Assembly (NCBI RefSeq): GCF_900631945.1 | Contig: NZ_UZWE01000022.1 | Coordinates: 1-64,000 of the forward strand | Length of the DNA: 64,000 nt | From: Paracoccus haematequi | GTDB taxonomy: Bacteria; Pseudomonadota; Alphaproteobacteria; Rhodobacterales; Rhodobacteraceae | Direction: 5' to 3' | Shown: piece by piece, positions 1-64,000 of the stretch | Layout: every line of letters starts with the position of its first letter | Numbering within the stretch: position 1 is the stretch's first letter | Notes under the pieces: model-generated | Databases searched by the model: none | Told to the model about the DNA's origin: nothing | The model's input: the letters and a program-made list of their open reading frames with translations, nothing else | Translations under genes and position numbers: made by a program

Positions 1-93
1 GAATACAGAGGCATCGCCATGCGCTGCTGCAAGACTGATGAAAGTTTCAGCGCCTTCATTGCTCTCGCCGCAACCGTCATCCGACTCCGGTGA
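1..93 (+). CDS. Transposase, C-terminal fragment (cut by window edge)
   Basis: Thirty codons and a stop are visible. The peptide reads EYRGIAMRCCKTDESF and then FIALAATVIRLR before TGA. The catalytic DDE residues would lie upstream, outside the window. The assignment to the IS5 group rests on the resemblance of this short tail to remembered family members. A short chance reading frame is possible, but the terminus-like bases just after the stop support the call. Confidence 0.5.
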   Translation, partial: EYRGIAMRCCKTDESFSAFIALAATVIRLR

Positions 94-107
94 ACGTCAG
101 CACACCC
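1..107 (+). mobile_element. Right end of an IS5-type insertion sequence (partial)
   Basis: Frame 1 from base 1 reads the last 30 residues of a transposase, including RCCKTDESFSAF and AATVIRLR, and stops at TGA 91-93. This resembles the C-terminus of IS5-family transposases, in which an I-A-x-R-x-x-K-T segment is followed by a hydrophobic helix. After the stop, the sequence ends in CACACCC at 101-107 and is followed by TAA, which fits a right inverted repeat and a TNA target duplication. The rest of the element lies outside the window, so family and intactness cannot be confirmed. Confidence 0.6.
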
Positions 108-255
108 TAAATTATGAAGAATTTTAATTTTTTTTCAAGCGCCATTTGGAAGGTTTGTTTGATTGTATAACCATTTGATTATCTTAAAATATTTTATAGC
201 TTTGTGTCTTGGTGTCATTCTGGTATGTGTAATGCGGAGCAATCGTATTGTTCCC
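108..255. other. AT-rich spacer between the IS end and lrgB
   Basis: This stretch contains runs such as AATTTTAATTTTTTTT and is far more AT-rich than the rest of the window. I see no coding potential and no clear hairpin terminator for lrgB, whose stop lies at its right border. The composition suggests horizontally acquired or decayed DNA next to the insertion sequence. Confidence 0.5.
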
Positions 256-972
256 TTACTCCAACCACCCCACCACAATCGGCGCAATCACCGCCGTCAG
301 CACCGCGTTCAACCCCATGCCGATGCCCGAGAACGCGCCCGCCGTCTCGTTCACCTGGAACGCCCTCGCGGTCCCGATCCCGTGCGCAGCGACACCAACG
401 GCAAAGCCCCGCGCGCGCCAGTCCTTCACCCGCAGCACGTTCAGCAGCGGCGTCACCACGATCGCCCCGAAGATCCCCGTCAGCAGCACCAAGGCCGCCG
501 TCAGCGTGGGCTGGCCGCCGATCCGTTCGGCGATGCCGATGGCGACCGGGGCTGTGGTGGACTTGGGCGCCAGGGAGGCCAGCACCGGGCCGGAGATCCC
601 GAAGGCGCGAGCGATCAGCAGGGCGGACACCATCGCCACGCCGGACCCGACGCACAGCCCCGCCAGCATCGGCCAGGCGGCGCGTCGGACGCGGGGCAGG
701 TTGTCGTACAAGGGCAGCGCCAGGCAGACCGTCGCGGGGCCGAGCATGAAGTGGACGAACTGCGCGCCCTCGAAATAGGTGGCATAGCCGGTGCCCGTGA
801 CCCCCAGCAGCGCCGCCAGCAGGATCACCGCGATCAGCACCGGGTTGGCCCAGCTTTGCCGCCCCGCCGCGCGGAACAGCGCGTCGCCGATCACATAGGC
901 CGCCAACGTCGCGGTCAACCACAAAAGCGGCCCTTCGGCCAGATAGGACCAGATCAGCAGCGGATCAGCCAT
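256..972 (-). CDS. lrgB: LrgB family membrane protein
   Basis: A 238-residue, very hydrophobic protein with about seven membrane segments, the usual LrgB length. The conserved segment LAPKSTTAPVAIGIAERIGG near the middle and GIGTARAF in the C-terminal part are typical of LrgB/CidB/YohK proteins. These inner-membrane proteins act with LrgA; they were described as modulators of murein hydrolase export and autolysis, and some plant and bacterial relatives move glycolate, pyruvate or related acids. The start overlaps the end of lrgA by 8 bases, so the two are translationally coupled. The transported substrate cannot be told from sequence. Confidence 0.9.
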   Translation of the reverse strand: MADPLLIWSYLAEGPLLWLTATLAAYVIGDALFRAAGRQSWANPVLIAVILLAALLGVTGTGYATYFEGAQFVHFMLGPATVCLALPLYDNLPRVRRAAWPMLAGLCVGSGVAMVSALLIARAFGISGPVLASLAPKSTTAPVAIGIAERIGGQPTLTAALVLLTGIFGAIVVTPLLNVLRVKDWRARGFAVGVAAHGIGTARAFQVNETAGAFSGIGMGLNAVLTAVIAPIVVGWLE

Positions 973-1345
973 CGCCGTCCCCCTTCACCGCCGAGGGATC
1001 GACAGATCCGGTCCAGCGCGCCACCGCCTGAAAGGTCAGCGCCCCCGCAGCGATGGCCAGCACCGTCGATCCCAGGATCGCCAGCGCCAGCCCGATGCCG
1101 TGTTCGCGCAGCACCGGCAGATGCGCCACGACGCCGACGCCCGCCGGAACGAAGAACAGCGACAGATGCGACAGCAGTCCCTGCGCGGTGGGGCGCAGCC
1201 GGTCGGCCAGGGACGGGCGCAGCACGCAGGCCGCGACCAGCAGGCACAGGCCCACCACGGGGCCGGGCAGCGGCAGGTCCAGGGCGCGGGACAGGGCCTC
1301 TCCGGCAAGCTGGAAGGCCAGAATCAGGGACAGGGCGGCGATCAT
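965..1345 (-). CDS. lrgA: CidA/LrgA family membrane protein
   Basis: A 126-residue protein with four predicted membrane helices, the normal size of holin-like LrgA/CidA proteins. The N-terminal segment LAFQLAGEALSRALDLPLPG and the following PVVGLCLL match the family signature (Q-x-x-G-x-x-L ... LPLPGPVVG). It is first in a two-gene operon with lrgB and is divergent from smc across a 129-base gap. The role in acid export or autolysis control is inferred from the family; no LytTR regulator is nearby. Confidence 0.88.
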   Translation of the reverse strand: MIAALSLILAFQLAGEALSRALDLPLPGPVVGLCLLVAACVLRPSLADRLRPTAQGLLSHLSLFFVPAGVGVVAHLPVLREHGIGLALAILGSTVLAIAAGALTFQAVARWTGSVDPSAVKGDGDG

Positions 1346-1474
1346 GCCCCGATCCTAGCGGAAATCGGCCCGCCAGCCATACGCATCTTGTGGAAACTGT
1401 ATCGCGCCGCGCCAGATATAGTTGACTCGGGCGCCTGCAATAGGACAATCCCCGGTGGAACGAAAGGAACCCGC

Positions 1475-4400
1475 TTGCGCTTCGACCGGCTGCGACTGAA
1501 CGGCTTCAAAAGCTTCGTGGACCCGACCGACCTGGTCATCCGCGAGGGGCTGACCGGCGTGGTCGGCCCGAACGGTTGCGGCAAGTCCAACCTGCTGGAG
1601 GCGCTTCGCTGGGTCATGGGCGAGAACCGCCCCACCGCCATGCGCGGCGAGGGGATGGAGGACGTGATCTTCGCCGGAACCTCGCGCCGGTCGGCCCGCG
1701 CCCATGCCGAGGTGGTGCTGACCGTCGACAACCGCGCCCGGCTGGCGCCCGCCGGGTTCAACGACGAGGACAGCTTCGACATCGTGCGTCGGATCACGCG
1801 GGACGCGGGGTCGGCCTACAAGATCGCGGGCAAGGACGTGCGGGCGCGCGACGTGCAGATGCTGTTCGCGGATGCCTCGACAGGGGCGCACAGCCCGGCC
1901 TTGGTGCGCCAGGGGCAGATCAGCGAATTGATCAGCGCCAAGCCGCGGTCGCGCCGCCGGATCCTGGAGGAAGCGGCAGGGATCAGCGGGCTTTACCAGC
2001 GGCGCCACGAGGCCGAACTGAAGCTGAACGGGGCCGAGGCCAACCTGACGCGGGTGGACGACACGCTGGACCAGTTGTCCACCCAGGCCGCCAGCCTGGC
2101 CCGGCAGGCCCGTGCCGCCGCGCGATACCGCGAGATCGGCGCGGCGCTGCGGGCGGCCGAGGGCGCGCTGCTGTACCGCCGCTGGTCCGAGGCCGAGGCC
2201 GCGCGGCTGGCCGCCGCCGAGGCGCTGGCAGCGGCGATCCGCGAGGCGGGCGCCGCCGAGGCCGCGTCGCGCGAGGCAGCGGCCCTGCGGGAAGCCACGG
2301 ATGCCGCGTTGCCCGACCTGCGCGAGGAAGAACAGGTCGCCGCCGCCATCCTGTCGCGCCTCGTCGTCGAACGCGAGGCCCTGGACGAGGCTGACGCTCG
2401 TGCCGCCCAGGCCATCGCCGGGCTGCAAGCCCGTACTGCCCAGCTTGCCCGTGACATCGAGCGAGAGGAATCGCTGAATCGCGACGCGGGCGAGGTCGTG
2501 GAACGGCTGGCCTGGGAGCGGGCCGAACTGGACAAGGCCGGGCAGGGCCATGACGCGCGCCTGGACGCCGCCGCCCATGCCGCGGACGAGGCCGCCGAGG
2601 CGCTGCGAGAGATCGAGGCGCGGCTGGCGGAACTGACGGACGAGGCTGCGCGCCTTGCCGCGCGGCACCAGTCGGCGGAACGGTTGGTTGCGGATTTGCG
2701 CGCCATGCTGGACCGATCCGACCGCGCCGCCGCCGAGGCGCAGGCCCTTGCCGACCGCGCCGCCGAGGCCGGGGCGGCCGCCCAACAGGCGCTTGCCGGG
2801 GCCGAACAGGCGCAGGACGCCGCCGCCGCCCGCGCCGAGGCCGCCGAGGACGCGCTTGCCGGGGCCGAAGCCTCGCGGGCCGAGGCCGAAGCCGTGGAAG
2901 CCGCCGCCCGTATCGCGCGGGCCGAGGCCGAGGGCGAATCCAGCGCCTTGGCCGCCGAGATGGCCGCCTTGCGCAAGCTGGTGGAACGCGGCGGTTCCGG
3001 GGGCAGGGCGGTCCTGGATCAGGTGACGGTCGCCAAGGGCCATGAGGTCGCCTTCGGCGCGGCCTTTGGCGACGACCTGCGGGCGGGCCTTGCGGCGGAT
3101 GGCGAAAGCGGCTGGCACATGCTGGCCGGTTGGGACGATCCGCAGCCCTTGCCGGATGGCGCGGCGCCGCTGTCTCCGCATGTCGCCGGGCCGGCCGCCC
3201 TGGCGCGCAGGCTGTCTCAGGTGGGGCTGGTCAGCGACGCAGCGACGGGCGCGGCGATGCAGCCCGGCTTGCGGCCCGGTCAGCGCCTGGTGACGCCTGC
3301 GGGCGATCTGTTCCGCTGGGACGGAATGCGGGTGATGGCGGGCGAGGCGTCCTCGGCCGCCGCGCTGCATCTGCAACAGGTGAACCGGCTGGCGGAACTG
3401 GCAGATCAGGCCGCGTGCGCCGAGGCTCGGGCCGCCCACGCCGTCGAACGGCACGAGGATGCCCGTGCGGCCCTGGCCGAGGCGACCGTCGTCGAGAAAT
3501 CCGCCCGCGACGCCCGCCGCGATGCCGAACGGCAGTTGTCCGACGCCGCGCGCGCCCTGACGCGGGCGGAATCCAACCTTTCCATGGCCCGCAGCCGGGC
3601 CGAGGCTGCGGCGGCGGAGCTGGCGCGGCACCGCGCCGATGCGGGCGATGCGCGGGGGCGGCTGGCGCAGGCCGAGGCCGCCCTGGCCGACCTGCCCGAC
3701 CGGGGCGATGCGGCCATGGCCCTGGAGCACGCTCGCACCGGGGTCGAGGCCGCGCGGATCGCCACCATGGCCCGCCGCGCCGCCCTGGACGAATTGAAGC
3801 GCGAGGCCAATGCGCGAACCAAGCGCCTGCAAGAGATCGCCAAGGAGGAATCCGGCTGGACCCTGCGGCTGCAACAGGCAGGCACCCGCGCGTCCGAACT
3901 GATCGCGCGGCGCGATGCCGCGATGGCCGAACTGGCCGATGCCGAGGCCCAGCCCGCACTGTTGGCCGAACGCCGCGCCAGCCTGCGGAGCCGCGAGGAC
4001 GATGCGCAGGCCCGCCTGTCCGCCGCCCGCGACGCGTTGTCGGTGGCCGAGGACGCGGCCCGCGCCGCCGCCCATGCCGAGCGCGAGGCCGAGCGGCTGG
4101 CCTCCGAGGCGCGTGAGGCCCGCGCCATGCGCGAGGCCCGCACCGAGGCGGCCCGCGACGCCGAGGCCGCCGCCCGGATCCGCATCCTGGAAGAGGCGGA
4201 GACCACGCCGCAGATGCTGCTGGCTTCGTTGGGGCAGGCTGCGACCGAAACCCCCGCCGCCGTGCTGGAGGATCAGATCGCTCGGTTGCGCACACAGCGC
4301 GACGGTCTTGGCGCCGTCAACCTGCGCGCCGACGACGACAAGCGGGAGCTTGAGGCCGAACGCGACCGCCTGGCGGCCGAGAAGGCCGATCTGGAAGAAG

Positions 4401-4927
4401 CGATCCGCAAGCTGCGCGCGGGCATCGGCAGCCTGAACCGGGAAGGCCGCGAACGGCTGCTGGCGGCCTTCGACACGGTGAACGCGAATTTCACCACCCT
4501 GTTCACCACCCTGTTCGGCGGCGGCGAGGCGCGGCTGGTGCTGGTCGAATCCGACGATCCGCTGGACGCGGGGCTGGAGATCCTGTGCCAGCCGCCGGGC
4601 AAGAAGCTGTCCACCCTGTCGCTGCTGTCGGGGGGCGAACAGACCCTGACCGCCATGGCGCTGATCTTCGCCGTCTTCCTGGCCAATCCCGCGCCGATCT
4701 GCGTTCTGGACGAGGTTGACGCGCCCCTTGACGACGCCAATGTCAGCCGCTTCTGCGACCTGCTGGACGAGATGACGCGCCGCACCGACACGCGCTTCCT
4801 GATCATCACCCACCATGCCGTCACGATGTCGCGGATGGACCGGCTGTTCGGCGTCACCATGGTCGAACAGGGCGTCAGCCAGCTTGTCAGCGTGGATCTG
4901 AAACGCGCCGAGGCTCTGGTCGCGTGA
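1475..4927 (+). CDS. smc: Chromosome segregation protein SMC
   Basis: A 1150-residue SMC ATPase that organises and segregates the chromosome as a dimer, usually with ScpA and ScpB (not seen here). It has Walker A GPNGCGKS at residues 31-38, long Ala/Glu/Arg-rich coiled coils flanking a hinge near residues 505-620, the ABC signature LSGGEQ at about 1051-1056 and Walker B ICVLDEVDAPLDD just after. The start is a TTG preceded by AAAGGA at good spacing; it gives the family-like N-terminus LRFDRLRLNGFKSF. The frame stays open upstream but shows no family similarity there. The next gene follows after 56 bases. Confidence 0.95.
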   Translation: MRFDRLRLNGFKSFVDPTDLVIREGLTGVVGPNGCGKSNLLEALRWVMGENRPTAMRGEGMEDVIFAGTSRRSARAHAEVVLTVDNRARLAPAGFNDEDSFDIVRRITRDAGSAYKIAGKDVRARDVQMLFADASTGAHSPALVRQGQISELISAKPRSRRRILEEAAGISGLYQRRHEAELKLNGAEANLTRVDDTLDQLSTQAASLARQARAAARYREIGAALRAAEGALLYRRWSEAEAARLAAAEALAAAIREAGAAEAASREAAALREATDAALPDLREEEQVAAAILSRLVVEREALDEADARAAQAIAGLQARTAQLARDIEREESLNRDAGEVVERLAWERAELDKAGQGHDARLDAAAHAADEAAEALREIEARLAELTDEAARLAARHQSAERLVADLRAMLDRSDRAAAEAQALADRAAEAGAAAQQALAGAEQAQDAAAARAEAAEDALAGAEASRAEAEAVEAAARIARAEAEGESSALAAEMAALRKLVERGGSGGRAVLDQVTVAKGHEVAFGAAFGDDLRAGLAADGESGWHMLAGWDDPQPLPDGAAPLSPHVAGPAALARRLSQVGLVSDAATGAAMQPGLRPGQRLVTPAGDLFRWDGMRVMAGEASSAAALHLQQVNRLAELADQAACAEARAAHAVERHEDARAALAEATVVEKSARDARRDAERQLSDAARALTRAESNLSMARSRAEAAAAELARHRADAGDARGRLAQAEAALADLPDRGDAAMALEHARTGVEAARIATMARRAALDELKREANARTKRLQEIAKEESGWTLRLQQAGTRASELIARRDAAMAELADAEAQPALLAERRASLRSREDDAQARLSAARDALSVAEDAARAAAHAEREAERLASEAREARAMREARTEAARDAEAAARIRILEEAETTPQMLLASLGQAATETPAAVLEDQIARLRTQRDGLGAVNLRADDDKRELEAERDRLAAEKADLEEAIRKLRAGIGSLNREGRERLLAAFDTVNANFTTLFTTLFGGGEARLVLVESDDPLDAGLEILCQPPGKKLSTLSLLSGGEQTLTAMALIFAVFLANPAPICVLDEVDAPLDDANVSRFCDLLDEMTRRTDTRFLIITHHAVTMSRMDRLFGVTMVEQGVSQLVSVDLKRAEALVA

Positions 4928-4983
4928 CCGGGGGCGGGTTAGGGTGCGCCGCGAATCCGCAAGCAACAAGCAAGGAGACCGCG

Positions 4984-5439
4984 ATGAGCATCGAAGCCAC
5001 CCTGGCCCAGAAGGGCATCACCCTTCCCGCAGCGCCCGCGCCCGCCGCGAACTATGTGCCCTTCGTGCAGTCGGGCAACCTGATCTTCGTCTCGGGCCAG
5101 ATCAGCCAGGACGACAATGGGCTGATCAAGGGCCGTCTGGGCGACGGCATGTCGGTCGAGGACGGTGCCGCCGCCGCGCGCCGCTGCGGGCTGTCGCTGA
5201 TCGCGCAGTTGAAGGCCGCCATAGGTGATCTGGACCGGGTGCGCCGGGTGGTGAAGCTGACCGGCTTCGTGAACTCGACCCCCGATTTCACCGACCAGCC
5301 CAAGGTCGTCAACGGCTGCTCGGACCTGATGGTCGAGGTGTTCGGCGATGCCGGCCGCCACGCCCGCGCCGCCGTATCCGCCCCCGCGCTGCCCCTGGGC
5401 GTCGCGGTCGAGATCGAAGCCATCTTCGAGATCGCCTGA
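4984..5439 (+). CDS. RidA family protein (enamine/imine deaminase-like)
   Basis: A 151-residue YjgF/YER057c/UK114-type protein. It reads VPFVQSGNLIFVSGQISQD near the N-terminus and ends in PLGVAVEIEAIFEIA, which are family hallmarks. RidA proteins hydrolyse reactive enamine/imine intermediates released by PLP enzymes. At 151 residues it is longer than archetypal RidA (about 128) and carries the RRCGLSLIAQLK helix of the longer subfamily (YjgH/TdcF-like relatives), so deaminase activity on 2-aminoacrylate is not assured. The ATG lies after AAGGAGA. Its stop overlaps the start of the next gene (TGATG), indicating an operon. Confidence 0.85.
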   Translation: MSIEATLAQKGITLPAAPAPAANYVPFVQSGNLIFVSGQISQDDNGLIKGRLGDGMSVEDGAAAARRCGLSLIAQLKAAIGDLDRVRRVVKLTGFVNSTPDFTDQPKVVNGCSDLMVEVFGDAGRHARAAVSAPALPLGVAVEIEAIFEIA

Positions 5440-6188
5440 TGGCGTTGCCCGCCGCCTTCCTGACCCGGCCGATCGCCCATCGTGGCCTGCACGGCCCCGG
5501 CATTCCCGAAAACAGCCTGGCCGCCGCCCAGGCCGCTGTCGACGCGGGCTATGCGATCGAACTGGACATCCAGCCCGCCGGGGCAGAGGCGGTGGTGTTT
5601 CACGACTATGACCTGCGCCGCCTGACGGGGCGGGACGGGTTCATCGCGGCGCTCGATTCCGCATCGCTGGCCGGGCTGCGCCTGCTGGGCGGCGACCAGC
5701 CGGTCCCGACCCTGCGGCAGTTCCTGGATCTGGTCGCGGGCCGGGTGCCCCTGCTGATCGAGATCAAGGACCAGGACATGCGCCTGGGTCCGCAGATCGG
5801 CGACCTGCACCGCCGCGTGGCGCAGGAGGTGCAGGGCTATGACGGTCCCGTCGCGGTCATGTCCTTCAACCCGCATGTGGTCGAGGCCTTCCACCGGATC
5901 TCTCCCGACATTCCGGTCGGCCTGACCACCTGCGGCTTCGACCCGGACGACTGGCCGGGCATCGCCCCGGACACCCTGCGCCGCATGGCCGATATCGACG
6001 ATTTCGACCGCAGCGGCGCCTGCTTCATTTCCCATGACAAGGCCGATCTTGCCAATCCGCGCGTCGATGCGCTGAAGGCGCAGGGCGTGCCGGTCCTGTC
6101 CTGGACCATCCGCAGTGCCGAGGAGGAGGCCTTGGCCCGCCAGGTGGCGCAGAATATTACTTTCGAAGGCTATCGCCCGACGGGTTGA
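5439..6188 (+). CDS. Glycerophosphodiester phosphodiesterase family protein
   Basis: A 249-residue cytosolic GDPD (UgpQ-like) that would cleave glycerophosphodiesters from phospholipid turnover to glycerol-3-phosphate and an alcohol. The catalytic His-Arg pair is in IAHRGLHG (residues 14-15), the metal-binding Glu-x-Asp is ELDIQ (41-43), HDYDLRRLTG follows, and VLSWTIR near the C-terminus is typical. There is no signal peptide. The start overlaps the RidA stop. A strong hairpin and an intergenic repeat follow the gene. Confidence 0.9.
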   Translation: MALPAAFLTRPIAHRGLHGPGIPENSLAAAQAAVDAGYAIELDIQPAGAEAVVFHDYDLRRLTGRDGFIAALDSASLAGLRLLGGDQPVPTLRQFLDLVAGRVPLLIEIKDQDMRLGPQIGDLHRRVAQEVQGYDGPVAVMSFNPHVVEAFHRISPDIPVGLTTCGFDPDDWPGIAPDTLRRMADIDDFDRSGACFISHDKADLANPRVDALKAQGVPVLSWTIRSAEEEALARQVAQNITFEGYRPTG

Positions 6189-6240
6189 CCGGGGGACTTC
6201 ACGTCCCCCGGACCCCCTGTGGGATATTTGGACAAAGGTG
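6189..6240 (+). repeat. Intergenic repeat, GGATATTTGG family, with hairpin
   Basis: A perfect 9-base-pair stem CCGGGGGAC/GTCCCCCGG (6189-6211) is followed by CCCC-rich sequence and GGGATATTTGGACAAAGG. The same layout recurs elsewhere in this window, usually just after stop codons. Here it lies directly 3' of the phosphodiesterase gene and could end its transcript. Confidence 0.7.
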
Positions 6241-6306
6241 AAAAACCTGCGCGATTGTGAGGGGGCGGCGGCTGACAAACCTGACCCAAGCCCCTAGCTT
6301 GCGGGC

Positions 6307-7434
6307 ATGAGCGCGCTGACCCTGTCCAACCATTCCTCGATCACCGCGATTCCGGCTGACACCTGGGACGGGCTGGGCGACGGCAACCCCTTCACCACGC
6401 ATCGCTTCCTGCGGGCGTTGGAAGACTCCGGTTCGGTCGGGCGGGGAACGGGCTGGCAGCCCCTGCATGTGACGCTGGAGGAGGACGGCCAGGTGGTCGC
6501 CGCCGCGCCGCTTTACGCCAAGTCGCACAGCCAGGGCGAATACATCTTCGACCACGCCTGGGCCGAGGCCTATACGCGCGCGGGCGGCAGCTATTATCCG
6601 AAATTGCAGGCCGCCGTGCCATTTACCCCTGTGACCGGCGCCCGGCTGCTGACGCGCGCCCCCGCCATGCGGCAATCGCTGCTGGCCGGGATGACGCGGC
6701 TGGCCGAACGCGGCGGGGCGTCCGGCGTCCATGTCACCTTCTGCACCGAGGCCGAGGCGCAGGCCGGGGGCGAGATCGGCTTTCTGCCCCGTGTGACCCA
6801 GCAGTTCCACTGGCTGAACCGGGGCTATGGAAGCTATGACGACTTCCTGAGTGCGCTGTCGTCGCGCAAGCGCAAGGAGCTGCGCAAGGAACGCGCCCGC
6901 GCGCAGGCCTTCGGCGGCACCATCCGGCACCTGACCGGGGATGACCTGAAGCCGCATCACTGGGACGCCTTCTGGGCCTTCTATCAGGACACCGGCAGCC
7001 GCAAATGGGGACGACCCTATCTGACGCGGGCCTTTTTCGATTGCCTGCACCAGACCATGCGCGACGATATCCTGCTGGTTCTGGCCGAACGCGACGGACA
7101 GCCGGTCGCCGGGGCGCTGAACTTCCTGGGGCCGGACGCGATCTATGGCCGCTACTGGGGCTGTGTCGAGGACCACCCCTTCCTGCATTTCGAACTGTGC
7201 TATCACCAGGCCATCGACATGGCCATCGCGCGCGGCCTGTCGCGGGTCGAGGCCGGGGCGCAGGGCGAACACAAGCTGGCGCGGGGGTACGAGCCCGTCG
7301 CCACCCATTCGCTGCACTGGGTCGCCGACGAAGGGTTCCTACGCGCCTTGGCCGATTACCTGGACCGCGAACGCGGCGCGATGGGCGCCGAGATCGAGGC
7401 CCTGGCAGATTTCACGCCGTTCCGGAAGGGCTAA
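6307..7434 (+). CDS. FemAB/GNAT-like acyltransferase (COG3146 type)
   Basis: A 375-residue protein of the group annotated as peptidogalycan biosynthesis/GNAT N-acetyltransferase-like (PF04339). Landmarks are the N-terminal NPFTTHRFLRALEDSG, the central FLSALSSRKRKELRKERARA and the C-terminal GAQGEHKLARGYEP and LHWVAD. The fold resembles the tandem GNAT units of FemAB peptidyl transferases, but substrate and reaction are not established for this family. There is no signal peptide. It stands alone on plus, and its 3' end converges with the peroxiredoxin gene 27 bases away. Confidence 0.85.
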   Translation: MSALTLSNHSSITAIPADTWDGLGDGNPFTTHRFLRALEDSGSVGRGTGWQPLHVTLEEDGQVVAAAPLYAKSHSQGEYIFDHAWAEAYTRAGGSYYPKLQAAVPFTPVTGARLLTRAPAMRQSLLAGMTRLAERGGASGVHVTFCTEAEAQAGGEIGFLPRVTQQFHWLNRGYGSYDDFLSALSSRKRKELRKERARAQAFGGTIRHLTGDDLKPHHWDAFWAFYQDTGSRKWGRPYLTRAFFDCLHQTMRDDILLVLAERDGQPVAGALNFLGPDAIYGRYWGCVEDHPFLHFELCYHQAIDMAIARGLSRVEAGAQGEHKLARGYEPVATHSLHWVADEGFLRALADYLDRERGAMGAEIEALADFTPFRKG

Positions 7435-7461
7435 CCGGCAGTCGCCCGCCGGTCGCCAGGC

Positions 7462-7947
7462 TCAGACTTTTTCCAGCAGCGCCTCGCCCGCGCTGACGCT
7501 GCACTGGCCGGGGCTGTCCTCGATCTCGATCACCTCGAAGACGCCGTCCTTCAGCAGGGCGGCGAACCGCTTACAGCGGCCGAAAAGCCCGGCCGGAGGC
7601 GCGTCGAAGTCCAGGCCCAGGGCCTTGGTCAGGCTGCCGTCGGCATCGGCCAGAACTTCGATCCCCGCCTTGTCCGCGCCGGTGGACTTGGCCCAGGCAT
7701 CGGCCACGAAGGGGTCGTTCACAGTCAGGCAGACGATCCGGCCGACGCCCTTGTCGCGGAACGCGTCGGCGCTGCGCACGAAGCTGGGCATATGCGCGTT
7801 GGTGCAGGTTCCGGTGAAGGCGCCCGGCACGCCGAACAGCGCGACGCGGCCCTGGGACAGATCGGCGGTGTCCACTGCCTCGGGGCCATTGGCGCCGACG
7901 CGCAGCAGCTTGCCCGCAGGCAGCTTGTCTCTGACGGTGATGGTCAT
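7462..7947 (-). CDS. Peroxiredoxin, Prx5 type
   Basis: A 161-residue thiol peroxidase of the Prx5 family, which reduces hydrogen peroxide and organic hydroperoxides, typically with glutathione/glutaredoxin or thioredoxin as reductant. The peroxidatic cysteine is Cys48 in PGAFTGTCTNAHMPSF; further cysteines in IVCLTV, GRCKR and PGQCSV are candidate resolving residues. The ATG is preceded by AGGAGGAC. It is a single-gene unit, divergent from the FAD reductase, so the roughly 90-base spacer probably carries both promoters. Confidence 0.92.
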   Translation of the reverse strand: MTITVRDKLPAGKLLRVGANGPEAVDTADLSQGRVALFGVPGAFTGTCTNAHMPSFVRSADAFRDKGVGRIVCLTVNDPFVADAWAKSTGADKAGIEVLADADGSLTKALGLDFDAPPAGLFGRCKRFAALLKDGVFEVIEIEDSPGQCSVSAGEALLEKV

Positions 7948-8035
7948 GTGGTCCTCCTGAATTGCAACGGATTCGCGGCGACTATAGGGTGCGGTCCCAG
8001 GACAGGCCAGCAGGCCGCAAGGGGCAGGGACGGCC

Positions 8036-9238
8036 ATGAGGATCGTGATCGTGGGGGCAGGGCAGGCGGCGGCGTCCATGGCGGCGCGGCTGCGGGCCAA
8101 GGGGCATGACGGCGAGATCGTGGTGATCGGTGCCGAACCCGCCGCCCCCTATCAGCGCCCGCCGCTGTCCAAGGCCTATCTGCTGGGGCAGATGGGGCTG
8201 GATCGGCTGGTGCTTCGGGGGGACGACTGGTGGCGGGATCAGCGCATCGCCCTGCGGCTTGGCGAAACCGCGCGGGCCGTCGACGCCGCGCGGCGGGTGG
8301 TGGCGACCGACCGGGGCGAAGCGGCCTATGACGCCTTGGCCCTGACGACAGGCGCCCATGCCCGCCGCCTGCCCGCCGTCATGGGGGGCGATCTGCCCGG
8401 CGTCCATGTGATCCGCAGCCTGGCCGATGTGGACGCTCTGGCCCCGCAGATGCGGCCGGGCCGCCGCCTGATCGTCATCGGCGGCGGCTATATCGGGCTG
8501 GAGGCAGCGGCCGTCGCCCGCAAGCTGGATCTGTCCATCACGCTGATCGAGGCCGCGCCCCGCATCCTGGGCCGGGTCGCCGCGGCGGAAACGGCGGACA
8601 TGATCCGCGCCCTGCATCTGGCGCATGGGGTGCGGATCCTGGAGGGCACCGGCATTTCCCGCATCACCGGCAGCGATCGGGCGACCGGCGTCGCGCTGAC
8701 CGATGGGCGCGAATTGCCCGCCGACCTGATCGTCACCGGCATCGGCGTGCTGCCGGAAACGGATCTGGCGCAGACCGCCGGGCTGGCGTTGGACAACGGC
8801 ATCGCCACCGATGCGCTTGGCCGAACCTCGGACCCGGCGATCTGGGCGGCGGGCGATTGCGCCAGCTTTCCCTGGCAGGGTGGCCGCCTGCGGCTGGAAA
8901 GCGTCGGCAATGCCATCGACATGGCCGAGGCGGTGGCCGACAACATCCTGGGCGCGGACACGCCCTATCAGCCCAAGCCCTGGTTCTGGTCCGACCAGTT
9001 CGACGCCAAGTTGCAGATCGCCGGTCTGGGCACCGGCCATGACCGGATCGTCACGCGGCCCGGCGACGGCCGGCATGGCGGTTCCGTCTGGTATTTCCGC
9101 GACGGCCGCCTGATCGCCGTCGATGCGCTGAACGACGCGCGCGCCTACATGATCGGCAAGCGCCTGATCGAGTCGGGTCGCAGCCCCGCCCCCGACGCCA
9201 TCGCCACGGCGACCGACCTCAAGGCCCTGCTCGCATGA
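8036..9238 (+). CDS. FAD-dependent pyridine nucleotide-disulfide oxidoreductase (ferredoxin reductase type)
   Basis: A 400-residue flavoprotein resembling rhodocoxin, putidaredoxin and other ferredoxin reductases. FAD-binding GAGQAA lies at residues 7-12, PYQRPPLSKAYL follows, the NAD(P)-binding VIGGGYIGLEAA is near residue 150, and the second FAD motif AAGDCASFPWQGG near 275. The C-terminal reductase domain contains WFWSDQFDAKLQIAGLG. Such enzymes pass electrons from NAD(P)H to a 2Fe-2S ferredoxin. No ferredoxin or P450 gene is adjacent, so the partner is unknown. Confidence 0.88.
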   Translation: MRIVIVGAGQAAASMAARLRAKGHDGEIVVIGAEPAAPYQRPPLSKAYLLGQMGLDRLVLRGDDWWRDQRIALRLGETARAVDAARRVVATDRGEAAYDALALTTGAHARRLPAVMGGDLPGVHVIRSLADVDALAPQMRPGRRLIVIGGGYIGLEAAAVARKLDLSITLIEAAPRILGRVAAAETADMIRALHLAHGVRILEGTGISRITGSDRATGVALTDGRELPADLIVTGIGVLPETDLAQTAGLALDNGIATDALGRTSDPAIWAAGDCASFPWQGGRLRLESVGNAIDMAEAVADNILGADTPYQPKPWFWSDQFDAKLQIAGLGTGHDRIVTRPGDGRHGGSVWYFRDGRLIAVDALNDARAYMIGKRLIESGRSPAPDAIATATDLKALLA

Positions 9239-9250
9239 GCCATCTTCTGT

Positions 9251-9296
9251 GCCTAAATATCCTCGGGGGGTCAGGGGGGCGAAGCGCCCCCTGCCA
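9251..9296 (-). repeat. Intergenic repeat, GGATATTTGG family (inverted)
   Basis: Read on the minus strand this shows a G-run/C-run hairpin with loop TTC, then a CCCCCCGAGGATATTTAGGC core. It lies between two plus-strand genes, so here its orientation opposes that of the flanking genes. Confidence 0.6.
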
Positions 9297-9311
9297 TCGC
9301 GGGACGCAAGC

Positions 9312-9890
9312 ATGAGGATCGTCGGCGGCAGCCTGCGCGGCCTCAAGCTGGCCGAGATGGGCGCGGGCGACGCCGCCGCCCATCTGCGCCCCACCACCGA
9401 CCGGGTGCGGGAATCGATCTTCAACCTGCTGGTCAACGGCACCCACGGCAACCCGGTCCCAGGCGCGCGGGCGTTGGATCTGTTCTCGGGTACCGGCGCC
9501 CTGGGGCTGGAGGCGCTGTCGCGCGGTGCCGCCCACGCCACCTTCGTCGACGACGGCGCCAAGGCGCAGGCGTTGATCCGCAGCAATGTCGCCAAGGCGC
9601 GCATGGAGGGCGCGGCCACGCTGCTGCGCCAGGACGCGGCGCGGCTGGGGGCCAACCGCGATGCCCCCTTCGATCTGGTCTTCCTGGATCCGCCCTATGC
9701 GCAGGGGCTTGGCGAACGCGCCATCGCCTCGGCCCTGGCCGGCGGCTGGCTGGCCCCCGGCGCCGTGGTGGTGTGGGAGGAAAGCCGCCCGCCCCTGATC
9801 CCTGCGCCGCTGGTTCAGATCGACCAGCGGCGCTATGGCGACACGCTGGTGACGCTGGCCCGCCTGGCAACGGCACAGGCTGGGACATAG
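9312..9890 (+). CDS. rsmD: 16S rRNA (guanine(966)-N(2))-methyltransferase RsmD
   Basis: A 192-residue SAM-dependent methyltransferase that methylates G966 of 16S rRNA during 30S assembly. The start MRIVGGSLRG is the family N-terminus (R-I-I-x-G-x-x-x-G). RPTTDRVRESIFN precedes SAM motif I DLFSGTGALGLEALSRGA, and the catalytic (D/N)PPY motif is FLDPPYAQG. Length is normal for RsmD. It is preceded by an intergenic repeat rather than an obvious promoter, and 90 bases separate it from the next gene. Confidence 0.93.
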   Translation: MRIVGGSLRGLKLAEMGAGDAAAHLRPTTDRVRESIFNLLVNGTHGNPVPGARALDLFSGTGALGLEALSRGAAHATFVDDGAKAQALIRSNVAKARMEGAATLLRQDAARLGANRDAPFDLVFLDPPYAQGLGERAIASALAGGWLAPGAVVVWEESRPPLIPAPLVQIDQRRYGDTLVTLARLATAQAGT

Positions 9891-9980
9891 GGTCGCGGTG
9901 CCGGGGAAGTGAAGGCCGCCCGCTTCCGTCCCGCCGCGATTTGCGCCAGCCTGCGCGGGCACATCGCGAAGGAGGTTTCG

Positions 9981-10343
9981 ATGACCGCATCCATCCGCCG
10001 GGGCCTTGGCCTGTCCCCGATCCTGTTCGCTCTGGCCTGGGGCGCCTATGCCCAGGACGACCACGCGGGCCACGCCGCGCAGGACGGCGCCGCGGCCGCT
10101 TATCAATCAGCGATGGAAAAGATGCACAGCGACATGCCGATGGATTCGACCGGCGACGCCGATGTCGATTTCGTGCGCGGCATGATCCCGCATCACCAGG
10201 GCGCCATCGACATGGCCAAGGTGGTGCTGGAACACGGCGACGACCCCGAAATCCGCAAGCTGGCCGAAGAGGTCATCACCGCGCAGGAAGCCGAAATCCA
10301 GATGATGCAGGACTGGCTGAAGGAACACGGGCAGGCGGAATAG
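9981..10343 (+). CDS. DUF305 domain secreted protein
   Basis: A 120-residue exported protein. The ATG after AAGGAGG gives a signal peptide (LSPILFALAWGAYAQ) and then a His/Asp-rich mature start DDHAGHAAQ. The DUF305 core FVRGMIPHHQGAIDMAKVVL and IQMMQDWL follows; its His and Met residues are likely metal (copper) ligands in this ferritin-like family. Periplasmic location is predicted. Function in metal handling is inferred from the domain only. It converges with the aminotransferase gene, leaving 12 bases between stops. Confidence 0.88.
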   Translation: MTASIRRGLGLSPILFALAWGAYAQDDHAGHAAQDGAAAAYQSAMEKMHSDMPMDSTGDADVDFVRGMIPHHQGAIDMAKVVLEHGDDPEIRKLAEEVITAQEAEIQMMQDWLKEHGQAE

Positions 10344-10355
10344 GGAACCGCCCCC

Positions 10356-11537
10356 TTACGCCGGTTCCGCAAGCACCCGCGCGGCGGCGTCGAGGCCGCC
10401 CGGACCGTGCGGGATGCCAAGCGCCGCCATGCCCGCCTGCATCGCGCCAAGCGCGGCCAGGATCATCCCGGCATTGGCGTGGCCCATATGCGCCACCCGC
10501 AAGGCGTTTTCCGGCTGCTCGGCGCCCAGGCCGATGCCCAGCGTCACCCCGCAATGCGCCGCCGTCCAGGCGCGCAGGGCATCCGCCCCCGGCACGACCA
10601 TCGCCGTGACAGAGGACGCGCGCGCCATCGGATCCTCGACCGACAGCCGGATGCCCGTGCCGCCCTCGCCCCAGGCGTCCACGGCGGCCCAGACGGCGCG
10701 GGCCAGGGCCGCATGGCGCGCCCAGACGGCGAACAGCCCTTCCTCGTCCAGGATCATCCGCAGCGCCTCGTCCAGGGCGAAGATCTGCTGGACCGGGGGC
10801 GTTCCGCCCCAGAACCGCCACAGCGCCTCGGCCCCGGCGCGGGCGTGCCAGTCCCAATAGGGGGTCGTCAGGCCGGTGCGACCGCGCGCGGCGGCCTTGT
10901 CGGAATACCACACGAAGCAGGTGCCGGGCGGGCACATCAGGCCCTTCTGGCTGGCCGAGATCAGCACGTCCACGCCCCAGTCGTCCATCATCATCGGCGC
11001 GCAGCCCAGCGACGCGATGGCGTCCACCACCAGCAGGGCCGGGTGATCGCCCATGGCGTCGCGCAGCGCCGGAATGTCGGCCATCACGCCGGTCGCCGTG
11101 TCGATCTGGCAGACCATCACCGCCTTGATGGCGCCCGCCGTGTCCCGCGCCAGCCGGTCCGCCAGCCGGTCGGGATCGGCGGGCAGGCTGCCGAAGTCCA
11201 GCCGTTCCACCGCCACGCCCATCTGTTCCATCTGCTGGCCCCAGGACCGCCCGAAATGCCCCGAGCTCAGCACCAGGGCCTGGTCGCCGGGGTTGAACAG
11301 GTTGGCGCCCGCGGCCTCCCATGCGGCATGGCCGTTGCCGATATAGGGGGCCAGATGCCCCTGGGTGCCCGCCAGCCGCTTCAGCTGCGTCATCACGGCC
11401 AGGTTCAGATCCGCAAGGTCGTCGCCATAGATGTCGGGCGAGGCGCGATGGGCGGCGCGCAGCACCCGGTCCGGCACGGGTGAGGGGCCGGGAATGGCGA
11501 TCACGGGGCGACCAGCGGCAAGGCTCATGGCGTTCAT
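10356..11537 (-). CDS. Class V PLP aminotransferase (serine/alanine-glyoxylate type)
   Basis: A 393-residue aminotransferase related to serine-glyoxylate and alanine-glyoxylate transaminases. The N-terminus IAIPGPSPVPDRVLRA and GNGHAAWEAA are family features, LVVDAIASLG holds the PLP-contacting Asp, and the Schiff-base lysine is K198 in SASQKGLMCPPG. The start at MNAMSLAAG follows GAAGGA. The exact donor/acceptor pair cannot be settled; serine to hydroxypyruvate or a pyridoxamine-pyruvate-like reaction are options. It is a single gene, divergent from the ABC exporter. Confidence 0.85.
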   Translation of the reverse strand: MNAMSLAAGRPVIAIPGPSPVPDRVLRAAHRASPDIYGDDLADLNLAVMTQLKRLAGTQGHLAPYIGNGHAAWEAAGANLFNPGDQALVLSSGHFGRSWGQQMEQMGVAVERLDFGSLPADPDRLADRLARDTAGAIKAVMVCQIDTATGVMADIPALRDAMGDHPALLVVDAIASLGCAPMMMDDWGVDVLISASQKGLMCPPGTCFVWYSDKAAARGRTGLTTPYWDWHARAGAEALWRFWGGTPPVQQIFALDEALRMILDEEGLFAVWARHAALARAVWAAVDAWGEGGTGIRLSVEDPMARASSVTAMVVPGADALRAWTAAHCGVTLGIGLGAEQPENALRVAHMGHANAGMILAALGAMQAGMAALGIPHGPGGLDAAARVLAEPA

Positions 11538-11673
11538 CTGTCCTTCACATCCTGCAAAATCGCTAGTCCCCGCGCGGGCGAAGGTCAACGCCTCTTGCCG
11601 CCTTCGCCTTGCCGCCATGGTCCGGGTCGCGCTAAGGCTGGCACCGTCCCCGGAACGAAAGGCGCCCCCGCCC

Positions 11674-13428
11674 GTGACAGCATCCCCGACCCCGCATCCC
11701 AGCGCCACCCGCCTGCTGCGCCGGTTTTGGGCCGACTACCTGCGCATCCATCGCGGCCCGATGATCGGGGCCTTCCTGCTGATGACGGCAGAGGGGTCTA
11801 CGCTGGCGCTGATCTCGTGGATGCTGAAGCCGCTGTTCGACCGGGTTTTCGTGGGCCGCGAGGAGGGCGCGATCTGGTGGGTCGGCGGGGCGATCATGGC
11901 GATCTTCCTGCTGCGCGCGGTGACGCTGATCGCCAGCCGGTCGCTGCTGTCGCGCATCTCGCTGGGGATTTCGACCACCATGCAGGGCGACCTGCTGGCG
12001 CATATCATGACCCTGGACGGGCGGTTCTTCCAGGCCAACCCCCCCGGCGCCATGATCGAGCGGATCCAGGGCGACACCATCGCCGTCCAGGGCGTCTGGG
12101 CGACGCTGATCACAAGCGCCACACGGGACGCGATCTCTCTGGTGATGCTGTTCGCGGTGGCGGTCAGCATCGACCCGGCCTGGACGGTGGCCGCGCTGGT
12201 CGGGGCGCCGATCCTGATCCTGCCCGCCGCGATGGTGCAGCGCTATATCCGCCGCAAGGTGCGCCAGAACCGCGCCAATGCCAGCGCCCGCGCCACCCGC
12301 CTGGACGAGGTGATGCACGGCATCGCATCCATCAAGCTGAACCGGGCCGAGGCCGACCAGACCCGCCGCTTCGCCGAGATCGTGGCCCGCATCCGCCAGG
12401 CCGAGGTCAAGGTCGCCGCGATGGGCAGCCTGGTCCCCGCCCTGACCGACATCGTGACCGGCATCGGCTTCGTCGCCGTCCTCGCCCTGGGCGGGCGCGA
12501 GGTGATGGAGGGCCAGCGCAGCATCGGCGACTTCATGTCCTTCTTCACCGCGCTTGCCCTGGCTTTCCAGCCGATGCGCAGGCTGGGCGCGCTGGCGGGC
12601 ACCTGGCAGACCGCCGCCGCCAGCCTGGAACGGATCTATCAGGTGCTGGACACCCGTCCGCGCATCCTGTCGGGACCGCGCGTCCAGCCGCCCGCCGATA
12701 CCGGGATCCGGTTCCAGGACGTGTGGCTGTCCTATGACGACAAGCCGGTCCTTCGCGGCCTGGACTTCACCGCCGAGGCGGGCCGGACCACCGCGCTTGT
12801 CGGGCCGTCGGGGGCGGGCAAGTCCACGGTCTTCAACCTGCTGACCCGGATGGTCGATCCCGACCGGGGCGGCGTGACGCTGGGCGGCGTTCCGGTGCAG
12901 GATTTCGACCTGGGGGTGCTGCGCGACCAATTCTCGACCGTGGCGCAGGATTCGGCGCTGTTCGACGAAACGCTGCGCGACAATATCCTGATGGGGCGGC
13001 CCGGCGCGGACGATGCGGCGCTGCTGCGCGCAATGGAGGCGGCCCATGTCAGCGATTTCGTCGCCGCCCTGCCGGGCGGGCTGGACAGCCGCGCCGGGCC
13101 GCGCGGGTCGGCCTTGTCGGGCGGGCAGCGCCAGCGGATCGCCATAGCCCGCGCCATCCTGCGCGATGCCCCCGTGCTGCTGCTGGACGAGGCGACAAGC
13201 GCGCTGGACACCGCCAGCGAACGGCTGGTCCAGGACGCGCTGGAAACCCTGTCGCAGGGTCGGACCACGCTGGTCATCGCGCACCGGCTGTCGACCATCC
13301 GCAATGCCGACAAGATCGTCGTGATCGAACAGGGCAGGGTTGTCGAACAGGGCAGCCATGACCAGTTGATCGCCCAGGGCGGCGCCTATGCCCGCCTTGT
13401 CGCGCTGCAATTCGGAGAACGCCAATGA
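11674..13428 (+). CDS. ABC exporter, fused membrane and ATPase domains (MsbA/lipid A flippase type)
   Basis: A 584-residue half-transporter. Six membrane helices occupy roughly residues 30-320 and include the coupling segment DGRFFQANPPGAMIERIQGD. The ATPase has Walker A GPSGAGKS (377-384), signature LSGGQRQR and Walker B VLLLDEATSALD with H-loop VIAHRL. It resembles MsbA-like flippases of lipids or lipopolysaccharide but could export another hydrophobic substrate. A GTG start is chosen because AAAGG lies upstream and the frame before it is unlike the family. Its last 4 bases overlap the ygfZ start (ATGA). Confidence 0.87.
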   Translation: MTASPTPHPSATRLLRRFWADYLRIHRGPMIGAFLLMTAEGSTLALISWMLKPLFDRVFVGREEGAIWWVGGAIMAIFLLRAVTLIASRSLLSRISLGISTTMQGDLLAHIMTLDGRFFQANPPGAMIERIQGDTIAVQGVWATLITSATRDAISLVMLFAVAVSIDPAWTVAALVGAPILILPAAMVQRYIRRKVRQNRANASARATRLDEVMHGIASIKLNRAEADQTRRFAEIVARIRQAEVKVAAMGSLVPALTDIVTGIGFVAVLALGGREVMEGQRSIGDFMSFFTALALAFQPMRRLGALAGTWQTAAASLERIYQVLDTRPRILSGPRVQPPADTGIRFQDVWLSYDDKPVLRGLDFTAEAGRTTALVGPSGAGKSTVFNLLTRMVDPDRGGVTLGGVPVQDFDLGVLRDQFSTVAQDSALFDETLRDNILMGRPGADDAALLRAMEAAHVSDFVAALPGGLDSRAGPRGSALSGGQRQRIAIARAILRDAPVLLLDEATSALDTASERLVQDALETLSQGRTTLVIAHRLSTIRNADKIVVIEQGRVVEQGSHDQLIAQGGAYARLVALQFGERQ

Positions 13429-14144
13429 CCCGCCAGATCATCCGCATCACCGGAGAGGACCGCGTCCCCTTCCTGCAAGGACTGGTCAGCAACGATGTGG
13501 CCCGCGCGCCCTGCTGGGCCGCGCTGCTGACGCCGCAGGGCAAGTACCTGGCCGATTTCCTGATCGTGCCGGATGGCGACGCGCTGCTGATCGACGTGGA
13601 CGCCCGGCTGGCCGACGACCTGATGCGGCGGCTTTCGATGTACAAGCTGCGATCCCGCGTGACGCTGGAGGCGACCGGCATGGCTGTCGCGCGCGGCACC
13701 GGCCCGGTCCCGGACGGCGCGATCCCCGATCCCCGGCATCCGGCGCTCGGCTGGCGGCTGTATGGCGGGACGGGCGACGACGGCACCGATTTCGACGCCA
13801 TCCGGGTCCAGCATGCGATCCCGGAAACCCTGGTCGAACTGATCCCGAACGAGACCTTCATCCTGGAAGCCGGGTTCGAGCGGCTGCACGGCGTCGATTT
13901 CCGCAAGGGCTGCTATGTCGGGCAAGAGGTGACGGCCCGCATGAAGCACAAGACCGAGCTGCGCAAGGGCCTGACACGCCTGCGGATCGAGGGTTCGGCG
14001 CCGGTCGGCACGCCCATCGCGGCGGACGGGCGCGAGGTGGGCACCCTGTTCACCCAGTCGGGCGGCCACGCCCTGGCGCATGTGCGGTTCGATCGCCTAG
14101 GGCCCGGCATGCAGGCGGGCGCGGCGCGGCTGTTCCCGGATTAA
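13425..14144 (+). CDS. ygfZ: YgfZ/GcvT-type folate-binding protein
   Basis: A 239-residue protein of the YgfZ family, tetrahydrofolate-binding relatives of the glycine cleavage T-protein that help maintain Fe-S enzymes such as MiaB. The signature K-G-C-Y-x-G-Q-E is present as KGCYVGQEVTARMKHK near residue 165, with the conserved Cys. The N-terminal FLQGLVSNDV and LADFLI segments are also typical. The start overlaps the exporter stop by 4 bases. The stop region overlaps the MOSC gene stop on the other strand. Confidence 0.9.
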   Translation: MTRQIIRITGEDRVPFLQGLVSNDVARAPCWAALLTPQGKYLADFLIVPDGDALLIDVDARLADDLMRRLSMYKLRSRVTLEATGMAVARGTGPVPDGAIPDPRHPALGWRLYGGTGDDGTDFDAIRVQHAIPETLVELIPNETFILEAGFERLHGVDFRKGCYVGQEVTARMKHKTELRKGLTRLRIEGSAPVGTPIAADGREVGTLFTQSGGHALAHVRFDRLGPGMQAGAARLFPD

Positions 14145-14701
14145 CGCAGTTTGCGGATCGGGTCGCCCAGGGCGATCTCTCCGTCCCGTTCGATCGAACA
14201 CAGGATGCCGCGCAGGCGCAGGTCGGGATGGCCGGGGGCCACGATCCAGTCCTTGGCGGGCTTGCCATAGCGGACCTTCCATTTCACGCAGCCGTCGTTG
14301 AACACGTCCGACACGCGCAGGACCGCCGTTCCCGCCTGCAACAGGCTGTCCACCGGCAGGTTTTCCAGCGACAGGTCAAGGTCGCAGACGATGGTGTCGC
14401 CGGGATGGGGCGTGTTCCGGCGGTCCAGCCAGACCGCGTCCATCACCCGGCGCGGCAGGATCGAGACCTGGATGCGCGGGTCAGGCGATCCGTCCGCCAG
14501 CTTCAGCCAGGGCATCGTCAGCCAGCGTTCGCCGGGAACGCCCTGGGCGCGGGTGAGGGTCAGGCGGTCGGGAAAGGTCCGTTGGTTGAAGCCGGGACGG
14601 AAGCACAGCCATTCCACCCGCGCGTCGTCCTTGGGAGCGGCCAGGACATGGGGCAGGGCGCGGGCCAGATCCTCGGCCGTGGCGTGGGCGGCAGTCGTCA
14701 T
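14141..14701 (-). CDS. MOSC domain protein
   Basis: A 186-residue protein with a C-terminal MOSC-like domain: SDVFNDGCVKWKVRYG is followed by LRLRGILCSIERDGEI and GDPIRKL. MOSC domains occur in molybdenum cofactor sulfurases, YiiM and mARC proteins, where a conserved Cys carries sulfur; the Cys in LRGILCSIE may be equivalent. The N-terminal half (WLCFRPGFNQRTFPDRLTL) is the usual companion region in stand-alone proteobacterial members. Substrate unknown. It lies downstream of efp on the same strand, separated by a terminator. Confidence 0.75.
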   Translation of the reverse strand: MTTAAHATAEDLARALPHVLAAPKDDARVEWLCFRPGFNQRTFPDRLTLTRAQGVPGERWLTMPWLKLADGSPDPRIQVSILPRRVMDAVWLDRRNTPHPGDTIVCDLDLSLENLPVDSLLQAGTAVLRVSDVFNDGCVKWKVRYGKPAKDWIVAPGHPDLRLRGILCSIERDGEIALGDPIRKLR

Positions 14702-14721
14702 CGGCGGTTCGTCCCGGACAG

Positions 14722-14747
14722 GAAAACGCCCCGGACAGGCCGGGGCG
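14722..14747 (-). terminator. Rho-independent terminator of efp
   Basis: On the minus strand an 8-base-pair stem CGCCCCGG/CCGGGGCG with a 5-base loop is followed by TTTTCC. It begins 20 bases after the efp stop codon, at the right place to end that transcript before the MOSC gene. Confidence 0.75.
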
Positions 14748-14766
14748 CCAAGGGCGGCAGGGCGCG

Positions 14767-15330
14767 TCAGGCCCGTTCGCTGTATTCGAAGACCTCGGTG
14801 TTGACGACGATCTTCTCGCCCTCGCCCACGAAGGGCGGGATCATGATGCGCACGCCGTTGTCCAGGATCGCGGGCTTGTAGCTGTTGGCGGCGGTCTGGC
14901 CCTTCACCACAGGCTCGGTTTCCGACACGGTGCAGGTGACCTTCTGCGGGATCGACACCGACAGCGCCTCGTCGCCGTAATATTCGATGGTGGCGGTCAT
15001 GCCGTCCTGCAGGAAGGGGCGACGATCACCCAGCAGGTCGGCGTCCAGTTCGGTCTGCTCGAAGGTCTCGCTGTCCATGAAGACCAGCTTGCCGTCGGAT
15101 TCATACAGGAATTGCTGGTCCTTCTGTTCCAGCCGGACCTGTTCCACCTTGTCCTCGGACCGGAAGCGTTCGTTCAGCTTGCGGCCGTCGCGCAGGTTCT
15201 TCAGTTCGACCTGGGCGAAGGCGCCGCCCTTGCCGGGCTTGACATGGCTGACCTTCACGGCGGCCCACAGGCCGCCGTCATGCTCCAGCACATTGCCGGG
15301 GCGGATTTCGTTGCCGTTGATCTTGGGCAT
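14767..15330 (-). CDS. efp: Translation elongation factor P
   Basis: A 187-residue EF-P, which binds between the P and E sites and relieves ribosome stalling at proline runs. It begins [20 protein letters not shown] and has the three OB-like domains of the family, ending [11 protein letters not shown]. The loop [15 protein letters not shown] carries Lys at the tip (PGKGG), the position that is beta-lysylated in E. coli EF-P. Whether EpmA/EpmB exist in this genome cannot be seen. The gene is monocistronic, with its own terminator and a divergent upstream region. Confidence 0.96.
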
Positions 15331-15417
15331 GGAAAACTCTTTGAGGTTCGGGAAATTCCCACCGTTCATCGTTGAACGGCGCTGTGCGGCCCCTATATCG
15401 GTACCTTCGGAAGGAGG

Positions 15418-15446
15418 CAACCAAAAGGGTTTTGCGGTGTTGTCAA
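15418..15446 (-). promoter_or_regulatory. Candidate efp promoter
   Basis: On the minus strand a perfect TTGACA box (15446-15441) lies 17 bases before TGGTTG. The -35 match is exact and the -10 match is poor, as is common in this group of bacteria. The predicted transcript start is about 80 bases upstream of the efp ATG. Confidence 0.4.
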
Positions 15447-15515
15447 GGCACAGACCTGGGCGGAACGGTGCCAATCGCAAGCTGCAAAGCCAGATTTCAC
15501 CTGATTTTTACACGA

Positions 15516-15532
15516 CATGCATTATGTGCATG
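15516..15532. promoter_or_regulatory. Inverted repeat, possible operator
   Basis: CATGCA and TGCATG flank a 5-base spacer, giving a 17-base palindrome between the divergent efp and DUF6280-like genes. No regulator can be assigned. Confidence 0.3.
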
Positions 15533-15680
15533 GGTGATATGCGGTCAGGGGAATATCGAATCGGCGTCGTTCCGCGCTAAGCAGCGGCACCGTCAGAGAA
15601 ACGGAAACAAGAATGATGGGTCGGCATGATGCCCCCCACGCAGCTGCTTACTGTTGCAGCCTTGAATATGGACGAATGGT

Positions 15681-16007
15681 ATGCGCGATTTTGTCGACGG
15701 ATCGGCTTTCAATTTTGAGCAGGGCCAGCGGGCCCGCAAGCTTTTTGCCGCGGTTGTGTTGGCGGCGCTTGATGATGCTATTGCAGACGACAAGAAATAT
15801 GGCAACGGACCGGAACAGATCGCCCGCTGGGCGCGGTCGCGCGACGGGCGCGAGGTTCTGTCCTGTGCTGGCATCGACCCGAACGAACGCGTCGTGAAGG
15901 GGCTGATGGAATTCGTGTCGAAGGGCGTGCGCACCTCGGTCGCGCTGTCGCGCGAGGAAAGCGAACGCCGCATGGCCGCCGAGGCCGAGGAAGCCGAAGC
16001 CGCCTGA
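15681..16007 (+). CDS. Small conserved alphaproteobacterial protein (DUF6280-like)
   Basis: A 108-residue soluble protein without signal peptide or membrane segment. It reads MRDFVDGSAFNFEQGQRARK, then AAVVLAALDDAIADDKKYGN, SRDGREVLSCAGIDP and an acidic tail rich in Ala and Glu. I recall closely similar proteins across Rhodobacteraceae annotated as DUF6280, with no known function. The high charge and helical pattern suggest a small helical protein. It is monocistronic and followed by a bidirectional terminator. Confidence 0.75.
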   Translation: MRDFVDGSAFNFEQGQRARKLFAAVVLAALDDAIADDKKYGNGPEQIARWARSRDGREVLSCAGIDPNERVVKGLMEFVSKGVRTSVALSREESERRMAAEAEEAEAA

Positions 16008-16026
16008 CGGTTCTTCCCATGCCGTG

Positions 16027-16052
16027 AAAAAGCCGCCCACCGGGCGGCTTTT
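16027..16052. terminator. Bidirectional terminator
   Basis: AGCCGCCC-ACC-GGGCGGCT forms an 8-base-pair stem with A-run before and T-run after, so it can terminate both the DUF6280-like gene on plus and the TonB receptor gene on minus. Confidence 0.85.
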
Positions 16053-16071
16053 CCGTTGTCGGAGGGGTCGT

Positions 16072-18096
16072 TCAGAAGCTTTTGGCCAGCGTCAGCTTGA
16101 TGTTGCGGCCGGGCGCCTTCCGGGTCGCCAGCCAGGGCCGATAGTCCTTGTCGAACACGTTCTCGATCCCCACGCGCAATTCGGCGCCTTCCAGCACGCC
16201 GGTCTGGGGCCGATAGGTGGCGCGCAGGTTGTGGATCGTGTGGCCCGCCGCCTCTTCGGTGGGGGCGTTCACCCGGTCCATCCGGGCCGCGGCAACGGCT
16301 TCCCAGCTGAGATCCAGTTCATCGGTCACATGCTGACCCAGAGTCAGGCGCAGCCGGTCGGCGGGCGCATAGTCCCAGTATTCCGAGGCGCCGGCGGTTG
16401 CCCTTGCGTCGCCTTCGGTCCAGGTCGCGTTGAGATCGACATACAGGCCGCTGGCCATGCTGTAGGCGGTCTCGACCTCCAGCCCCTTCATTTCGACTTC
16501 GCCGATGCCGGAATACGAGGTCACGTCCCAGACATCGGTCTGAAACAGGTTGGCCTTCAGCGCCAGCCGGTCGCCGCCGCCCAGCAGATCCCGGCCGTCA
16601 TAGGACGCGCCCAGTTCCCAGGTCCGCGCCTTCTGCGGCTGCTTCATGTACGGCGCATTGTTGAAATCGTCCAGGATCGGCAGGTTCTCGGTATAGGCCG
16701 CGCTGCCGAACACCGCGAAACCGTCGCCGAAGGCATAGCGCAGCGACAGCCCGCCCATCACCGCCTCGTTGTCGAAGTCGGTCTGGGGGTTGGACGCCGT
16801 GTTCGCCCCGCCGTCGCGCGTCAGATCCTGCGATTCATAGCGCAGCGCGGGCGAGACGGTCAGCCCGCCCGCCGTGATGTCGTCGACCGCGAAGACCGCC
16901 CAGCGGCGATCCGTGCCGCCGGGGGCCGACGACGCCTCGGCGCGGGTCTTGCGGACCACCTCGAACCCGGCGCGCAGGTCGTGGGAAAAGCCGCCGGTCC
17001 GGAAGGCGGCGGTGTTCTTGACGGTCAGCTTGGTCGTCTTGTAGCGGTGATCGGCATTGGCCAGCCCCAGCACGCTGCCCGCGAACATCGGCCAGGCGGG
17101 CGTCCCCTCCATCGACGAACTGCCGGGAATGTAGCTGCTGTCGATCTGCTGGTCGGCATGGCTGAGATTCGCCGTCACATGGATCAGCGGGTTGTCGGGA
17201 TCGTATTCATATTCCAGGATCGCCGTCCGCGTGTCGATGTCGCGGTCCACCCGGCCGAAGGTGCTGTCGGACACCGCGAACTGGTCGTAGGGCACGTCCC
17301 GTTCGGCCATCTTCGTGTCGTTCCACGACAGGGTGACAGAATGGTCGCGCGCCGCGCCGAAGCTGTATTTGCCCTTGACCAGAACCGAGGGCAGGTCGAA
17401 CGGCTCGGCCCCGATGGGATCGCCCGCGCCGTCGTCCTGCGCGTCCTGCTTGCGCCGCACATACTGGGCCAGGAATTCCAGATCCTCGGTCGGCTGCCAG
17501 GCCAGGATCGAGGACGAGGTGATGCCGTCGCCGTTCGTGGTGAATTCAAAGGTCTGGCGCCCTGCCCAGCCGATCCGGCGGCCGGTGAAATCGGACGCGT
17601 CCTTGGTGCGCAGCCGTACCAGGCCGCCGACCACGCCGGATCCGTATTCGAAGCTGCCGACGGTGCCGCGCTGCACCTCGACCTCTTTATACAGGGCGGG
17701 GTCGGTATAAAGCTGGGTGCCGATGCGATACAGTTCCTCGGACCCCTGGGTGGCGCCGTCGACCTGGATCAGCACCATCTGGTCGGTGCCATAGGTGCCG
17801 GTCGCGCCGAAGCCGCGGATGTTGATGCCCGACCCGCCGGGCGTGTTGCCGTTCATCAGCGTGACGCCGGGCACCGAATCGATCAGTTCGGCGATGGTTC
17901 CGGCCTGGCGGTCGTCGATTTCCCGCTGGTCGATGGCGGTGACGGGCGTGGCGGTGTCGGTCGCCACGTCGCGTTTGCTTTGCAAGGTGATGCTATCCAG
18001 CACCACCGGGGCGGCGGCATCCTGCGCCAGAACGGCGGTCGGAAACGCGAAGGCTGCGCCGCACATCAGCGCGGCGATTGGGGAAGGGCGTCGCAA
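16072..18096 (-). CDS. TonB-dependent outer membrane receptor
   Basis: A 674-residue receptor with signal peptide (ending AVLAQ), a plug domain (DQREIDDRQAGTIAELIDSV, GGSGINIRGFG, YEVQRG-like EVEVQRGTVG) and a 22-strand barrel ending in Phe (NIKLTLAKSF). The C-terminal NVFDKDYRPWLATRKAPG resembles the hemoglobin/heme receptor group, so heme or another iron chelate is the most likely substrate. I did not find the FRAP-NPNL heme motif with confidence. AGGAG precedes the ATG. No TonB-ExbBD, periplasmic binding protein or ABC transporter gene is adjacent. Confidence 0.88.
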   Translation of the reverse strand: MRRPSPIAALMCGAAFAFPTAVLAQDAAAPVVLDSITLQSKRDVATDTATPVTAIDQREIDDRQAGTIAELIDSVPGVTLMNGNTPGGSGINIRGFGATGTYGTDQMVLIQVDGATQGSEELYRIGTQLYTDPALYKEVEVQRGTVGSFEYGSGVVGGLVRLRTKDASDFTGRRIGWAGRQTFEFTTNGDGITSSSILAWQPTEDLEFLAQYVRRKQDAQDDGAGDPIGAEPFDLPSVLVKGKYSFGAARDHSVTLSWNDTKMAERDVPYDQFAVSDSTFGRVDRDIDTRTAILEYEYDPDNPLIHVTANLSHADQQIDSSYIPGSSSMEGTPAWPMFAGSVLGLANADHRYKTTKLTVKNTAAFRTGGFSHDLRAGFEVVRKTRAEASSAPGGTDRRWAVFAVDDITAGGLTVSPALRYESQDLTRDGGANTASNPQTDFDNEAVMGGLSLRYAFGDGFAVFGSAAYTENLPILDDFNNAPYMKQPQKARTWELGASYDGRDLLGGGDRLALKANLFQTDVWDVTSYSGIGEVEMKGLEVETAYSMASGLYVDLNATWTEGDARATAGASEYWDYAPADRLRLTLGQHVTDELDLSWEAVAAARMDRVNAPTEEAAGHTIHNLRATYRPQTGVLEGAELRVGIENVFDKDYRPWLATRKAPGRNIKLTLAKSF

Positions 18097-18243
18097 GGCA
18101 AGCTCCTGTTCAGAAAGGGGTCAGGGGCTTGCGGAATGCTGGCACGAGCCATGGATCATAGGACCAAAGGCCGGGCTGCGAAAGCGCGGCAGGCCGATCC
18201 GGCGCCGCCTGTTGGCCGAAAAGCCACAGACAACCGGGCGTTG

Positions 18244-19197
18244 TCAAAGCCGCGTGATGATCCGTTCCGCATAGAAACGGTCCACATCGGCGGCGTGGCA
18301 CAGTTCGGTGGCGGGCGTCATGACCGCCGCCGATGCGGCCGCCGCGCCCAGGGCCAGGGCCTCGGGGACCGGCCAGTCCCGCGCCATGGCCAGCACGAAG
18401 CCCGCCACGAAGCTGTCGCCCGCGCCGACCGCGCTGACCACCTTGACCCGCGCCGCCGCCGCGTGCCAGGCACCGTCCGGGCCGGCGATGACCGACCCGT
18501 CGGCCCCGCGCGCCACGATCACCGACCGCGCCGCGCCGTCCTTGACCAGCCCGGCCGCGAAGCCCGCGCTGTCCTCGCGCGAGGGGAGGGGGCGGCCCGC
18601 CAGATCCTCGGCCTCGTGGCTGTCCATGCGCAGCACGTCCACGGGGGTGGACGACCCCGCCAGCACCCGCAACGCCTCGCCCGAGGTGTCGACCAGCAGT
18701 TTCGCGCCGCTGTTCTTCAGCCGGACGGTCAGCATCTGTTCGAACCCCGCGGGCACGCCGGGCGGGTTGGACCCCGACACCACCACCCAGCCGCCCGCGC
18801 GCGCGGCCTCGGCGATCGCCTGGGTCATGTCGGCGACATGGGCCTTGTGCCATTCCGGGCCGGGCAGGACGAAGCGGTATTGCCCGCCGGTCGCGCGGTC
18901 GGTGACGGCCAGCGATTGCCGCGTCTCGCCCGGCGCGGTCAGGCGGACCAGCGACAGCCCGTCCGCTTTCAGCATGTCGGCGATGCGCGAGCCGGTCGCC
19001 CCGCCCAGGGCGACCATCGCCGTGGATTGCCCGCCCATATGCTTGATCGCGCGGCTGACATTGATGCCGCCGCCGCCCGGATCGACCACCGGCTTGTCGC
19101 AGCGCAGCTTCAGTTCGGGGCGCACCTCGTCCGCCGCCGTGGACAGATCCAGGGCCGGGTTCAGCGTGACCGTCAGGATCGGTGCCTGCGGCATCAT
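18244..19197 (-). CDS. pfkB: PfkB family 6-phosphofructokinase (type II)
   Basis: A 317-residue PfkB-family sugar kinase. VDPGGGGINVSRAIKHMGG and GGQYRFVLPGPEW closely match the PfkB-type 6-phosphofructokinase of E. coli, and the catalytic Asp/anion hole motif is VGAGDSFVAGF. It would phosphorylate fructose-6-phosphate; 1-phosphofructokinase or tagatose-6-phosphate kinase activity is the main alternative. The start MMPQAPILTVTLNPALD overlaps the upstream metallopeptidase stop by 4 bases (ATGA), so the two genes are cotranscribed. No fructose PTS genes are nearby, which favours the 6-phosphofructokinase reading. Confidence 0.82.
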   Translation of the reverse strand: MMPQAPILTVTLNPALDLSTAADEVRPELKLRCDKPVVDPGGGGINVSRAIKHMGGQSTAMVALGGATGSRIADMLKADGLSLVRLTAPGETRQSLAVTDRATGGQYRFVLPGPEWHKAHVADMTQAIAEAARAGGWVVVSGSNPPGVPAGFEQMLTVRLKNSGAKLLVDTSGEALRVLAGSSTPVDVLRMDSHEAEDLAGRPLPSREDSAGFAAGLVKDGAARSVIVARGADGSVIAGPDGAWHAAAARVKVVSAVGAGDSFVAGFVLAMARDWPVPEALALGAAAASAAVMTPATELCHAADVDRFYAERIITRL

Positions 19198-19601
19198 TCC
19201 CACCACCGGTCGATGCTGGCGATGTCGTCGTCCGACCAGCCGAAGTGATGCGCCATCTCGTGCGTGACGACATGGCCGACCAGTTCGGCCAGGGTGACAT
19301 TGCCGCGCGCCGCCCATTCGTCCAGCAGCGGGCGGCGGTACAGCCAGATGATATCGGGCTGGCCTGGCTGGTCGGACACCGACTTTTCCGTCACGGGAAC
19401 GCCGTCATAGATGCCGGTCAGTTCGAACGGATCGTCGATCTGCAATTCGTCCAGCACATCCTCGGGCGCGAATTCGGCCACGCGGATGGCGATGTCCTGG
19501 GCATGGGTCGCGAATTCCGGGGGCAGGGCGGCCATGGCGTCGCGCGCCATCGCCTCGATCCGGGCCGCATCGGGGGCGGTCAGGTTGTTCCAGTCGGTCA
19601 T
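19194..19601 (-). CDS. Small zincin-type metallopeptidase family protein
   Basis: A 135-residue protein with the zinc motif HEMAHHFGWSDDDI (His114, Glu115, His118) close to the C-terminus, preceded by EWAARGNVTLAELVGHVVTH. It belongs to the short metallopeptidase family of proteobacteria and actinobacteria (formerly DUF1025/PF06262, minimal matrixin-like fold), whose substrates are unknown. No signal peptide, so cytosolic. The ATG follows AGGAG. It is the first gene of the pair with pfkB. Confidence 0.85.
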   Translation of the reverse strand: MTDWNNLTAPDAARIEAMARDAMAALPPEFATHAQDIAIRVAEFAPEDVLDELQIDDPFELTGIYDGVPVTEKSVSDQPGQPDIIWLYRRPLLDEWAARGNVTLAELVGHVVTHEMAHHFGWSDDDIASIDRWWE

Positions 19602-19679
19602 CCGCGTCTCCTGCATGGTGGCCCTGATATGGACAAGAATCGCTGCGTGTGAAAGAGCAAGGCGAACAGGAGACCTGCC

Positions 19680-21005
19680 ATGACCACCACCCGCTTCGCC
19701 CCGTCGCCCACCGGCCATATCCATGTCGGCAACCTGCGGACCGCGCTGTTCAACTTTCTGATCGCGCGAAAGGCGGGCGGCACCTTCATCCTGCGGCTGG
19801 ACGATACCGATCAGGAACGGTCCAAGGAAGAATATGCCGACGGCATCAAGCGCGACCTGGAATGGCTGGGCCTGCACTGGGACCGCGTGGAACGCCAGTC
19901 GGCGCGCCTGGACCGCTATGCCGAGGCCGCCGGTCAGTTGCGCGCGTCCGGGCGCCTGTACGAAGTGTTCGAGACCCCGACCGAACTGGATCTGAAGCGC
20001 AAGAAGCAGCTGAACATGGGGCGCCCGCCGGTCTATGACCGGGCCGGGCTGGCGCTGTCGGATGCCGACCGCGACCGCCTGCGGGCCGAGGGGCGCGAGG
20101 GCTATTGGCGCTTCAAGCTGGATCAGGAGCGGATCGAATGGACCGACGGTATTCTGGGCGACATCTCGATCGACGCGGCCAGCGTGTCGGATCCGGTGCT
20201 GATCCGCGCGGATGGGCAGGTGCTGTATACCTTCGCATCCTCGGTCGATGACGTGGACATGGCGGTGACGCATATCGTGCGCGGCGCCGACCATGTGACC
20301 AATACCGCGACGCAGATCCAGATCATCCGCGCGCTTGGCGGCGTGCCGCCCGCCTTCGCCCATCACAGCCTGCTGACCGGCGCGCAGGGCGAGGAACTGT
20401 CCAAGCGCATCGGCGCCCTGTCGATCCGCGACCTGCGCGACGCGGGGGTCGCCCCCGAGGCGCTGCTGTCGATGATGGCGCGCCTCGGCTCCAGCCAGCC
20501 GGTCGAACTGAAGCTGACGCTGGACGATCTGGCCGAAGGGTTCGACCTGTCGCAATTCGGCGCCTCGCCCACGAAATTCGACGCCGAGGATCTGTGGCCG
20601 CTGACCCGCGAAAGGAACCAGGCGTTGCCCTTCGACGCGGTGCGCGACCGGATCGCGGCGCTTGGCGTGCCCGCCGATCTGGCGGAACGGTTCTGGTCGG
20701 TGGCGTCCCAGAACATCACGACGCTGGACGACCTGGGCCCCTGGTGGGCGATCTTCAGCCAGGGGGCCGAACCGCAGATCGACCCCGAGGATGCCGATTT
20801 CATCGCCCAGGCCATGCCGCTTCTTCCGCCGCCGCCCTATACGGACGCGACCTGGGGCGAATGGACGGCCGCCGTGAAAGAGGCCACCGGCCGCAAGGGC
20901 AAGGGCCTGTTCATGCCGCTGCGCAAGGCCGTCACCGGCCAGGCCCACGGACCGGACATGGCCCAGGTCATGCCGCTGTTGCAGGTGGTCAAGGCGCGCG
21001 GCTGA
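19680..21005 (+). CDS. gltX: Glutamate--tRNA ligase
   Basis: A 441-residue class I aminoacyl-tRNA synthetase that charges tRNA with glutamate. The HIGH motif is HIHVGNLR (residues 13-16) and the KMSKS motif is ELSKR (239-243). RFAPSPTG, LRLDDTD and GADHV are conserved catalytic-domain segments, and a C-terminal anticodon-binding half is present, so it is a full GluRS and not the short glutamyl-Q enzyme. Alphaproteobacteria often carry two GltX paralogues; this could be either. It is divergent from the metallopeptidase gene by 78 bases. Confidence 0.95.
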   Translation: MTTTRFAPSPTGHIHVGNLRTALFNFLIARKAGGTFILRLDDTDQERSKEEYADGIKRDLEWLGLHWDRVERQSARLDRYAEAAGQLRASGRLYEVFETPTELDLKRKKQLNMGRPPVYDRAGLALSDADRDRLRAEGREGYWRFKLDQERIEWTDGILGDISIDAASVSDPVLIRADGQVLYTFASSVDDVDMAVTHIVRGADHVTNTATQIQIIRALGGVPPAFAHHSLLTGAQGEELSKRIGALSIRDLRDAGVAPEALLSMMARLGSSQPVELKLTLDDLAEGFDLSQFGASPTKFDAEDLWPLTRERNQALPFDAVRDRIAALGVPADLAERFWSVASQNITTLDDLGPWWAIFSQGAEPQIDPEDADFIAQAMPLLPPPPYTDATWGEWTAAVKEATGRKGKGLFMPLRKAVTGQAHGPDMAQVMPLLQVVKARG

Positions 21006-21074
21006 TCCGCCGGGGCTTGCCTGATCCCCGCCCGCGATGCTTCCTGCGCGTGATCCACAGCGCAGGAGCCGATC

Positions 21075-21623
21075 ATGCAGGACCAACACGCGACCGATGC
21101 CGTGAAACGCTGGCTGGGCCGCGACCTCGCCTCGCTGGCCGGGACCGAACGGCGGGTGCTGGACTATCTGGGCCAGCGCCGGACCATCAGCCGCGACACG
21201 ACGGTGCCCTCTGACGACGGGCTGGGGGCGCGGCTTGCCGACCGGGTGGCCAGTTTCGGCGGTTCCTGGACCTTCATCCTGATCTTCGCGTCCTTTCTGG
21301 TCCTGTGGTGCCTGCTGAACCTGACCCTGGGCCGGGCGGGCTTCGATCCCTATCCGTTCATCTTCCTGAACCTGATCCTGTCGATGCTGGCCGCCTTCCA
21401 GGCCCCGATCATCATGATGAGCCAGAACCGCCAGGCTCAGAAGGACCGCCTGGCCGCCGTCCACGATTACGAGGTGAACCTGAAGGCCGAACTGGAAATC
21501 ATGGCGCTGCACGAGAAGCTGGACCAGCTGCGCAGCGACCAGCTTGCCCATCTGATCGCCCAGCAGCAGGCCCAGCTTGACATGCTGTCCAAGGCCCTGC
21601 GCCGACTGGAGGGGGGCGACTGA
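21075..21623 (+). CDS. DUF1003 membrane protein
   Basis: A 182-residue protein with two close transmembrane helices (FILIFASFLVLWCLLNLTL and FIFLNLILSMLAAFQAPIIM) between a soluble N-terminal part and a helical C-terminal tail rich in Gln and Leu (coiled-coil-like). The segment LADRVASFGGSWTFI and the MSQNRQAQKDRLAA that follows the second helix are the DUF1003 signature. Function is unknown. CAGGAG precedes the ATG. The tRNA-Met gene follows with its own promoter. Confidence 0.88.
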   Translation: MQDQHATDAVKRWLGRDLASLAGTERRVLDYLGQRRTISRDTTVPSDDGLGARLADRVASFGGSWTFILIFASFLVLWCLLNLTLGRAGFDPYPFIFLNLILSMLAAFQAPIIMMSQNRQAQKDRLAAVHDYEVNLKAELEIMALHEKLDQLRSDQLAHLIAQQQAQLDMLSKALRRLEGGD

Positions 21624-21653
21624 CGCCGCCCTTCGGATTGTCGCGAAAACCGC

Positions 21654-21682
21654 TTGACGCCCCCCGCGCCACCCCTTACATC
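21654..21682 (+). promoter_or_regulatory. Promoter of tRNA-Met
   Basis: TTGACG, a 17-base GC-rich spacer and TACATC form a good housekeeping promoter. The expected start site lies about 6 bases before the mature tRNA 5' end. Confidence 0.65.
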
Positions 21683-21694
21683 GCCCCCACCCGT

Positions 21695-21771
21695 GGCGGA
21701 GTAGCTCAGCTGGTTAGAGCAGAGGAATCATAATCCTTGTGTCGGGGGTTCAAATCCCTCCTCCGCTACCA
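21695..21771 (+). tRNA. tRNA-Met (anticodon CAT), elongator type
   Basis: A complete 77-base cloverleaf. The acceptor arm GGCGGAG pairs with CTCCGCT (one G-U), the D stem is GCTC/GAGC, the anticodon loop ATCATAA holds CAT, the T loop is TTCAAAT and CCA is encoded. The first acceptor pair is not the unpaired C-A of initiator tRNA, and the overall sequence matches remembered alphaproteobacterial elongator tRNA-Met. A lysidine-modified tRNA-Ile2 also has CAT but usually has a different acceptor sequence. Confidence 0.93.
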
Positions 21772-21812
21772 CGGTTTTCCACAAGACGACCTTCCCGCCG
21801 CCAGGGCGCCTG

Positions 21813-22055
21813 TCACCGGGGTTCCGGCTGGATCCGGCGAAGGGTGATCTCGCAGCCCGAACCCTCAAGGGCGCGATAGTTTTCCAGGATCACGCGTTCG
21901 GACCTGCCGTCGATCGTCAGCCGGCCTTCAGGCGATCCGGCGATTCCGCTTTCGTCCAGGGTCGTGTCCGCCCTGAGACGCGCATAGTCGCCGCCGGTTT
22001 CGACGGTGCCGGTGATCTGTTCCAGGCCGTCCAAGGTCAGGGTGGCGTCGGTCAT
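21813..22055 (-). CDS. Hypothetical protein, 80 residues
   Basis: I do not recognise this protein. It starts MTDATLTLDGLEQITGTVET after a good GGAGGA site and ends TLRRIQPEPR. It is soluble, rich in Thr, Gly, Glu and Arg, without Cys pairs, and alternates hydrophobic and polar residues as in a small beta protein. Codon use has the expected GC-rich third positions. It lies 86 bases downstream of the iscR-type gene on the same strand and may be cotranscribed. Confidence 0.6.
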   Translation of the reverse strand: MTDATLTLDGLEQITGTVETGGDYARLRADTTLDESGIAGSPEGRLTIDGRSERVILENYRALEGSGCEITLRRIQPEPR

Positions 22056-22141
22056 CTGCTTGTCCTCCATTCAAGCCATCCAGGCACAACGGCCGAACGG
22101 CGCAAAAGGGACCAATCGGACCTGCGGGACCGGCGGTGTCT

Positions 22142-22600
22142 TCAGTCGTCCACGACGCTGAGGATCTGCGGTAGCGCGGGGCAGGGCAGCAGCTGGTTCC
22201 TGGCGACATCGGCCAGCGAATGGTTGTGCAGGAACACATAGACATGCGCCGACAGGCTTTCCCACAGCCGGTTCGACAGGGTCTGCGCGCGCGATCCCGA
22301 CACGCCCCCCGATGCGCCCGCGCCGATATGCATGGCGCTGACGGTCTCGTCCACGGCCTCCAGGATTTCCGAGATGCGGATCGTCTCGGGCGCGCGGGCC
22401 AGCCGGTAGCCGCCTCCGGGGCCGCGCACCGAAGCGACCAGGCCCGCCCGGCGCAGGCGCACGAACAATTGTTCCAGATACGGCAGCGAGATGTCCTGGC
22501 GGCCCGAAATCTCGGCCAGCGAGGTCAGGTCGTCGCCCCGTGCCGTCGCCAGATCGACAAGCGCGATGATCGCATAGCGACCCTTTGTGGACAGTTTCAT
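22142..22600 (-). CDS. iscR: Rrf2 family regulator, IscR type
   Basis: A 152-residue winged-helix repressor. MKLSTKGRYAIIALVDLAT and the recognition region ISLPYLEQLFVRLRRAGLV with wing GPGGGYRLAR are near-identical to IscR. It would control Fe-S cluster assembly genes according to cluster status. The region that holds Cys92, Cys98 and Cys104 in E. coli IscR reads MHIGAGASGGVSGSRAQ here, with no cysteine; the only Cys is near residue 140. Rhodobacter IscR is known to be an unusual type in cluster ligation. No suf/isc genes are adjacent in this window. Confidence 0.85.
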   Translation of the reverse strand: MKLSTKGRYAIIALVDLATARGDDLTSLAEISGRQDISLPYLEQLFVRLRRAGLVASVRGPGGGYRLARAPETIRISEILEAVDETVSAMHIGAGASGGVSGSRAQTLSNRLWESLSAHVYVFLHNHSLADVARNQLLPCPALPQILSVVDD

Positions 22601-22765
22601 CGGCTGGCTCCCCCTGTTGCGGCCGGGTCGGATTGACGACGCGCGCACTGCCGCGCTATGCCGCCGGGGCGCGTTTCTTGCGCAATCCCGACCGGCATCC
22701 CAGATAGCGGTCTAAGAGCGCCAGGCAGATGCGTCAAGAAACCACCGTCATGTCGAAGGAAGACG

Positions 22766-23428
22766 ATGCCAGAGTTGATTTTTCCCGGTCCCGAAGGCCG
22801 GCTCGAAGGCCGCTACCACCCCCAGCCCGGCAAACCCGACGCCCCCCTTGCCATCGTCCTGCATCCGCACCCGCAATATGGCGGAACGATGAACAACCGC
22901 GTCGTCTATAACCTGCATTATGCGTTCCACAAGCTGGGCTTCACCGTGATGCGGTTCAATTTCCGCGGCGTGGGGCGCAGCCAGGGCGAATTCGACCAGG
23001 GCATCGGCGAATTGTCGGATGCCGCCTCGGCGCTGGATTACCTTCAGGCGATGAACCCCAACAGCAAGCATTGCTGGGTCGCGGGCTTTTCCTTCGGCGC
23101 CTGGATCGGGATGCAGCTGCTGATGCGGCGGCCGGAAATCACCGGCTTCATCAGCGTGGCCCCGCCCGCCAACATGTACGATTTCAGCTTCCTGGCGCCC
23201 TGCCCGTCGTCCGGGCTGATCGTGAACGGCACCGCCGACCGGGTGGCGCCGCCCAAGGACACCCATAGCCTGGTCAGCAAGCTGCGCGAACAGAAGGGCA
23301 TCACCATCACCCATGAGGAAATCGAGGGGGCCGATCACTTCTTCCGCGACGACGAGGCGCATATGAAGCCGATGATCGATCTGGTGCAGTCCTATGTCCG
23401 CCGCCGGCTGACCGAAACCAGCCGCTGA
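22766..23428 (+). CDS. Alpha/beta hydrolase
   Basis: A 220-residue serine hydrolase of the short COG2945 type. LAIVLHPHPQYGGTMNNRVV is the family N-terminal hallmark, the nucleophile elbow is GFSFGAWIG, the acid is in NGTADRVAPP, and the catalytic His is in EGADHFF. Substrate unknown; esterase or thioesterase activity is plausible. It is divergent from iscR, which sits 165 bases away. The HD gene starts 6 bases after its stop, so they form an operon. Confidence 0.85.
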   Translation: MPELIFPGPEGRLEGRYHPQPGKPDAPLAIVLHPHPQYGGTMNNRVVYNLHYAFHKLGFTVMRFNFRGVGRSQGEFDQGIGELSDAASALDYLQAMNPNSKHCWVAGFSFGAWIGMQLLMRRPEITGFISVAPPANMYDFSFLAPCPSSGLIVNGTADRVAPPKDTHSLVSKLREQKGITITHEEIEGADHFFRDDEAHMKPMIDLVQSYVRRRLTETSR

Positions 23429-23434
23429 GGCGGA

Positions 23435-24562
23435 ATGTCCGGTCGCATCGCCCGCCAGTTCGCCTTCCTGGCCGAGGCCGACCGCCTGAAGACGGTCGAC
23501 CGGGCGAATGTGCTGCTGGATCTGTCGCGCCCGGAAAACAGCGCCGAACACAGTTGGCACGTCGCCTTGCAGGCGATGGTGTTCGGCGCCTCGGATCGCG
23601 CGATCCAGATGCTGCTGGTCCATGACCTGGTCGAGATCGACACCGGCGACCAGCCCATTCATCTGGATCACGACGCGGCCCTTCTGGCGACTGCCGAGGC
23701 GCGGGCGGCGGACCGCATCTTCGGCCTGTCGCCCGACCGCGACCGGCTGCTGGATCTGTGGCTGGATTTCGAGTCCGCCGCGTCCCCGGATGCGGTCATG
23801 GCCAAGCGCATGGATCACAGCCAGCCGCTGTTCCAGGTGCTGCTGGCGCCGCAGCCGCTGGCCGATCACCTGGCCGTCGTCCGCGACAATATCGGGCGCG
23901 GGCGCGCCGCCCGGCTGCGGAGCGAATGGCCCGAGGCGATGGGCTGGGCCGATGCGGTGCTGACCGGGACGACGCCGCCCGACAGCGACCTGCACCGCCG
24001 CCTGCGCTTCCTGGCCGAGGCCGACGCGCTGAAATCCGTCCTGCGCGCCAGTCTGCTGATCGACGCCTCGCGCCGGGAAAACAGCGCCGAACACAGTTGG
24101 CACCTGGCGCTCTATGCGCTGGCTTTCGCCGATCTGGCGGGGCCGGGTGTCGATATCGGCCGGGTGATCCGCATGTTGCTGATCCACGATCTGGTGGAAA
24201 TCGACGTGGGCGACGTGCCGCTGCATTCCGCCGGGGGGCTGGCGCATGGCTCGGCCGACATCCAGGCCGCCGAGGCCGAGGCCGCCCTGCGCATCTTCGG
24301 GCTTCTGCCCGACCGCCAGGCGGGGGATTTCCTGGCGCTGTGGCGGGAATTCGAAGCCGCCGCCACGCCGGACGCGGTTTTCGCCAAAGCCCTGGACCGC
24401 TGCCAGCCGGTGATCCAGAACCTGGGATCGGGCGGCATCGGCTGGGTGGATTACGGCGTCACCTTCGCCGATCTCGAATCGCGCGTCGGCGCCAGGATCA
24501 GCCTGGGCGCGCCCGCCTTGTGGGACTGGCTGCGTCCGCGGGTGCGGGACTTCCTGGGCTGA
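23435..24562 (+). CDS. Tandem HD-domain phosphohydrolase (two HDDC2/YfbR-like units)
   Basis: A 375-residue protein made of two homologous halves. Half one has RFAFLAEADRLKT-like QFAFLAEADRLKT, ENSAEHSWH (His39, His42) and VHDLVEIDTGD (His63-Asp64). Half two has RFLAEADALKS, ENSAEHSWH (His220, His223) and IHDLVEIDVGD (His251-Asp252). Single-unit relatives of about 190 residues are metal-dependent 5'-deoxynucleotidases. Both units keep all metal ligands, so both may be active. The duplication is a clean in-frame fusion with a short linker near residues 180-188. Confidence 0.88.
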   Translation: MSGRIARQFAFLAEADRLKTVDRANVLLDLSRPENSAEHSWHVALQAMVFGASDRAIQMLLVHDLVEIDTGDQPIHLDHDAALLATAEARAADRIFGLSPDRDRLLDLWLDFESAASPDAVMAKRMDHSQPLFQVLLAPQPLADHLAVVRDNIGRGRAARLRSEWPEAMGWADAVLTGTTPPDSDLHRRLRFLAEADALKSVLRASLLIDASRRENSAEHSWHLALYALAFADLAGPGVDIGRVIRMLLIHDLVEIDVGDVPLHSAGGLAHGSADIQAAEAEAALRIFGLLPDRQAGDFLALWREFEAAATPDAVFAKALDRCQPVIQNLGSGGIGWVDYGVTFADLESRVGARISLGAPALWDWLRPRVRDFLG

Positions 24563-24565
24563 CGT

Positions 24566-25714
24566 TCAGCCCGCCAGCAGGGGTGTGCGGTTGGCCGCGT
24601 GGCGCGCGGCGAGGTGCCTCGCCTTCCGGCCTGCGACAAAGGGCCGCGCGCCGGGAAAAGTCTCTGCGCCATCGCGAAGCCGCGGGAACAGGGTGAAAAT
24701 TTCATTCGCGGCCTTGCCAAGCGCCAGCAGCGCCTGCGGCCCCGGATAAAGCGATTCGGTTTCGGTCCCGTTCGAGACCAGGATCTCGTGCGCCTGAAGC
24801 ATCAGGTGGACATAGGTGACGCCGGGCGCATCGGTCAGGATGTCGATCCCGTCCAGTTCGGTCAGGTGCCGGGCGGCGACCAGCAGTTCCCGCGCCCCGA
24901 ACATCCGCGCCGCGATGGCCGAGCGCACCAAGATGCGATGCTGCTGCGATACCAGCAGATCCTGCGCGGGCAGGTTCGGACCCAGGGCGCCCGCCGCGAT
25001 GCGTACCGGGGCCAGGGCTGGGTTGGCGGCGATTTCGAAGGCGGTGACGGCGCGGGCGCCTGCCCAGCGGACGGGTTGCGGGCCGTTGTCGCGGGTCGTC
25101 ACCAGGTCTCCGGCGCGGATGTCTTCGACCAGGCGGTCGCCGGCCGGGGTGCGGATCAGGGTTCCTGCGGCAAAGCAGGGTATCGGCAGGTCGAAGATCG
25201 TCGGGCTGAAGGAAATGGTCGCCACATAGGTATTCGAGGGGAACGGATCGGCCGACAGGATCCTGACGCTGCGCAGGGCGTCGATGCCGTCCCATTCGGG
25301 CAGCGCATCCCTGGACGGGCGGAAGAACATGTCGCCGTTCCGCATCAGGATCAGCACACCGTCCTGAATCGTCGATCCGCCATCGGGGAAGGTCAACTGA
25401 TACCGGACCGACAGAAAGCCGGTGATGGTGCTGTCGACCGTCTGCCCGGTCTGGGGCGAGGCATACATCATCCGGGAATCCGCGACATCCCCGCCCCCGC
25501 CGTCGCTGTTATAGGTGGTCGCGAAAGCCTCGACCTGCTGGCCGTCGACGGTGACCGTGCGGCTGTCGCCCTGGATCGAGATGGCCTTGATCTGGGCGGT
25601 GCCGACGGCGCCGTACCCGGCCATGCCATCCGCCTCGGAATCGGTCGAGGGCGTGCCTGCGGTGGCGTTCACCTGCGCCTGGTTGCCGATCCACATCCAT
25701 GTGACGACCGCCAT
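24566..25714 (-). CDS. Hint-domain (hedgehog/intein-like) protein
   Basis: A 382-residue protein. The C-terminal half starts with CFAAGTLIRTPAGDRLVEDI and continues GDLVTTRDNGPQPVRWAG, the Hint-module N-terminal splicing-type motifs, followed by SQQHRILV and the HEILVSNGTETESLYPG segment. The N-terminal half (about 175 residues, rich in Thr, Gly, Asp) is predicted beta and resembles other Rhodobacteraceae Hint proteins thought to be surface or secreted. Autoprocessing is possible because the first Cys and the TxxH-like residues are kept, but self-cleavage is not demonstrated. Its stop lies 3 bases from the HD gene stop. Confidence 0.82.
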   Translation of the reverse strand: MAVVTWMWIGNQAQVNATAGTPSTDSEADGMAGYGAVGTAQIKAISIQGDSRTVTVDGQQVEAFATTYNSDGGGGDVADSRMMYASPQTGQTVDSTITGFLSVRYQLTFPDGGSTIQDGVLILMRNGDMFFRPSRDALPEWDGIDALRSVRILSADPFPSNTYVATISFSPTIFDLPIPCFAAGTLIRTPAGDRLVEDIRAGDLVTTRDNGPQPVRWAGARAVTAFEIAANPALAPVRIAAGALGPNLPAQDLLVSQQHRILVRSAIAARMFGARELLVAARHLTELDGIDILTDAPGVTYVHLMLQAHEILVSNGTETESLYPGPQALLALGKAANEIFTLFPRLRDGAETFPGARPFVAGRKARHLAARHAANRTPLLAG

Positions 25715-25866
25715 GGCGAACCCCGATCACCGTGAAAAATCCTGGAACAGGGATAGCACCGGCCCGTCCGAAAATCCCGCGCGCTCTGCGGCGGATTTTC
25801 GTAAAAAGCGACGCGAAACAGCCGCCGTCCCGGATTTCGGCAAGGCCGGAAGGGGGCGCGAAGTAT

Positions 25867-25883
25867 TGCATACCGCTGCATAC
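25867..25883 (+). promoter_or_regulatory. Direct repeats upstream of icd
   Basis: TGCATAC occurs twice with a 3-base spacer, a 10-base period that puts both copies on one helical face. It lies 66 bases before the icd start in a relatively AT-rich stretch and could be an operator or overlap a promoter (TTGCAT). No regulator is assigned. Confidence 0.3.
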
Positions 25884-25948
25884 ATTCTTTCCTTTCCCCG
25901 CTTTCCCGGCTATAGCGGCAGCCGAATCCAACGCCAAAGGGAATGCCC

Positions 25949-27160
25949 ATGTCGAAGATCAAGGTAGCCAACCCCGTCGTCGAGCTTGACGGCGACGAGA
26001 TGACCCGGATCATCTGGGACTTCATCAAGCAGAAGCTGATCCTGCCCTATCTGGACGTGGATCTGAAATACTACGACCTGGGCATCGAGGAACGCGACCG
26101 GACCGAGGATCAGGTCACCATCGACGCCGCCAACGCCATCAAGCAATACGGCGTGGGCGTCAAATGCGCGACCATCACCCCGGATGAACAGCGGGTCGAG
26201 GAATTCGGCCTCAAGAAGATGTGGAAATCGCCCAACGGCACGATCCGCAACATCCTGGGCGGCGTGATCTTCCGCGAGCCGATCATCTGCCAGAACGTGC
26301 CGCGCCTGGTGCCGCACTGGACCAAGCCGGTGATCGTCGGCCGTCACGCCTTCGGCGACCAGTACAAGGCCACCGATTTCCGCTTCCCCGGCAAGGGCAA
26401 GCTGACCATCAAGTTCGTCGGCGAGGATGGCGAGACCATCGAGCACGAGGTGTTCCAGGCGCCGTCCTCCGGCGTGGCGATGGCCATGTACAACCTGGAC
26501 GATTCGATCCGCGACTTCGCCCGCGCGTCCATGAACTATGGCCTGCAACGCGGCTTCCCGGTCTATCTGTCGACCAAGAACACCATCCTGAAAGCCTATG
26601 ACGGCCGCTTCAAGGATCTGTTCCAGCAGGTCTTCGACGAGGAATTCGCCGACAAGTTCAAGAAGGCCGGGATCACCTATGAACACCGGCTGATCGACGA
26701 CATGGTGGCATCCAACCTGAAATGGTCGGGCGGCTATGTCTGGGCCTGCAAGAACTATGACGGCGACGTGCAGTCTGATACCGTGGCCCAAGGCTTCGGC
26801 TCGCTGGGGCTGATGACCTCGGTCCTGATGACGCCCGATGGAAAGACCGTCGAGGCCGAGGCGGCGCACGGCACCGTGACGCGCCATTACCGCGAACATC
26901 AGAAGGGCAACCAGACCTCGACCAACTCGATCGCGTCGATCTTCGCCTGGACGGGCGGCCTGAAGCACCGCGCGAAGCTGGACGACAACGCGCAGCTGCT
27001 GAACTTCGCCGAGACGCTGGAGCGCGTGACCGTGCAGGCAGTCGAGGACGGCCACATGACCAAGGATCTGGCGCTGCTGGTCGGGCCGGACCAGAAATGG
27101 CTGACCACGATGGGCTATCTGGAAAAGGTCGACGAATACCTGAACAGGGCGCTGGCCTGA
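25949..27160 (+). CDS. icd: NADP-dependent isocitrate dehydrogenase
   Basis: A 403-residue isocitrate dehydrogenase of the eukaryote-like NADP type common in alphaproteobacteria; it oxidises isocitrate to 2-oxoglutarate in the TCA cycle. [32 protein letters not shown] (substrate-binding Ser and Asn), the catalytic [13 protein letters not shown] region and the cofactor segment [17 protein letters not shown] are present. Two ATGs lie 6 bases apart; the second is chosen because AAGGGA overlaps the first too closely. The gene has its own terminator. Confidence 0.96.
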
Positions 27161-27171
27161 TCAAGGGAAGC

Positions 27172-27199
27172 GGGCCGGGCATTCGCCCGGCCCTTTTCT
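27172..27199 (+). terminator. Rho-independent terminator of icd
   Basis: GGGCCGGGC-ATTC-GCCCGGCCC forms a 9-base-pair stem and is followed by TTTTCTT, starting 11 bases after the icd stop. Confidence 0.9.
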
Positions 27200-27200
27200 T

Positions 27201-27300
27201 GCCTCCGGCGGGGATATTTGGGCGAAGATGAAAGGCAGTTTCACCTTTGCCCAAATATCCTGGGGGAGTCCCGCAGGGACGGGGGCAACGCCCCCTTTCT
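27201..27300. repeat. Head-to-head pair of GGATATTTGG intergenic repeats
   Basis: A plus-oriented core GGGGATATTTGGGCGAAG (27210 on) and a minus-oriented copy with the same core (27239-27266) are separated by five bases, giving an imperfect inverted repeat of about 24 bases per arm. The minus-oriented copy carries the usual G/C-run hairpins at 27261-27297. It separates icd from purQ. Confidence 0.7.
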
Positions 27301-27351
27301 TCGGGGGCCGAGCTGCGTTATGTGGCAGGCGATCCCAGCAGGAGCAATCCC

Positions 27352-28020
27352 ATGAAAGCCGCCGTCATCACCTTTCCCGGATCGAACTGCGACCGCGATC
27401 TGGCCGTGGCCCTGGAACAGGCGGGAGCGCAGGTGGCGCGCGTCTGGCACAAGGACGACGCGCTGCCCCAGGGCACCGATCTGGTCGCCGTGCCGGGCGG
27501 GTTTTCCTTTGGCGATTACCTGCGTTGCGGGGCCATCGCCGCGCAGTCGCCGATCGCGGGGGCCTTGCGGCGTCATGCGGAACGCGGAGGCTATGTGCTG
27601 GGGATCTGCAACGGCTTTCAGGTGCTGACCGAACTGGGGCTGCTTCCGGGCGCGCTGATGCGCAATACCGGGCTGACCTTCCTGTGCAGGACGGCGATGC
27701 TGGAGGTGGCGACCAGTGACAGCGACTTCACCGCCGGATACGAAAAGGGCCAGCGGATCGCCATCCCGGTCGCTCATCACGACGGCAACTATCAGGTCAC
27801 GCCGGAAGGTCTCGCAGCCCTGCGCGACGGGGACCGCATCGCCTTTACCTATGGCCCGGCGATCAACGGATCGGTCGCCGACATCGCCGGGGTGCTGTCG
27901 GAAAACCGCCGCGTGCTGGGGATGATGCCGCATCCCGAGCGGGCCGCCGATCCGGCGCTTGGCGGGACCGATGGAGCGGCGCTGTTCCGCTCGCTTGTGA
28001 ACGGCGCTGTCAACGCCTGA
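27352..28020 (+). CDS. purQ: Phosphoribosylformylglycinamidine synthase subunit PurQ
   Basis: A 222-residue class I glutaminase that supplies ammonia to PurL in purine synthesis. [18 protein letters not shown] is the family N-terminus, the nucleophile Cys86 is in GICNGFQVL, and the His/Glu pair is in [13 protein letters not shown] precedes the ATG. The usual partner genes purS and purL are not adjacent in this window; purQ stands behind an intergenic repeat and ahead of the sensor kinase gene. Confidence 0.95.
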
Positions 28021-28059
28021 CTTGAGCGTTCGTGCGTCTGCGCCTAGAGTGCGGCAGTT

Positions 28060-29862
28060 GTGCAACATGGCCGGACATCATCGGTGATCGAGGAAAGCGA
28101 GTCAGAGCGTTTGCGCCCCCGGCTGTCCCAACCGGGCAATCCGTGGTGGCTGCGCATCGCCGTCGCGCTGATCTTCGTCGTCGCGATCGCCTCGATCTGG
28201 ACCACCAATGCCTGGCTGACCGCGCGGTTCTCGGAAAACACCCGCGTCCGGTCCGAATTGCGGCTGGCGCTGTATACCGGCAACCTGCTGTCGGAATTGC
28301 AGCGCACGGCGGTGGTGCCGCTGCTGCTGGCCCGCGATCCCGCCTTGATCGGGTCTCTGAACAGCAACGATTTCTCGTCCACCTCGGCCCGGCTGATGGC
28401 GGCGCAAAAGGAAATCGGCGCGGCGTCGATCCGGCTCCTGGATGCGTCGGGGCGCACGGTGGGGGCGACCGACCGATATCAGCTTGGCACCAACAACGTG
28501 TTGTCGCCTTTCTATGTCGAGGCGCTGCGGTCGCGTGACACGGTGTTCACCGTCGCCAACCAGGGCAGCGGCGCCTATGAATTCACCTATTCCCGCGCGG
28601 TGGTGGCCGACGGCAAGACCCTGGGGGTGATCGTCGTCGGCGCCGATCTGTCGCGGCTGGAACGGTCCTGGGCGGGAATTTCCGACGCGGTGGCCGTCAC
28701 TGACAGCGAAGGCAACATCATCCTGGCGACCGAGCCCCGCTGGCGCGGCCTGACCATGCCCGAGGCGCTTGCGGTGCGCGACGCCCCTTCGGCCATCCAG
28801 CGGGCCTTCCAGGTGACGGCCGACTGGACCTCGACCCCCATCGACGCCTATGTCCAGGGCCGCGCCGTCATGCGGGCCGAAACGCGGATCCCGTTCCGCG
28901 GCTGGCGGATGATCAGCTTTACCACCTATGCGTCGGTGCGCGAGCAGGTGAACGCGGTTCTGGCGCTGGAAATCATGGGCTTCGCGATCCTGCTGGCCGG
29001 GACGTTCTATGCCCTTTCGCGCCGGGCGCGCAGCCAGTCGGTCGCCTATATGCGCGAATCGGCCGACCTGCGGGCGCTGAACATGCGCCTGACCCGAGAG
29101 ATCGCGGAGCGCGAGCGGATGCAGAAGGAACTGCGCGTCGCCGAACAGACCGTCCAGCAAAGCTCCAAACTGGCGGCGTTGGGGGAAATGTCGGCGGGCG
29201 TCAGCCACGAGTTGAACCAGCCTCTGGCCGCGATGAAGACCTATCTGGCGGGCGCGCGGCTGTTGTTGCAGCGCGGCCGGGCCGAGGAGGCGCTGTCCAG
29301 CTTCCAGCGGATCGACGACCTGATCGAACGCATGGGCGCGATCACCCGGCAGCTGAAATCCTATGCCCGCAAGGGCGGCGAGGCGGTGGAGCCGGTGGAT
29401 CTGCGCGCCGCCGTCAGCAGCGCCCTGACCATGATGGAGCCGCAGCTGCGCGGTCGCACGATCCGGGTGATCCGCAACCTGCCGCGCCGCCCCGTGATGG
29501 TGATGGCCGACCGCATCCGGCTGGAGCAGGTCATCATCAACCTGCTGCGCAACGCCGTCGATGCGGTGCGCGAGCGTCGCGACGCGCGGATCGAGATCAC
29601 CGTGGAAACCGGCGCTCATGCCTATGTGCTGGTGCGCGACAACGGACCGGGCATTTCCGACCTGGAAAAGCTGTTCGAGCCGTTCTGGACCACCAAGAAG
29701 CCGGGCGAGGGGACGGGGCTGGGCCTTGCCATATCGTCCAGCATCATGGCCGATTTCGGCGGCCGCCTGACCGCCCATAACGAAGACGAAGGCGCCGTGT
29801 TCGCCGTCGAACTGCCGCTGTTGAAGCCAGGGCAGGACGCGCAACCCCTGGCCGCCGAATGA
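28060..29862 (+). CDS. dctB: Sensor histidine kinase, DctB type
   Basis: A 600-residue membrane kinase. TM1 lies at about residues 29-52, followed by a periplasmic double-PDC-like sensor, TM2 at 302-320, a coiled linker, the H-box [20 protein letters not shown] with His383, and ATPase boxes [15 protein letters not shown] and GTGLGLAIS. This architecture and the HELNQPL box are those of DctB, which senses C4-dicarboxylates. The start is a GTG with a weak ribosome site; another GTG lies 24 bases downstream. The response regulator follows after 22 bases. No dctPQM genes are nearby, so the signal is uncertain. Confidence 0.82.
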
Positions 29863-29884
29863 ATGTTCGAGAGAGGAAGACCCA

Positions 29885-31210
29885 ATGTCCCGCAAATTGA
29901 AGATTGCGATTGTCGATGACGAACCAGACATGCGGGAATCCATCAGCCAGTGGCTGGTCCTGTCCGGGTTCGAAACCGAAACCTATCCCAGTGCCGAGGA
30001 TGCGCTGAAGACCATCGGTCCCGACTGGCCGGGCATCGTCGTCAGCGACATCCGAATGCCCGGCATGGACGGCATCGCCTTCCTGAAACGCCTGATGGGG
30101 CTGGATTCGGGCTTGCCGGTGATTCTGATCACCGGCCATGGCGACGTGCCCATGGCGGTCGAGGCGATGCGCCTGGGCGCCATGGACTTCATGGAAAAGC
30201 CCTTCAATCCCGACAAGATGACGGCGCTTGCCAAGAAGGCCACGCAGATGCGCCGCATGACGCTGGACAACCGCGCCCTGCGCCGCGACCTGTCCGAAGG
30301 CCAGCAGGTCATGTCCAAGCTGATCGGCGCCAGCCCGGTGATGGAACGCCTGCGCGAGGATATCCTGGATCTGGGCCAGGCCGACGGCCATGTGCTGATC
30401 GACGGCGAGACGGGGACCGGCAAGACCCTGGTGGCCCATGCGCTGCACGCCGTGGGACCGCGCGCGTCCAAGAAATTCGTGCCCGTGTCCTGCGCCGCCT
30501 ATAACGACGAGGCGCTGTCGGCCCGCCTGTTCGGCCCGCTGGAGGACGGCATCCCGGCGGTCGAGGAGGCGCGCGGCGGCACCCTGTGCCTGGAAGACAT
30601 CGAGGCGCTGTCCGAACCGTTGCAGGCCCGCCTTCTGGCCTTCATCAGCGACGGCGGCACTCCTGCGGAAACCCGGATCATCGCCATTTCCAACGCCCGC
30701 GGCGAGGGCCGCAAGGCCGAGGATTCGCTGCGCCCCGACCTGTTCTATCGCCTCTCCGCGCTCAAGATCACCCTGCCGCCGCTGCGCGCGCGGGGCGAGG
30801 ACATCCTGTCGCTGTTCACCCGCATGACCGAGCAGTTTTCCGAGGAATACGGCTGCGAACCCCCGCAGGTCAGTGCGCAGGAGGCCGCCCAGCTGTTGCA
30901 GGCCCCCTGGCCCGGCAACATCCGCCAGCTGATCAATGTGGCCGAACGCGCGGTCTTGCAGAACCGGCGCGGGTCTGGGTCGATCGCGTCGCTGCTGATG
31001 GCCGACGGCGAGGACAACCAGCAAGCCACCACGACCGAGGGCAAGCCGCTGAAGGAATATGTCGAAAGCTTCGAAAAGATGCTGATCGACAACACCATGC
31101 GCCGCCACAAGGGCAGCATCGCCGGGGTGATGGACGAATTGTGCCTGCCGCGCCGGACGCTGAACGAAAAAATGGCGAAATACGGCCTGCAACGCGGCGA
31201 TTATCTGTAA
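29885..31210 (+). CDS. dctD: DctD-like response regulator with degenerate sigma-54 activator domain
   Basis: A 441-residue regulator. The receiver domain has Asp55 in [12 protein letters not shown]. The AAA+ domain keeps Walker A GETGTGKT (174-181), but the region that should read GAFTGA reads [13 protein letters not shown] (216-228) and Walker B is [10 protein letters not shown] rather than GGTLFLDEI. The arginine region RPDLFYRLS and [11 protein letters not shown] are kept, and a Fis-type helix-turn-helix ends the protein. It pairs with the upstream kinase. Without GAFTGA it probably does not activate sigma-54 polymerase in the normal way. AGAGGAAG precedes the ATG. Confidence 0.87.
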
Positions 31211-31219
31211 AAGCGACAG

Positions 31220-31241
31220 GGGGGCGGATTTCTCCGCCCCC
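31220..31241 (+). terminator. Hairpin after the two-component operon
   Basis: GGGGGCGGA-TTTC-TCCGCCCCC gives a 9-base-pair stem 10 bases after the stop codon. It is not followed by a clear T-run, so termination is probable rather than certain. Confidence 0.6.
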
Positions 31242-31339
31242 ACTGTATCGTGCCGGGCTGTCACAAAAACAAAAACCGAATACTCAGCCCAATTCAGACC
31301 GATCAGACGATGACCGGTCGGGACAGCAAGCGTCCTACA

Positions 31340-31531
31340 CTACACGCGCTCGCAATCGTCCAGGGATACCGTCGCCGGATCCTGGAGGAAGGCCCCGCCA
31401 CACACAAAATCTGGCTTGCCGTCCCGCTCTGTCAATGCCGCCCCCCGGACAAGGGGGCGATCGGAAGGGACAAGCCCGCCGGTCGGACGCGACAGGATGT
31501 CGGGATATTCGTTCGCATATTCCAACGTCAT
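31340..31531 (-). CDS. Hypothetical protein, 63 residues
   Basis: I do not recognise it. The frame starts MTLEYANEYPDILSRPTGGL after AAGGA and ends SLDDCERV with TAG. It has two Cys residues, no membrane segment, and GC-rich third positions like the genes around it. It runs against both neighbours and starts next to an AT-rich region that could hold its promoter. It may be a small real gene or a remnant. Confidence 0.45.
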   Translation of the reverse strand: MTLEYANEYPDILSRPTGGLVPSDRPLVRGAALTERDGKPDFVCGGAFLQDPATVSLDDCERV

Positions 31532-31599
31532 GATCGCTTCATCCTTGGCCGGGGGCCATCCATTCCCTGGCAGTCCAATCGTTGACTGCCCGATCAACT

Positions 31600-31828
31600 T
31601 ACTTGCGCGTCACCCGCTGCTCAACCTATCCATTTGGTCAATTGGTATGAGAATAATCATAAATTTCTGTTTTAATTGGAAAATTTTAGATAGCGAAAAT
31701 ATGTCTGACCAAAAGGACAATTGCGCCTGCGCATCTGTGGCGGGTGGGCGGTCCGATCCTTTCGGGCTGGGCCCTTGCGCCGCAGGGGCCGGGGCGCTAA
31801 CCCGCTGGCGACAGCACAGGGGCATCTC
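31600..31828. other. AT-rich upstream region and structured leader of metZ
   Basis: Bases 31600-31715 are strikingly AT-rich and include a small inverted repeat TATGA-GAATAA-TCATA (about 31647-31662). This suits a divergent promoter for the 63-residue frame and metZ. Bases 31740-31805 are GC-rich and can fold into a three-way junction (separate entry). No gene is seen between 31532 and 31828. Confidence 0.45.
31740..31805 (+). promoter_or_regulatory. Predicted structured 5' leader of metZ
   Basis: Outer stem GCGGGT (31740-31745) pairs with ACCCGC (31800-31805). It encloses hairpin CCGA-TCCTT-TCGG (31753-31765) and a 9-base-pair hairpin GGCCCTTGC-GCC-GCAGGGGCC (31770-31790, one G-U pair). The metZ ATG is 24 bases further on. 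The fold does not match the SAM-II consensus as I remember it. GC-rich DNA folds easily, so this is only a candidate regulatory element. Confidence 0.3.
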
Positions 31829-33016
31829 ATGGACGACAGTTTCGCCAAGGCACCTCATCCGCGCACGCAGGCGGTTCATCACGGCATCCGCCGCAGCCAG
31901 TACGGAGAGATGGCCGAGGCGATCTTTCTGACCCAGGGCTTCGTCTATGACAGCGCCGAACAGGCCGAGGCGCGCTTCAAGAGCACCGGCCCGGACGAGT
32001 TCATCTATGCCCGCTATGGCAACCCCACCAGCCGCATGTTCGAGGATCGCATCGCCGCCCTGGAAGGGACCGAGGACGCCTTTGCCACCGCCAGCGGCAT
32101 GGCCGCCGTGAACGGCGCGCTGTTTTCGATGTGCAAGCCCGGCGATCATGTCGTGGCGTCCCGCGCTTTGTTCGGATCCTGCCTGTATGTGCTGGACCTG
32201 CTGAAGAAATTCGGGGTCGAGGTCAGCTATGTCGACGGCACCGATCTGGATCAGTGGAAGGCGGCGCTGCGCCCCGGCACCCGCGCGGCGTTCTTCGAAA
32301 CCATGTCGAACCCGACGCTGGAAGTGATCGATATCCAAGGTGTCGCCGACCTTGCCCATGCGGCCGGCGCCCTGGTCGTGGCGGACAATGTGTTCGCGAC
32401 GCCGGTCTTTTCCCGCGCGGTCGAGTTGGGGGCGGATGTGGTCGTCTATTCCGCGACCAAGCATATCGACGGCGGCGGGCGGGCGCTTGCGGGCGTGATC
32501 TGCGGCACCCGTCAGTTCGTGCGCGAAGTCGCCGAACCGTATCTGAAGCATACCGGCGGCGCGATCAGCCCGTTTCACAGCTGGATCATGCTGAACGGCC
32601 TGACCACCATGGATCTGCGCGTGCGCGCCCAGGCCGACAGCGCGCAGAAGGTGGCTCAGGCGCTGCAAGGCCATCCCGCCCTGTCGCGGGTCATTTATCC
32701 CGGCCTGGCCGACCATCCCCAGCACGACCTGGCGATGCGCCAGATGGGCGCGGGCGGCACCATGATCGCCATCGAGGTGGCGGGTGGTAAGGAAGCCGCC
32801 TTCGCCGCGCTGAACCGGCTGGGAATCGTCAGCATCTCCAACAACCTGGGCGACGCCAAGTCCATTGTCACCCATCCCGCGACGACCACCCATCAGCGCC
32901 TGTCGGACGAGGACCGCGCCCATCTGGGCATCACGCCCGGCCTGCTGCGCCTGTCGGTGGGGCTGGAACATGCCGACGATCTGATCGCCGATCTGCGCCA
33001 CGCCCTGGAAGGGTGA
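31829..33016 (+). CDS. metZ: O-succinylhomoserine sulfhydrylase
   Basis: A 395-residue Cys/Met-metabolism PLP enzyme. It matches MetZ, which makes homocysteine directly from O-succinylhomoserine and sulfide. The PLP lysine is K211 in YSATKHIDGGGRALAGV; SRALFGSC, FETMSNPTLEVID and GLEHADDLIADL are typical. The start MDDSFAKAPHPRTQAVHHG follows AGGGG. O-acetylhomoserine sulfhydrylase or cystathionine gamma-synthase are less likely alternatives. folE2 starts 101 bases downstream on the same strand. Confidence 0.9.
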   Translation: MDDSFAKAPHPRTQAVHHGIRRSQYGEMAEAIFLTQGFVYDSAEQAEARFKSTGPDEFIYARYGNPTSRMFEDRIAALEGTEDAFATASGMAAVNGALFSMCKPGDHVVASRALFGSCLYVLDLLKKFGVEVSYVDGTDLDQWKAALRPGTRAAFFETMSNPTLEVIDIQGVADLAHAAGALVVADNVFATPVFSRAVELGADVVVYSATKHIDGGGRALAGVICGTRQFVREVAEPYLKHTGGAISPFHSWIMLNGLTTMDLRVRAQADSAQKVAQALQGHPALSRVIYPGLADHPQHDLAMRQMGAGGTMIAIEVAGGKEAAFAALNRLGIVSISNNLGDAKSIVTHPATTTHQRLSDEDRAHLGITPGLLRLSVGLEHADDLIADLRHALEG

Positions 33017-33117
33017 CGGGAACGGGTCGCGAACGCGGCCCGTTCTGCCGGATTCACCCTTTGGATTTCCGACCCGCGCGCCCATATTGTCGGCGACCGT
33101 GCCGCGAGGATACCCGC

Positions 33118-34080
33118 ATGTCTGATGCCCGCCCCCTGATCCCCGCCTATCCGGCCCTGGCGCGCAGCTATGACGCGGATTTTCGGGTCGATGACGCCTA
33201 CAAGGCCGGGCTGCCCGATCTGCAAAACGGCCCCGCCAGCCTGATCGTGGGCGCCCGCGCGCCGATCCAGCATGTCGGCATTTCCAATTTCCGCCTGCCG
33301 ATCCGCTATCAGACCCGCGATGGCGGCGAACTGACCTTGGAAACCAGCGTGACCGGCACCGTCAGCCTGGAGGCCGACCGCAAGGGAATCAACATGTCCC
33401 GGATCATGCGGTCCTTCTATGCCCATTCAGAACATGCCTTCAGCCTCAAGGTGCTGGAGGCCGCGCTGGACGATTACCAGGCCGACCTCGACGCCTATGA
33501 CGCGCGCATTCAGATGCGGTTTTCCTATCCGATCCGGGTCGATTCGCTGCGCTCGGGCCTGTCCGGCTGGCAGTATTACGACATCGCGATGGAGGTTCTG
33601 GATTTCCACGGCCAGCGGCTGCGGATCATGCATTTCGATTACGTCTATTCCTCGACCTGCCCCTGTTCGCTGGAACTGTCCGAACATGCGCGCGAGACCC
33701 GGTCGCGGCTGGCGACGCCCCATTCGCAGCGGTCCATCGCCCGGATTTCTGTGGTCATGCTTGGTGCCGAAAAGATCTGGTTCGAGGATGTGGTGGATCT
33801 GTGCCGCCGCGCCGTGCCGACCGAGACGCAGGTGATGGTCAAGCGGGAAGACGAGCAGGCCTTCGCCGAACTCAACGCCGCGAATCCGATCTTCGTCGAG
33901 GATGCGGTCCGCGCCTTTGCCCAGCAGTTGCTGGCCGATCCACGCTTCGGCGATTTCCGCGTGGTCGCCAGCCATCAGGAATCGTTGCATTCGCATGACG
34001 CGGTCAGCCTGATGGTCAGCGGGCCAACCTTTGCCCAGTCCTCGCTGGATCCGATGACTTTTGCGGGGTTGCGGGCCTGA
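33118..34080 (+). CDS. folE2: GTP cyclohydrolase FolE2 (type IB)
   Basis: A 320-residue GTP cyclohydrolase IB that makes 7,8-dihydroneopterin triphosphate, the first step of folate synthesis. The metal-binding Cys lies in SSTCPCSLELSEHARE, and GISNFRLPI, NMSRIMRSFY, ATPHSQRS and VASHQESLHSHDA are family motifs. FolE2 can use metals other than zinc and is zinc-regulated (Zur) in some bacteria; no Zur-like palindrome is evident upstream. The gene is followed by an intergenic repeat and converges with the ALDH gene. Confidence 0.95.
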   Translation: MSDARPLIPAYPALARSYDADFRVDDAYKAGLPDLQNGPASLIVGARAPIQHVGISNFRLPIRYQTRDGGELTLETSVTGTVSLEADRKGINMSRIMRSFYAHSEHAFSLKVLEAALDDYQADLDAYDARIQMRFSYPIRVDSLRSGLSGWQYYDIAMEVLDFHGQRLRIMHFDYVYSSTCPCSLELSEHARETRSRLATPHSQRSIARISVVMLGAEKIWFEDVVDLCRRAVPTETQVMVKREDEQAFAELNAANPIFVEDAVRAFAQQLLADPRFGDFRVVASHQESLHSHDAVSLMVSGPTFAQSSLDPMTFAGLRA

Positions 34081-34091
34081 CAGGCCGCAAG

Positions 34092-34173
34092 CCGGGGGCG
34101 CTTCGCCCCCCGGACCCCCCGAGGGTATTGGGACAAAGAAGAAGCGGCAGAGTTCTTCTTTGCTCATATACCC
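34092..34173. repeat. Inverted pair of intergenic repeats between folE2 and ALDH
   Basis: Plus arm: CCGGGGGCG-CTT-CGCCCCCCGG hairpin, C-run, then GAGGGTATTGGGACAAAGAA. Minus arm: TTCTTCTTTGCTCATATACCC, an imperfect complement. It sits exactly between two converging stop codons and can serve both as terminator. Confidence 0.65.
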
Positions 34174-34209
34174 ATTTGACGCCCTTTGGGCTGAGGATGC
34201 CGTTTCGGC

Positions 34210-36537
34210 TCAGTAGGCTGCGGACCCCGTGCCTTCGGGCAGGGCGCCATAGGGCAGCCAGATCGTCTTGGTCTGGGTGGCGTGGCGCAGGAAGATTTCG
34301 CCCTGCGCATGCGGGTCGCACCAGTCGCGGTGGGCGGGCGACCAGACGGGTTTCAGGTTGCCGCCTGCCGCCTTTTCCACCGCCGCCAGATCGCCCCCGA
34401 CCATCCACATCGCCGCGACCTCGTCATGCGCGGCCAGGGTTTTCGCCAGGTCGTCCCGCGGGCCGGTCACGATATTGACCACGCCGCCCGGCAGGTCCGA
34501 AGTGTCGAAGATCTGATACAGATCCAGCACCGGCAACGGATCGTCCTGCGCGGCAATCGCGACCACGCGGTTGCCCATGGCGATGGCAGGCATGACCAGC
34601 GACATGAACGCGGCCAAGGGCTGGGCATTCGGGCAGGCGATGCCCAACACGCCGAAGGCTTCGTTGACCACGTTCAGAAGATGGCCGGGCTTAGCCTGGA
34701 CATTGGCGCCGTCGAACTTGTCGGCCCAGGCGGCATAGTGGAAGGCGCGGGCGATGGCCGCATCGACCTCGGCCCGGCTGGTGCGGCGGGCGAATTCCTC
34801 GGCACGGGCGGAAAGATTTTCCGCGATGTAATACAACACTTGCGCGCGGGCATGGCCGCCCATCGCGGTCCATTTTCCGGCCTTGGCTGCCGCCTCGACC
34901 GCGTTGCGGATGTCCTTGCGGCTGCCCAGCGGCGCCAGCCCGCCCGGCACCGCATACATCGCCCCGCCATCCGGCCGCTTCTGTGCGCCGCCGATATACA
35001 GCTTGGCCGTGCGGTCCAGGCCCTTCGGCCCCGGCCGACCCGTTGTCGCGGCGACTGGCGCGGTTGGGGCGGGTTCCGGCGCGGCATCGACCTGCGGTTC
35101 GGCCAGATAGTCCAGCATCCCCGCGCGCCCGCCTTCGCGGCCGAAGCCGCTTTCGCGATAGCCGCCGAAGGGGGCGGTGGCGTCGAACAGGTTGGCGCAG
35201 TTGATCCAGACGACACCCGCCTTGATCCGGGCGGCCAGATCGGTCGCCACCGCCGCGCTTTCCGACCAGACCGAGGCGGCAAGCCCATAGCGCGTGTTGT
35301 TCGCCAGTTCCGCCGCCTCGTCCGCCGTGCGGAAGGTGGACAGCGTGGCGATCGGCCCGAAGATTTCCTGGTCGAAACCCGGATTGGCGGGGGCGATGTT
35401 GCGCAGATAGCCCGGCGCGACGAAGCAGCCGTCCTGCGCCGCGCCCCCGACCAGTTCCGCCCCCGCTGCGACCGAAGCCCGGCAGATCGACAGGATCCGG
35501 TCTTTCTGGATGGGATCGACGATGGCCCCCACATCGGTGGACTTGTCCAGGGGCGGGCCGACGCGCAGCCGCGCCATGCGGGCGGACAGGAGGGTTTCAA
35601 AGCGGTCCGCCACCGCCTCGGCCACCAGGATGCGCGACCCGGCGCAGCAGACCTGACCCTGGTTGAACCAGATCGAATCCACCACGCCCTCGACCGCCGC
35701 GTCCAGATCGGCGTCGGGCATGACCACGAAGGGCGACTTGCCGCCCAGTTCCAGGGTCAACCGCTTGCCCGTGCCGGCCAATTGCCCCGCAATGGCGCGC
35801 CCGACCTCGGTCGAGCCGGTTAAGGCGATCTTGTCCACCTGGGCGGCCGCAAGGGCCGCGCCGGTCTCTCCGTCGCCGGTGACGATGTTCACGACGCCTG
35901 CGGGCAGGCCGATCTCCTGGCAGATTTTGGCAAAGGCCAAGGCTGTCAGGGGAGTATATTCGGCGGGTTTCAGGACGACCGTGTTGCCCGCCGCAAGCGC
36001 GGGGGCGATCTTCCAGGCCAGCATCAGCAGCGGAAAGTTCCAGGGGATGATCTGGCCGCAGACGCCCAGCGGCGCGTGGCCTGGAAAAGCTGCGTCGCGC
36101 AGTTCCGCCCAACCTGCATGGTGATAGAAATGCCGCGCCACCAGCGGCACGTCGATGTCGCGCGATTCCCGGATCGGCTTGCCGTTGTCCAGTGTCTCAA
36201 GCACCGACAGGAAGCGTTCGCGTTTCTGCACATGCCGGGCCAGGGCATAGAGATACCGCGCCCGCCCGGTCCCGGTCAGCGCCGCCCATCCTGGCTGCGC
36301 GTCCCGCGCCGCCGCGACCGCCGCCGCCACGTCGTCGCCCGTGCCCTGCGTCACCCGCGCCAGAACCTGACCCGTCGCGGGATCGCGCGTGTCGAACAGC
36401 GCGCCGGGTTCGGTGAAGGCCCCGCCGATGAAATGCCCGAAGGCCCCCTGCCGCGCCAGCCAGTCGCGCACTGCCGCGCTGTCCTCGACCGAGGGGCCGT
36501 ATTCCAGTGTTTCCATCAAGTCGCTCACGCTGGTCAT
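34210..36537 (-). CDS. Aldehyde dehydrogenase, ALDH16 type (active plus degenerate domain)
   Basis: A 775-residue protein with two ALDH units. The N-terminal unit (about 1-490) has the catalytic Cys297 in NQGQVCCAGSR and Glu263 in TLELGGKSP, plus the cofactor segment IIPWNFPLLM. The C-terminal unit (about 520-775) starts KLYIGGAQKRPDGG, keeps a Rossmann-like part and GGVVNIVTG, but has no GQxC motif. This matches bacterial ALDH16, studied in Loktanella. It likely oxidises an aldehyde with NAD(P)+. It follows deoC by 7 bases, so acetaldehyde from deoxyribose-5-phosphate cleavage is an attractive substrate. Confidence 0.88.
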   Translation of the reverse strand: MTSVSDLMETLEYGPSVEDSAAVRDWLARQGAFGHFIGGAFTEPGALFDTRDPATGQVLARVTQGTGDDVAAAVAAARDAQPGWAALTGTGRARYLYALARHVQKRERFLSVLETLDNGKPIRESRDIDVPLVARHFYHHAGWAELRDAAFPGHAPLGVCGQIIPWNFPLLMLAWKIAPALAAGNTVVLKPAEYTPLTALAFAKICQEIGLPAGVVNIVTGDGETGAALAAAQVDKIALTGSTEVGRAIAGQLAGTGKRLTLELGGKSPFVVMPDADLDAAVEGVVDSIWFNQGQVCCAGSRILVAEAVADRFETLLSARMARLRVGPPLDKSTDVGAIVDPIQKDRILSICRASVAAGAELVGGAAQDGCFVAPGYLRNIAPANPGFDQEIFGPIATLSTFRTADEAAELANNTRYGLAASVWSESAAVATDLAARIKAGVVWINCANLFDATAPFGGYRESGFGREGGRAGMLDYLAEPQVDAAPEPAPTAPVAATTGRPGPKGLDRTAKLYIGGAQKRPDGGAMYAVPGGLAPLGSRKDIRNAVEAAAKAGKWTAMGGHARAQVLYYIAENLSARAEEFARRTSRAEVDAAIARAFHYAAWADKFDGANVQAKPGHLLNVVNEAFGVLGIACPNAQPLAAFMSLVMPAIAMGNRVVAIAAQDDPLPVLDLYQIFDTSDLPGGVVNIVTGPRDDLAKTLAAHDEVAAMWMVGGDLAAVEKAAGGNLKPVWSPAHRDWCDPHAQGEIFLRHATQTKTIWLPYGALPEGTGSAAY

Positions 36538-36544
36538 GCGTCCC

Positions 36545-37486
36545 TCAGGCAATGGCTTGACGATGGGCGGCGGCATAGCGGCCCGTCACATGGTGGCTGA
36601 TCTGCCGTTCTATATCGCCCAGCAGGCTGCTGGCGCCGATGCGGAACAGATCGGGGCGCAGCCAGTCGCGGCCCAGTTCCTCGGCCATCAGCACCTGCCA
36701 GTTCAGCGCGTCCTTCGCCGTGCGCAGGCCCCCGGCGGGCTTGAAGCCCACGACATGGCCGGTCTGGTCACGATAGTCACGGATCGCCCGGCACATCACC
36801 AGGCTGACCGGCAGGGTGGCGTTCACCCCTTCCTTCCCGGTCGAGGTCTTGATCCAGTCAGCCCCGGCCTGCATCGCCACATGGCTGGCACGGGCGACGT
36901 TTTCCAGCGATTTCAAATCGCCCGTCGCCAGGATCGCCTTCATCCTGGCATCGCCGCAGGCTTCGCGCATGGCCCGGATTTCGTCATACAGCGCCGCCCA
37001 GTCGCCGCGCAGGACATGGGCGCGGGTGATGACGATGTCGATCTCGTCCGCGCCCTGATCGACGGCATAGAGAATCTCGGCCAGCCGCAGGTTCAGGGGC
37101 ATCAGCCCGGCCGGAAAGCCGGTCGCGACGCTGGCGACGGGGATACCGGAATTGCCAAGCGCGCGTTTCGCGGGCGCGACCATGGTGGGATAGACGCAGA
37201 CCGCGCCGGTGGTCAGGTGGGATACCCCCATCGCGTCCAGCAGATCGGGCGCCACCGGCTGCATCGCCTTGGCGCAAAGCCGCGCCACGCGGTCGGGCGT
37301 GTCGTCGCCCGCAAGGGTGGTCAGGTCGATGCAGCGCACCGCGTTCAGAAGCCAGGCGGCCTGATGGTCCTTCTTCAGGCTGCGCCGCGCCGGCAGGGAC
37401 GCGGCGCGGCGTTCGACGGCGGGGGCGTTGATGCGGATCCCCGCAAAACCGTCAACCCGCAGGTCGGTGCCCGGATTGCGGGTCAT
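36545..37486 (-). CDS. deoC: Deoxyribose-phosphate aldolase
   Basis: A 313-residue class I aldolase that cleaves 2-deoxyribose-5-phosphate to glyceraldehyde-3-phosphate and acetaldehyde in deoxynucleoside breakdown. The Schiff-base Lys is in AGADWIKTSTGKEG, a conserved Asp in ADEIDIVI, and a second conserved Lys in VGFKPAGGLRT. The length suits the longer eukaryote-like DeoC group. GGAGAAG precedes the ATG. Its start overlaps the DUF1523 stop (ATGA) and ALDH16 follows, so the three genes are one operon. Confidence 0.93.
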   Translation of the reverse strand: MTRNPGTDLRVDGFAGIRINAPAVERRAASLPARRSLKKDHQAAWLLNAVRCIDLTTLAGDDTPDRVARLCAKAMQPVAPDLLDAMGVSHLTTGAVCVYPTMVAPAKRALGNSGIPVASVATGFPAGLMPLNLRLAEILYAVDQGADEIDIVITRAHVLRGDWAALYDEIRAMREACGDARMKAILATGDLKSLENVARASHVAMQAGADWIKTSTGKEGVNATLPVSLVMCRAIRDYRDQTGHVVGFKPAGGLRTAKDALNWQVLMAEELGRDWLRPDLFRIGASSLLGDIERQISHHVTGRYAAAHRQAIA

Positions 37487-38049
37487 GGCCGTCTTCTCCA
37501 CCCCGACAGCCCGCGTTCCTGGAACTGCGCCCACATCCGCCAGATCAGCGCCAGCAGCATCAGCAGCACCACGCAGATGATCGAGGCCGCCCAGTTGCGC
37601 GGGCGTTCGTCGGGTCCGGCCAGAGTGTCGATGCTGACCGCGTTGGGATAGGTGGACAGCCAGGCCATCCGCCAGCCATAGGCGGTGACGCTGACCCATT
37701 GCGGATTGTCGCGGCCCGATTGCAGGTTGGTCGCCTCGGCCTGGAGGTTGGCGCTGTCGTATTTGAAATAGGGCGGCCAGATCCAGCCGGTATCCTCGTT
37801 GCGATAGACGAAGACCTTTCCGTTCGGGCGCACCGTCTCGATGAAGCGCACGTCGCGCTGTCCGGCGGCGTTTTCCACCGTGCCGGTATTGTCGGACGCA
37901 TAGAAGATCGCGTTCGAGGCTGTCACCGAAGTCAGGCGGTTATAGGTGTTGGTGATGCGCACCGTGTTCTTGGACGGCAGCGCATAGTCCAGGAACAGGA
38001 ACACCGCGATGCCGAACAGCACGCCGACCGCGACCTTGAAATAGTGCAT
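37483..38049 (-). CDS. DUF1523 family membrane protein
   Basis: A 188-residue protein with an N-terminal membrane helix (VAVGVLFGIAVFLFLDYAL), a periplasmic domain with VRITNTYNRLT, RFIETVRPNGKVFVYRNEDT and GWIWPPYFKYDSANLQA, and a C-terminal helix (IICVVLLMLLALIWRMWAQF). These are hallmarks of DUF1523, a Rhodobacterales family with no known function. It overlaps deoC by 4 bases and is preceded by the small membrane protein gene, 13 bases away, so it is probably cotranscribed. Confidence 0.85.
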   Translation of the reverse strand: MHYFKVAVGVLFGIAVFLFLDYALPSKNTVRITNTYNRLTSVTASNAIFYASDNTGTVENAAGQRDVRFIETVRPNGKVFVYRNEDTGWIWPPYFKYDSANLQAEATNLQSGRDNPQWVSVTAYGWRMAWLSTYPNAVSIDTLAGPDERPRNWAASIICVVLLMLLALIWRMWAQFQERGLSGWRRRP

Positions 38050-38062
38050 GGAAAAGCGGTCC

Positions 38063-38344
38063 TTATTGCCAGTTGACCCAGTAGATGATGCCCATGACCG
38101 CCAGATTGGGCAGAACGAAGACCAGAAGCAACAGCCGCGATTTCAGCGTCTTGTCGAAATGGGTCATGGACCTGCGGACGAACGCGCGCCGGGCTGCGCC
38201 GTTCCCCGCCATGGCGGGGTGGCGTTCGTCCCAGATCTGTTCCAGCCTTTCGCGGCGCAGCGAGCGGAGATAGACCCGCAGCAGCAGATAGAACACCGTC
38301 TCGGCGATCAGCAGGAACAGGATCAGGCGGAAGAAGGCGGCCAA
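38063..38344 (-). CDS. Small membrane protein upstream of DUF1523 gene
   Basis: About 93 residues with two membrane helices, FRLILFLLIAETVFYLLLRV and LLLLVFVLPNLAVMGIIYWV, joined by a charged loop (RRERLEQIWDERHPAMAGN). I remember similar proteins encoded next to DUF1523 genes in Rhodobacteraceae; function unknown. The start is uncertain: a TTG at the upper boundary used here fits homologues, and a GTG 39 bases further upstream is the alternative. Neither has a strong ribosome site. Confidence 0.65.
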   Translation of the reverse strand: MAAFFRLILFLLIAETVFYLLLRVYLRSLRRERLEQIWDERHPAMAGNGAARRAFVRRSMTHFDKTLKSRLLLLVFVLPNLAVMGIIYWVNWQ

Positions 38345-38417
38345 GGGCAGGTCCGGGTTGAGGTTTCTGCCCGACGCTAGCACCCTGGGCCGTGGCCCAC
38401 CAGCGCAAGGACAGACC

Positions 38418-39341
38418 ATGAGCACCGAACAGGACATCCTGCGGCAATCCATCGCCGCGACCTTCGCCGTGGCGGCGATCGGCGTGGGCTTCGGTGTGCT
38501 GACCGGGTCGTCCTCGATCATCTTCGACGGGATCTATTCGCTGACAGATGCCAGCATGACGCTGCTGGCGCTGCTGGTTTCGCGGCTGATCACGCAGCAG
38601 ATGTCGGAACGCCGCCAGGCGCGGCTGGTCCAGCACTTCACCATGGGCTTCTGGCATCTGGAACCGATGGTGCTGGGCCTCAGCGGGGTGATGCTGACCG
38701 GGGCGGCGGTCTATGCGCTGTTCAACGCGGTGCAAAGCCTGCTGTCGGGCGGCCGAGAGCTGCAATTCGGTCAGGCCATCGTCTATGCCGTGCTGGTGGT
38801 CGTGGTGGCGGCGGGCATGGCGCTGCGCAACCACCGGGCCAACCGGCGCATCCGTTCGGGCTTCGTCGAACTGGACGCCAGGGGTTGGGCCATGTCGGCG
38901 GCGCTGACCGGGGCTCTGCTGGCGGCTTTCGTCTTCGGCTGGCTGATCCAGGGAACGCGATGGGACTGGATGTCGCCCTATGTCGATCCGGCGGCGCTGG
39001 CCCTGGTCTGTCTGGTGGTGATCCCCTTGCCGATCCCGACGATCCGCCGGGCGCTGGCCGATATCCTGCTGGTGACGCCCGCCGACCTGAAGCAGCATGT
39101 CGATGCGGTCGCCCGGCAGGCCGTCGACCGGCACGGCTTCCTGGACTATCGCGCCTATGTCGCGCGGGTCGGGCGGGGCCGGCAGATCGAACTGTTCTTC
39201 ATCGTACCCCCGGGAGAGCCGCCGCGCCGGCTGGAGCAGTGGGATGCGATCCGCGACCGGATCGGAGAGGAGATCGGCGGCGAAAGTCCCGACCGCTGGC
39301 TGACGATCGCCTTCACCACCGACCTCGGCTGGGCCGAATAG
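38418..39341 (+). CDS. Cation diffusion facilitator family transporter
   Basis: A 307-residue CDF-type protein with six predicted helices and a cytosolic C-terminal domain. The TM2 metal-site motif appears as SSSIIFDGIYSLTDASMTLL (D-x-x-x-S-x-x-D pattern) and HFTMGFWHLEPM replaces the usual region before TM3. Most relatives export divalent metals (zinc, manganese, iron) in exchange for protons. This looks like the diverged subgroup with a longer C-terminal domain (VDAVARQAVDRHGFLDYRAY). AAGGACAGACC precedes the ATG. It converges with uvrD, 3 bases apart. Confidence 0.82.
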   Translation: MSTEQDILRQSIAATFAVAAIGVGFGVLTGSSSIIFDGIYSLTDASMTLLALLVSRLITQQMSERRQARLVQHFTMGFWHLEPMVLGLSGVMLTGAAVYALFNAVQSLLSGGRELQFGQAIVYAVLVVVVAAGMALRNHRANRRIRSGFVELDARGWAMSAALTGALLAAFVFGWLIQGTRWDWMSPYVDPAALALVCLVVIPLPIPTIRRALADILLVTPADLKQHVDAVARQAVDRHGFLDYRAYVARVGRGRQIELFFIVPPGEPPRRLEQWDAIRDRIGEEIGGESPDRWLTIAFTTDLGWAE

Positions 39342-39344
39342 GCG

Positions 39345-41720
39345 TCAGAAGGGCACGTCGTCCGCACCTACGGGCTGGACATAGGCCGCCTTGATGTTCT
39401 TGAAGCCCGCCGCGAACTGCACGGTCAGCGTATCCTCGGCAATGCCCATGATCGTGCCTTCGCCGAACTTGGCATGGCTGACCCGGTCGCCCACGGCGAA
39501 GCGCGCCGCAGGTTCCGCGTCGATCACGACCGGGGTGCGGTGGACCGGCGCCTTGCGTTCGCTGGCCCGCTGCTGCATCCGCTTCCAGCCGGGCGAGTTG
39601 TAGACATCCGCCTTGGCCGCGCGTTCGTGCAGCGCGTTGACCGGCCCGCCCCCGGCGAAAGCCATCGCCGCGCCATAGCCGCCGCCGTAAAGGCCGGGCG
39701 GGGTCAGAACCTCGACATGCTCGGGCGGCAATTCGTCCACGAAGCGCGACGGCAGCGACGATTGCCATTGCCCGTAAAGCCGCCGGTTGCCCGCGAAGCT
39801 GATCGTCGCCAGCCGTTCGGCCCGCGTGATGCCGACATAGGCCAGGCGGCGTTCCTCCTCCAACCCCTTGGTCCCGTTTTCGTCCATGGCCCGCTGGCTG
39901 GGGAACAGCCCGTCCTCCCATCCCGGCAGGAAGACGATGGGGAATTCCAGCCCCTTGGCGGCATGCAGCGTCATGATGCTGACCTGCTCGGCCGCCTCGC
40001 CCTCATCCCGGTCCATGACCAGAGCGACATGTTCAAGGAAGCCTTGCAGGTTCTCGAATTCCTCAAGCGCTTTGACCAGTTCCTTGAGGTTGTCCAGCCG
40101 CCCCGGCGCGTCGGGCGACTTGTCGTTCTGCCACATCGCGGTATAGCCGGATTCGTCCAGGATCCGTTCGGCCAGTTCGACGTGGTTGACGCGGTCGTCC
40201 AGGGCGTCGGCGTGCCAGCGGCCCATGCTTTCGGTGAACTGGCGCATGTTGGCGGCGGCCTTGCCGGACAGATCGCCCGCCGTCAGTGCCGCGACCGTCC
40301 CTTCCAGCAGCGACAGCCCGCGCGCCCGCGCCATCGCCTGGATCGCCTGCAAGCCCTTCTCGCCCAGGCCGCGCTTCGGCGTATTGGCGATGCGTTCGAA
40401 AGCCAAGTCGTCGGCCGGGCTGACCGCCAGCCGGAAATAGGCCATGGCGTCGCGGATTTCCGCGCGTTCATAGAAGCGCGGCCCGCCGATCACGCGATAG
40501 GGCAGGCCGATCGACATGAAGCGATCCTCGAAGGCGCGCATCTGGTGCGAGGCGCGAACAAGGATGGCGATGTCGTTCAGGCTGGTGCGGCCGACGCTGG
40601 CGCGGTGGCCGCCATGGAAGGCCTCGATCTCCTCGCCGATCCAGCGGGCCTCGGCCTCGCTGTCCCAATGGCCGATCAGGCGGACGGGTTCGCCCGGTTC
40701 CGCATCGGTCCACAGCGTCTTGCCCAGACGGCCCTGGTTCGTCGCGATCAGCCCCGACGCAGCCGCAAGGATCTGCGGGGTGGAACGATAGTTCTGTTCC
40801 AGCCGGATCACCTGCGCGCCGGGAAAGTCCTTTTCGAAGCGCAGGATGTTCCCGACCTCGGCGCCGCGCCAGCCATAGATCGACTGGTCGTCGTCGCCCA
40901 CGCAGCAGATGTTGCGATGCCCCTGCGCCAGCAGCCGCAGCCACATGTACTGGGCCACGTTGGTATCCTGGTATTCGTCCACCAGGATATAGCGGAAGCG
41001 GTCCTGCCAGCCGCGCAACACGTCCGGGTGGGCCTGGAACAGGGTCACGCAATGCATCAGCAGGTCGCCGAAATCGACCGCGTTCAGCGTCAGCAGCCGG
41101 TCCTGATAGGCGGCATACAGCTTGCCGCCCCAGCCGTCGAAGGCCGCACTCTCGCCGCGCGGCAGATTGGCGGGCGTCAGGCAGCGGTTCTTCCAGCCGT
41201 CGATCAGGCCCGCCAACTGCCGGGCTGGCCAGCGTTTCTCGTCCAGGTTCTCGGCCTGGATCAGCTGCTTCATCAGCCGGATCTGATCGTCGGTGTCCAG
41301 GATCGTGAAGCTGGGTTTCAGGTGCAGGTCGCCATTGCCGATCAGTTCGGCATGGCGGCGCAGGATCTTGACGCTGATCGAATGGAAGGTGCCCAGCCAG
41401 GGCATCCCCTCGACCGTTTCGCCCAGCAGGCGGGCGATGCGGTCCTTCATTTCGCGCGCGGCCTTGTTGGTGAAGGTCACGGCCAGGATCTGTCCGGGCC
41501 GGGCCTTGCCCTGCATCAGCAGATGCGCGATCCGCGTGGTCAGCGCCCGCGTCTTGCCGGTGCCCGCGCCCGCCAGCAGCAGGACCGGCCCCTCCAATGC
41601 CTCGACCGCCGCGCGCTGCGCGGGGTTCAGCCCCTCCAGATAGGGCAGGGGCCGCGCGGCCATCGCGCGCTGCGACAGCGGCACGCCGCCCATGTCGTCG
41701 GAATCGTCCAGAAGCTCCAT
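39345..41720 (-). CDS. uvrD: ATP-dependent DNA helicase UvrD/PcrA
   Basis: A 791-residue superfamily 1 helicase acting in nucleotide excision and mismatch repair. Motif I is LAGAGTGKTRALTTRIA, motif II VDEYQDTN, motif III GDDDQSIYGWRGA, motif IV QNYRSTPQIL, motif V TLHAAKGLEFP and motif VI YVGITRAE. The C-terminal tail includes a Tudor-like segment (FAVGDRVSHAKFGEGTIMGI) typical of UvrD/PcrA. The chosen start is MELLDDSDDMG; another ATG 30 bases upstream is possible. It is monocistronic. Confidence 0.95.
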   Translation of the reverse strand: MELLDDSDDMGGVPLSQRAMAARPLPYLEGLNPAQRAAVEALEGPVLLLAGAGTGKTRALTTRIAHLLMQGKARPGQILAVTFTNKAAREMKDRIARLLGETVEGMPWLGTFHSISVKILRRHAELIGNGDLHLKPSFTILDTDDQIRLMKQLIQAENLDEKRWPARQLAGLIDGWKNRCLTPANLPRGESAAFDGWGGKLYAAYQDRLLTLNAVDFGDLLMHCVTLFQAHPDVLRGWQDRFRYILVDEYQDTNVAQYMWLRLLAQGHRNICCVGDDDQSIYGWRGAEVGNILRFEKDFPGAQVIRLEQNYRSTPQILAAASGLIATNQGRLGKTLWTDAEPGEPVRLIGHWDSEAEARWIGEEIEAFHGGHRASVGRTSLNDIAILVRASHQMRAFEDRFMSIGLPYRVIGGPRFYERAEIRDAMAYFRLAVSPADDLAFERIANTPKRGLGEKGLQAIQAMARARGLSLLEGTVAALTAGDLSGKAAANMRQFTESMGRWHADALDDRVNHVELAERILDESGYTAMWQNDKSPDAPGRLDNLKELVKALEEFENLQGFLEHVALVMDRDEGEAAEQVSIMTLHAAKGLEFPIVFLPGWEDGLFPSQRAMDENGTKGLEEERRLAYVGITRAERLATISFAGNRRLYGQWQSSLPSRFVDELPPEHVEVLTPPGLYGGGYGAAMAFAGGGPVNALHERAAKADVYNSPGWKRMQQRASERKAPVHRTPVVIDAEPAARFAVGDRVSHAKFGEGTIMGIAEDTLTVQFAAGFKNIKAAYVQPVGADDVPF

Positions 41721-41790
41721 CCCGTCAACATAGGCGCAACGGCGGATCATGGAAAGTCCATGTTCCGCCTTTGTTCGCGATTGTGGTGAA

Positions 41791-42783
41791 TTACCGTCCC
41801 CGGATGCGCGGATCCATCGCGTCGCGCAACCCGTCGCCGATATAGTTCACGCACAGCACCGTCAGAGAGATGAACAGCCCCGGCAGGATCACCCGCCATG
41901 GATACATCACCATCTGATCCACCGCGTCATAGAGCAGCCGCCCCCAGGTCGGGAAATCCGGCGGGAAGCCCAGGCCCAGGAAGGACAGGGCGCTTTCGGT
42001 GATGATCGCCGTCGCGATGCCCAGGGTGGCCGCCACCATGATCGGGGACAGCACGTTCGGCAGGACATGGCGCAGGATCATCCGATGTGCGGGCGTGCCG
42101 ATGGACCGGGCGGCCAGGATGAACTCGCGTTCCTTCAGGCCCAGCACGTCGCCGCGCACGATCCGCGCGGCCTGCATCCAGCTTGTCGCGCCGATGGCGG
42201 ACACGATCAGGATGAAGGTGCCCATGGCGGGACCGAAGTTCTGCGACAGCGGTTCGCGGAACAGCGTCACCATCAACAGCAGCAGCGGCAGCAGCGGCAG
42301 GGCCAGGAACAGCTCTGTCAGCCGCATCAAGGGCGCGTCCAGCCGCCGGAAATAGCCAGAGACGACGCCGATCAGGCTGCCCAGCGTGATGGCGATGATC
42401 ATCGCGGTCAGGCCCACGGCGATGGACACGCGCCCCCCCGCCATCAGCCGGGCCAGCATGTCGCGGCCCAACTGGTCGGTGCCCAGGGGATGCGCGGCGG
42501 AAAAGCCCGAATTGCGGGCGCGGATGTCCACATAGGTCGGGTCGATGGTCCAGAGATAGGGTCCGACGACCACGAACAGGATCGTCGCCACGAACAGCAC
42601 CAGGGCCACCATAGCGCCGCGATGACTGCGGAACTGCCGCCAGATGTCGCGCCACTGGCTGCGCGTTTCGCCTGCGTGGTGGGGCTCGTCCGGGGGCAGC
42701 CCTGGAACCGCCCCGGCCTGGGCCGCCGTGGCGTCCACCGTCTCGGCGGTATCAAGGGCGTGCTGGCGGTCGGGGTCAGTCAT
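41791..42783 (-). CDS. Peptide ABC transporter permease, DppC type
   Basis: A 330-residue permease of the dipeptide/oligopeptide/nickel family. An N-terminal cytosolic segment of about 55 residues precedes the first helix (ALVLFVATILFVVVGPYLW), then HPLGTDQLGRDMLARLMAGG and the EAA-loop motif ARSIGTPAHRMILRHVLPN, which contacts the ATPase. The C-terminus NYIGDGLRDAMDPRIRGR is typical of DppC/OppC. The start overlaps the upstream permease stop by 8 bases. It is last in a four-gene minus-strand operon; its fused ATPase partner is encoded divergently. Confidence 0.9.
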   Translation of the reverse strand: MTDPDRQHALDTAETVDATAAQAGAVPGLPPDEPHHAGETRSQWRDIWRQFRSHRGAMVALVLFVATILFVVVGPYLWTIDPTYVDIRARNSGFSAAHPLGTDQLGRDMLARLMAGGRVSIAVGLTAMIIAITLGSLIGVVSGYFRRLDAPLMRLTELFLALPLLPLLLLMVTLFREPLSQNFGPAMGTFILIVSAIGATSWMQAARIVRGDVLGLKEREFILAARSIGTPAHRMILRHVLPNVLSPIMVAATLGIATAIITESALSFLGLGFPPDFPTWGRLLYDAVDQMVMYPWRVILPGLFISLTVLCVNYIGDGLRDAMDPRIRGR

Positions 42784-43783
42784 AGCGGATCCTCGGGTCC
42801 AGGACGCCGTAGAGGATGTCGGCAATCAGGGTGAACAGCACGATCAGGATCGCGAAGATGAAGGTCAGCGTCAGCACCATGGGAATGTCGTTGCCGTGGA
42901 TCGCGGTGATCAGCAACTGGCCCAACCCGTTCACCTTGAACACCTGTTCGGTGATGATGGCGCCGCCGAAGACGGCGGGCAGGCCAAGCGCGATCACGGT
43001 GATGACCGGGATCAGGCTGTTGCGCAGCACATGCTTCAGCACCACGGTCCTTTCCGACAGGCCCTTGGCGCGGGCCGTGCGGACGTAATCCTGGCCCAGG
43101 TTGTCCAGCATGGAGGCGCGCATGAAGCGGCTGATCTGCGCGGCGTTATACAGCGCCAGCACCGTCACCGGCATCGCCATCTGCCGGACCTGCGCCCAGA
43201 AGCTGTCCCAGTCGCGGACCTGCAAGGTCGTGTCATAGACCGAGGGGAACCATTGCAGCTTCACCCCGAAGATGATGATCAGCACCACGCCGGTGAAGAA
43301 GGTGGGCATGGAAAAGCCGATCATCGACACGAAGGTGCCCAGCTGGTCGAACCAGGAATACTGCTTGTAGGCCGACAGGATGCCGATCGGCAGAGCGATC
43401 AGGATGCCCACCAGATAGCTGAACCCCACCACCGTCAGCGTCTGCGGCACGCGCTGCGCGATGATGTCGAAGACCGGGCTGCGCGACTGGAAGCTGATGA
43501 TCCGCTGCATCCCGGCGCTGAACTGCGTGCCGAAGACGCTGTCGAACCAATGCAGCGGCTCGACCCAGAAGAACTGCTTCAGCCACAGGACATAGCGGAT
43601 ATACCAGGCCTGGCCCAGGCCAAGCGCCTCGCGCATCCGTTCCTTGACCTCGGGCGGGACGGTCAGGGGCACGTCGCCCAGGGGATCGCCGGGGGACGCT
43701 TCCAGCAGCAGGAAGATCACCAGCGAGATGAACAGCAGCGTCGGGATGGCCAGCAGCAGGCGGCGGATGGTGAATGTCAGCAT
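42776..43783 (-). CDS. Peptide ABC transporter permease, DppB type
   Basis: A 335-residue permease with about six helices. MLTFTIRRLLLAIPTLLFIS and ISLVIFLLLEASPGDP are the DppB/OppB N-terminal hallmarks; the EAA loop is DYVRTARAKGLSERTVVLKHVLRN; the C-terminus ends LADILYGVLDPRIR-like ADILYGVLDPRIRYD. An insertion around residues 65-95 (VLWLKQFFWVEPLHWFDSVF) is common in the family. It lies 19 bases after the second binding-protein gene. Confidence 0.92.
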   Translation of the reverse strand: MLTFTIRRLLLAIPTLLFISLVIFLLLEASPGDPLGDVPLTVPPEVKERMREALGLGQAWYIRYVLWLKQFFWVEPLHWFDSVFGTQFSAGMQRIISFQSRSPVFDIIAQRVPQTLTVVGFSYLVGILIALPIGILSAYKQYSWFDQLGTFVSMIGFSMPTFFTGVVLIIIFGVKLQWFPSVYDTTLQVRDWDSFWAQVRQMAMPVTVLALYNAAQISRFMRASMLDNLGQDYVRTARAKGLSERTVVLKHVLRNSLIPVITVIALGLPAVFGGAIITEQVFKVNGLGQLLITAIHGNDIPMVLTLTFIFAILIVLFTLIADILYGVLDPRIRYD

Positions 43784-43802
43784 CGGTTGCCTCGGGTGGG
43801 GG

Positions 43803-45491
43803 TCATTCGGCGCGGCTCCAGTCGGCGATGTTCCACAGGCTGCCCTCCCACCCGTTCGGGGTCACGCCCGCCAGCGAATTGGCATGGGCCGAGATCATGC
43901 CGCGATGGATCAGCGGCAGGACGACATGGCCGTCGGCGGTCAGCATGTCGGTCATGTCCTTGGCGATCCTCTGCCGGTCGCGGGGCAGTCCGGTCTGGTT
44001 CAGCTGCGCCATCATGGCGTCGAAGGCGGGGTCGCAGAAGCGGACCGAGTTGTTGCCCTGCCACTGGTTCCCCTGATCCGGGACGCGGTTGCAGACGAAT
44101 TCGTCCAGGAAGGACGCGGGATCGGGCAGATAGAAGGCGTCGGTGAACATCTGCGCATCCGCCAGAAAGCGCGCCCGCGAATCCGGGTTGCCGGCGTCGC
44201 CGCCGAAGAACACCGTGCCGTCGATGGTCTTGAGGTCGGTTTCCACGCCGATTTCGGACCACCATTGCTTGACCAGGGACTGCACGTCCTGGCGCACCGG
44301 ATTGACCGTGGTCTGAAACACCAGGTGCAGCCGCACGCCGTCCTTTTCGCGGATGCCGTCGGCGCCGGGCAGCCAGCCCGCCTGGTCCAGCAGCGCCCGC
44401 GCGCCGGCGATATCCTGGGTCAGGCATTCGTCGCGGCCGGAATTGAAGGTCTCGGGCACGGGGACGATGGTGCAGGTGGGCTTGCCCGCCGGGCCATAGG
44501 CCAGTTCCGCCAGGATCGGGCGGTCGATGGCCATGGACAGCGCCCGCCGCACCGCCGGATCGGTCAGGAACGGATGGGGATGGGCCAGGGTGGACCGTTC
44601 GGCGCCAAGCGCGGGGGACGGGTCGGTCTGGTTCAGCTCGATCCGCTCGACCATGCTGCCGAAGGATCCGACCAGCTTGCCCTTGCCCGCGGCCTCCATC
44701 GGCGCCACCACGTCGGGGGCCAGTTGCAGGTTCCAGGCGAAATCGAACTCTCCGGTTTCCAGGACCGCGCGCGCCGCCGCCATCGCATCGCCGCCGCCCT
44801 TGATCGTCACGCGCGCGAAGGCGGGCTTGGCGGGGTCGCGGTAATGGGGGTTGGCCTCGTATGTGGCGACGTTGCCGGGTTCGAAGCTGGTGACGCGGAA
44901 CGGGCCGGTGCCGATGGGGCCGAAGTTCTGGTCGGTGCAGCTTGCCCCCGCAGAGCCGAGGCAGGATTCGAACTGGGCCTTTTGCAGGATCGGCGTGCGC
45001 CCGCCCACGAAGGCTTGCAGCGGCGGGTATTTCGGCGCGGCATAGCGGATGCGCACGGTCAGGTCGTCGACGGCCTCGACCGTTTCGATCCCGTCGAATT
45101 CCGCCAGCACGGCGCAGCCGAAATCGGGGGCCATGCAATACTGCGCGGTGAAGGCCACGTCCGCCGCCGTGACGGGCGTGCCGTCGGACCAGGTCAGGCC
45201 GGGCTTCAGCCGCCAGGTGACCGAGGCGAAATCCTCGGCGATGCCGCCGTTCTCGATCGTGGGAATCTCGGCCGCCAGGACCGGGATCAGCGATCCGTCA
45301 TCGGCCACCAGGGCCAGCGGTTCCAGGATCATGGACGCCGGGTCCACGTCCTTGGCGCCGGTCGAGAGATAGGGATTCAGCACGGAGGCCGCCTGCCAGT
45401 ACAGCACGCGCAAGTCTCCGTCGCTGCCGCGTTCCGCTAGGGCGGGGGTGGCCATCATCAGCGCCAGGGCCGGAACCAGAGCTTTCTTCAC
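43803..45491 (-). CDS. Peptide ABC transporter substrate-binding protein (paralogue 2)
   Basis: A 562-residue periplasmic SBP family 5 protein. The chosen GTG gives signal peptide MKKALVPALALMMATPALA with AAAGG six bases upstream; a TTG two codons earlier would sit on top of that site. The mature part has RLKPGLTWSDGTPVTAADV, ILQKAQFESC, ALSMAIDRPILAELAYG and the C-terminal NGWEGSLWNIADWSR. Paired cysteines in QYCMAPDFGCAV and CTDQNF suggest disulfides. It is clearly homologous along its whole length to the SBP encoded just upstream. Ligand unknown, probably peptides. Confidence 0.9.
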   Translation of the reverse strand: MKKALVPALALMMATPALAERGSDGDLRVLYWQAASVLNPYLSTGAKDVDPASMILEPLALVADDGSLIPVLAAEIPTIENGGIAEDFASVTWRLKPGLTWSDGTPVTAADVAFTAQYCMAPDFGCAVLAEFDGIETVEAVDDLTVRIRYAAPKYPPLQAFVGGRTPILQKAQFESCLGSAGASCTDQNFGPIGTGPFRVTSFEPGNVATYEANPHYRDPAKPAFARVTIKGGGDAMAAARAVLETGEFDFAWNLQLAPDVVAPMEAAGKGKLVGSFGSMVERIELNQTDPSPALGAERSTLAHPHPFLTDPAVRRALSMAIDRPILAELAYGPAGKPTCTIVPVPETFNSGRDECLTQDIAGARALLDQAGWLPGADGIREKDGVRLHLVFQTTVNPVRQDVQSLVKQWWSEIGVETDLKTIDGTVFFGGDAGNPDSRARFLADAQMFTDAFYLPDPASFLDEFVCNRVPDQGNQWQGNNSVRFCDPAFDAMMAQLNQTGLPRDRQRIAKDMTDMLTADGHVVLPLIHRGMISAHANSLAGVTPNGWEGSLWNIADWSRAE

Positions 45492-45517
45492 GTTCAACCT
45501 TTGTCTTGTCGGAAGCC

Positions 45518-45541
45518 GGCCCCGCGACGGATCGCGGGGCC
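45518..45541 (-). terminator. Intercistronic hairpin between the two binding-protein genes
   Basis: A perfect 10-base-pair stem GGCCCCGCGA/TCGCGGGGCC closes a 4-base loop (TCCG on the minus strand, UNCG-like). It starts 9 bases after the first SBP stop and has no T-run, so partial termination or protection of the upstream mRNA is more likely than full termination. Confidence 0.6.
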
Positions 45542-45549
45542 GAAGGGGA

Positions 45550-47253
45550 TCATTGCTGGATGCGGGTCCAGTCGGCCACGTTCCACAGTTCCGAATCCCA
45601 GGCGTTCAGGTCGACGCCGCCCAGGGTGTTGGAATGGGCCGACGCCGTGCCGCGATAGACCAGCGGGATGATCGCGTTGCTGTCCTTGGTCAGCATCTCG
45701 TTCAGCTTCTGGCCGATCTTGCCGCGTTCCGCCGGATCGACGGTCTTGGACAGTTCCACCATCAGCGCGTCATAGGCTTCGTCGCAGAAGCGGCTGATAT
45801 TTTCGCCCTGCCACTGGTTGTCGGGACCGGGCGCCTTGTCGCAGGTCCATTTCGCCAGATAGGGCGCGGGGTTGCCGCCTTCGAAGTTGTCGGCATACAT
45901 CTCGACATCGGCATAGAACTTCTGCAACGTGTCGGGAGAGCCGGGGTCGGAGCCGAAGAACACCGAGGCATCGACAGTCTTCAGCTCGGTCTCGATGCCG
46001 ATTTCCGACCACCACTGCTTGATCAGCGCCTGGAAGTCCTGGCGCACCGCGTTGACCGAGGTCTGGAAGACCATCCGCAGTTGCACCCCGTCCTTTTCGC
46101 GCACGCCGCTGCCGCCCACGGTCCAGCCCGCCTGGTCCAGCAGCGCCTTGGCCCCTTCGATATCCTGGGTCAGGCATTCCTCGTTGGGCGATGCCCAGGC
46201 CTCGGGCGCGGGGACATAGTTGCAGGTGGGCTTGCCTGCGGCGCCATAGCCGATTTCCGACAGAAGCTGGCGGTCGATGGCCATGGACAGCGCCTTGCGC
46301 ACGGCCGGATCGGACAGGAACGGGTGGGGGTGGGCCGTGGTCGAACGCTCGCCTTCCGGCAGGGACGGGGACGGGTCGGTCAGGTTCACGTGGATCCGTT
46401 CGACCAGGCTGCCGAAGGCCGCGCTGACCTTGCCCTTGCCCATCTGCTCCATTCCCGCGATCACGTCGGGGGCAAGCTGGGTGTTCCAGGCGTAATCGTA
46501 TTCGCCGGTTTCCAGGACGGCCCGCGCAGCCGCCGCCGCGTCGCCGCCGCCCTTGATGGTCGCGGTCGCGAAGGCGGGCTTGGCCGGGTCGCGGTATTCG
46601 GGATTGGCCTCGAAGGTGATCACGTCGTTGGTCAGGAACCGGGTGACGCGGAACGGGCCGGTGCCGATGGGACTGAAGTTCTGGTCGGTGCAGGTCGGCG
46701 CATTGGCGCCCAGGCAGTTTTCGAACTGCGCCTTTTGCAGAATGGGCGATTGCGCCCCGGTGAAGGCCGAGAAGGGGTCGGGCATCGGTTCGCTGAAGTT
46801 GATGCGGACCGTCAGGTCATCGACCGCTTCGACGCTTTCGACGCCCTCGAACTTGGCAAGCTGCGAACAGCCGCCCTCGGGGTGCATGCAGTATTCGGCG
46901 GAAAAGACCACGTCGGCAGCGGTCAGCGGCGAGCCGTCGGACCACTTGACCCCTTCTTTCAGCTTCCAGGTCACCGACTTCAGATCCTCGGCGATGCCGC
47001 CGTTTTCGATGGACGGAATCTCGGTCGCCAGCCGCGGGACCAGGGTGCCGTCGGGGGCGGCGCTGGCCAGCGGCTCCAGCACCATGCTCGAGGCGATCAC
47101 CTCCTTGGTGCCGCCGGTCAGATAGATGTTCATCGTGGACGGCGCCTGCCACATGATGATGTTGAGCGCGCCGTCGCTGCCCCGTTCGGCCATGGCGGCC
47201 GGGGCCAGCACCAGGGTCGCGGCTGCGCCCATCAGCAGTGTTTTCAGCTTCAT
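45550..47253 (-). CDS. Peptide ABC transporter substrate-binding protein (paralogue 1)
   Basis: A 567-residue SBP family 5 protein, first gene of the minus-strand transporter operon. Signal peptide MKLKTLLMGAAATLVLAPAAMA, then KLKEGVKWSDGSPLTAADVV, EYCMHPEGGCSQ, ILQKAQFENCLG, ALSMAIDRQLLSEIGYG and the C-terminal NAWDSELWNVADW. The sequence is parallel to paralogue 2 throughout, indicating tandem duplication. AGGAG lies 6 bases before the ATG. Two SBPs with one set of permeases would widen ligand range. Confidence 0.92.
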   Translation of the reverse strand: MKLKTLLMGAAATLVLAPAAMAERGSDGALNIIMWQAPSTMNIYLTGGTKEVIASSMVLEPLASAAPDGTLVPRLATEIPSIENGGIAEDLKSVTWKLKEGVKWSDGSPLTAADVVFSAEYCMHPEGGCSQLAKFEGVESVEAVDDLTVRINFSEPMPDPFSAFTGAQSPILQKAQFENCLGANAPTCTDQNFSPIGTGPFRVTRFLTNDVITFEANPEYRDPAKPAFATATIKGGGDAAAAARAVLETGEYDYAWNTQLAPDVIAGMEQMGKGKVSAAFGSLVERIHVNLTDPSPSLPEGERSTTAHPHPFLSDPAVRKALSMAIDRQLLSEIGYGAAGKPTCNYVPAPEAWASPNEECLTQDIEGAKALLDQAGWTVGGSGVREKDGVQLRMVFQTSVNAVRQDFQALIKQWWSEIGIETELKTVDASVFFGSDPGSPDTLQKFYADVEMYADNFEGGNPAPYLAKWTCDKAPGPDNQWQGENISRFCDEAYDALMVELSKTVDPAERGKIGQKLNEMLTKDSNAIIPLVYRGTASAHSNTLGGVDLNAWDSELWNVADWTRIQQ

Positions 47254-47509
47254 CAATCTCTCCTGTCGGAAGTTTCGGCCCGCAGCGCGGTCCAGGACGC
47301 CGTGCAGCCCATCTTTCGCCTATGACGCTGATTTTTATGTATCATCCGGGCCATGTCCTGATCCCGCGCAGGTGCGGAATAGGATCAGTTTCATTCGAAG
47401 CCCCCTTGGAAAGCAAGCCCTATCGCGTGGCGTCACGGCGGTTCTTTCGACTTTGACTTTCTGTCGCGGACGATTAGCCTTGGCCGATGACCATTCCGGG
47501 GGCGCACTG
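47254..47509. other. Divergent promoter region of the peptide transporter
   Basis: This 256-base spacer separates the minus-strand SBP/permease operon from the plus-strand ATPase gene. The middle (about 47325-47345) is AT-rich (GATTTTTATGTATCAT). A strong plus promoter is listed separately. No coding frame is convincing. Confidence 0.5.
47452..47480 (+). promoter_or_regulatory. Promoter of the fused peptide ATPase gene
   Basis: TTGACT, a 17-base spacer and TAGCCT form a good housekeeping promoter. The predicted start site is about 20 bases before the ATG. Confidence 0.55.
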
Positions 47510-49342
47510 ATGCTGGATGAAAAGCCGCTTGTTTCCATTGAGAAACTTCGGGTCGAGTTCGAGACCGGCGATGGCGTCGTGGTGGGCGTCAAGGATGTCA
47601 GCTTTTCCATCAATCCCGGCGAATGCGTCTGTGTGGTGGGCGAATCCGGGTCGGGCAAGTCGGTCAGTTCGCTGTCGCTGATGCGGCTGGTCGAATTCGG
47701 CGGCGGCACCATCGCGGGCGGGCGGCTGATGTTCGATCCCGGCGACGGGCGGGTCATCGACCTGGCGCAGCAATCGACGCCCGCGATGCGCGACATCCGC
47801 GGCAACCAGATCGGCATGATCTTCCAGGAACCGATGACGGCGCTGAACCCGGTCTTCACCGTGGGCGACCAGTTGACCGAGGGGCTGATCGTCCATCGCG
47901 GCATGACCAAGGCCCAGGCCCGCGCCCGCGCGCTGGAGATCCTGCGCCAGGTCCGCATTCCCGAACCCGAACGCCGCCTGGACCAGTATCCGCACGAACT
48001 GTCCGGCGGGATGCGCCAGCGCGTCGTGATCGCCATCGCCATGGCCTGCGAACCGCGCCTGCTGATCTGCGACGAACCCACGACCGCGCTGGACGTGACC
48101 ATCCAGGCCGAGATCCTGGCGCTGATCGATCGTCTGAAGCGCGAAAAGCGGATCGCCGTGCTGTTCATCACCCATGACATGGCGGTCGTGGCGCAGATGG
48201 CCGACCGCGTGGTCGTCATGTATCGCGGCAACAAGGTCGAGGAAGGCCCGGTCGAGCAGATCTTCGAGGCCCCGCAGCAGGACTATACCAAGATGCTGCT
48301 GGCCGCCGTCCCTCGCCTGGGCGAGATGACCGGCAAGCCCGCGCCCGAGAGGATGCGGCTGATGCGCGACGGCACCGTCGCCGCGCCGGAACCGATCATC
48401 GTGGCGGATCCGAAGCCCTTGCTGACGGTGGAAAACCTGACCACCCGCTTTGCCGTCAAGGGCGGGCTGCTGCGCCGCACCGTGGCCCGCGTCCACGCGG
48501 TCGAGGATGTCAGTTTCACCATCAATGCGGGCGAAACCCTGTCTTTGGTCGGCGAATCCGGCTGCGGCAAATCCACCTGCGGCCGCTCGATCCTGCGGCT
48601 GGTGGAACCGGAGTCCGGCCGCGTCGATCTGGGCGGCACCGACATCCTGGCGCTGTCGCCCGGCGATCTGCGCCGGGCGCGCAGGGACATGCAGATGATC
48701 TTCCAGGATCCCTTCGCCAGCCTGGATCCGCATATGAAGCTGTATGACCAGGTGGCCGAACCGATGGAGAATTTCGGCATCGGCAGCCGGTCGGAACGCC
48801 GCGACCGCATCGCGGCGCTGTTCGATCGGGTGGAACTGCCCCGCAGCTTCATGCGCCGTTACCCGCACGAGATGTCGGGCGGTCAACGCCAACGCATCGC
48901 CATCGCCCGCGCCCTGGCGCTGAACCCCAAGCTGATCATCGCCGACGAGGCCGTGTCGGCGCTTGACGTGTCGGTCCAGGCGCAGGTTCTGAACCTGCTG
49001 ATGGAATTGCAGCAGGACTTGGGCATTTCCATGCTGTTCATCAGCCATGACATGGCCGTGGTCGAACGCGTCAGCCATCATGTCGGGGTGATGTATCTGG
49101 GCCGCATCGTCGAAATCGGCACCCGCCAGCAGGTGTTCGAGAACCCGCAGCACAACTATACCCGGCAGTTGATGGCCGCCGTGCCGGTCGCGGACCCTCG
49201 GCAAAAGAAGATCAGCGAGGATCTGAACTTCAAGCCGATCCCCTCGCCCATCCATCCGGTCGATTACCAGGCGGTGCCCTCGGTCTATCGCGAGGTCGCG
49301 CCGGGCCACAAGGTGCTGGTCGAACCCGCGACGCATCACTAG
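47510..49342 (+). CDS. Peptide ABC transporter ATPase, DppD-DppF fusion
   Basis: A 610-residue protein with two complete ABC domains. Domain one has Walker A GESGSGKS, signature LSGGMRQRV and LLICDEPTTALDVTIQAE; domain two has Walker A GESGCGKS, signature MSGGQRQRIAIARAL and IIADEAVSALDVSVQAQ. Each ends with the oligopeptide-transporter C-terminal segment (PQQDYTKMLLAAVPRL; PQHNYTRQLMAAVPVA). Such fusions power Dpp/Opp-type importers, here most likely the permeases encoded divergently. The amidohydrolase gene follows 76 bases downstream. Confidence 0.93.
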   Translation: MLDEKPLVSIEKLRVEFETGDGVVVGVKDVSFSINPGECVCVVGESGSGKSVSSLSLMRLVEFGGGTIAGGRLMFDPGDGRVIDLAQQSTPAMRDIRGNQIGMIFQEPMTALNPVFTVGDQLTEGLIVHRGMTKAQARARALEILRQVRIPEPERRLDQYPHELSGGMRQRVVIAIAMACEPRLLICDEPTTALDVTIQAEILALIDRLKREKRIAVLFITHDMAVVAQMADRVVVMYRGNKVEEGPVEQIFEAPQQDYTKMLLAAVPRLGEMTGKPAPERMRLMRDGTVAAPEPIIVADPKPLLTVENLTTRFAVKGGLLRRTVARVHAVEDVSFTINAGETLSLVGESGCGKSTCGRSILRLVEPESGRVDLGGTDILALSPGDLRRARRDMQMIFQDPFASLDPHMKLYDQVAEPMENFGIGSRSERRDRIAALFDRVELPRSFMRRYPHEMSGGQRQRIAIARALALNPKLIIADEAVSALDVSVQAQVLNLLMELQQDLGISMLFISHDMAVVERVSHHVGVMYLGRIVEIGTRQQVFENPQHNYTRQLMAAVPVADPRQKKISEDLNFKPIPSPIHPVDYQAVPSVYREVAPGHKVLVEPATHH

Positions 49343-49418
49343 ACGGGCGATCCTTGCGTCCGAGGCTTGCACAGTCTGCATAAAGGGTCCACCCTGTCGC
49401 CGCTGAAGGAGACCGATC

Positions 49419-50585
49419 ATGCCCGTCAAGAACCGCTTTGCCGAACTGCTGCCCGAGATCACCGCCTGGCGCCGCGATTTCCACGAACATCCCGAACTGC
49501 TTTACGATGTCCACCGCACGGCGGGCCGGGTGGCGGAACTGTTGCGCGAATTCGGCTGCGACGAGGTGGTGGAAGGCATCGGCAGGACCGGAGTGGTCGG
49601 CGTCATCAAGGGCAAGACCGACAGCAAGGGCCGCGTCATCGGGTTGCGCGCCGACATGGACGCGCTGCCGATCATCGAACAGACCGGGTTGGACTATGCG
49701 TCCAAGACGCCGGGCAAGATGCACGCCTGCGGCCATGACGGCCATACCGCGATGCTGCTGGGCGCCGCGAAATACCTGGCCGAGACGCGCAATTTCGACG
49801 GCACCGCCGTGGTGATCTTCCAGCCCGCCGAGGAAGGCGGGGCAGGGGGCGAGGCGATGGTCCGGGACGGGCTTGTCAGCCGCTGGAACATCCAGGAATT
49901 CTACGGGATGCACAACATGCCGGGCATTCCCGTCGGCACCTTCGCCATCAAGCCCGGCGCGATGATGGCCGCGACCGACCAGTTCGACATCACCATCACC
50001 GGCAAGGGCGGCCATGCCGCCAAGCCGCATGAATGCATCGACACCACCCTGACCGCAGCGCAGATCATCGTCGCGATGCAGTCGGTCGTGTCGCGCAACG
50101 TCGACCCGCTGAAGAACGCCGTGGTATCGGTCTGCGTGGTGTCCACCGATTCGACCGCGCATAACGTGATCCCGCAGGTGGTGACGCTGAAGGGCACCGC
50201 CCGCAGCCTGAATCCCGCCGTCCGCGAACAGCTGGAAGAAGGCATCCGCCGAATCTCGACCAACATCGCCGCCGCCATGGGCGCCGTGGCCGAGGTCGAT
50301 TACCAGCGCGGCTATCCCGTCACCATGAACGACGACCAGGCGACCGAATGGGCCGCCGAGGTCGCGCGAGAGATCGCGGGCGACGTGAACCTGTCCATGC
50401 AGCCGATGATGGGCGGCGAGGATTTCAGCTATATGCTGAACGAACGTCCCGGCGCCTATATCTTCGTCGGCAACGGCGACACGGCGATGGTCCACCACCC
50501 GGCCTACAACTTCAACGACGACGCGATCCCGGCCGGCTCCAGCTGGTATGCCGGCATGGTCGAATCGCGGATGCCTGCCGCCTGA
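49419..50585 (+). CDS. M20 family amidohydrolase (hippurate hydrolase type)
   Basis: A 388-residue zinc or manganese amidohydrolase of the M20D group. RRDFHEHPELLYDVHRTA is the family start; metal ligands are in MHACGHDGHTAML, QPAEEGGAGG, YGMHNMPG and MGGEDFSYML; the dimerisation-domain His is in GKGGHAAKPH. It would remove acyl groups or hydrolyse N-acyl amino acids or dipeptide-like amides. Its place just after the peptide ATPase gene suggests a role on imported peptides. AAGGAGA precedes the ATG. Confidence 0.9.
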   Translation: MPVKNRFAELLPEITAWRRDFHEHPELLYDVHRTAGRVAELLREFGCDEVVEGIGRTGVVGVIKGKTDSKGRVIGLRADMDALPIIEQTGLDYASKTPGKMHACGHDGHTAMLLGAAKYLAETRNFDGTAVVIFQPAEEGGAGGEAMVRDGLVSRWNIQEFYGMHNMPGIPVGTFAIKPGAMMAATDQFDITITGKGGHAAKPHECIDTTLTAAQIIVAMQSVVSRNVDPLKNAVVSVCVVSTDSTAHNVIPQVVTLKGTARSLNPAVREQLEEGIRRISTNIAAAMGAVAEVDYQRGYPVTMNDDQATEWAAEVAREIAGDVNLSMQPMMGGEDFSYMLNERPGAYIFVGNGDTAMVHHPAYNFNDDAIPAGSSWYAGMVESRMPAA

Positions 50586-50595
50586 TCCCGCCTTG

Positions 50596-50627
50596 CCGCC
50601 GGGGAATGTCGCGGCTACCCCCGGCGG
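50596..50627 (+). terminator. Hairpin after the amidohydrolase gene
   Basis: CCGCCGGGG and CCCCGGCGG form a 9-base-pair stem around a 14-base loop, starting 10 bases after the stop. No T-run follows, so it is a terminator-like hairpin only. Confidence 0.5.
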
Positions 50628-50709
50628 TGTCGGAAATGCGATTGTCATCGCGCCGCATTCGTCCGAAATGCCGTCAGACCCGGACAGCCAAGGAAGCGGA
50701 CCCCCTCTC

Positions 50710-51594
50710 ATGAAAAGCTATACGCTGCGCGTCACCTGTGCCTCGACCCGCGGGATCGTGGCCGCCATCTCCGGCTATCTGGCCGGACACGACTGCAACA
50801 TCACCGACAGCGCGCAGTTCGACGACGCCGAGACCGGCCGCTTCTTCATGCGCGTCAGCTTCCGGTCCGAGGGCGAGGCGACGCTGGAGCAGTTGCAGCA
50901 AGGCATCGCCCCCATAGCCGAGCGTTTCGGGATGGAGGCCGTCTTCAGCGACGACGCGGTGAAGGCCAAGGTCATCATCATGGTGTCGCGCTTCGGTCAT
51001 TGCCTGAACGACCTGCTGTATCGCTGGCGGATCGGCGCGCTGCCGATCGACATCGTGGCGGTGATTTCCAACCACATGGATTACCAGAAGGTCGTGGTGA
51101 ACCATGACCTGCCTTACTACTGCATCAAGGTCACCAAGGAGAACAAGGCCCAGGCCGAGGCCGAACAGATGCGCATCGTGCGCGACACCGGGGCCGAGCT
51201 GATCGTGCTGGCGCGCTATATGCAGGTGCTGTCGGACCAGATGTGCCAGGCCATGTCCGGGCGGATCATCAACATCCACCATTCGTTCCTGCCCAGCTTC
51301 AAGGGCGCCAACCCCTACAAGCAGGCCTATGAGCGCGGCGTGAAGCTGATCGGCGCGACCAGCCATTACGTGACCGCCGACCTGGACGAAGGTCCGATCA
51401 TCGAGCAGGACACGGTGCGCGTGACCCATGCGCAGTCGCCGGGCGACTATGTGTCCTTGGGCCGCGATGTCGAGGCGCAGGTGCTGGCCCGCGCGATCCA
51501 CGCGCATATCCACCACCGGGTGTTCCTGAACGGCGAAAAGACCGTGGTCTTCCCGCCCTCGCCCGGCAGCTATGCCAGCGAGCGGATGGGGTAA
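50710..51594 (+). CDS. purU: Formyltetrahydrofolate deformylase
   Basis: A 294-residue PurU, which hydrolyses 10-formyl-tetrahydrofolate to formate and tetrahydrofolate and so balances the one-carbon pool. An N-terminal ACT domain (residues 1-85, CASTRGIVAAISGYLAGHDC) precedes the formyltransferase fold with SRFGHCLNDLLYRW, the catalytic NIHHSFLPSFKGANPY and the Asp in VTADLDEGPIIEQD. Length and domain order are typical. A GC-rich repeat follows, then a candidate small RNA. Confidence 0.94.
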   Translation: MKSYTLRVTCASTRGIVAAISGYLAGHDCNITDSAQFDDAETGRFFMRVSFRSEGEATLEQLQQGIAPIAERFGMEAVFSDDAVKAKVIIMVSRFGHCLNDLLYRWRIGALPIDIVAVISNHMDYQKVVVNHDLPYYCIKVTKENKAQAEAEQMRIVRDTGAELIVLARYMQVLSDQMCQAMSGRIINIHHSFLPSFKGANPYKQAYERGVKLIGATSHYVTADLDEGPIIEQDTVRVTHAQSPGDYVSLGRDVEAQVLARAIHAHIHHRVFLNGEKTVVFPPSPGSYASERMG

Positions 51595-51601
51595 AGAAAA
51601 A

Positions 51602-51670
51602 GGGGGGGGCTTTGCGCCCCCCGACGCGCTGCGCGCGTCTCCCCCCGCAGGATATTTTCGCCAAGGCAAA
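51602..51670 (+). repeat. Intergenic repeat, GGATATTTGG family
   Basis: A G-run/C-run hairpin (GGGGGGC ... GCGCCCCCC), a second GC stem (GACGCGC-TGC-GCGCGTC) and then CCCCCCGCAGGATATTTTCG. It starts 7 bases after the purU stop and can act as its terminator. Confidence 0.65.
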
Positions 51671-51708
51671 GCGGCGAAACGATTTCTTAACCTTGAGCCG
51701 TTATGACG

Positions 51709-51792
51709 GGGTTACGGGACAGGCGGGGACGCCGATGACCGTCCAAGGCAAAGCGCCCCGTTTCCTTTCGGAAGCGGGGCGGCATTGTTTTG
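51709..51792 (+). ncRNA. Candidate small RNA A (3' of purU)
   Basis: Two hairpins make up this element: GGCG-GGGA-CGCC (51722-51733, GNRA-type loop) and a 12-base-pair terminator-like stem (51754-51781, one G-U pair, loop TTTC) followed by GCATTGTTTT. A linker containing GATGACCGT joins them. A block of 23 bases (51720-51742) is identical to one in a second element near folD, and TACGG just upstream and a CTTAA about 30 bases upstream are also shared. The frame opened by the internal ATG shares only three residues between the two loci. Nothing on this strand follows it, so it would be a stand-alone transcript. Expression is unproven. Confidence 0.45.
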
Positions 51793-51853
51793 CCTTGGTT
51801 GAAATATCCCGGGGGGAGTCCCCTTGGGGACGGGGGGCAGCGCCCCCCTTTTC
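51793..51853 (-). repeat. Intergenic repeat, GGATATTTGG family
   Basis: On the minus strand: a GGGGGGCG hairpin, GTCCCC-AAG-GGGAC stem, then CCCCCCGGGATATTTC. It begins right at the stop of the BMP gene and probably terminates that operon. Confidence 0.65.
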
Positions 51854-52933
51854 TTATTGCGGGAGTTCCGCCGTGATGCCTTCGACATAGAAGTTCATGC
51901 CGGACAGGTCTTCATCCGTGGCCGTCTGCCCCTCGGCAAGCCAGACGCTGCCGTCGGCCTTGTTCAGCGGACCCGTGAAGGGATGGTATTCGCCCGCCGC
52001 GATCTTGTCGCGCAGCGCCTCGGCCTCGGCCTTGACCTCGGCGGGGACGGCCTCGGTGATCTCGCCGATGGCGACGATGCCGTCGCCGATGCCGCCCCAG
52101 ATCGCCTCGGGCTTCCAGGTGCCGTCCAGGATCCGGCCCACGCTTTTCACGTAATGCGCCCCCCAGTTGTTGTAGACCGAGGAGACGCGCGGCGTCGGCG
52201 CGAACGACGCCATGTCGCTGGCCTGGCCGAAGCCGATCTTGCCCGCCTTCTGCAACTGCGCCAGCGGCGCGGTCGAGTTGGTGTGTTGCAGGATCACGTC
52301 CACGCCCTCGGCCATCAGGGCGTTCGCGGCATCGGCTTCTTTCGCGGGATCGAACCAGCTATAGGCCCAGACCACGCGCATCTCGACATCCGGGTTCACC
52401 TTCCTGGCGTGGATATAGGCCGAGTTGATGCCTTGGATCACCTCGGGGATCGGGAAGGTGGCGATATAGCCGATCTTGTTCGACTTGGTCATCCGGCCCG
52501 CGATGGTGCCGGTGACGGCGCGGCCTTCGTAGAAGCGGCCGTCATAGGTGCCCACGTTGTCGGCGCGCTTGTAGCCGGTGTTGTGTTCGAACTTCACGTC
52601 GGGAAACTTGGCCGCGACGTTGATGACCGCGTCCATGTACCCGAAGCTGGTCGCATAGATCACGTCGTTGCCCGCCAGGGCCAGTTGCGTCAGCGCGCGT
52701 TCGGCATCGACGCCCTCGGGGACGTTTTCCAGATAGGTGGTCTCCACCCGGTCGCCGAATTCCTGTTCCACGGCCAGGCGGCCCTGGTCGTGCTGATAGG
52801 TCCAGCCGCCGTCGCTGACCGGGCCGACATAGATGAAGCCGACCTTGAGCGGTTCGTCCTGCGCCCAGCTTGGCAGGGCGAGGCTGATGGTCGTCATGGC
52901 GGCGACGCTGGCGATAAGGTTTCTGCGGTTCAT
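51854..52933 (-). CDS. BMP family ABC transporter substrate-binding protein
   Basis: A 359-residue periplasmic protein of the BMP/PnrA family, which binds purine nucleosides in studied members (some bind riboflavin or other bases). Signal peptide [20 protein letters not shown] ends at SWA; no lipobox Cys is seen. The core has [50 protein letters not shown] and the C-terminal NFYVEGI. It is the last gene of a four-gene importer operon (ATPase, permease, permease, binding protein). Confidence 0.9.
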
Positions 52934-52961
52934 GCTTGCCTCTCTGTTGGTCCCCGCGCGC

Positions 52962-53849
52962 CTAGCGCAGGGCATGAAAATCCTGTCCCAGCGATCCCGG
53001 CGCGGTGCTGCCCGCGCGGCGGCTGAATTTCTGCCGGGCCGAGATCGCGACCAGTACGACGATGGTCGCCAGATAGGGCGCCATCGACAAAAGCTGCACG
53101 GGCACCCGCACGCCCGCCGCCTGAAGGCGCAGTTGCAGCACCGTCACGCCGCCGAACAGCCAGGCCCCCGCCAGCACCCCCGGCGCGGTCCAGTTGGAAA
53201 ACACCACGATGGCCAGCGCGATCCAGCCCGCGCCCGCCGTCATGCCTTCAGTCCATTGCAGCACCGTCGCGACCGAGATGAAGGCCCCGCCGATCCCCGC
53301 CATGGCGCCGCCGAAGGCGATGGCGGCGATGCGCACGCGGCGCACGTCATAGCCCAGGGCGTGGGCGGCGTCGTGATTCTCGCCCACGCCGCGCAGGATC
53401 AGGCCCGCGCGCGAGCGGTTGAGGAACCACCAGATCAGCGGCACCATCAGCAGGCCCAGCCAGACGATCCAGTGCAGGCCCAGCGGGCCGGGCGCCATGG
53501 TCGGGGCCTTGACCCCCTCCATCGGCTTGCCGAACAGCGCGGCAAGCCCCAGGCCGAACAGCGTCAGCGCCAAGCCCGATGCGACCTGGTTCGACAGCAG
53601 GAACTGGGTCAGCACCGCGAAGGGCAGGGCGATCAGCGCGCCCGCCAGGGCGGCGGCGGCAAAGCCCAGGACCGGGTTGCCGCTGTGATAGGCGGCGGCG
53701 AACCCGGCCAAGGCGCCGGTGATCATCATCCCCTCGACCCCCAGGTTCAGCACGCCCGCGCGTTCCGCGACAAGCTCTCCCAAGGCGGCGAACAGGATCG
53801 GGGTCGATGCGGTCAGCAGCATCAGGAACAGCGCGACGGGGTCGATCAT
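52962..53849 (-). CDS. Nucleoside-type ABC transporter permease (YufQ-like)
   Basis: A 295-residue permease of the branched-chain/nucleoside group. MIDPVALFLMLLTASTPILF, the conserved ALGELVAERAGVLNLGVEGM and a central GENHDAAHALGYDVRRVRIA, the ATPase-contact loop, identify the second permease of BMP-dependent importers. About eight to nine helices are predicted. Its start overlaps the stop of the preceding permease by 4 bases (ATGA). Confidence 0.9.
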   Translation of the reverse strand: MIDPVALFLMLLTASTPILFAALGELVAERAGVLNLGVEGMMITGALAGFAAAYHSGNPVLGFAAAALAGALIALPFAVLTQFLLSNQVASGLALTLFGLGLAALFGKPMEGVKAPTMAPGPLGLHWIVWLGLLMVPLIWWFLNRSRAGLILRGVGENHDAAHALGYDVRRVRIAAIAFGGAMAGIGGAFISVATVLQWTEGMTAGAGWIALAIVVFSNWTAPGVLAGAWLFGGVTVLQLRLQAAGVRVPVQLLSMAPYLATIVVLVAISARQKFSRRAGSTAPGSLGQDFHALR

Positions 53850-54922
53850 GCCGCGATCCTTCTGGTGATGCGATAGCGGGTCAGCAGGTCGAAACCCAGC
53901 AGGAAGAACAGCAGCATCCCCTGGAACACCTGCACGGTCGCGCCGGGCAGGTTCAGCGTCAGCTGGGCCAGTTCGCCGCCGATATAGGTCAGCGCCAGCA
54001 GCAGCCCCGCCAGCAGGATGCCCAGCGGGTGCAGCCGCCCTAGAAAGGCCACGATGATCGCGGTGAAGCCGTAACCCACGCCGATCTTGTCGGTGATCTG
54101 GCCCGCCGGTCCTGCAACCTCGAACAGGCCCGCCATCCCGGCCAGCGCCCCCGACAGGCCCAGGCAGAAGGCCACCAGCGTTTCCGGTTTCACCCCCGCG
54201 AAGCGGGCGGCGCGCGGCGCGGTCCCGGCGGCGCGGATGTGAAAGCCGCGGATATGGCGGCTCATCAGGAACCAGGTCGCCAGCACCGCCAGGACGGCGG
54301 CGACCACGCCCCAATGCGCGCCGGTCCCGACGATCAGTTCGGGGTTCGCGGCGGCGGGATATTGTTGCAGGTTGCGCGATCCGGGCATCCCGAAGCCCTC
54401 GGGGTTCTTCATCGGCCCGAAGGCCATCCAGGCGGCGATGCGCTGCGCGACATAGACCAGCATCAGCGACACCAGGATTTCGGACGCGCCGAACCAGTTG
54501 CGCAGCAGCGCCGGGATCATCCCCCAGGCCCAGCCGCCCGCCGCGCCCGCGATCACCATGGCGGGAAAGATCCACATTTCCGGCGCAGGATAAGCGGCAA
54601 GCGCGACCGCCGCGCCGCAGATCGCGCCGATGATGTATTGCCCCTCGGCGCCGATGTTCCAGATGCCCGCGCGGAAGCCCACGGCAAGTCCCGAGGCGAT
54701 CAGGATCAGCGGCGCGGCCTTGACCAGCAATTGCGGGCGGGAATAGCTGGCGGCGGGGCCGAACAGCGGATCCCAGAAGATCGTCCTGATCGCCGTCACC
54801 GGGTCATAGCCCATGATGGCGAACAGAAGGCCGCCCGCCAGCATCGTCGCCAGCACCGCCAGGACGGGCGTGGAACCCTGCAACAGCGCGGGCGTGTCGG
54901 TGCGGGGAACCAGGCGGATCAT
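53846..54922 (-). CDS. Nucleoside-type ABC transporter permease (YufP-like)
   Basis: A 358-residue permease, longer partner of the adjacent one. LLVKAAPLILIASGLAVGFR and AGIWNIGAEGQYIIGAICGA are the diagnostic segments, followed by NWFGASEILVSLMLVYVAQR and AAGTAPRAARFAGVKPETLV, the coupling loop. About ten helices. It begins 4 bases inside the end of the ATPase gene, so the operon is tightly coupled. Confidence 0.9.
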   Translation of the reverse strand: MIRLVPRTDTPALLQGSTPVLAVLATMLAGGLLFAIMGYDPVTAIRTIFWDPLFGPAASYSRPQLLVKAAPLILIASGLAVGFRAGIWNIGAEGQYIIGAICGAAVALAAYPAPEMWIFPAMVIAGAAGGWAWGMIPALLRNWFGASEILVSLMLVYVAQRIAAWMAFGPMKNPEGFGMPGSRNLQQYPAAANPELIVGTGAHWGVVAAVLAVLATWFLMSRHIRGFHIRAAGTAPRAARFAGVKPETLVAFCLGLSGALAGMAGLFEVAGPAGQITDKIGVGYGFTAIIVAFLGRLHPLGILLAGLLLALTYIGGELAQLTLNLPGATVQVFQGMLLFFLLGFDLLTRYRITRRIAA

Positions 54923-56439
54923 AGATGCGCGACCTCCATCCCATGCGCGCCGCCCAGCATCAGGCCGATCTGGTCCAGCGTCAGCCCCTGGGTCGGCAGG
55001 GGAGCGGACAGGCGGCCTTCGTTCAGGGCGCAGAAGCGGTCGGACAGTTCCAGAAGCTCGTCCAGATCCTGAGAGATCACGATCACCCCCGCGCCTGCCC
55101 GGGCCAGATCCAGCAAGGACTGGCGCACGGCGGCGGCGGCGCCCGCATCGACGCCCCAGGTCGGCTGGTTCACGACCAGCACGCGGGGGGCCTGCATCAC
55201 CTCGCGCCCGATGACGAACTTTTGCAGGTTGCCGCCCGACAGCGCCTTGGCGGCGGTTTCGGGACCGGGGGTGCGAACGTCGAAGGCGCGGATCACGTCC
55301 TGCGCAAAGGCGCGGGCGGCGGGGCGGTCGATCAGGCCCTTGCGGACCAGCCCCTTGCGCGCGCCTGCGGTCAGAAGGGTGTTGTCGGTCAGGCTGAAAT
55401 CGGGAACGGCGGCATGGCCCAGCCGATCCTCGGGCGCGGCCAGCAGGCCAGCGGCGCGCCGCGCTTCGGGTCCAAGGCGGGACAGATCCGCGCCTTCCAG
55501 TAGGATCGTGCCCGGCGCGTTGCGTATCTCGCCCGACAGCGCGGCCAGCAATTCGTCCTGGCCGTTGCCCGCGACGCCGCCGATGCCCAGGATCTCGCCC
55601 GCGCGCAGGGTCAGGGCGACGGATTTCAGCGCCGTGGCGTCCGCCGTGGGGGCGGGCTGGGACAGGCCCTTGACCTGCAACAGAACCTCGCCCGCCTGCC
55701 GTCCGCTGCGGTCGATGGGGCGCATGTCGCCGCCCACCATCATCGCGGCCAGATCGCGGGCGGAATGGGCGCGCGGGTCGCAGCTGTCCACCACCCGGCC
55801 ATGGCGCAGGATCGTGGCGCGGTCGCAATGGCTGCGGATCTCCTCAAGCTTGTGGCTGATATAGAGGATCGCGGTCCGCTGCGCCGCCAGTTTGCGCAGC
55901 GTCGCGAACAGCAGTTCCGCTTCCTGAGGGGTCAGGACGCTGGTCGGTTCGTCCATGATCAGCAGGCGCGGGTTCTGCAACAGGCAGCGGATGATTTCCA
56001 CCCGCTGGCGTTCCCCCGCCGACAGGGTGACGACCCGGCGGTCGGGGTTCAACGGCAGGCCGAAATCCTGGCTGACCTGCGCGATCCGGGCCGACAGCGC
56101 GCGCCGGGGCGGCGGGTTTTCCATGCCCAAAGCGATGTTTTCCGCAACCGTCAGCGCGTCGAACAGCGAAAAATGCTGGAACACCATCGCCACGCCTGCG
56201 GCCCGCGCGGCACGGGGGTCGGCCGGCTGGTGCGGCCGGCCGTTCAGCAGCATCCGCCCGTCATCGGGGCGCACCAGCCCATAGATCATCTTGACCAGGG
56301 TCGATTTTCCGGCGCCGTTTTCGCCCAACAGGGCATGGATCTCTCCGGGCGCCACGGCGAAGGACACGTCGTCATTGGCGCGCACGCCGGGATAGGATTT
56401 GCCGATCCCCTCTGCCCGGAGCACTGCGCCTTCGGTCAA
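54919..56439 (-). CDS. Nucleoside-type ABC transporter ATPase (YufO-like, two ABC domains)
   Basis: A 506-residue ATPase with two ABC domains, as in sugar/nucleoside importers (RbsA, YufO). Domain one: Walker A GENGAGKST, signature LSAGERQRVEI, Walker B LLIMDEPTSVLTP. Domain two: degenerate Walker A GVAGNGQDE, signature LSGGNLQKFVIGRE and VLVVNQPTWGVDAG, the usual asymmetry of this group. The start is a TTG preceded by AGGGGGA. First gene of the importer operon and divergent from dnaE (98-base gap). Confidence 0.92.
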   Translation of the reverse strand: MTEGAVLRAEGIGKSYPGVRANDDVSFAVAPGEIHALLGENGAGKSTLVKMIYGLVRPDDGRMLLNGRPHQPADPRAARAAGVAMVFQHFSLFDALTVAENIALGMENPPPRRALSARIAQVSQDFGLPLNPDRRVVTLSAGERQRVEIIRCLLQNPRLLIMDEPTSVLTPQEAELLFATLRKLAAQRTAILYISHKLEEIRSHCDRATILRHGRVVDSCDPRAHSARDLAAMMVGGDMRPIDRSGRQAGEVLLQVKGLSQPAPTADATALKSVALTLRAGEILGIGGVAGNGQDELLAALSGEIRNAPGTILLEGADLSRLGPEARRAAGLLAAPEDRLGHAAVPDFSLTDNTLLTAGARKGLVRKGLIDRPAARAFAQDVIRAFDVRTPGPETAAKALSGGNLQKFVIGREVMQAPRVLVVNQPTWGVDAGAAAAVRQSLLDLARAGAGVIVISQDLDELLELSDRFCALNEGRLSAPLPTQGLTLDQIGLMLGGAHGMEVAHL

Positions 56440-56537
56440 ATTTTGTCCCCCTGGTCAAAGTCTTTTCCCATGCTTATCGCGCAAGTGACGCCCAGGGCAA
56501 TTGCGCTGTTTCGGCAGGTTGCGATAGATGTCTGACC

Positions 56538-59500
56538 ATGCCCGCGAAAAATCCCCGATTCATCCATCTTCGCACCCATTCCGAGCATTCGTTGCTGGAA
56601 GGTGCCATCCCCGTGGGCAAGCTGCCCGCCCTGGCGGCGGATGCCGGGATGCCTGCGGTCGCGCTGACCGACACCAATGCGATGTTCGCAGCCCTGGAAT
56701 TCAGCGTGAAGGCGATGGACAAGGGCGTCCAGCCGATCGTCGGCTGCCAGATGACCCTGCTGGACGGCGCGACCGGGCCGGTGGTCCTGCTGGCCCAGAA
56801 CGACGCGGGCTGGCTGAACCTCATGGCGCTGTCATCCTGTCTCTATCTGCGCGAGAGCGGCGCGCCGCTGCATGTCACCGTGGACGAGTTGTGCGCCAAT
56901 GCCGAGGGGCTGATCTGCCTGACGGGCGGCGCGACCGGGCCGCTGGGCTGCCTGATCGCGCAAGGCGCGCGCGACAAGGCCGACGCGCTGGCCGACCGTC
57001 TGGCCGCCGCCTTCCCGACCCGGCTCTATGTCGAATTGCAGCGCCATCCCGGCGAGAACGGCCAGTTGATGCCCGCCGAGGCCGCGTCCGAATCCGGGCT
57101 GATCGACCTGGCCTATGCGAAATCCCTGCCGCTGGTGGCCACCAACGACGTGTATTTCCCCAAGGCGGACATGTTCGAGGCCCATGACGCGCTGATCTGC
57201 ATCGCGGAAAAGGCCTATGTGGACCAGTCGCAGCCCCGTCGCCGCCTGACGCCGCAGCATTACTTCAAGTCGGCCGAAGAGATGGCCGTGCTGTTCGCCG
57301 ACCTGCCCGAGGCTTTGGACAACACCGTCGAAATCGCCCGCCGCTGCGCCTTCGCGGTCAAGAAGCACAAGCCGATCCTGCCGCGCTTCGCCGATGACGA
57401 GGTGGACGAGCTGCGCCGCCAGGCGCGCGAGGGGCTGGAGGCGCGGCTGGCGGTCATCCCTCACGCCGTCCCGGTCCAGGAATACCAGGCCCGGCTGGAG
57501 TTCGAGCTGGGCATCATCGAGCAGATGGGCTTTCCCGGCTATTTCCTGATCGTCGCCGATTTCATCAAATGGGCCAAGGACCGCGACATTCCGGTGGGTC
57601 CGGGGCGGGGGTCGGGCGCGGGGTCGCTGGTCGCCTATGCGCTGACCATCACCGACCTGGATCCGTTGCGCTACAACCTGCTGTTCGAACGCTTCCTGAA
57701 CCCGGAACGGGTGTCGATGCCGGATTTCGACATCGACTTCTGCATGGACCGGCGCGAGGAGGTGATCCGCTATGTCCAGGACAAATACGGCAAGGACAAG
57801 GTGGGCCAGATCATCACCTTCGGCGCGCTTCTGTCCAAGGCCGCCGTGCGCGACGTGGGCCGCGTTTTGCAGATGCCCTTCGGCCAGGTGGACCGGCTGT
57901 CCAAGATGATCCCGGTGGAAGGCGTGAAGCCCGTCAGCATCGCCAAGGCCCGCGCCGACGAACCCCGCCTGCGCGAAGCGGCCAAGGAAGAGGTCGTCAA
58001 GCGCCTGCTGGACTATGCCGAACAGCTTGAGGGGCTGTATCGCAACGCCTCGACCCATGCGGCGGGCGTGGTGATCGGCGACCGGCCGCTGGACCGGCTG
58101 GTGCCGCTGTATCGCGACCCGGCCTCCGACATGCCCGCGACGCAGTTCAACATGAAATGGGTCGAACAGGCCGGGCTGGTCAAGTTCGACTTCCTGGGTC
58201 TCAAGACGCTGACGGTGATCCAGAACGCCGTGGACCTGATCAACGGCGGCGGGCGGCCGTTGCATGTCGCGGCGGATGGGCGGCAGCTTTACGACCCCGC
58301 GCCGGGCACGGAAAACCAGATCAACCTGATCCCGTTGGACGACAAGGCGACCTATGATCTGTTCGCCAGCGCCAAGACGGTCGCGGTGTTCCAGGTCGAA
58401 AGCTCGGGCATGATGGACGCGCTGCGCCGGATGCGGCCGACCTGCATCGAGGATATCGTGGCGCTTGTGGCGCTGTATCGTCCCGGCCCGATGGAGAACA
58501 TCCCGACCTATTGCGAGGTCAAGAACGGGCTGCGGAAGCTGGAATCCATCCATCCCAGCATCGACCATATCCTGGCCGAGACCCAAGGCATCATCGTCTA
58601 TCAGGAACAGGTGATGCAGATCGCCCAGGTCATGGCGGGCTACAGCCTGGGCGGCGCCGACCTGCTGCGCCGCGCGATGGGCAAGAAGATCGCCGCCGAG
58701 ATGGCCAAGGAACGCCCGAAATTCGTGGACGGCGCGGTGGCCAACGGCGTGGACGCCAAGAAAGCGGGCGAGGTCTTTGACCTGCTGGAAAAATTCGCCA
58801 ATTACGGTTTCAACAAGTCCCACGCGGCGGCCTATGCCGTGGTCAGCTATCAGACGGCCTGGCTGAAAGCGAACCATCCGGTCGAATTCATGGCGGCGGT
58901 GATGAACTGCGACATCCACCTGACCGACAAGCTGGCGATCTATAAACGCGAATGCGACCGGATGGGGATCGCCATCGTGCCGCCCTGCGTGAACCGCTCC
59001 GCACCCACCTTCAGCGTCCGCGAGGGGCGGATCCATTACGCCCTGGGCGCGCTGAAGGGCGTGGGGGTCGAGGCGATGAAGCTGATCCAGGACGCGCGGG
59101 GCGAGACGCCCTTCCGCGACATGCACGACTTCGCCCGCCGCGTGGACATGAAGCGCGTGGGCAAGCGCCCGCTGGAAATGCTGGCCCGCGCCGGGGCCTT
59201 CGACGTGCTGGACGACAACCGCGCCCGCGTGCTCAAGGGGCTGGACGCGCTGTGCGCCTGGTCGGCGGCGGTGCAGGACCAGGCGGCCTCCAGCCAGACC
59301 TCGCTGTTCGGCGGGGGCGAGGATCTGCCGCCGCCCCGCGCGCCCATCGCGGGGGTCTGGCTGCCCACCGAAAAGCTGGCCGAGGAACACAAGGCTGTGG
59401 GCTTCTATCTGTCGGGCCATCCGCTGGACGATTACCTGCCCGCGCTGAAGCGCAAGGACGCGAAGACGCTGGCAGAGATCTGTGCCAAGGCCGCAGACGG

Positions 59501-60008
59501 CCCTTGTGTCACCTATATCGCCGGCACCGTCGCCGCCCGGATGGAACGCAAGTCGGCGAAGGGCACGGCTTACGCCTTTGTCAACCTGTCCGATCCAACG
59601 GGCATTTATGAAGTGACGGTGTTTTCGGATCTTTTGACCGCCTCTCGTGCTTTGCTGGAACCGGGTCAGAACGTCGTTCTGCAGGTCAAGGTCGAACCTT
59701 CCGGCGATGAAGTGAAGATGCTGGCAAATTCGGTTGTCACGCTGCCCGATTTCGTTGCCGACGCGGGTGCGGGCTGCCTGGCCGTGGACATGCAGGGCGC
59801 GGACACCATCCCGCGCATCGCCGAGACGCTGGACCGCATCCGAACCGAGATCACGGTTCCCGCGCGCAGCCGCGGCCCGGTGCTGCTGCGCATCCGCGAA
59901 GGCGACGAGGTGATCGAGATCGAGATCGCGAACGACGCCCCCCTGACGACCCCGGCCCGTCAGGCTTTGCGCGCCGTGCCGGGCGTCCTGGATGTGGTCG
60001 AGGAATAG
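56538..60008 (+). CDS. dnaE: DNA polymerase III subunit alpha
   Basis: A 1156-residue replicative polymerase. The PHP domain begins FIHLRTHSEHSLLEGAIPVG, the polymerase active-site aspartates are in MPDFDIDFCMDRR, with PGRGSGAGSLVAYAL and GQIITFGALLSKAAVRDVGR before and after. GANKSHAAAYAV-like NKSHAAAYAVVSYQTAWLKA marks the fingers/tandem HhH region; an OB fold (VTYIAGTVAARMERKSAKG) and a C-terminal domain follow. This is the standard DnaE1 length, not the shorter error-prone DnaE2. The next gene starts 64 bases on. Confidence 0.97.
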   Translation: MPAKNPRFIHLRTHSEHSLLEGAIPVGKLPALAADAGMPAVALTDTNAMFAALEFSVKAMDKGVQPIVGCQMTLLDGATGPVVLLAQNDAGWLNLMALSSCLYLRESGAPLHVTVDELCANAEGLICLTGGATGPLGCLIAQGARDKADALADRLAAAFPTRLYVELQRHPGENGQLMPAEAASESGLIDLAYAKSLPLVATNDVYFPKADMFEAHDALICIAEKAYVDQSQPRRRLTPQHYFKSAEEMAVLFADLPEALDNTVEIARRCAFAVKKHKPILPRFADDEVDELRRQAREGLEARLAVIPHAVPVQEYQARLEFELGIIEQMGFPGYFLIVADFIKWAKDRDIPVGPGRGSGAGSLVAYALTITDLDPLRYNLLFERFLNPERVSMPDFDIDFCMDRREEVIRYVQDKYGKDKVGQIITFGALLSKAAVRDVGRVLQMPFGQVDRLSKMIPVEGVKPVSIAKARADEPRLREAAKEEVVKRLLDYAEQLEGLYRNASTHAAGVVIGDRPLDRLVPLYRDPASDMPATQFNMKWVEQAGLVKFDFLGLKTLTVIQNAVDLINGGGRPLHVAADGRQLYDPAPGTENQINLIPLDDKATYDLFASAKTVAVFQVESSGMMDALRRMRPTCIEDIVALVALYRPGPMENIPTYCEVKNGLRKLESIHPSIDHILAETQGIIVYQEQVMQIAQVMAGYSLGGADLLRRAMGKKIAAEMAKERPKFVDGAVANGVDAKKAGEVFDLLEKFANYGFNKSHAAAYAVVSYQTAWLKANHPVEFMAAVMNCDIHLTDKLAIYKRECDRMGIAIVPPCVNRSAPTFSVREGRIHYALGALKGVGVEAMKLIQDARGETPFRDMHDFARRVDMKRVGKRPLEMLARAGAFDVLDDNRARVLKGLDALCAWSAAVQDQAASSQTSLFGGGEDLPPPRAPIAGVWLPTEKLAEEHKAVGFYLSGHPLDDYLPALKRKDAKTLAEICAKAADGPCVTYIAGTVAARMERKSAKGTAYAFVNLSDPTGIYEVTVFSDLLTASRALLEPGQNVVLQVKVEPSGDEVKMLANSVVTLPDFVADAGAGCLAVDMQGADTIPRIAETLDRIRTEITVPARSRGPVLLRIREGDEVIEIEIANDAPLTTPARQALRAVPGVLDVVEE

Positions 60009-60072
60009 GCTTTGCCCCTAGGCAGATGTTCGCGTTTCGTGCTAGTCCTGGGGAAAATCGGAAGGGCAGGCT

Positions 60073-60567
60073 ATGCGCGTCCTGGGCATTGATCCCGGAT
60101 TGAGGAATATGGGCTGGGGCGTGATCGCGGTGGACGGATCGCGCCTGCGCCACGTCGCCAACGGCGTGATTCAGACGGACGGGGGCGACCTGGGGACGCG
60201 GCTGTCGCGGCTGTATCGGGGCCTTTGCGCGGTGATCGCCGCCCATGCGCCCGACGCGGCGGCGGTCGAACAGACCTTCGTGAACAAGGACGCGGTCGGG
60301 ACGCTGAAACTGGGCCAGGCGCGCGGGATCGCCCTGCTGGCTCCGGCCGAGGCCGGGCTGGCCATCGGCGAATACGCCCCGAACGCGGTGAAGAAGACCG
60401 TGGTCGGCGTGGGTCATGCGGGCAAGGAACAGGTGCAGCACATGGTCAAGGTCCAGCTTCCCGGCGTGATCTTCGACAGCGCTGACGCTGCCGACGCGCT
60501 TGCCATCGCCATCTGCCACGCCCGCCACCTGCAAACCCGCACCCTGCGCATCGCGAGGACCGCATGA
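60073..60567 (+). CDS. ruvC: Crossover junction endodeoxyribonuclease RuvC
   Basis: A 164-residue Holliday-junction resolvase. The first catalytic Asp is in [13 protein letters not shown] (Asp7), the second acid in [11 protein letters not shown], and the C-terminal acid pair in [28 protein letters not shown] and [12 protein letters not shown] are family motifs. AGGGCAGGCT precedes the ATG. Its last 4 bases overlap the ruvA start (ATGA). Confidence 0.96.
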
Positions 60568-61262
60568 TCGGCCGCATCAGTGGGATCATCCTGCACCGCG
60601 CCCGCGATCACGTTCTGATCGACGTGCGCGGGGTGGGCTATATCGTCCATGTCAGCGAACGCACCGCCGCCGGTCTGCCTCCGGTCGGGCAGGCGACAGC
60701 ACTTTATACCGACCTGATGGTGCGCGAGGATCTGCTGCAACTGTTCGGCTTTCCGTCCATGCTGGAAAAGGAATGGCACCGGCTGCTGACCAGCGTGCAG
60801 GGCGTGGGGGCCAAGGTCTCGCTGGCGATCCTGGGGACGCTGGGGGCCGAGGGGCTGGCGCGGTCCATCGCGCTTGGCGACTGGGCCTCGGTCCGCAAGG
60901 CGCAGGGGGTGGGGCCGAAGCTCGCGCAGCGCGTGGTTCTGGAACTGAAGGACAAGGCGCCTTCGGTCATGGCGCTTGGCGGAACGCTCAGCGTGGATAT
61001 GGGCGTGCCGGTGGTGGATGCGGATGCGGTCGTTGATGCAGCCGCCGCCCCCGCCGCCAGGCCCGCCGCGCCGTCGGACGCGATGCTGGCCGCCCGCACG
61101 ACCTCGGACGCGCTGTCCGCGCTGACCAATCTGGGCTATGCTTCCAGCGAGGCCGCGCAGGCCGTGGCCGAGGCGCAGGCGCGGGAACCCGGCGCCGCGA
61201 CGCCCGCGTTGATCCGCGCGGCGCTGCGCCTGCTGGCGCCGAAGGAACAAGGGGGCGCTTGA
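60564..61262 (+). CDS. ruvA: Holliday junction branch migration protein RuvA
   Basis: A 232-residue RuvA that binds four-way junctions and loads RuvB. Domain I starts [20 protein letters not shown]; helix-hairpin-helix motifs are [16 protein letters not shown] and [20 protein letters not shown]; a Pro/Ala-rich linker (residues about 150-175) leads to the RuvB-binding domain III ([20 protein letters not shown]). The stop overlaps the htpX start (TGATG). Confidence 0.96.
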
Positions 61263-62157
61263 TGCACGGGAACGCAAAGGTCTTTGTCCTGATGGCTGCC
61301 ATGACCGCCCTAGTCATGGCTCTTGGCTGGATGCTGGGCGGACAGGGCGGCGCGGTGATCGCGCTGTTGCTGGCCGGGGGCATGAACGTCTTTTCCTGGT
61401 GGAACAGCGACAAGATGGTGCTGCGCCAGCAGGGCGCGGTCGAACTGTCGCCGCAGCAGGGCGGCGATCTGTATCGCATGACTGCCGAACTGGCCCGGCG
61501 GGCCGATCTGCCGATGCCCAAGCTGTATCTGCTGCCGACCGAACAGCCCAACGCCTTCGCGACGGGGCGCAATCCCGAAAACTCGGCCGTGGCGGTGACG
61601 CAGGGCCTGGTCCGCAGCCTGTCGCGGGATGAGATCGCGGGCGTGATCGCCCATGAACTGGCGCATATCAAGCATCGCGACACGCTGACCATGACCGTCA
61701 CCGCAACAATGGCGGGTGCCGTCGCGATGATGGGCAACATGATGCTGTTCACCGGTGGGCGCGACGACCGGGGCGGCGGCCTGGGTGCGATCCTTGCGAT
61801 GATCTTCGCCCCGATGGCGGCGATGATGGTGCAGATGGCGATTTCCCGCGCCCGCGAATTCGAGGCCGACGCGACCGGCGCGCAGATCTGCGGGCAGCCG
61901 CGGGCGCTTGCCTCGGCTCTGGCGAAGATCTCGCAACTGGCGGGGCGGACGCTGAACATCCCTGCCGAACGGAACCCGGCGGCGGCGGCCATGTTCATCG
62001 TCAACCCGCTGAACGGGCTGCGGATGGACCGCCTGTTCGCCACCCACCCCGCGACCGAGGATCGGATCGCCCGGCTGATGGCGATGGAGGGCGGGCTGCC
62101 CGAACGGCCTTCCTCCATCCCGCGCAGCGGACGCGACGACGGCCCCTGGGGTCGCGG

Positions 62158-62161
<4 letters not shown>
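61262..62161 (+). CDS. htpX: Membrane zinc protease HtpX
   Basis: A 299-residue M48 metalloprotease that degrades damaged membrane proteins. Two N-terminal helices ([38 protein letters not shown]) precede the zinc site [20 protein letters not shown]; two more helices ([36 protein letters not shown]) and the third ligand region [14 protein letters not shown] follow, ending with [14 protein letters not shown]. It overlaps ruvA at its start and ruvB at its end (ATGA), so it is embedded in the ruv cluster. Confidence 0.94.
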
Positions 62162-63189
<1,028 letters not shown>

Positions 63190-63190
63190 C

Positions 63191-63258
63191 AGGGGGCAGG
63201 GGGCTTTGCCCCCGCCGCGCGTGCCGCGCGACTCCCCCAGGATATTTGTGGTCCAATG
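63191..63258 (+). repeat. Intergenic repeat, GGATATTTGG family
   Basis: GGGGGC-TTT-GCCCCC hairpin (63199-63213), a CGCGC-rich second stem, then CTCCCCCAGGATATTTGTGG. It starts right after the ruvB stop and can terminate the ruv transcript. Confidence 0.65.
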
Positions 63259-63261
63259 CAG

Positions 63262-63342
63262 GAATGAAAAACGCCCCATCCTTGCCGGATGGGGCGCCTG
63301 CTTCGGACACGGTCATCGGCGTCCCCGCCTGCACCGTAGGCC
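63262..63342 (-). ncRNA. Candidate small RNA B (3' of folD)
   Basis: On the minus strand this locus repeats the layout of candidate A: GGCG-GGGA-CGCC hairpin (63329-63318), linker with GATGACCGT, then a perfect 10-base-pair hairpin CGCCCCATCC/GGATGGGGCG (63272-63296) followed by TTTTTCATT, a textbook terminator. Bases 63309-63331 are identical to the block in A. The sequence between folD and this element is only 78 bases, so it could be an independent RNA or the processed end of the folD mRNA. No gene follows on this strand before ruvB (convergent). Confidence 0.5.
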
Positions 63343-63419
63343 CATGATTGCCAGGATTGCTTAAGATTCGGTTTATGTCCCGATGCGGACTGCAAGTCTC
63401 GCAGCCCCCGGTTGCGGGC

Positions 63420-64000
63420 TCAGGGCGTCAGGCCGTCGGGATCGGGCAGGCCGTTGGCGCGAGCCGTCGCGGTCAGCGTGTTGGCCAGCAGGCAGGCGAT
63501 GGTCATCGGGCCGACGCCGCCAGGAACGGGGGTGATGGCGCCCGCCACCCTGGCCGCCGCGTCGAAATCGACATCGCCGACCAGCCCGTCATCGGTGCGG
63601 TTGATGCCCACGTCGATCACCGTCGCGCCCGGCTTGATCCAGTCGCCCCGCACGAAATGCGCGCGGCCCACTGCGGCCACGACGATGTCGGCCTGGCGGC
63701 ACAGGTCGGGCAGGTTCGCGGTGCGCGAATGGGCCACCGTCACCGTGGCGCTGTCGCGCAGCAGAAGCTGGGCCATCGGCTTGCCGACGATATTGCTGCG
63801 GCCGATGACCAGGGCGTTCTTGCCCGACAGGCTGCCCAGATGGTCGCGCAGCAGCATCAGGCAGCCCAGCGGCGTGCAGGGCACCATCGCCTTCTGTCCT
63901 GTCGCCAGCCGCCCGACATTCAGGATATGGAACCCGTCCACGTCCTTGGCCGGATCGATGGCGTTGATGACGGAGAATTCGTCCATATGGGACGGCAGCG
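63420..64000 (-). CDS. folD: Methylenetetrahydrofolate dehydrogenase/cyclohydrolase FolD (partial, N-terminus outside window)
   Basis: The C-terminal 193 or so residues of FolD, which interconverts 5,10-methylene-, methenyl- and 10-formyl-tetrahydrofolate with NADP+. [22 protein letters not shown] is split at the window edge; [13 protein letters not shown], the cofactor motif [26 protein letters not shown] and the C-terminal [20 protein letters not shown] are all diagnostic. The catalytic Lys and N-terminal domain lie beyond base 64000. The frame is open to the edge. Confidence 0.95.

Follow-up and report, generated by a model that had tools for sequence, protein, structure and literature searches.

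A hairpin RNA family of Rhodobacteraceae with CtrA-type promoter boxes on chromosomal copies and box-free copies on mobile elements

A regulated host copy of an sRNA combined with a constitutive plasmid copy is described for RocR and RocRp in the accessible parts of PMC9977716 and PMC11472951, according to which the plasmid-borne RocRp guides RocC to RocR targets and represses competence constitutively. RocR itself is a short sRNA, 66 nt in length, that has a stem-loop at its 5′ end as well as a terminator, as far as the accessible part of PMC7973641 goes. The RNA family reported here resembles RocR/RocRp in both respects. However, RocR is described, in the sections available, as pairing through a 6-nt antisense stretch in its 5′ stem-loop and needing RocC (ProQ/FinO), whereas here the loop varies; the two are set apart by published descriptions. 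CcnA of Caulobacter crescentus is likewise an alphaproteobacterial ncRNA tied to CtrA, but it works through a CCCC loop in the available text of PMC8959179; the present loop begins with G in all 58 distinct cores, and a CcnA homologue was ruled out by the loop sequence. EcpR1 of Sinorhizobium meliloti is an alphaproteobacterial trans-acting sRNA that forms two stem-loops and shows strong conservation of the first, at the 5′ end, but its constant loop, given as UCCGCCGCAUCU in the portion of PMC4414408 available, is absent from the present core, and homology to EcpR1 was ruled out on the same ground. CtrA controls competence (comEC, comM, and comF), gene transfer agent (GTA), and motility genes in Rhodobacterales (PMC6473078, accessible sections), and its control of GTA genes is also reported in the accessible sections of PMC10883770.

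The window, i.e., the whole stretch of 64,000 nucleotides of Paracoccus haematequi analysed here (contig NZ_UZWE01000022.1), carries two copies of the RNA, A and B. Direct reading of the sequence bore out the 23-base identity reported in the first-pass annotation, with CAGGCGGGGACGCCGATGACCGT at exactly 51720–51742 (+) and 63331–63309 (−). TACGG and CTTAA, also reported as shared, are common to loci A and B in the same register, 22 bases apart in both, and the downstream genes are indeed convergent (a Bmp-type binding protein at locus A and RuvB at locus B). That annotation did not mention that each copy is preceded, on its own strand, by a one-carbon-folate gene (PurU-like and FolD-like, respectively). 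Two of the five RNA copies of the genome are placed in this way (51594–51714 and 63337–63420), 11.6 kb apart and on opposite strands. The 12-base hairpin GGCGGGGACGCC occurs exactly at these two window places only; since it is no commoner than chance at ≤2 mismatches (45 found vs 43.3 expected), the longer match is what counts.

Table 1 Features of the two RNA copies and their neighbouring genes in the window.
Feature	Position	Strand	Basis
PurU-like gene, upstream of copy A	50713-51594	+	
Copy A, candidate CtrA-type box GAAA-N7-TTAA (6/8 bases of TTAA-N7-TTAA; −38 from putative start)	51676-51690	+	
Copy A, −10-like hexamer TATGAC	51702-51707	+	sequence and family register
Copy A, putative transcript start	51714	+	
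Copy A, 5′ hairpin: P1 ACGG/CCGT, internal loop, P2 GGCG/CGCC, loop GGGA	51714-51742	+	
Copy A, match to covariance model R2 (57.5 bits)	51714-51755	+	
Copy A, purine-rich linker forming the 5′ arm of a long two-part hairpin	51743-51798	+	folding
Copy A, outer stem (inner stem GC)	51743-51754 with 51787-51798	+	
Copy A, AAATATCC box (wider intergenic repeat, often after these RNAs)	51802-51809	+	
Bmp-type binding protein, downstream of copy A	51854-52975	−	
FolD-like gene, upstream of copy B	63420-63986	−	
Copy B, candidate CtrA-type box TAAA-N7-TTAA (7/8 bases)	63361-63375	−	
Copy B, −10-like hexamer AATCAT (weak)	63344-63349	−	sequence and family register
Copy B, putative transcript start	63337	−	
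Copy B, 5′ hairpin	63309-63337	−	
Copy B, match to covariance model R2 (52.6 bits)	63337-63296	−	
Copy B, linker and long two-part hairpin (inner GC stem, then TTTTT)	63251-63308	−	
Copy B, AAATATCC box	63240-63247	−	
RuvB, downstream of copy B	62158-63189	+	

The first-pass annotation had proposed a two-locus sRNA family. A family of intergenic RNA genes of ca. 70–100 nt, each with a start region of its own and a hairpin resembling a terminator, is supported, but two loci are too few: a covariance model detected five clear copies in the P. haematequi genome (the window pair plus C57, C79, and C41), and the best of the remaining candidates had an E value of 0.44. A 27-base pattern allowing up to three mismatches matched 87 of 101 genomes of the genus, and its reversed control gave 0 in all 101. 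At E ≤0.001 with strict filters, 194 of the 248 Rhodobacteraceae genomes in the family draw had matches, mostly 1–4 per genome with a maximum of 7. The class draw yielded 11 matching genomes out of 385, seven of them outside Rhodobacteraceae with 1–3 copies each. In the phylum draw, 29 of 398 genomes matched at E ≤0.01, comprising 26 Rhodobacteraceae, one genome elsewhere in the class, and two weak matches in other classes. Scanning GTDB contigs with an exact 22-mer returned at least 120 stretches; among the 120 listed, 11 titles were non-Rhodobacterales or gave a class or phylum name only. Separately, one RNA copy of this genome shares its contig and strand with comEC, at a distance of ca. 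9 kb (G000:C57:134442 and G000:C57:143513).

In a gapless alignment of 145 distinct copies, the putative +1 is a purine (A/G) in all 145. Then come P1 (RCGG/CCGY), an internal loop that hardly varies, P2 capped by a tetraloop, and a linker rich in purines. Part of this constancy reflects how the copies were chosen, because most were retrieved by an exact core pattern. We also used a broader sample, 58 distinct cores, of which many were retrieved with a covariance model or by BLAST. In this set, 463 of 464 pair cells of the 29-nt 5′ hairpin were standard. Compensatory changes in the stem, which the first-pass annotation had named as a test of its proposal, are present: both sides changed at four of the eight pairs (49 cells), which none of 500 shuffles reached, and the pairing signal was lost when the partner was shifted by one to three columns. 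Pair 12–17 was GC in 33 cores, UA in 21, AU in three, and CG in one, and pair 10–19 was swapped to CG in two of the 58; the number of further pair types (12) was unexceptional, being reached by 69 of 500 shuffles. A possible helix extension (C7–G24 and A8–U23) was paired in 58/58 cells each and was almost invariant. What stays constant in the core is the internal loop together with the pairs on either side, and the tetraloop occurs as GGGA, GGGG, GGAG, GAGG, GCGG, GGTG, GGCG, and others. The earlier suggestion of a GGGGA loop as a seed is unsupported because the loop letters vary and only the first G is invariant. A resemblance between the internal loop (ACAGG/CCGATG) and the peptidyl-transferase centre of 23S rRNA was dismissed as no more than chance would give.

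Downstream of the linker, a AAATATCC-like box was found in 142 of the 181 chromosomal copies tested. The outer stem between the linker and the arm before AAATATCC had a mean run of 11.1, compared with 6.6 when arms were swapped between loci, and the run was ≥7 in 137/142 vs 45.9% with swapped partners, the 39 copies without the box being left out of this scoring. Relative to shuffles, folding of the whole RNA was marked at locus A (z −5.84) and less marked at locus B (z −2.78). A stem of ≥7 was present in 182/182 chromosomal and 42/43 mobile copies, a count that had no shuffled control and was not used, and a stem plus ≥4 T in the next 8 bases was present in only 58/182 and 18/43, respectively; many copies have no clear U tract. 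The terminator looks intrinsic. Locus B has the clearest terminator of the two window loci and alone shows a clear U tract, the TTTTT noticed earlier being confirmed at 63271–63267.

To compare promoters, the 225 distinct copies were split into 182 chromosomal and 43 mobile ones. This split was made by the analyst, non-blind, after noticing that alien copies seemed to have no box; copies on Rhodobacteraceae contigs were counted as chromosomal by default. The mobile set consists of 21 copies on plasmid records, three (L036, L051, and L135) placed there for their upstream resemblance to plasmid copies, and 19 classed as mobile solely from lying on contigs outside the family or in IMG/VR. L234, on a 1.74-Mb replicon of Paracoccus versutus listed as a plasmid, has a box of 8/8 bases and was counted as chromosomal.

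Among the chromosomal copies, TTAA-N7-TTAA, which we take to be the consensus CtrA site, is located at −38 to −24, over the −35 region; CTTAA, real but left unexplained in the earlier reading, is the proximal half of this CtrA-type box. At least six of its eight bases were present at the single best offset in 119 of 182 chromosomal copies (shuffled mean 1.17, maximum 5), and the number rose to 161 when one base of slack was allowed (shuffled mean 2.19, maximum 8). All five copies of the window's genome pass, with 6 or 7 of 8 bases. The start region has A at −11 and T at −7 in a fixed register. Among the 145 aligned copies, the columns between the boxes and the start are much less conserved, so common descent alone is a poor explanation for the boxes. 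By the non-blind grouping described above, the CtrA-type box was found in 0/21 plasmid-record, 0/3 resemblance, and 0/19 outside-family or IMG/VR copies. TG at −15/−14 was present in 17/21, 2/3, and 7/19 of these copies, respectively, vs 39/182 chromosomal copies, and TANNNT at −12 in 10/21, 2/3, and 15/19 vs 9/182. The contrast in the box between chromosomal and mobile copies stands after the non-blind sets are weighed.

In PLSDB, 43 plasmid records matched a 44-nt query at E ≤1. Several of these matches are probably due to chance, those of Sphingobium lying in acrB. The core was present on all 22 plasmid records examined (E <1e-9 with model R2, which was built partly from those records); the plasmid hosts include Rhizobiales, Thiothrix, and Legionella, and an annotated replication gene is located within 1.1 kb in 11 of the 22 records, in either orientation. 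We scanned 30 proteins neighbouring 18 loci outside the family, two of these loci being IMG/VR contigs and three coming from one genome (G332). A plasmid, conjugation, toxin-antitoxin, or transposase domain was beside 10 loci [Rep3, T4SS coupling protein (3), TraD, TraF, MobA/MobL with ParD, HigB, and IS integrase (2)], and nothing telling was beside the other eight. Some of these non-family contigs are MAGs, which may be misbinned. Two patterns searched in IMG/VR matched one contig each, and the RNA core was not matched in the phage collection or in E. coli genomes. The family module persists in AT-rich and GC-rich hosts. Copies in AT-rich hosts, on a Legionella anisa plasmid (L159:3951–4100) and in a 1.5-Mb alphaproteobacterium (L167, near 1500), are followed by AAATATCCCGGGG and a hairpin start GGGGCAGMGCCCC typical of Rhodobacteraceae, suggesting transfer of the whole cassette.

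From the family, structure, promoter architecture, and distribution computed here, we infer that the loci are transcribed, that CtrA binds the chromosomal promoters, that Hfq helps (its domain PF17209 was found in 20 of 21 relatives), that the RNA acts in trans, and that it serves a purpose on mobile elements. The whole reading, a family of CtrA-controlled trans-acting sRNAs that mobile elements carry freed from CtrA, is in our estimate slightly favoured, with a probability of roughly 0.55. Each locus would be an independent trans-acting sRNA gene. On a chromosome, the response regulator CtrA, a switch of the cell-cycle type, would bind TTAA-N7-TTAA across the −35 region, upstream of a weak −10, and turn the gene on; the RNA would start at RCGG, so that its 5′ end would be locked in the 29-nt hairpin, and this would be followed by a locus-specific purine-rich segment and an intrinsic terminator. 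The near-constant internal loop, together with the variable tetraloop and stems, points to partner recognition rather than seed pairing, and the loop is probably a docking site for a conserved partner, which should be widespread because the module persists in both AT-rich and GC-rich hosts. The several paralogues of a genome, having the 5′ module in common, may act together within the CtrA programme. Conjugative or mobilisable plasmids and related elements, whose copies have no CtrA box and more often an extended −10 TG, would expose the host to this RNA independently of when CtrA acts, a plasmid RNA without the switch, as if imitating or overriding a host signal.

As an alternative, the RNA could be a RocR-like silencer of DNA uptake that pairs with competence mRNAs (comEC, comF, comM, and dprA), with CtrA simultaneously opening and limiting both DNA uptake and GTA reception, and with plasmids shutting uptake permanently. 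This is unlikely, although the layout of a host sRNA plus a plasmid copy is that of RocR/RocRp and CtrA controls comEC, comM, and comF in Rhodobacterales (PMC6473078, in part). The domain of the RocR partner (ProQ/FinO, PF04352) was found in 0 of 31 relatives by a search that considered domain presence only and was positive in the E. coli control. In a crude duplex-energy test of two of these genes, the starts of comEC (11 loci) and dprA (12 loci) paired no better than other blocks: the median share of blocks at least as good was 0.77 and 0.65 for comEC, 0.84 and 0.43 for dprA, and 0.29 and 0.63 for the hfq control (2 loci). Blastn of the Legionella anisa copy against PLSDB (E ≤10) returned 40 records, none from L. 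pneumophila. Because neither the chaperone domain in the relatives searched nor a signal of pairing at the comEC and dprA starts was found, and L. pneumophila does not appear among the 40 records, we did not file the family as RocR.

Transcription of purU and folD could run on into copies A and B, and it is conceivable that the loci are 3′-UTR elements or processed 3′-UTR sRNAs of these genes rather than independent genes. Consistent with this, each window copy follows a gene on its own strand and retains its neighbours in other genomes of the genus (PurU and Bmp of copy A in L009, L023, L029, and L056; FolD and RuvB of copy B in L020). We nevertheless consider it quite unlikely, since promoter elements are conserved in a fixed register, other copies adjoin unrelated genes (the upstream gene of L022 is on the opposite strand), and plasmid copies have no such upstream gene. 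The unrelated genes beside the chromosomal copies give no functional clue.

A palindromic, MITE-like mobile repeat, with arms transcribed incidentally and an RNA that has no role of its own, is very improbable. It would account for an upstream GGATATTT...AAGATGAAAG arm that mirrors the downstream ...AAATATCC arm in several copies, and similar arms were found at 22 places of the genome vs 0 for the reversed control. However, synteny is retained within the genus, the arms of each locus change in concert, conservation is far higher in the core than in the arms, and the upstream arm is absent from many copies. The left-hand sequence of the GGCT-type copy of the window's genome (L177) is common to L019, L021, L027, and L234, and the loci with retained surroundings, copies A and B included, look stable rather than recently inserted. 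The arm pattern itself is an intergenic repeat found more widely in Rhodobacteraceae, and these RNA loci often finish with it (225 near copies, 36 away). At 27212–27260 of the window there is a near-perfect palindrome (GGATATTTGGGCGAAGATGAAAG, 3 bases, and a mirror ending in AAATATCC) with no RNA core between its arms, and related arms occur near 6223, 9255, 51650, and 63241.

A short peptide starting within the hairpin (GATGACC) is the least probable explanation. In its favour, the core ATG varies at the first base alone (A22, altered in 3 of 58 distinct cores), and the linker shows a weak triplet pattern. However, ≥10 codons follow the core in the ATG frame in 166 of 182 chromosomal copies vs 166 and 135 in the other frames and in 28 of 43 mobile copies vs 32 and 27, and in the Legionella anisa copy a stop is reached after four codons. 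Shine-Dalgarno mimicry was also set aside: chromosomal linkers paired with the 16S tail at −6.55 kcal/mol, no better than reversed linkers (−6.67; shuffled −5.34), and mobile linkers did somewhat better (−6.68; reversed −4.82 and shuffled −5.33 kcal/mol).

The earlier remark that the RNA was not recognised as a named Rfam family agrees with Rfam 15, in which there was no match at the gathering score. The Rfam 15 scan of the window, which alone covered locus B, returned tRNA only, and searches with locus A (E ≤10) and the Legionella anisa copy (E ≤1) gave nothing near the gathering score. Core sequence words led to no relevant paper in the open literature, in which searches for sRNAs of Rhodobacteraceae or Roseobacter also found no description; RNA-seq lists (e.g., Grull 2017) may contain copies under locus names. 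In our view this is a previously undescribed RNA family and a novel form of the theme of a host sRNA with a plasmid copy.

It is a tentative and rather doubtful extension that conjugative and mobilisable elements across Alphaproteobacteria, and into Legionella and Thiothrix, generally hijack the CtrA programme (motility, gene transfer agents, and DNA uptake) at the level of RNA, through the 29-nt hairpin and a broadly conserved partner, in hosts where ProQ/FinO was not found. The finding matters in that a structured RNA outside Rfam is present in 194 of 248 sampled Rhodobacteraceae genomes, in multiple copies, and also on plasmids of other orders and classes. As the core is short and constant, a single probe or deletion set could serve several laboratory strains. 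If the promoter contrast is real in meaning, it would give a testable handle both on the RNAs that serve the CtrA programme in Rhodobacteraceae and on the action of plasmids upon that programme.
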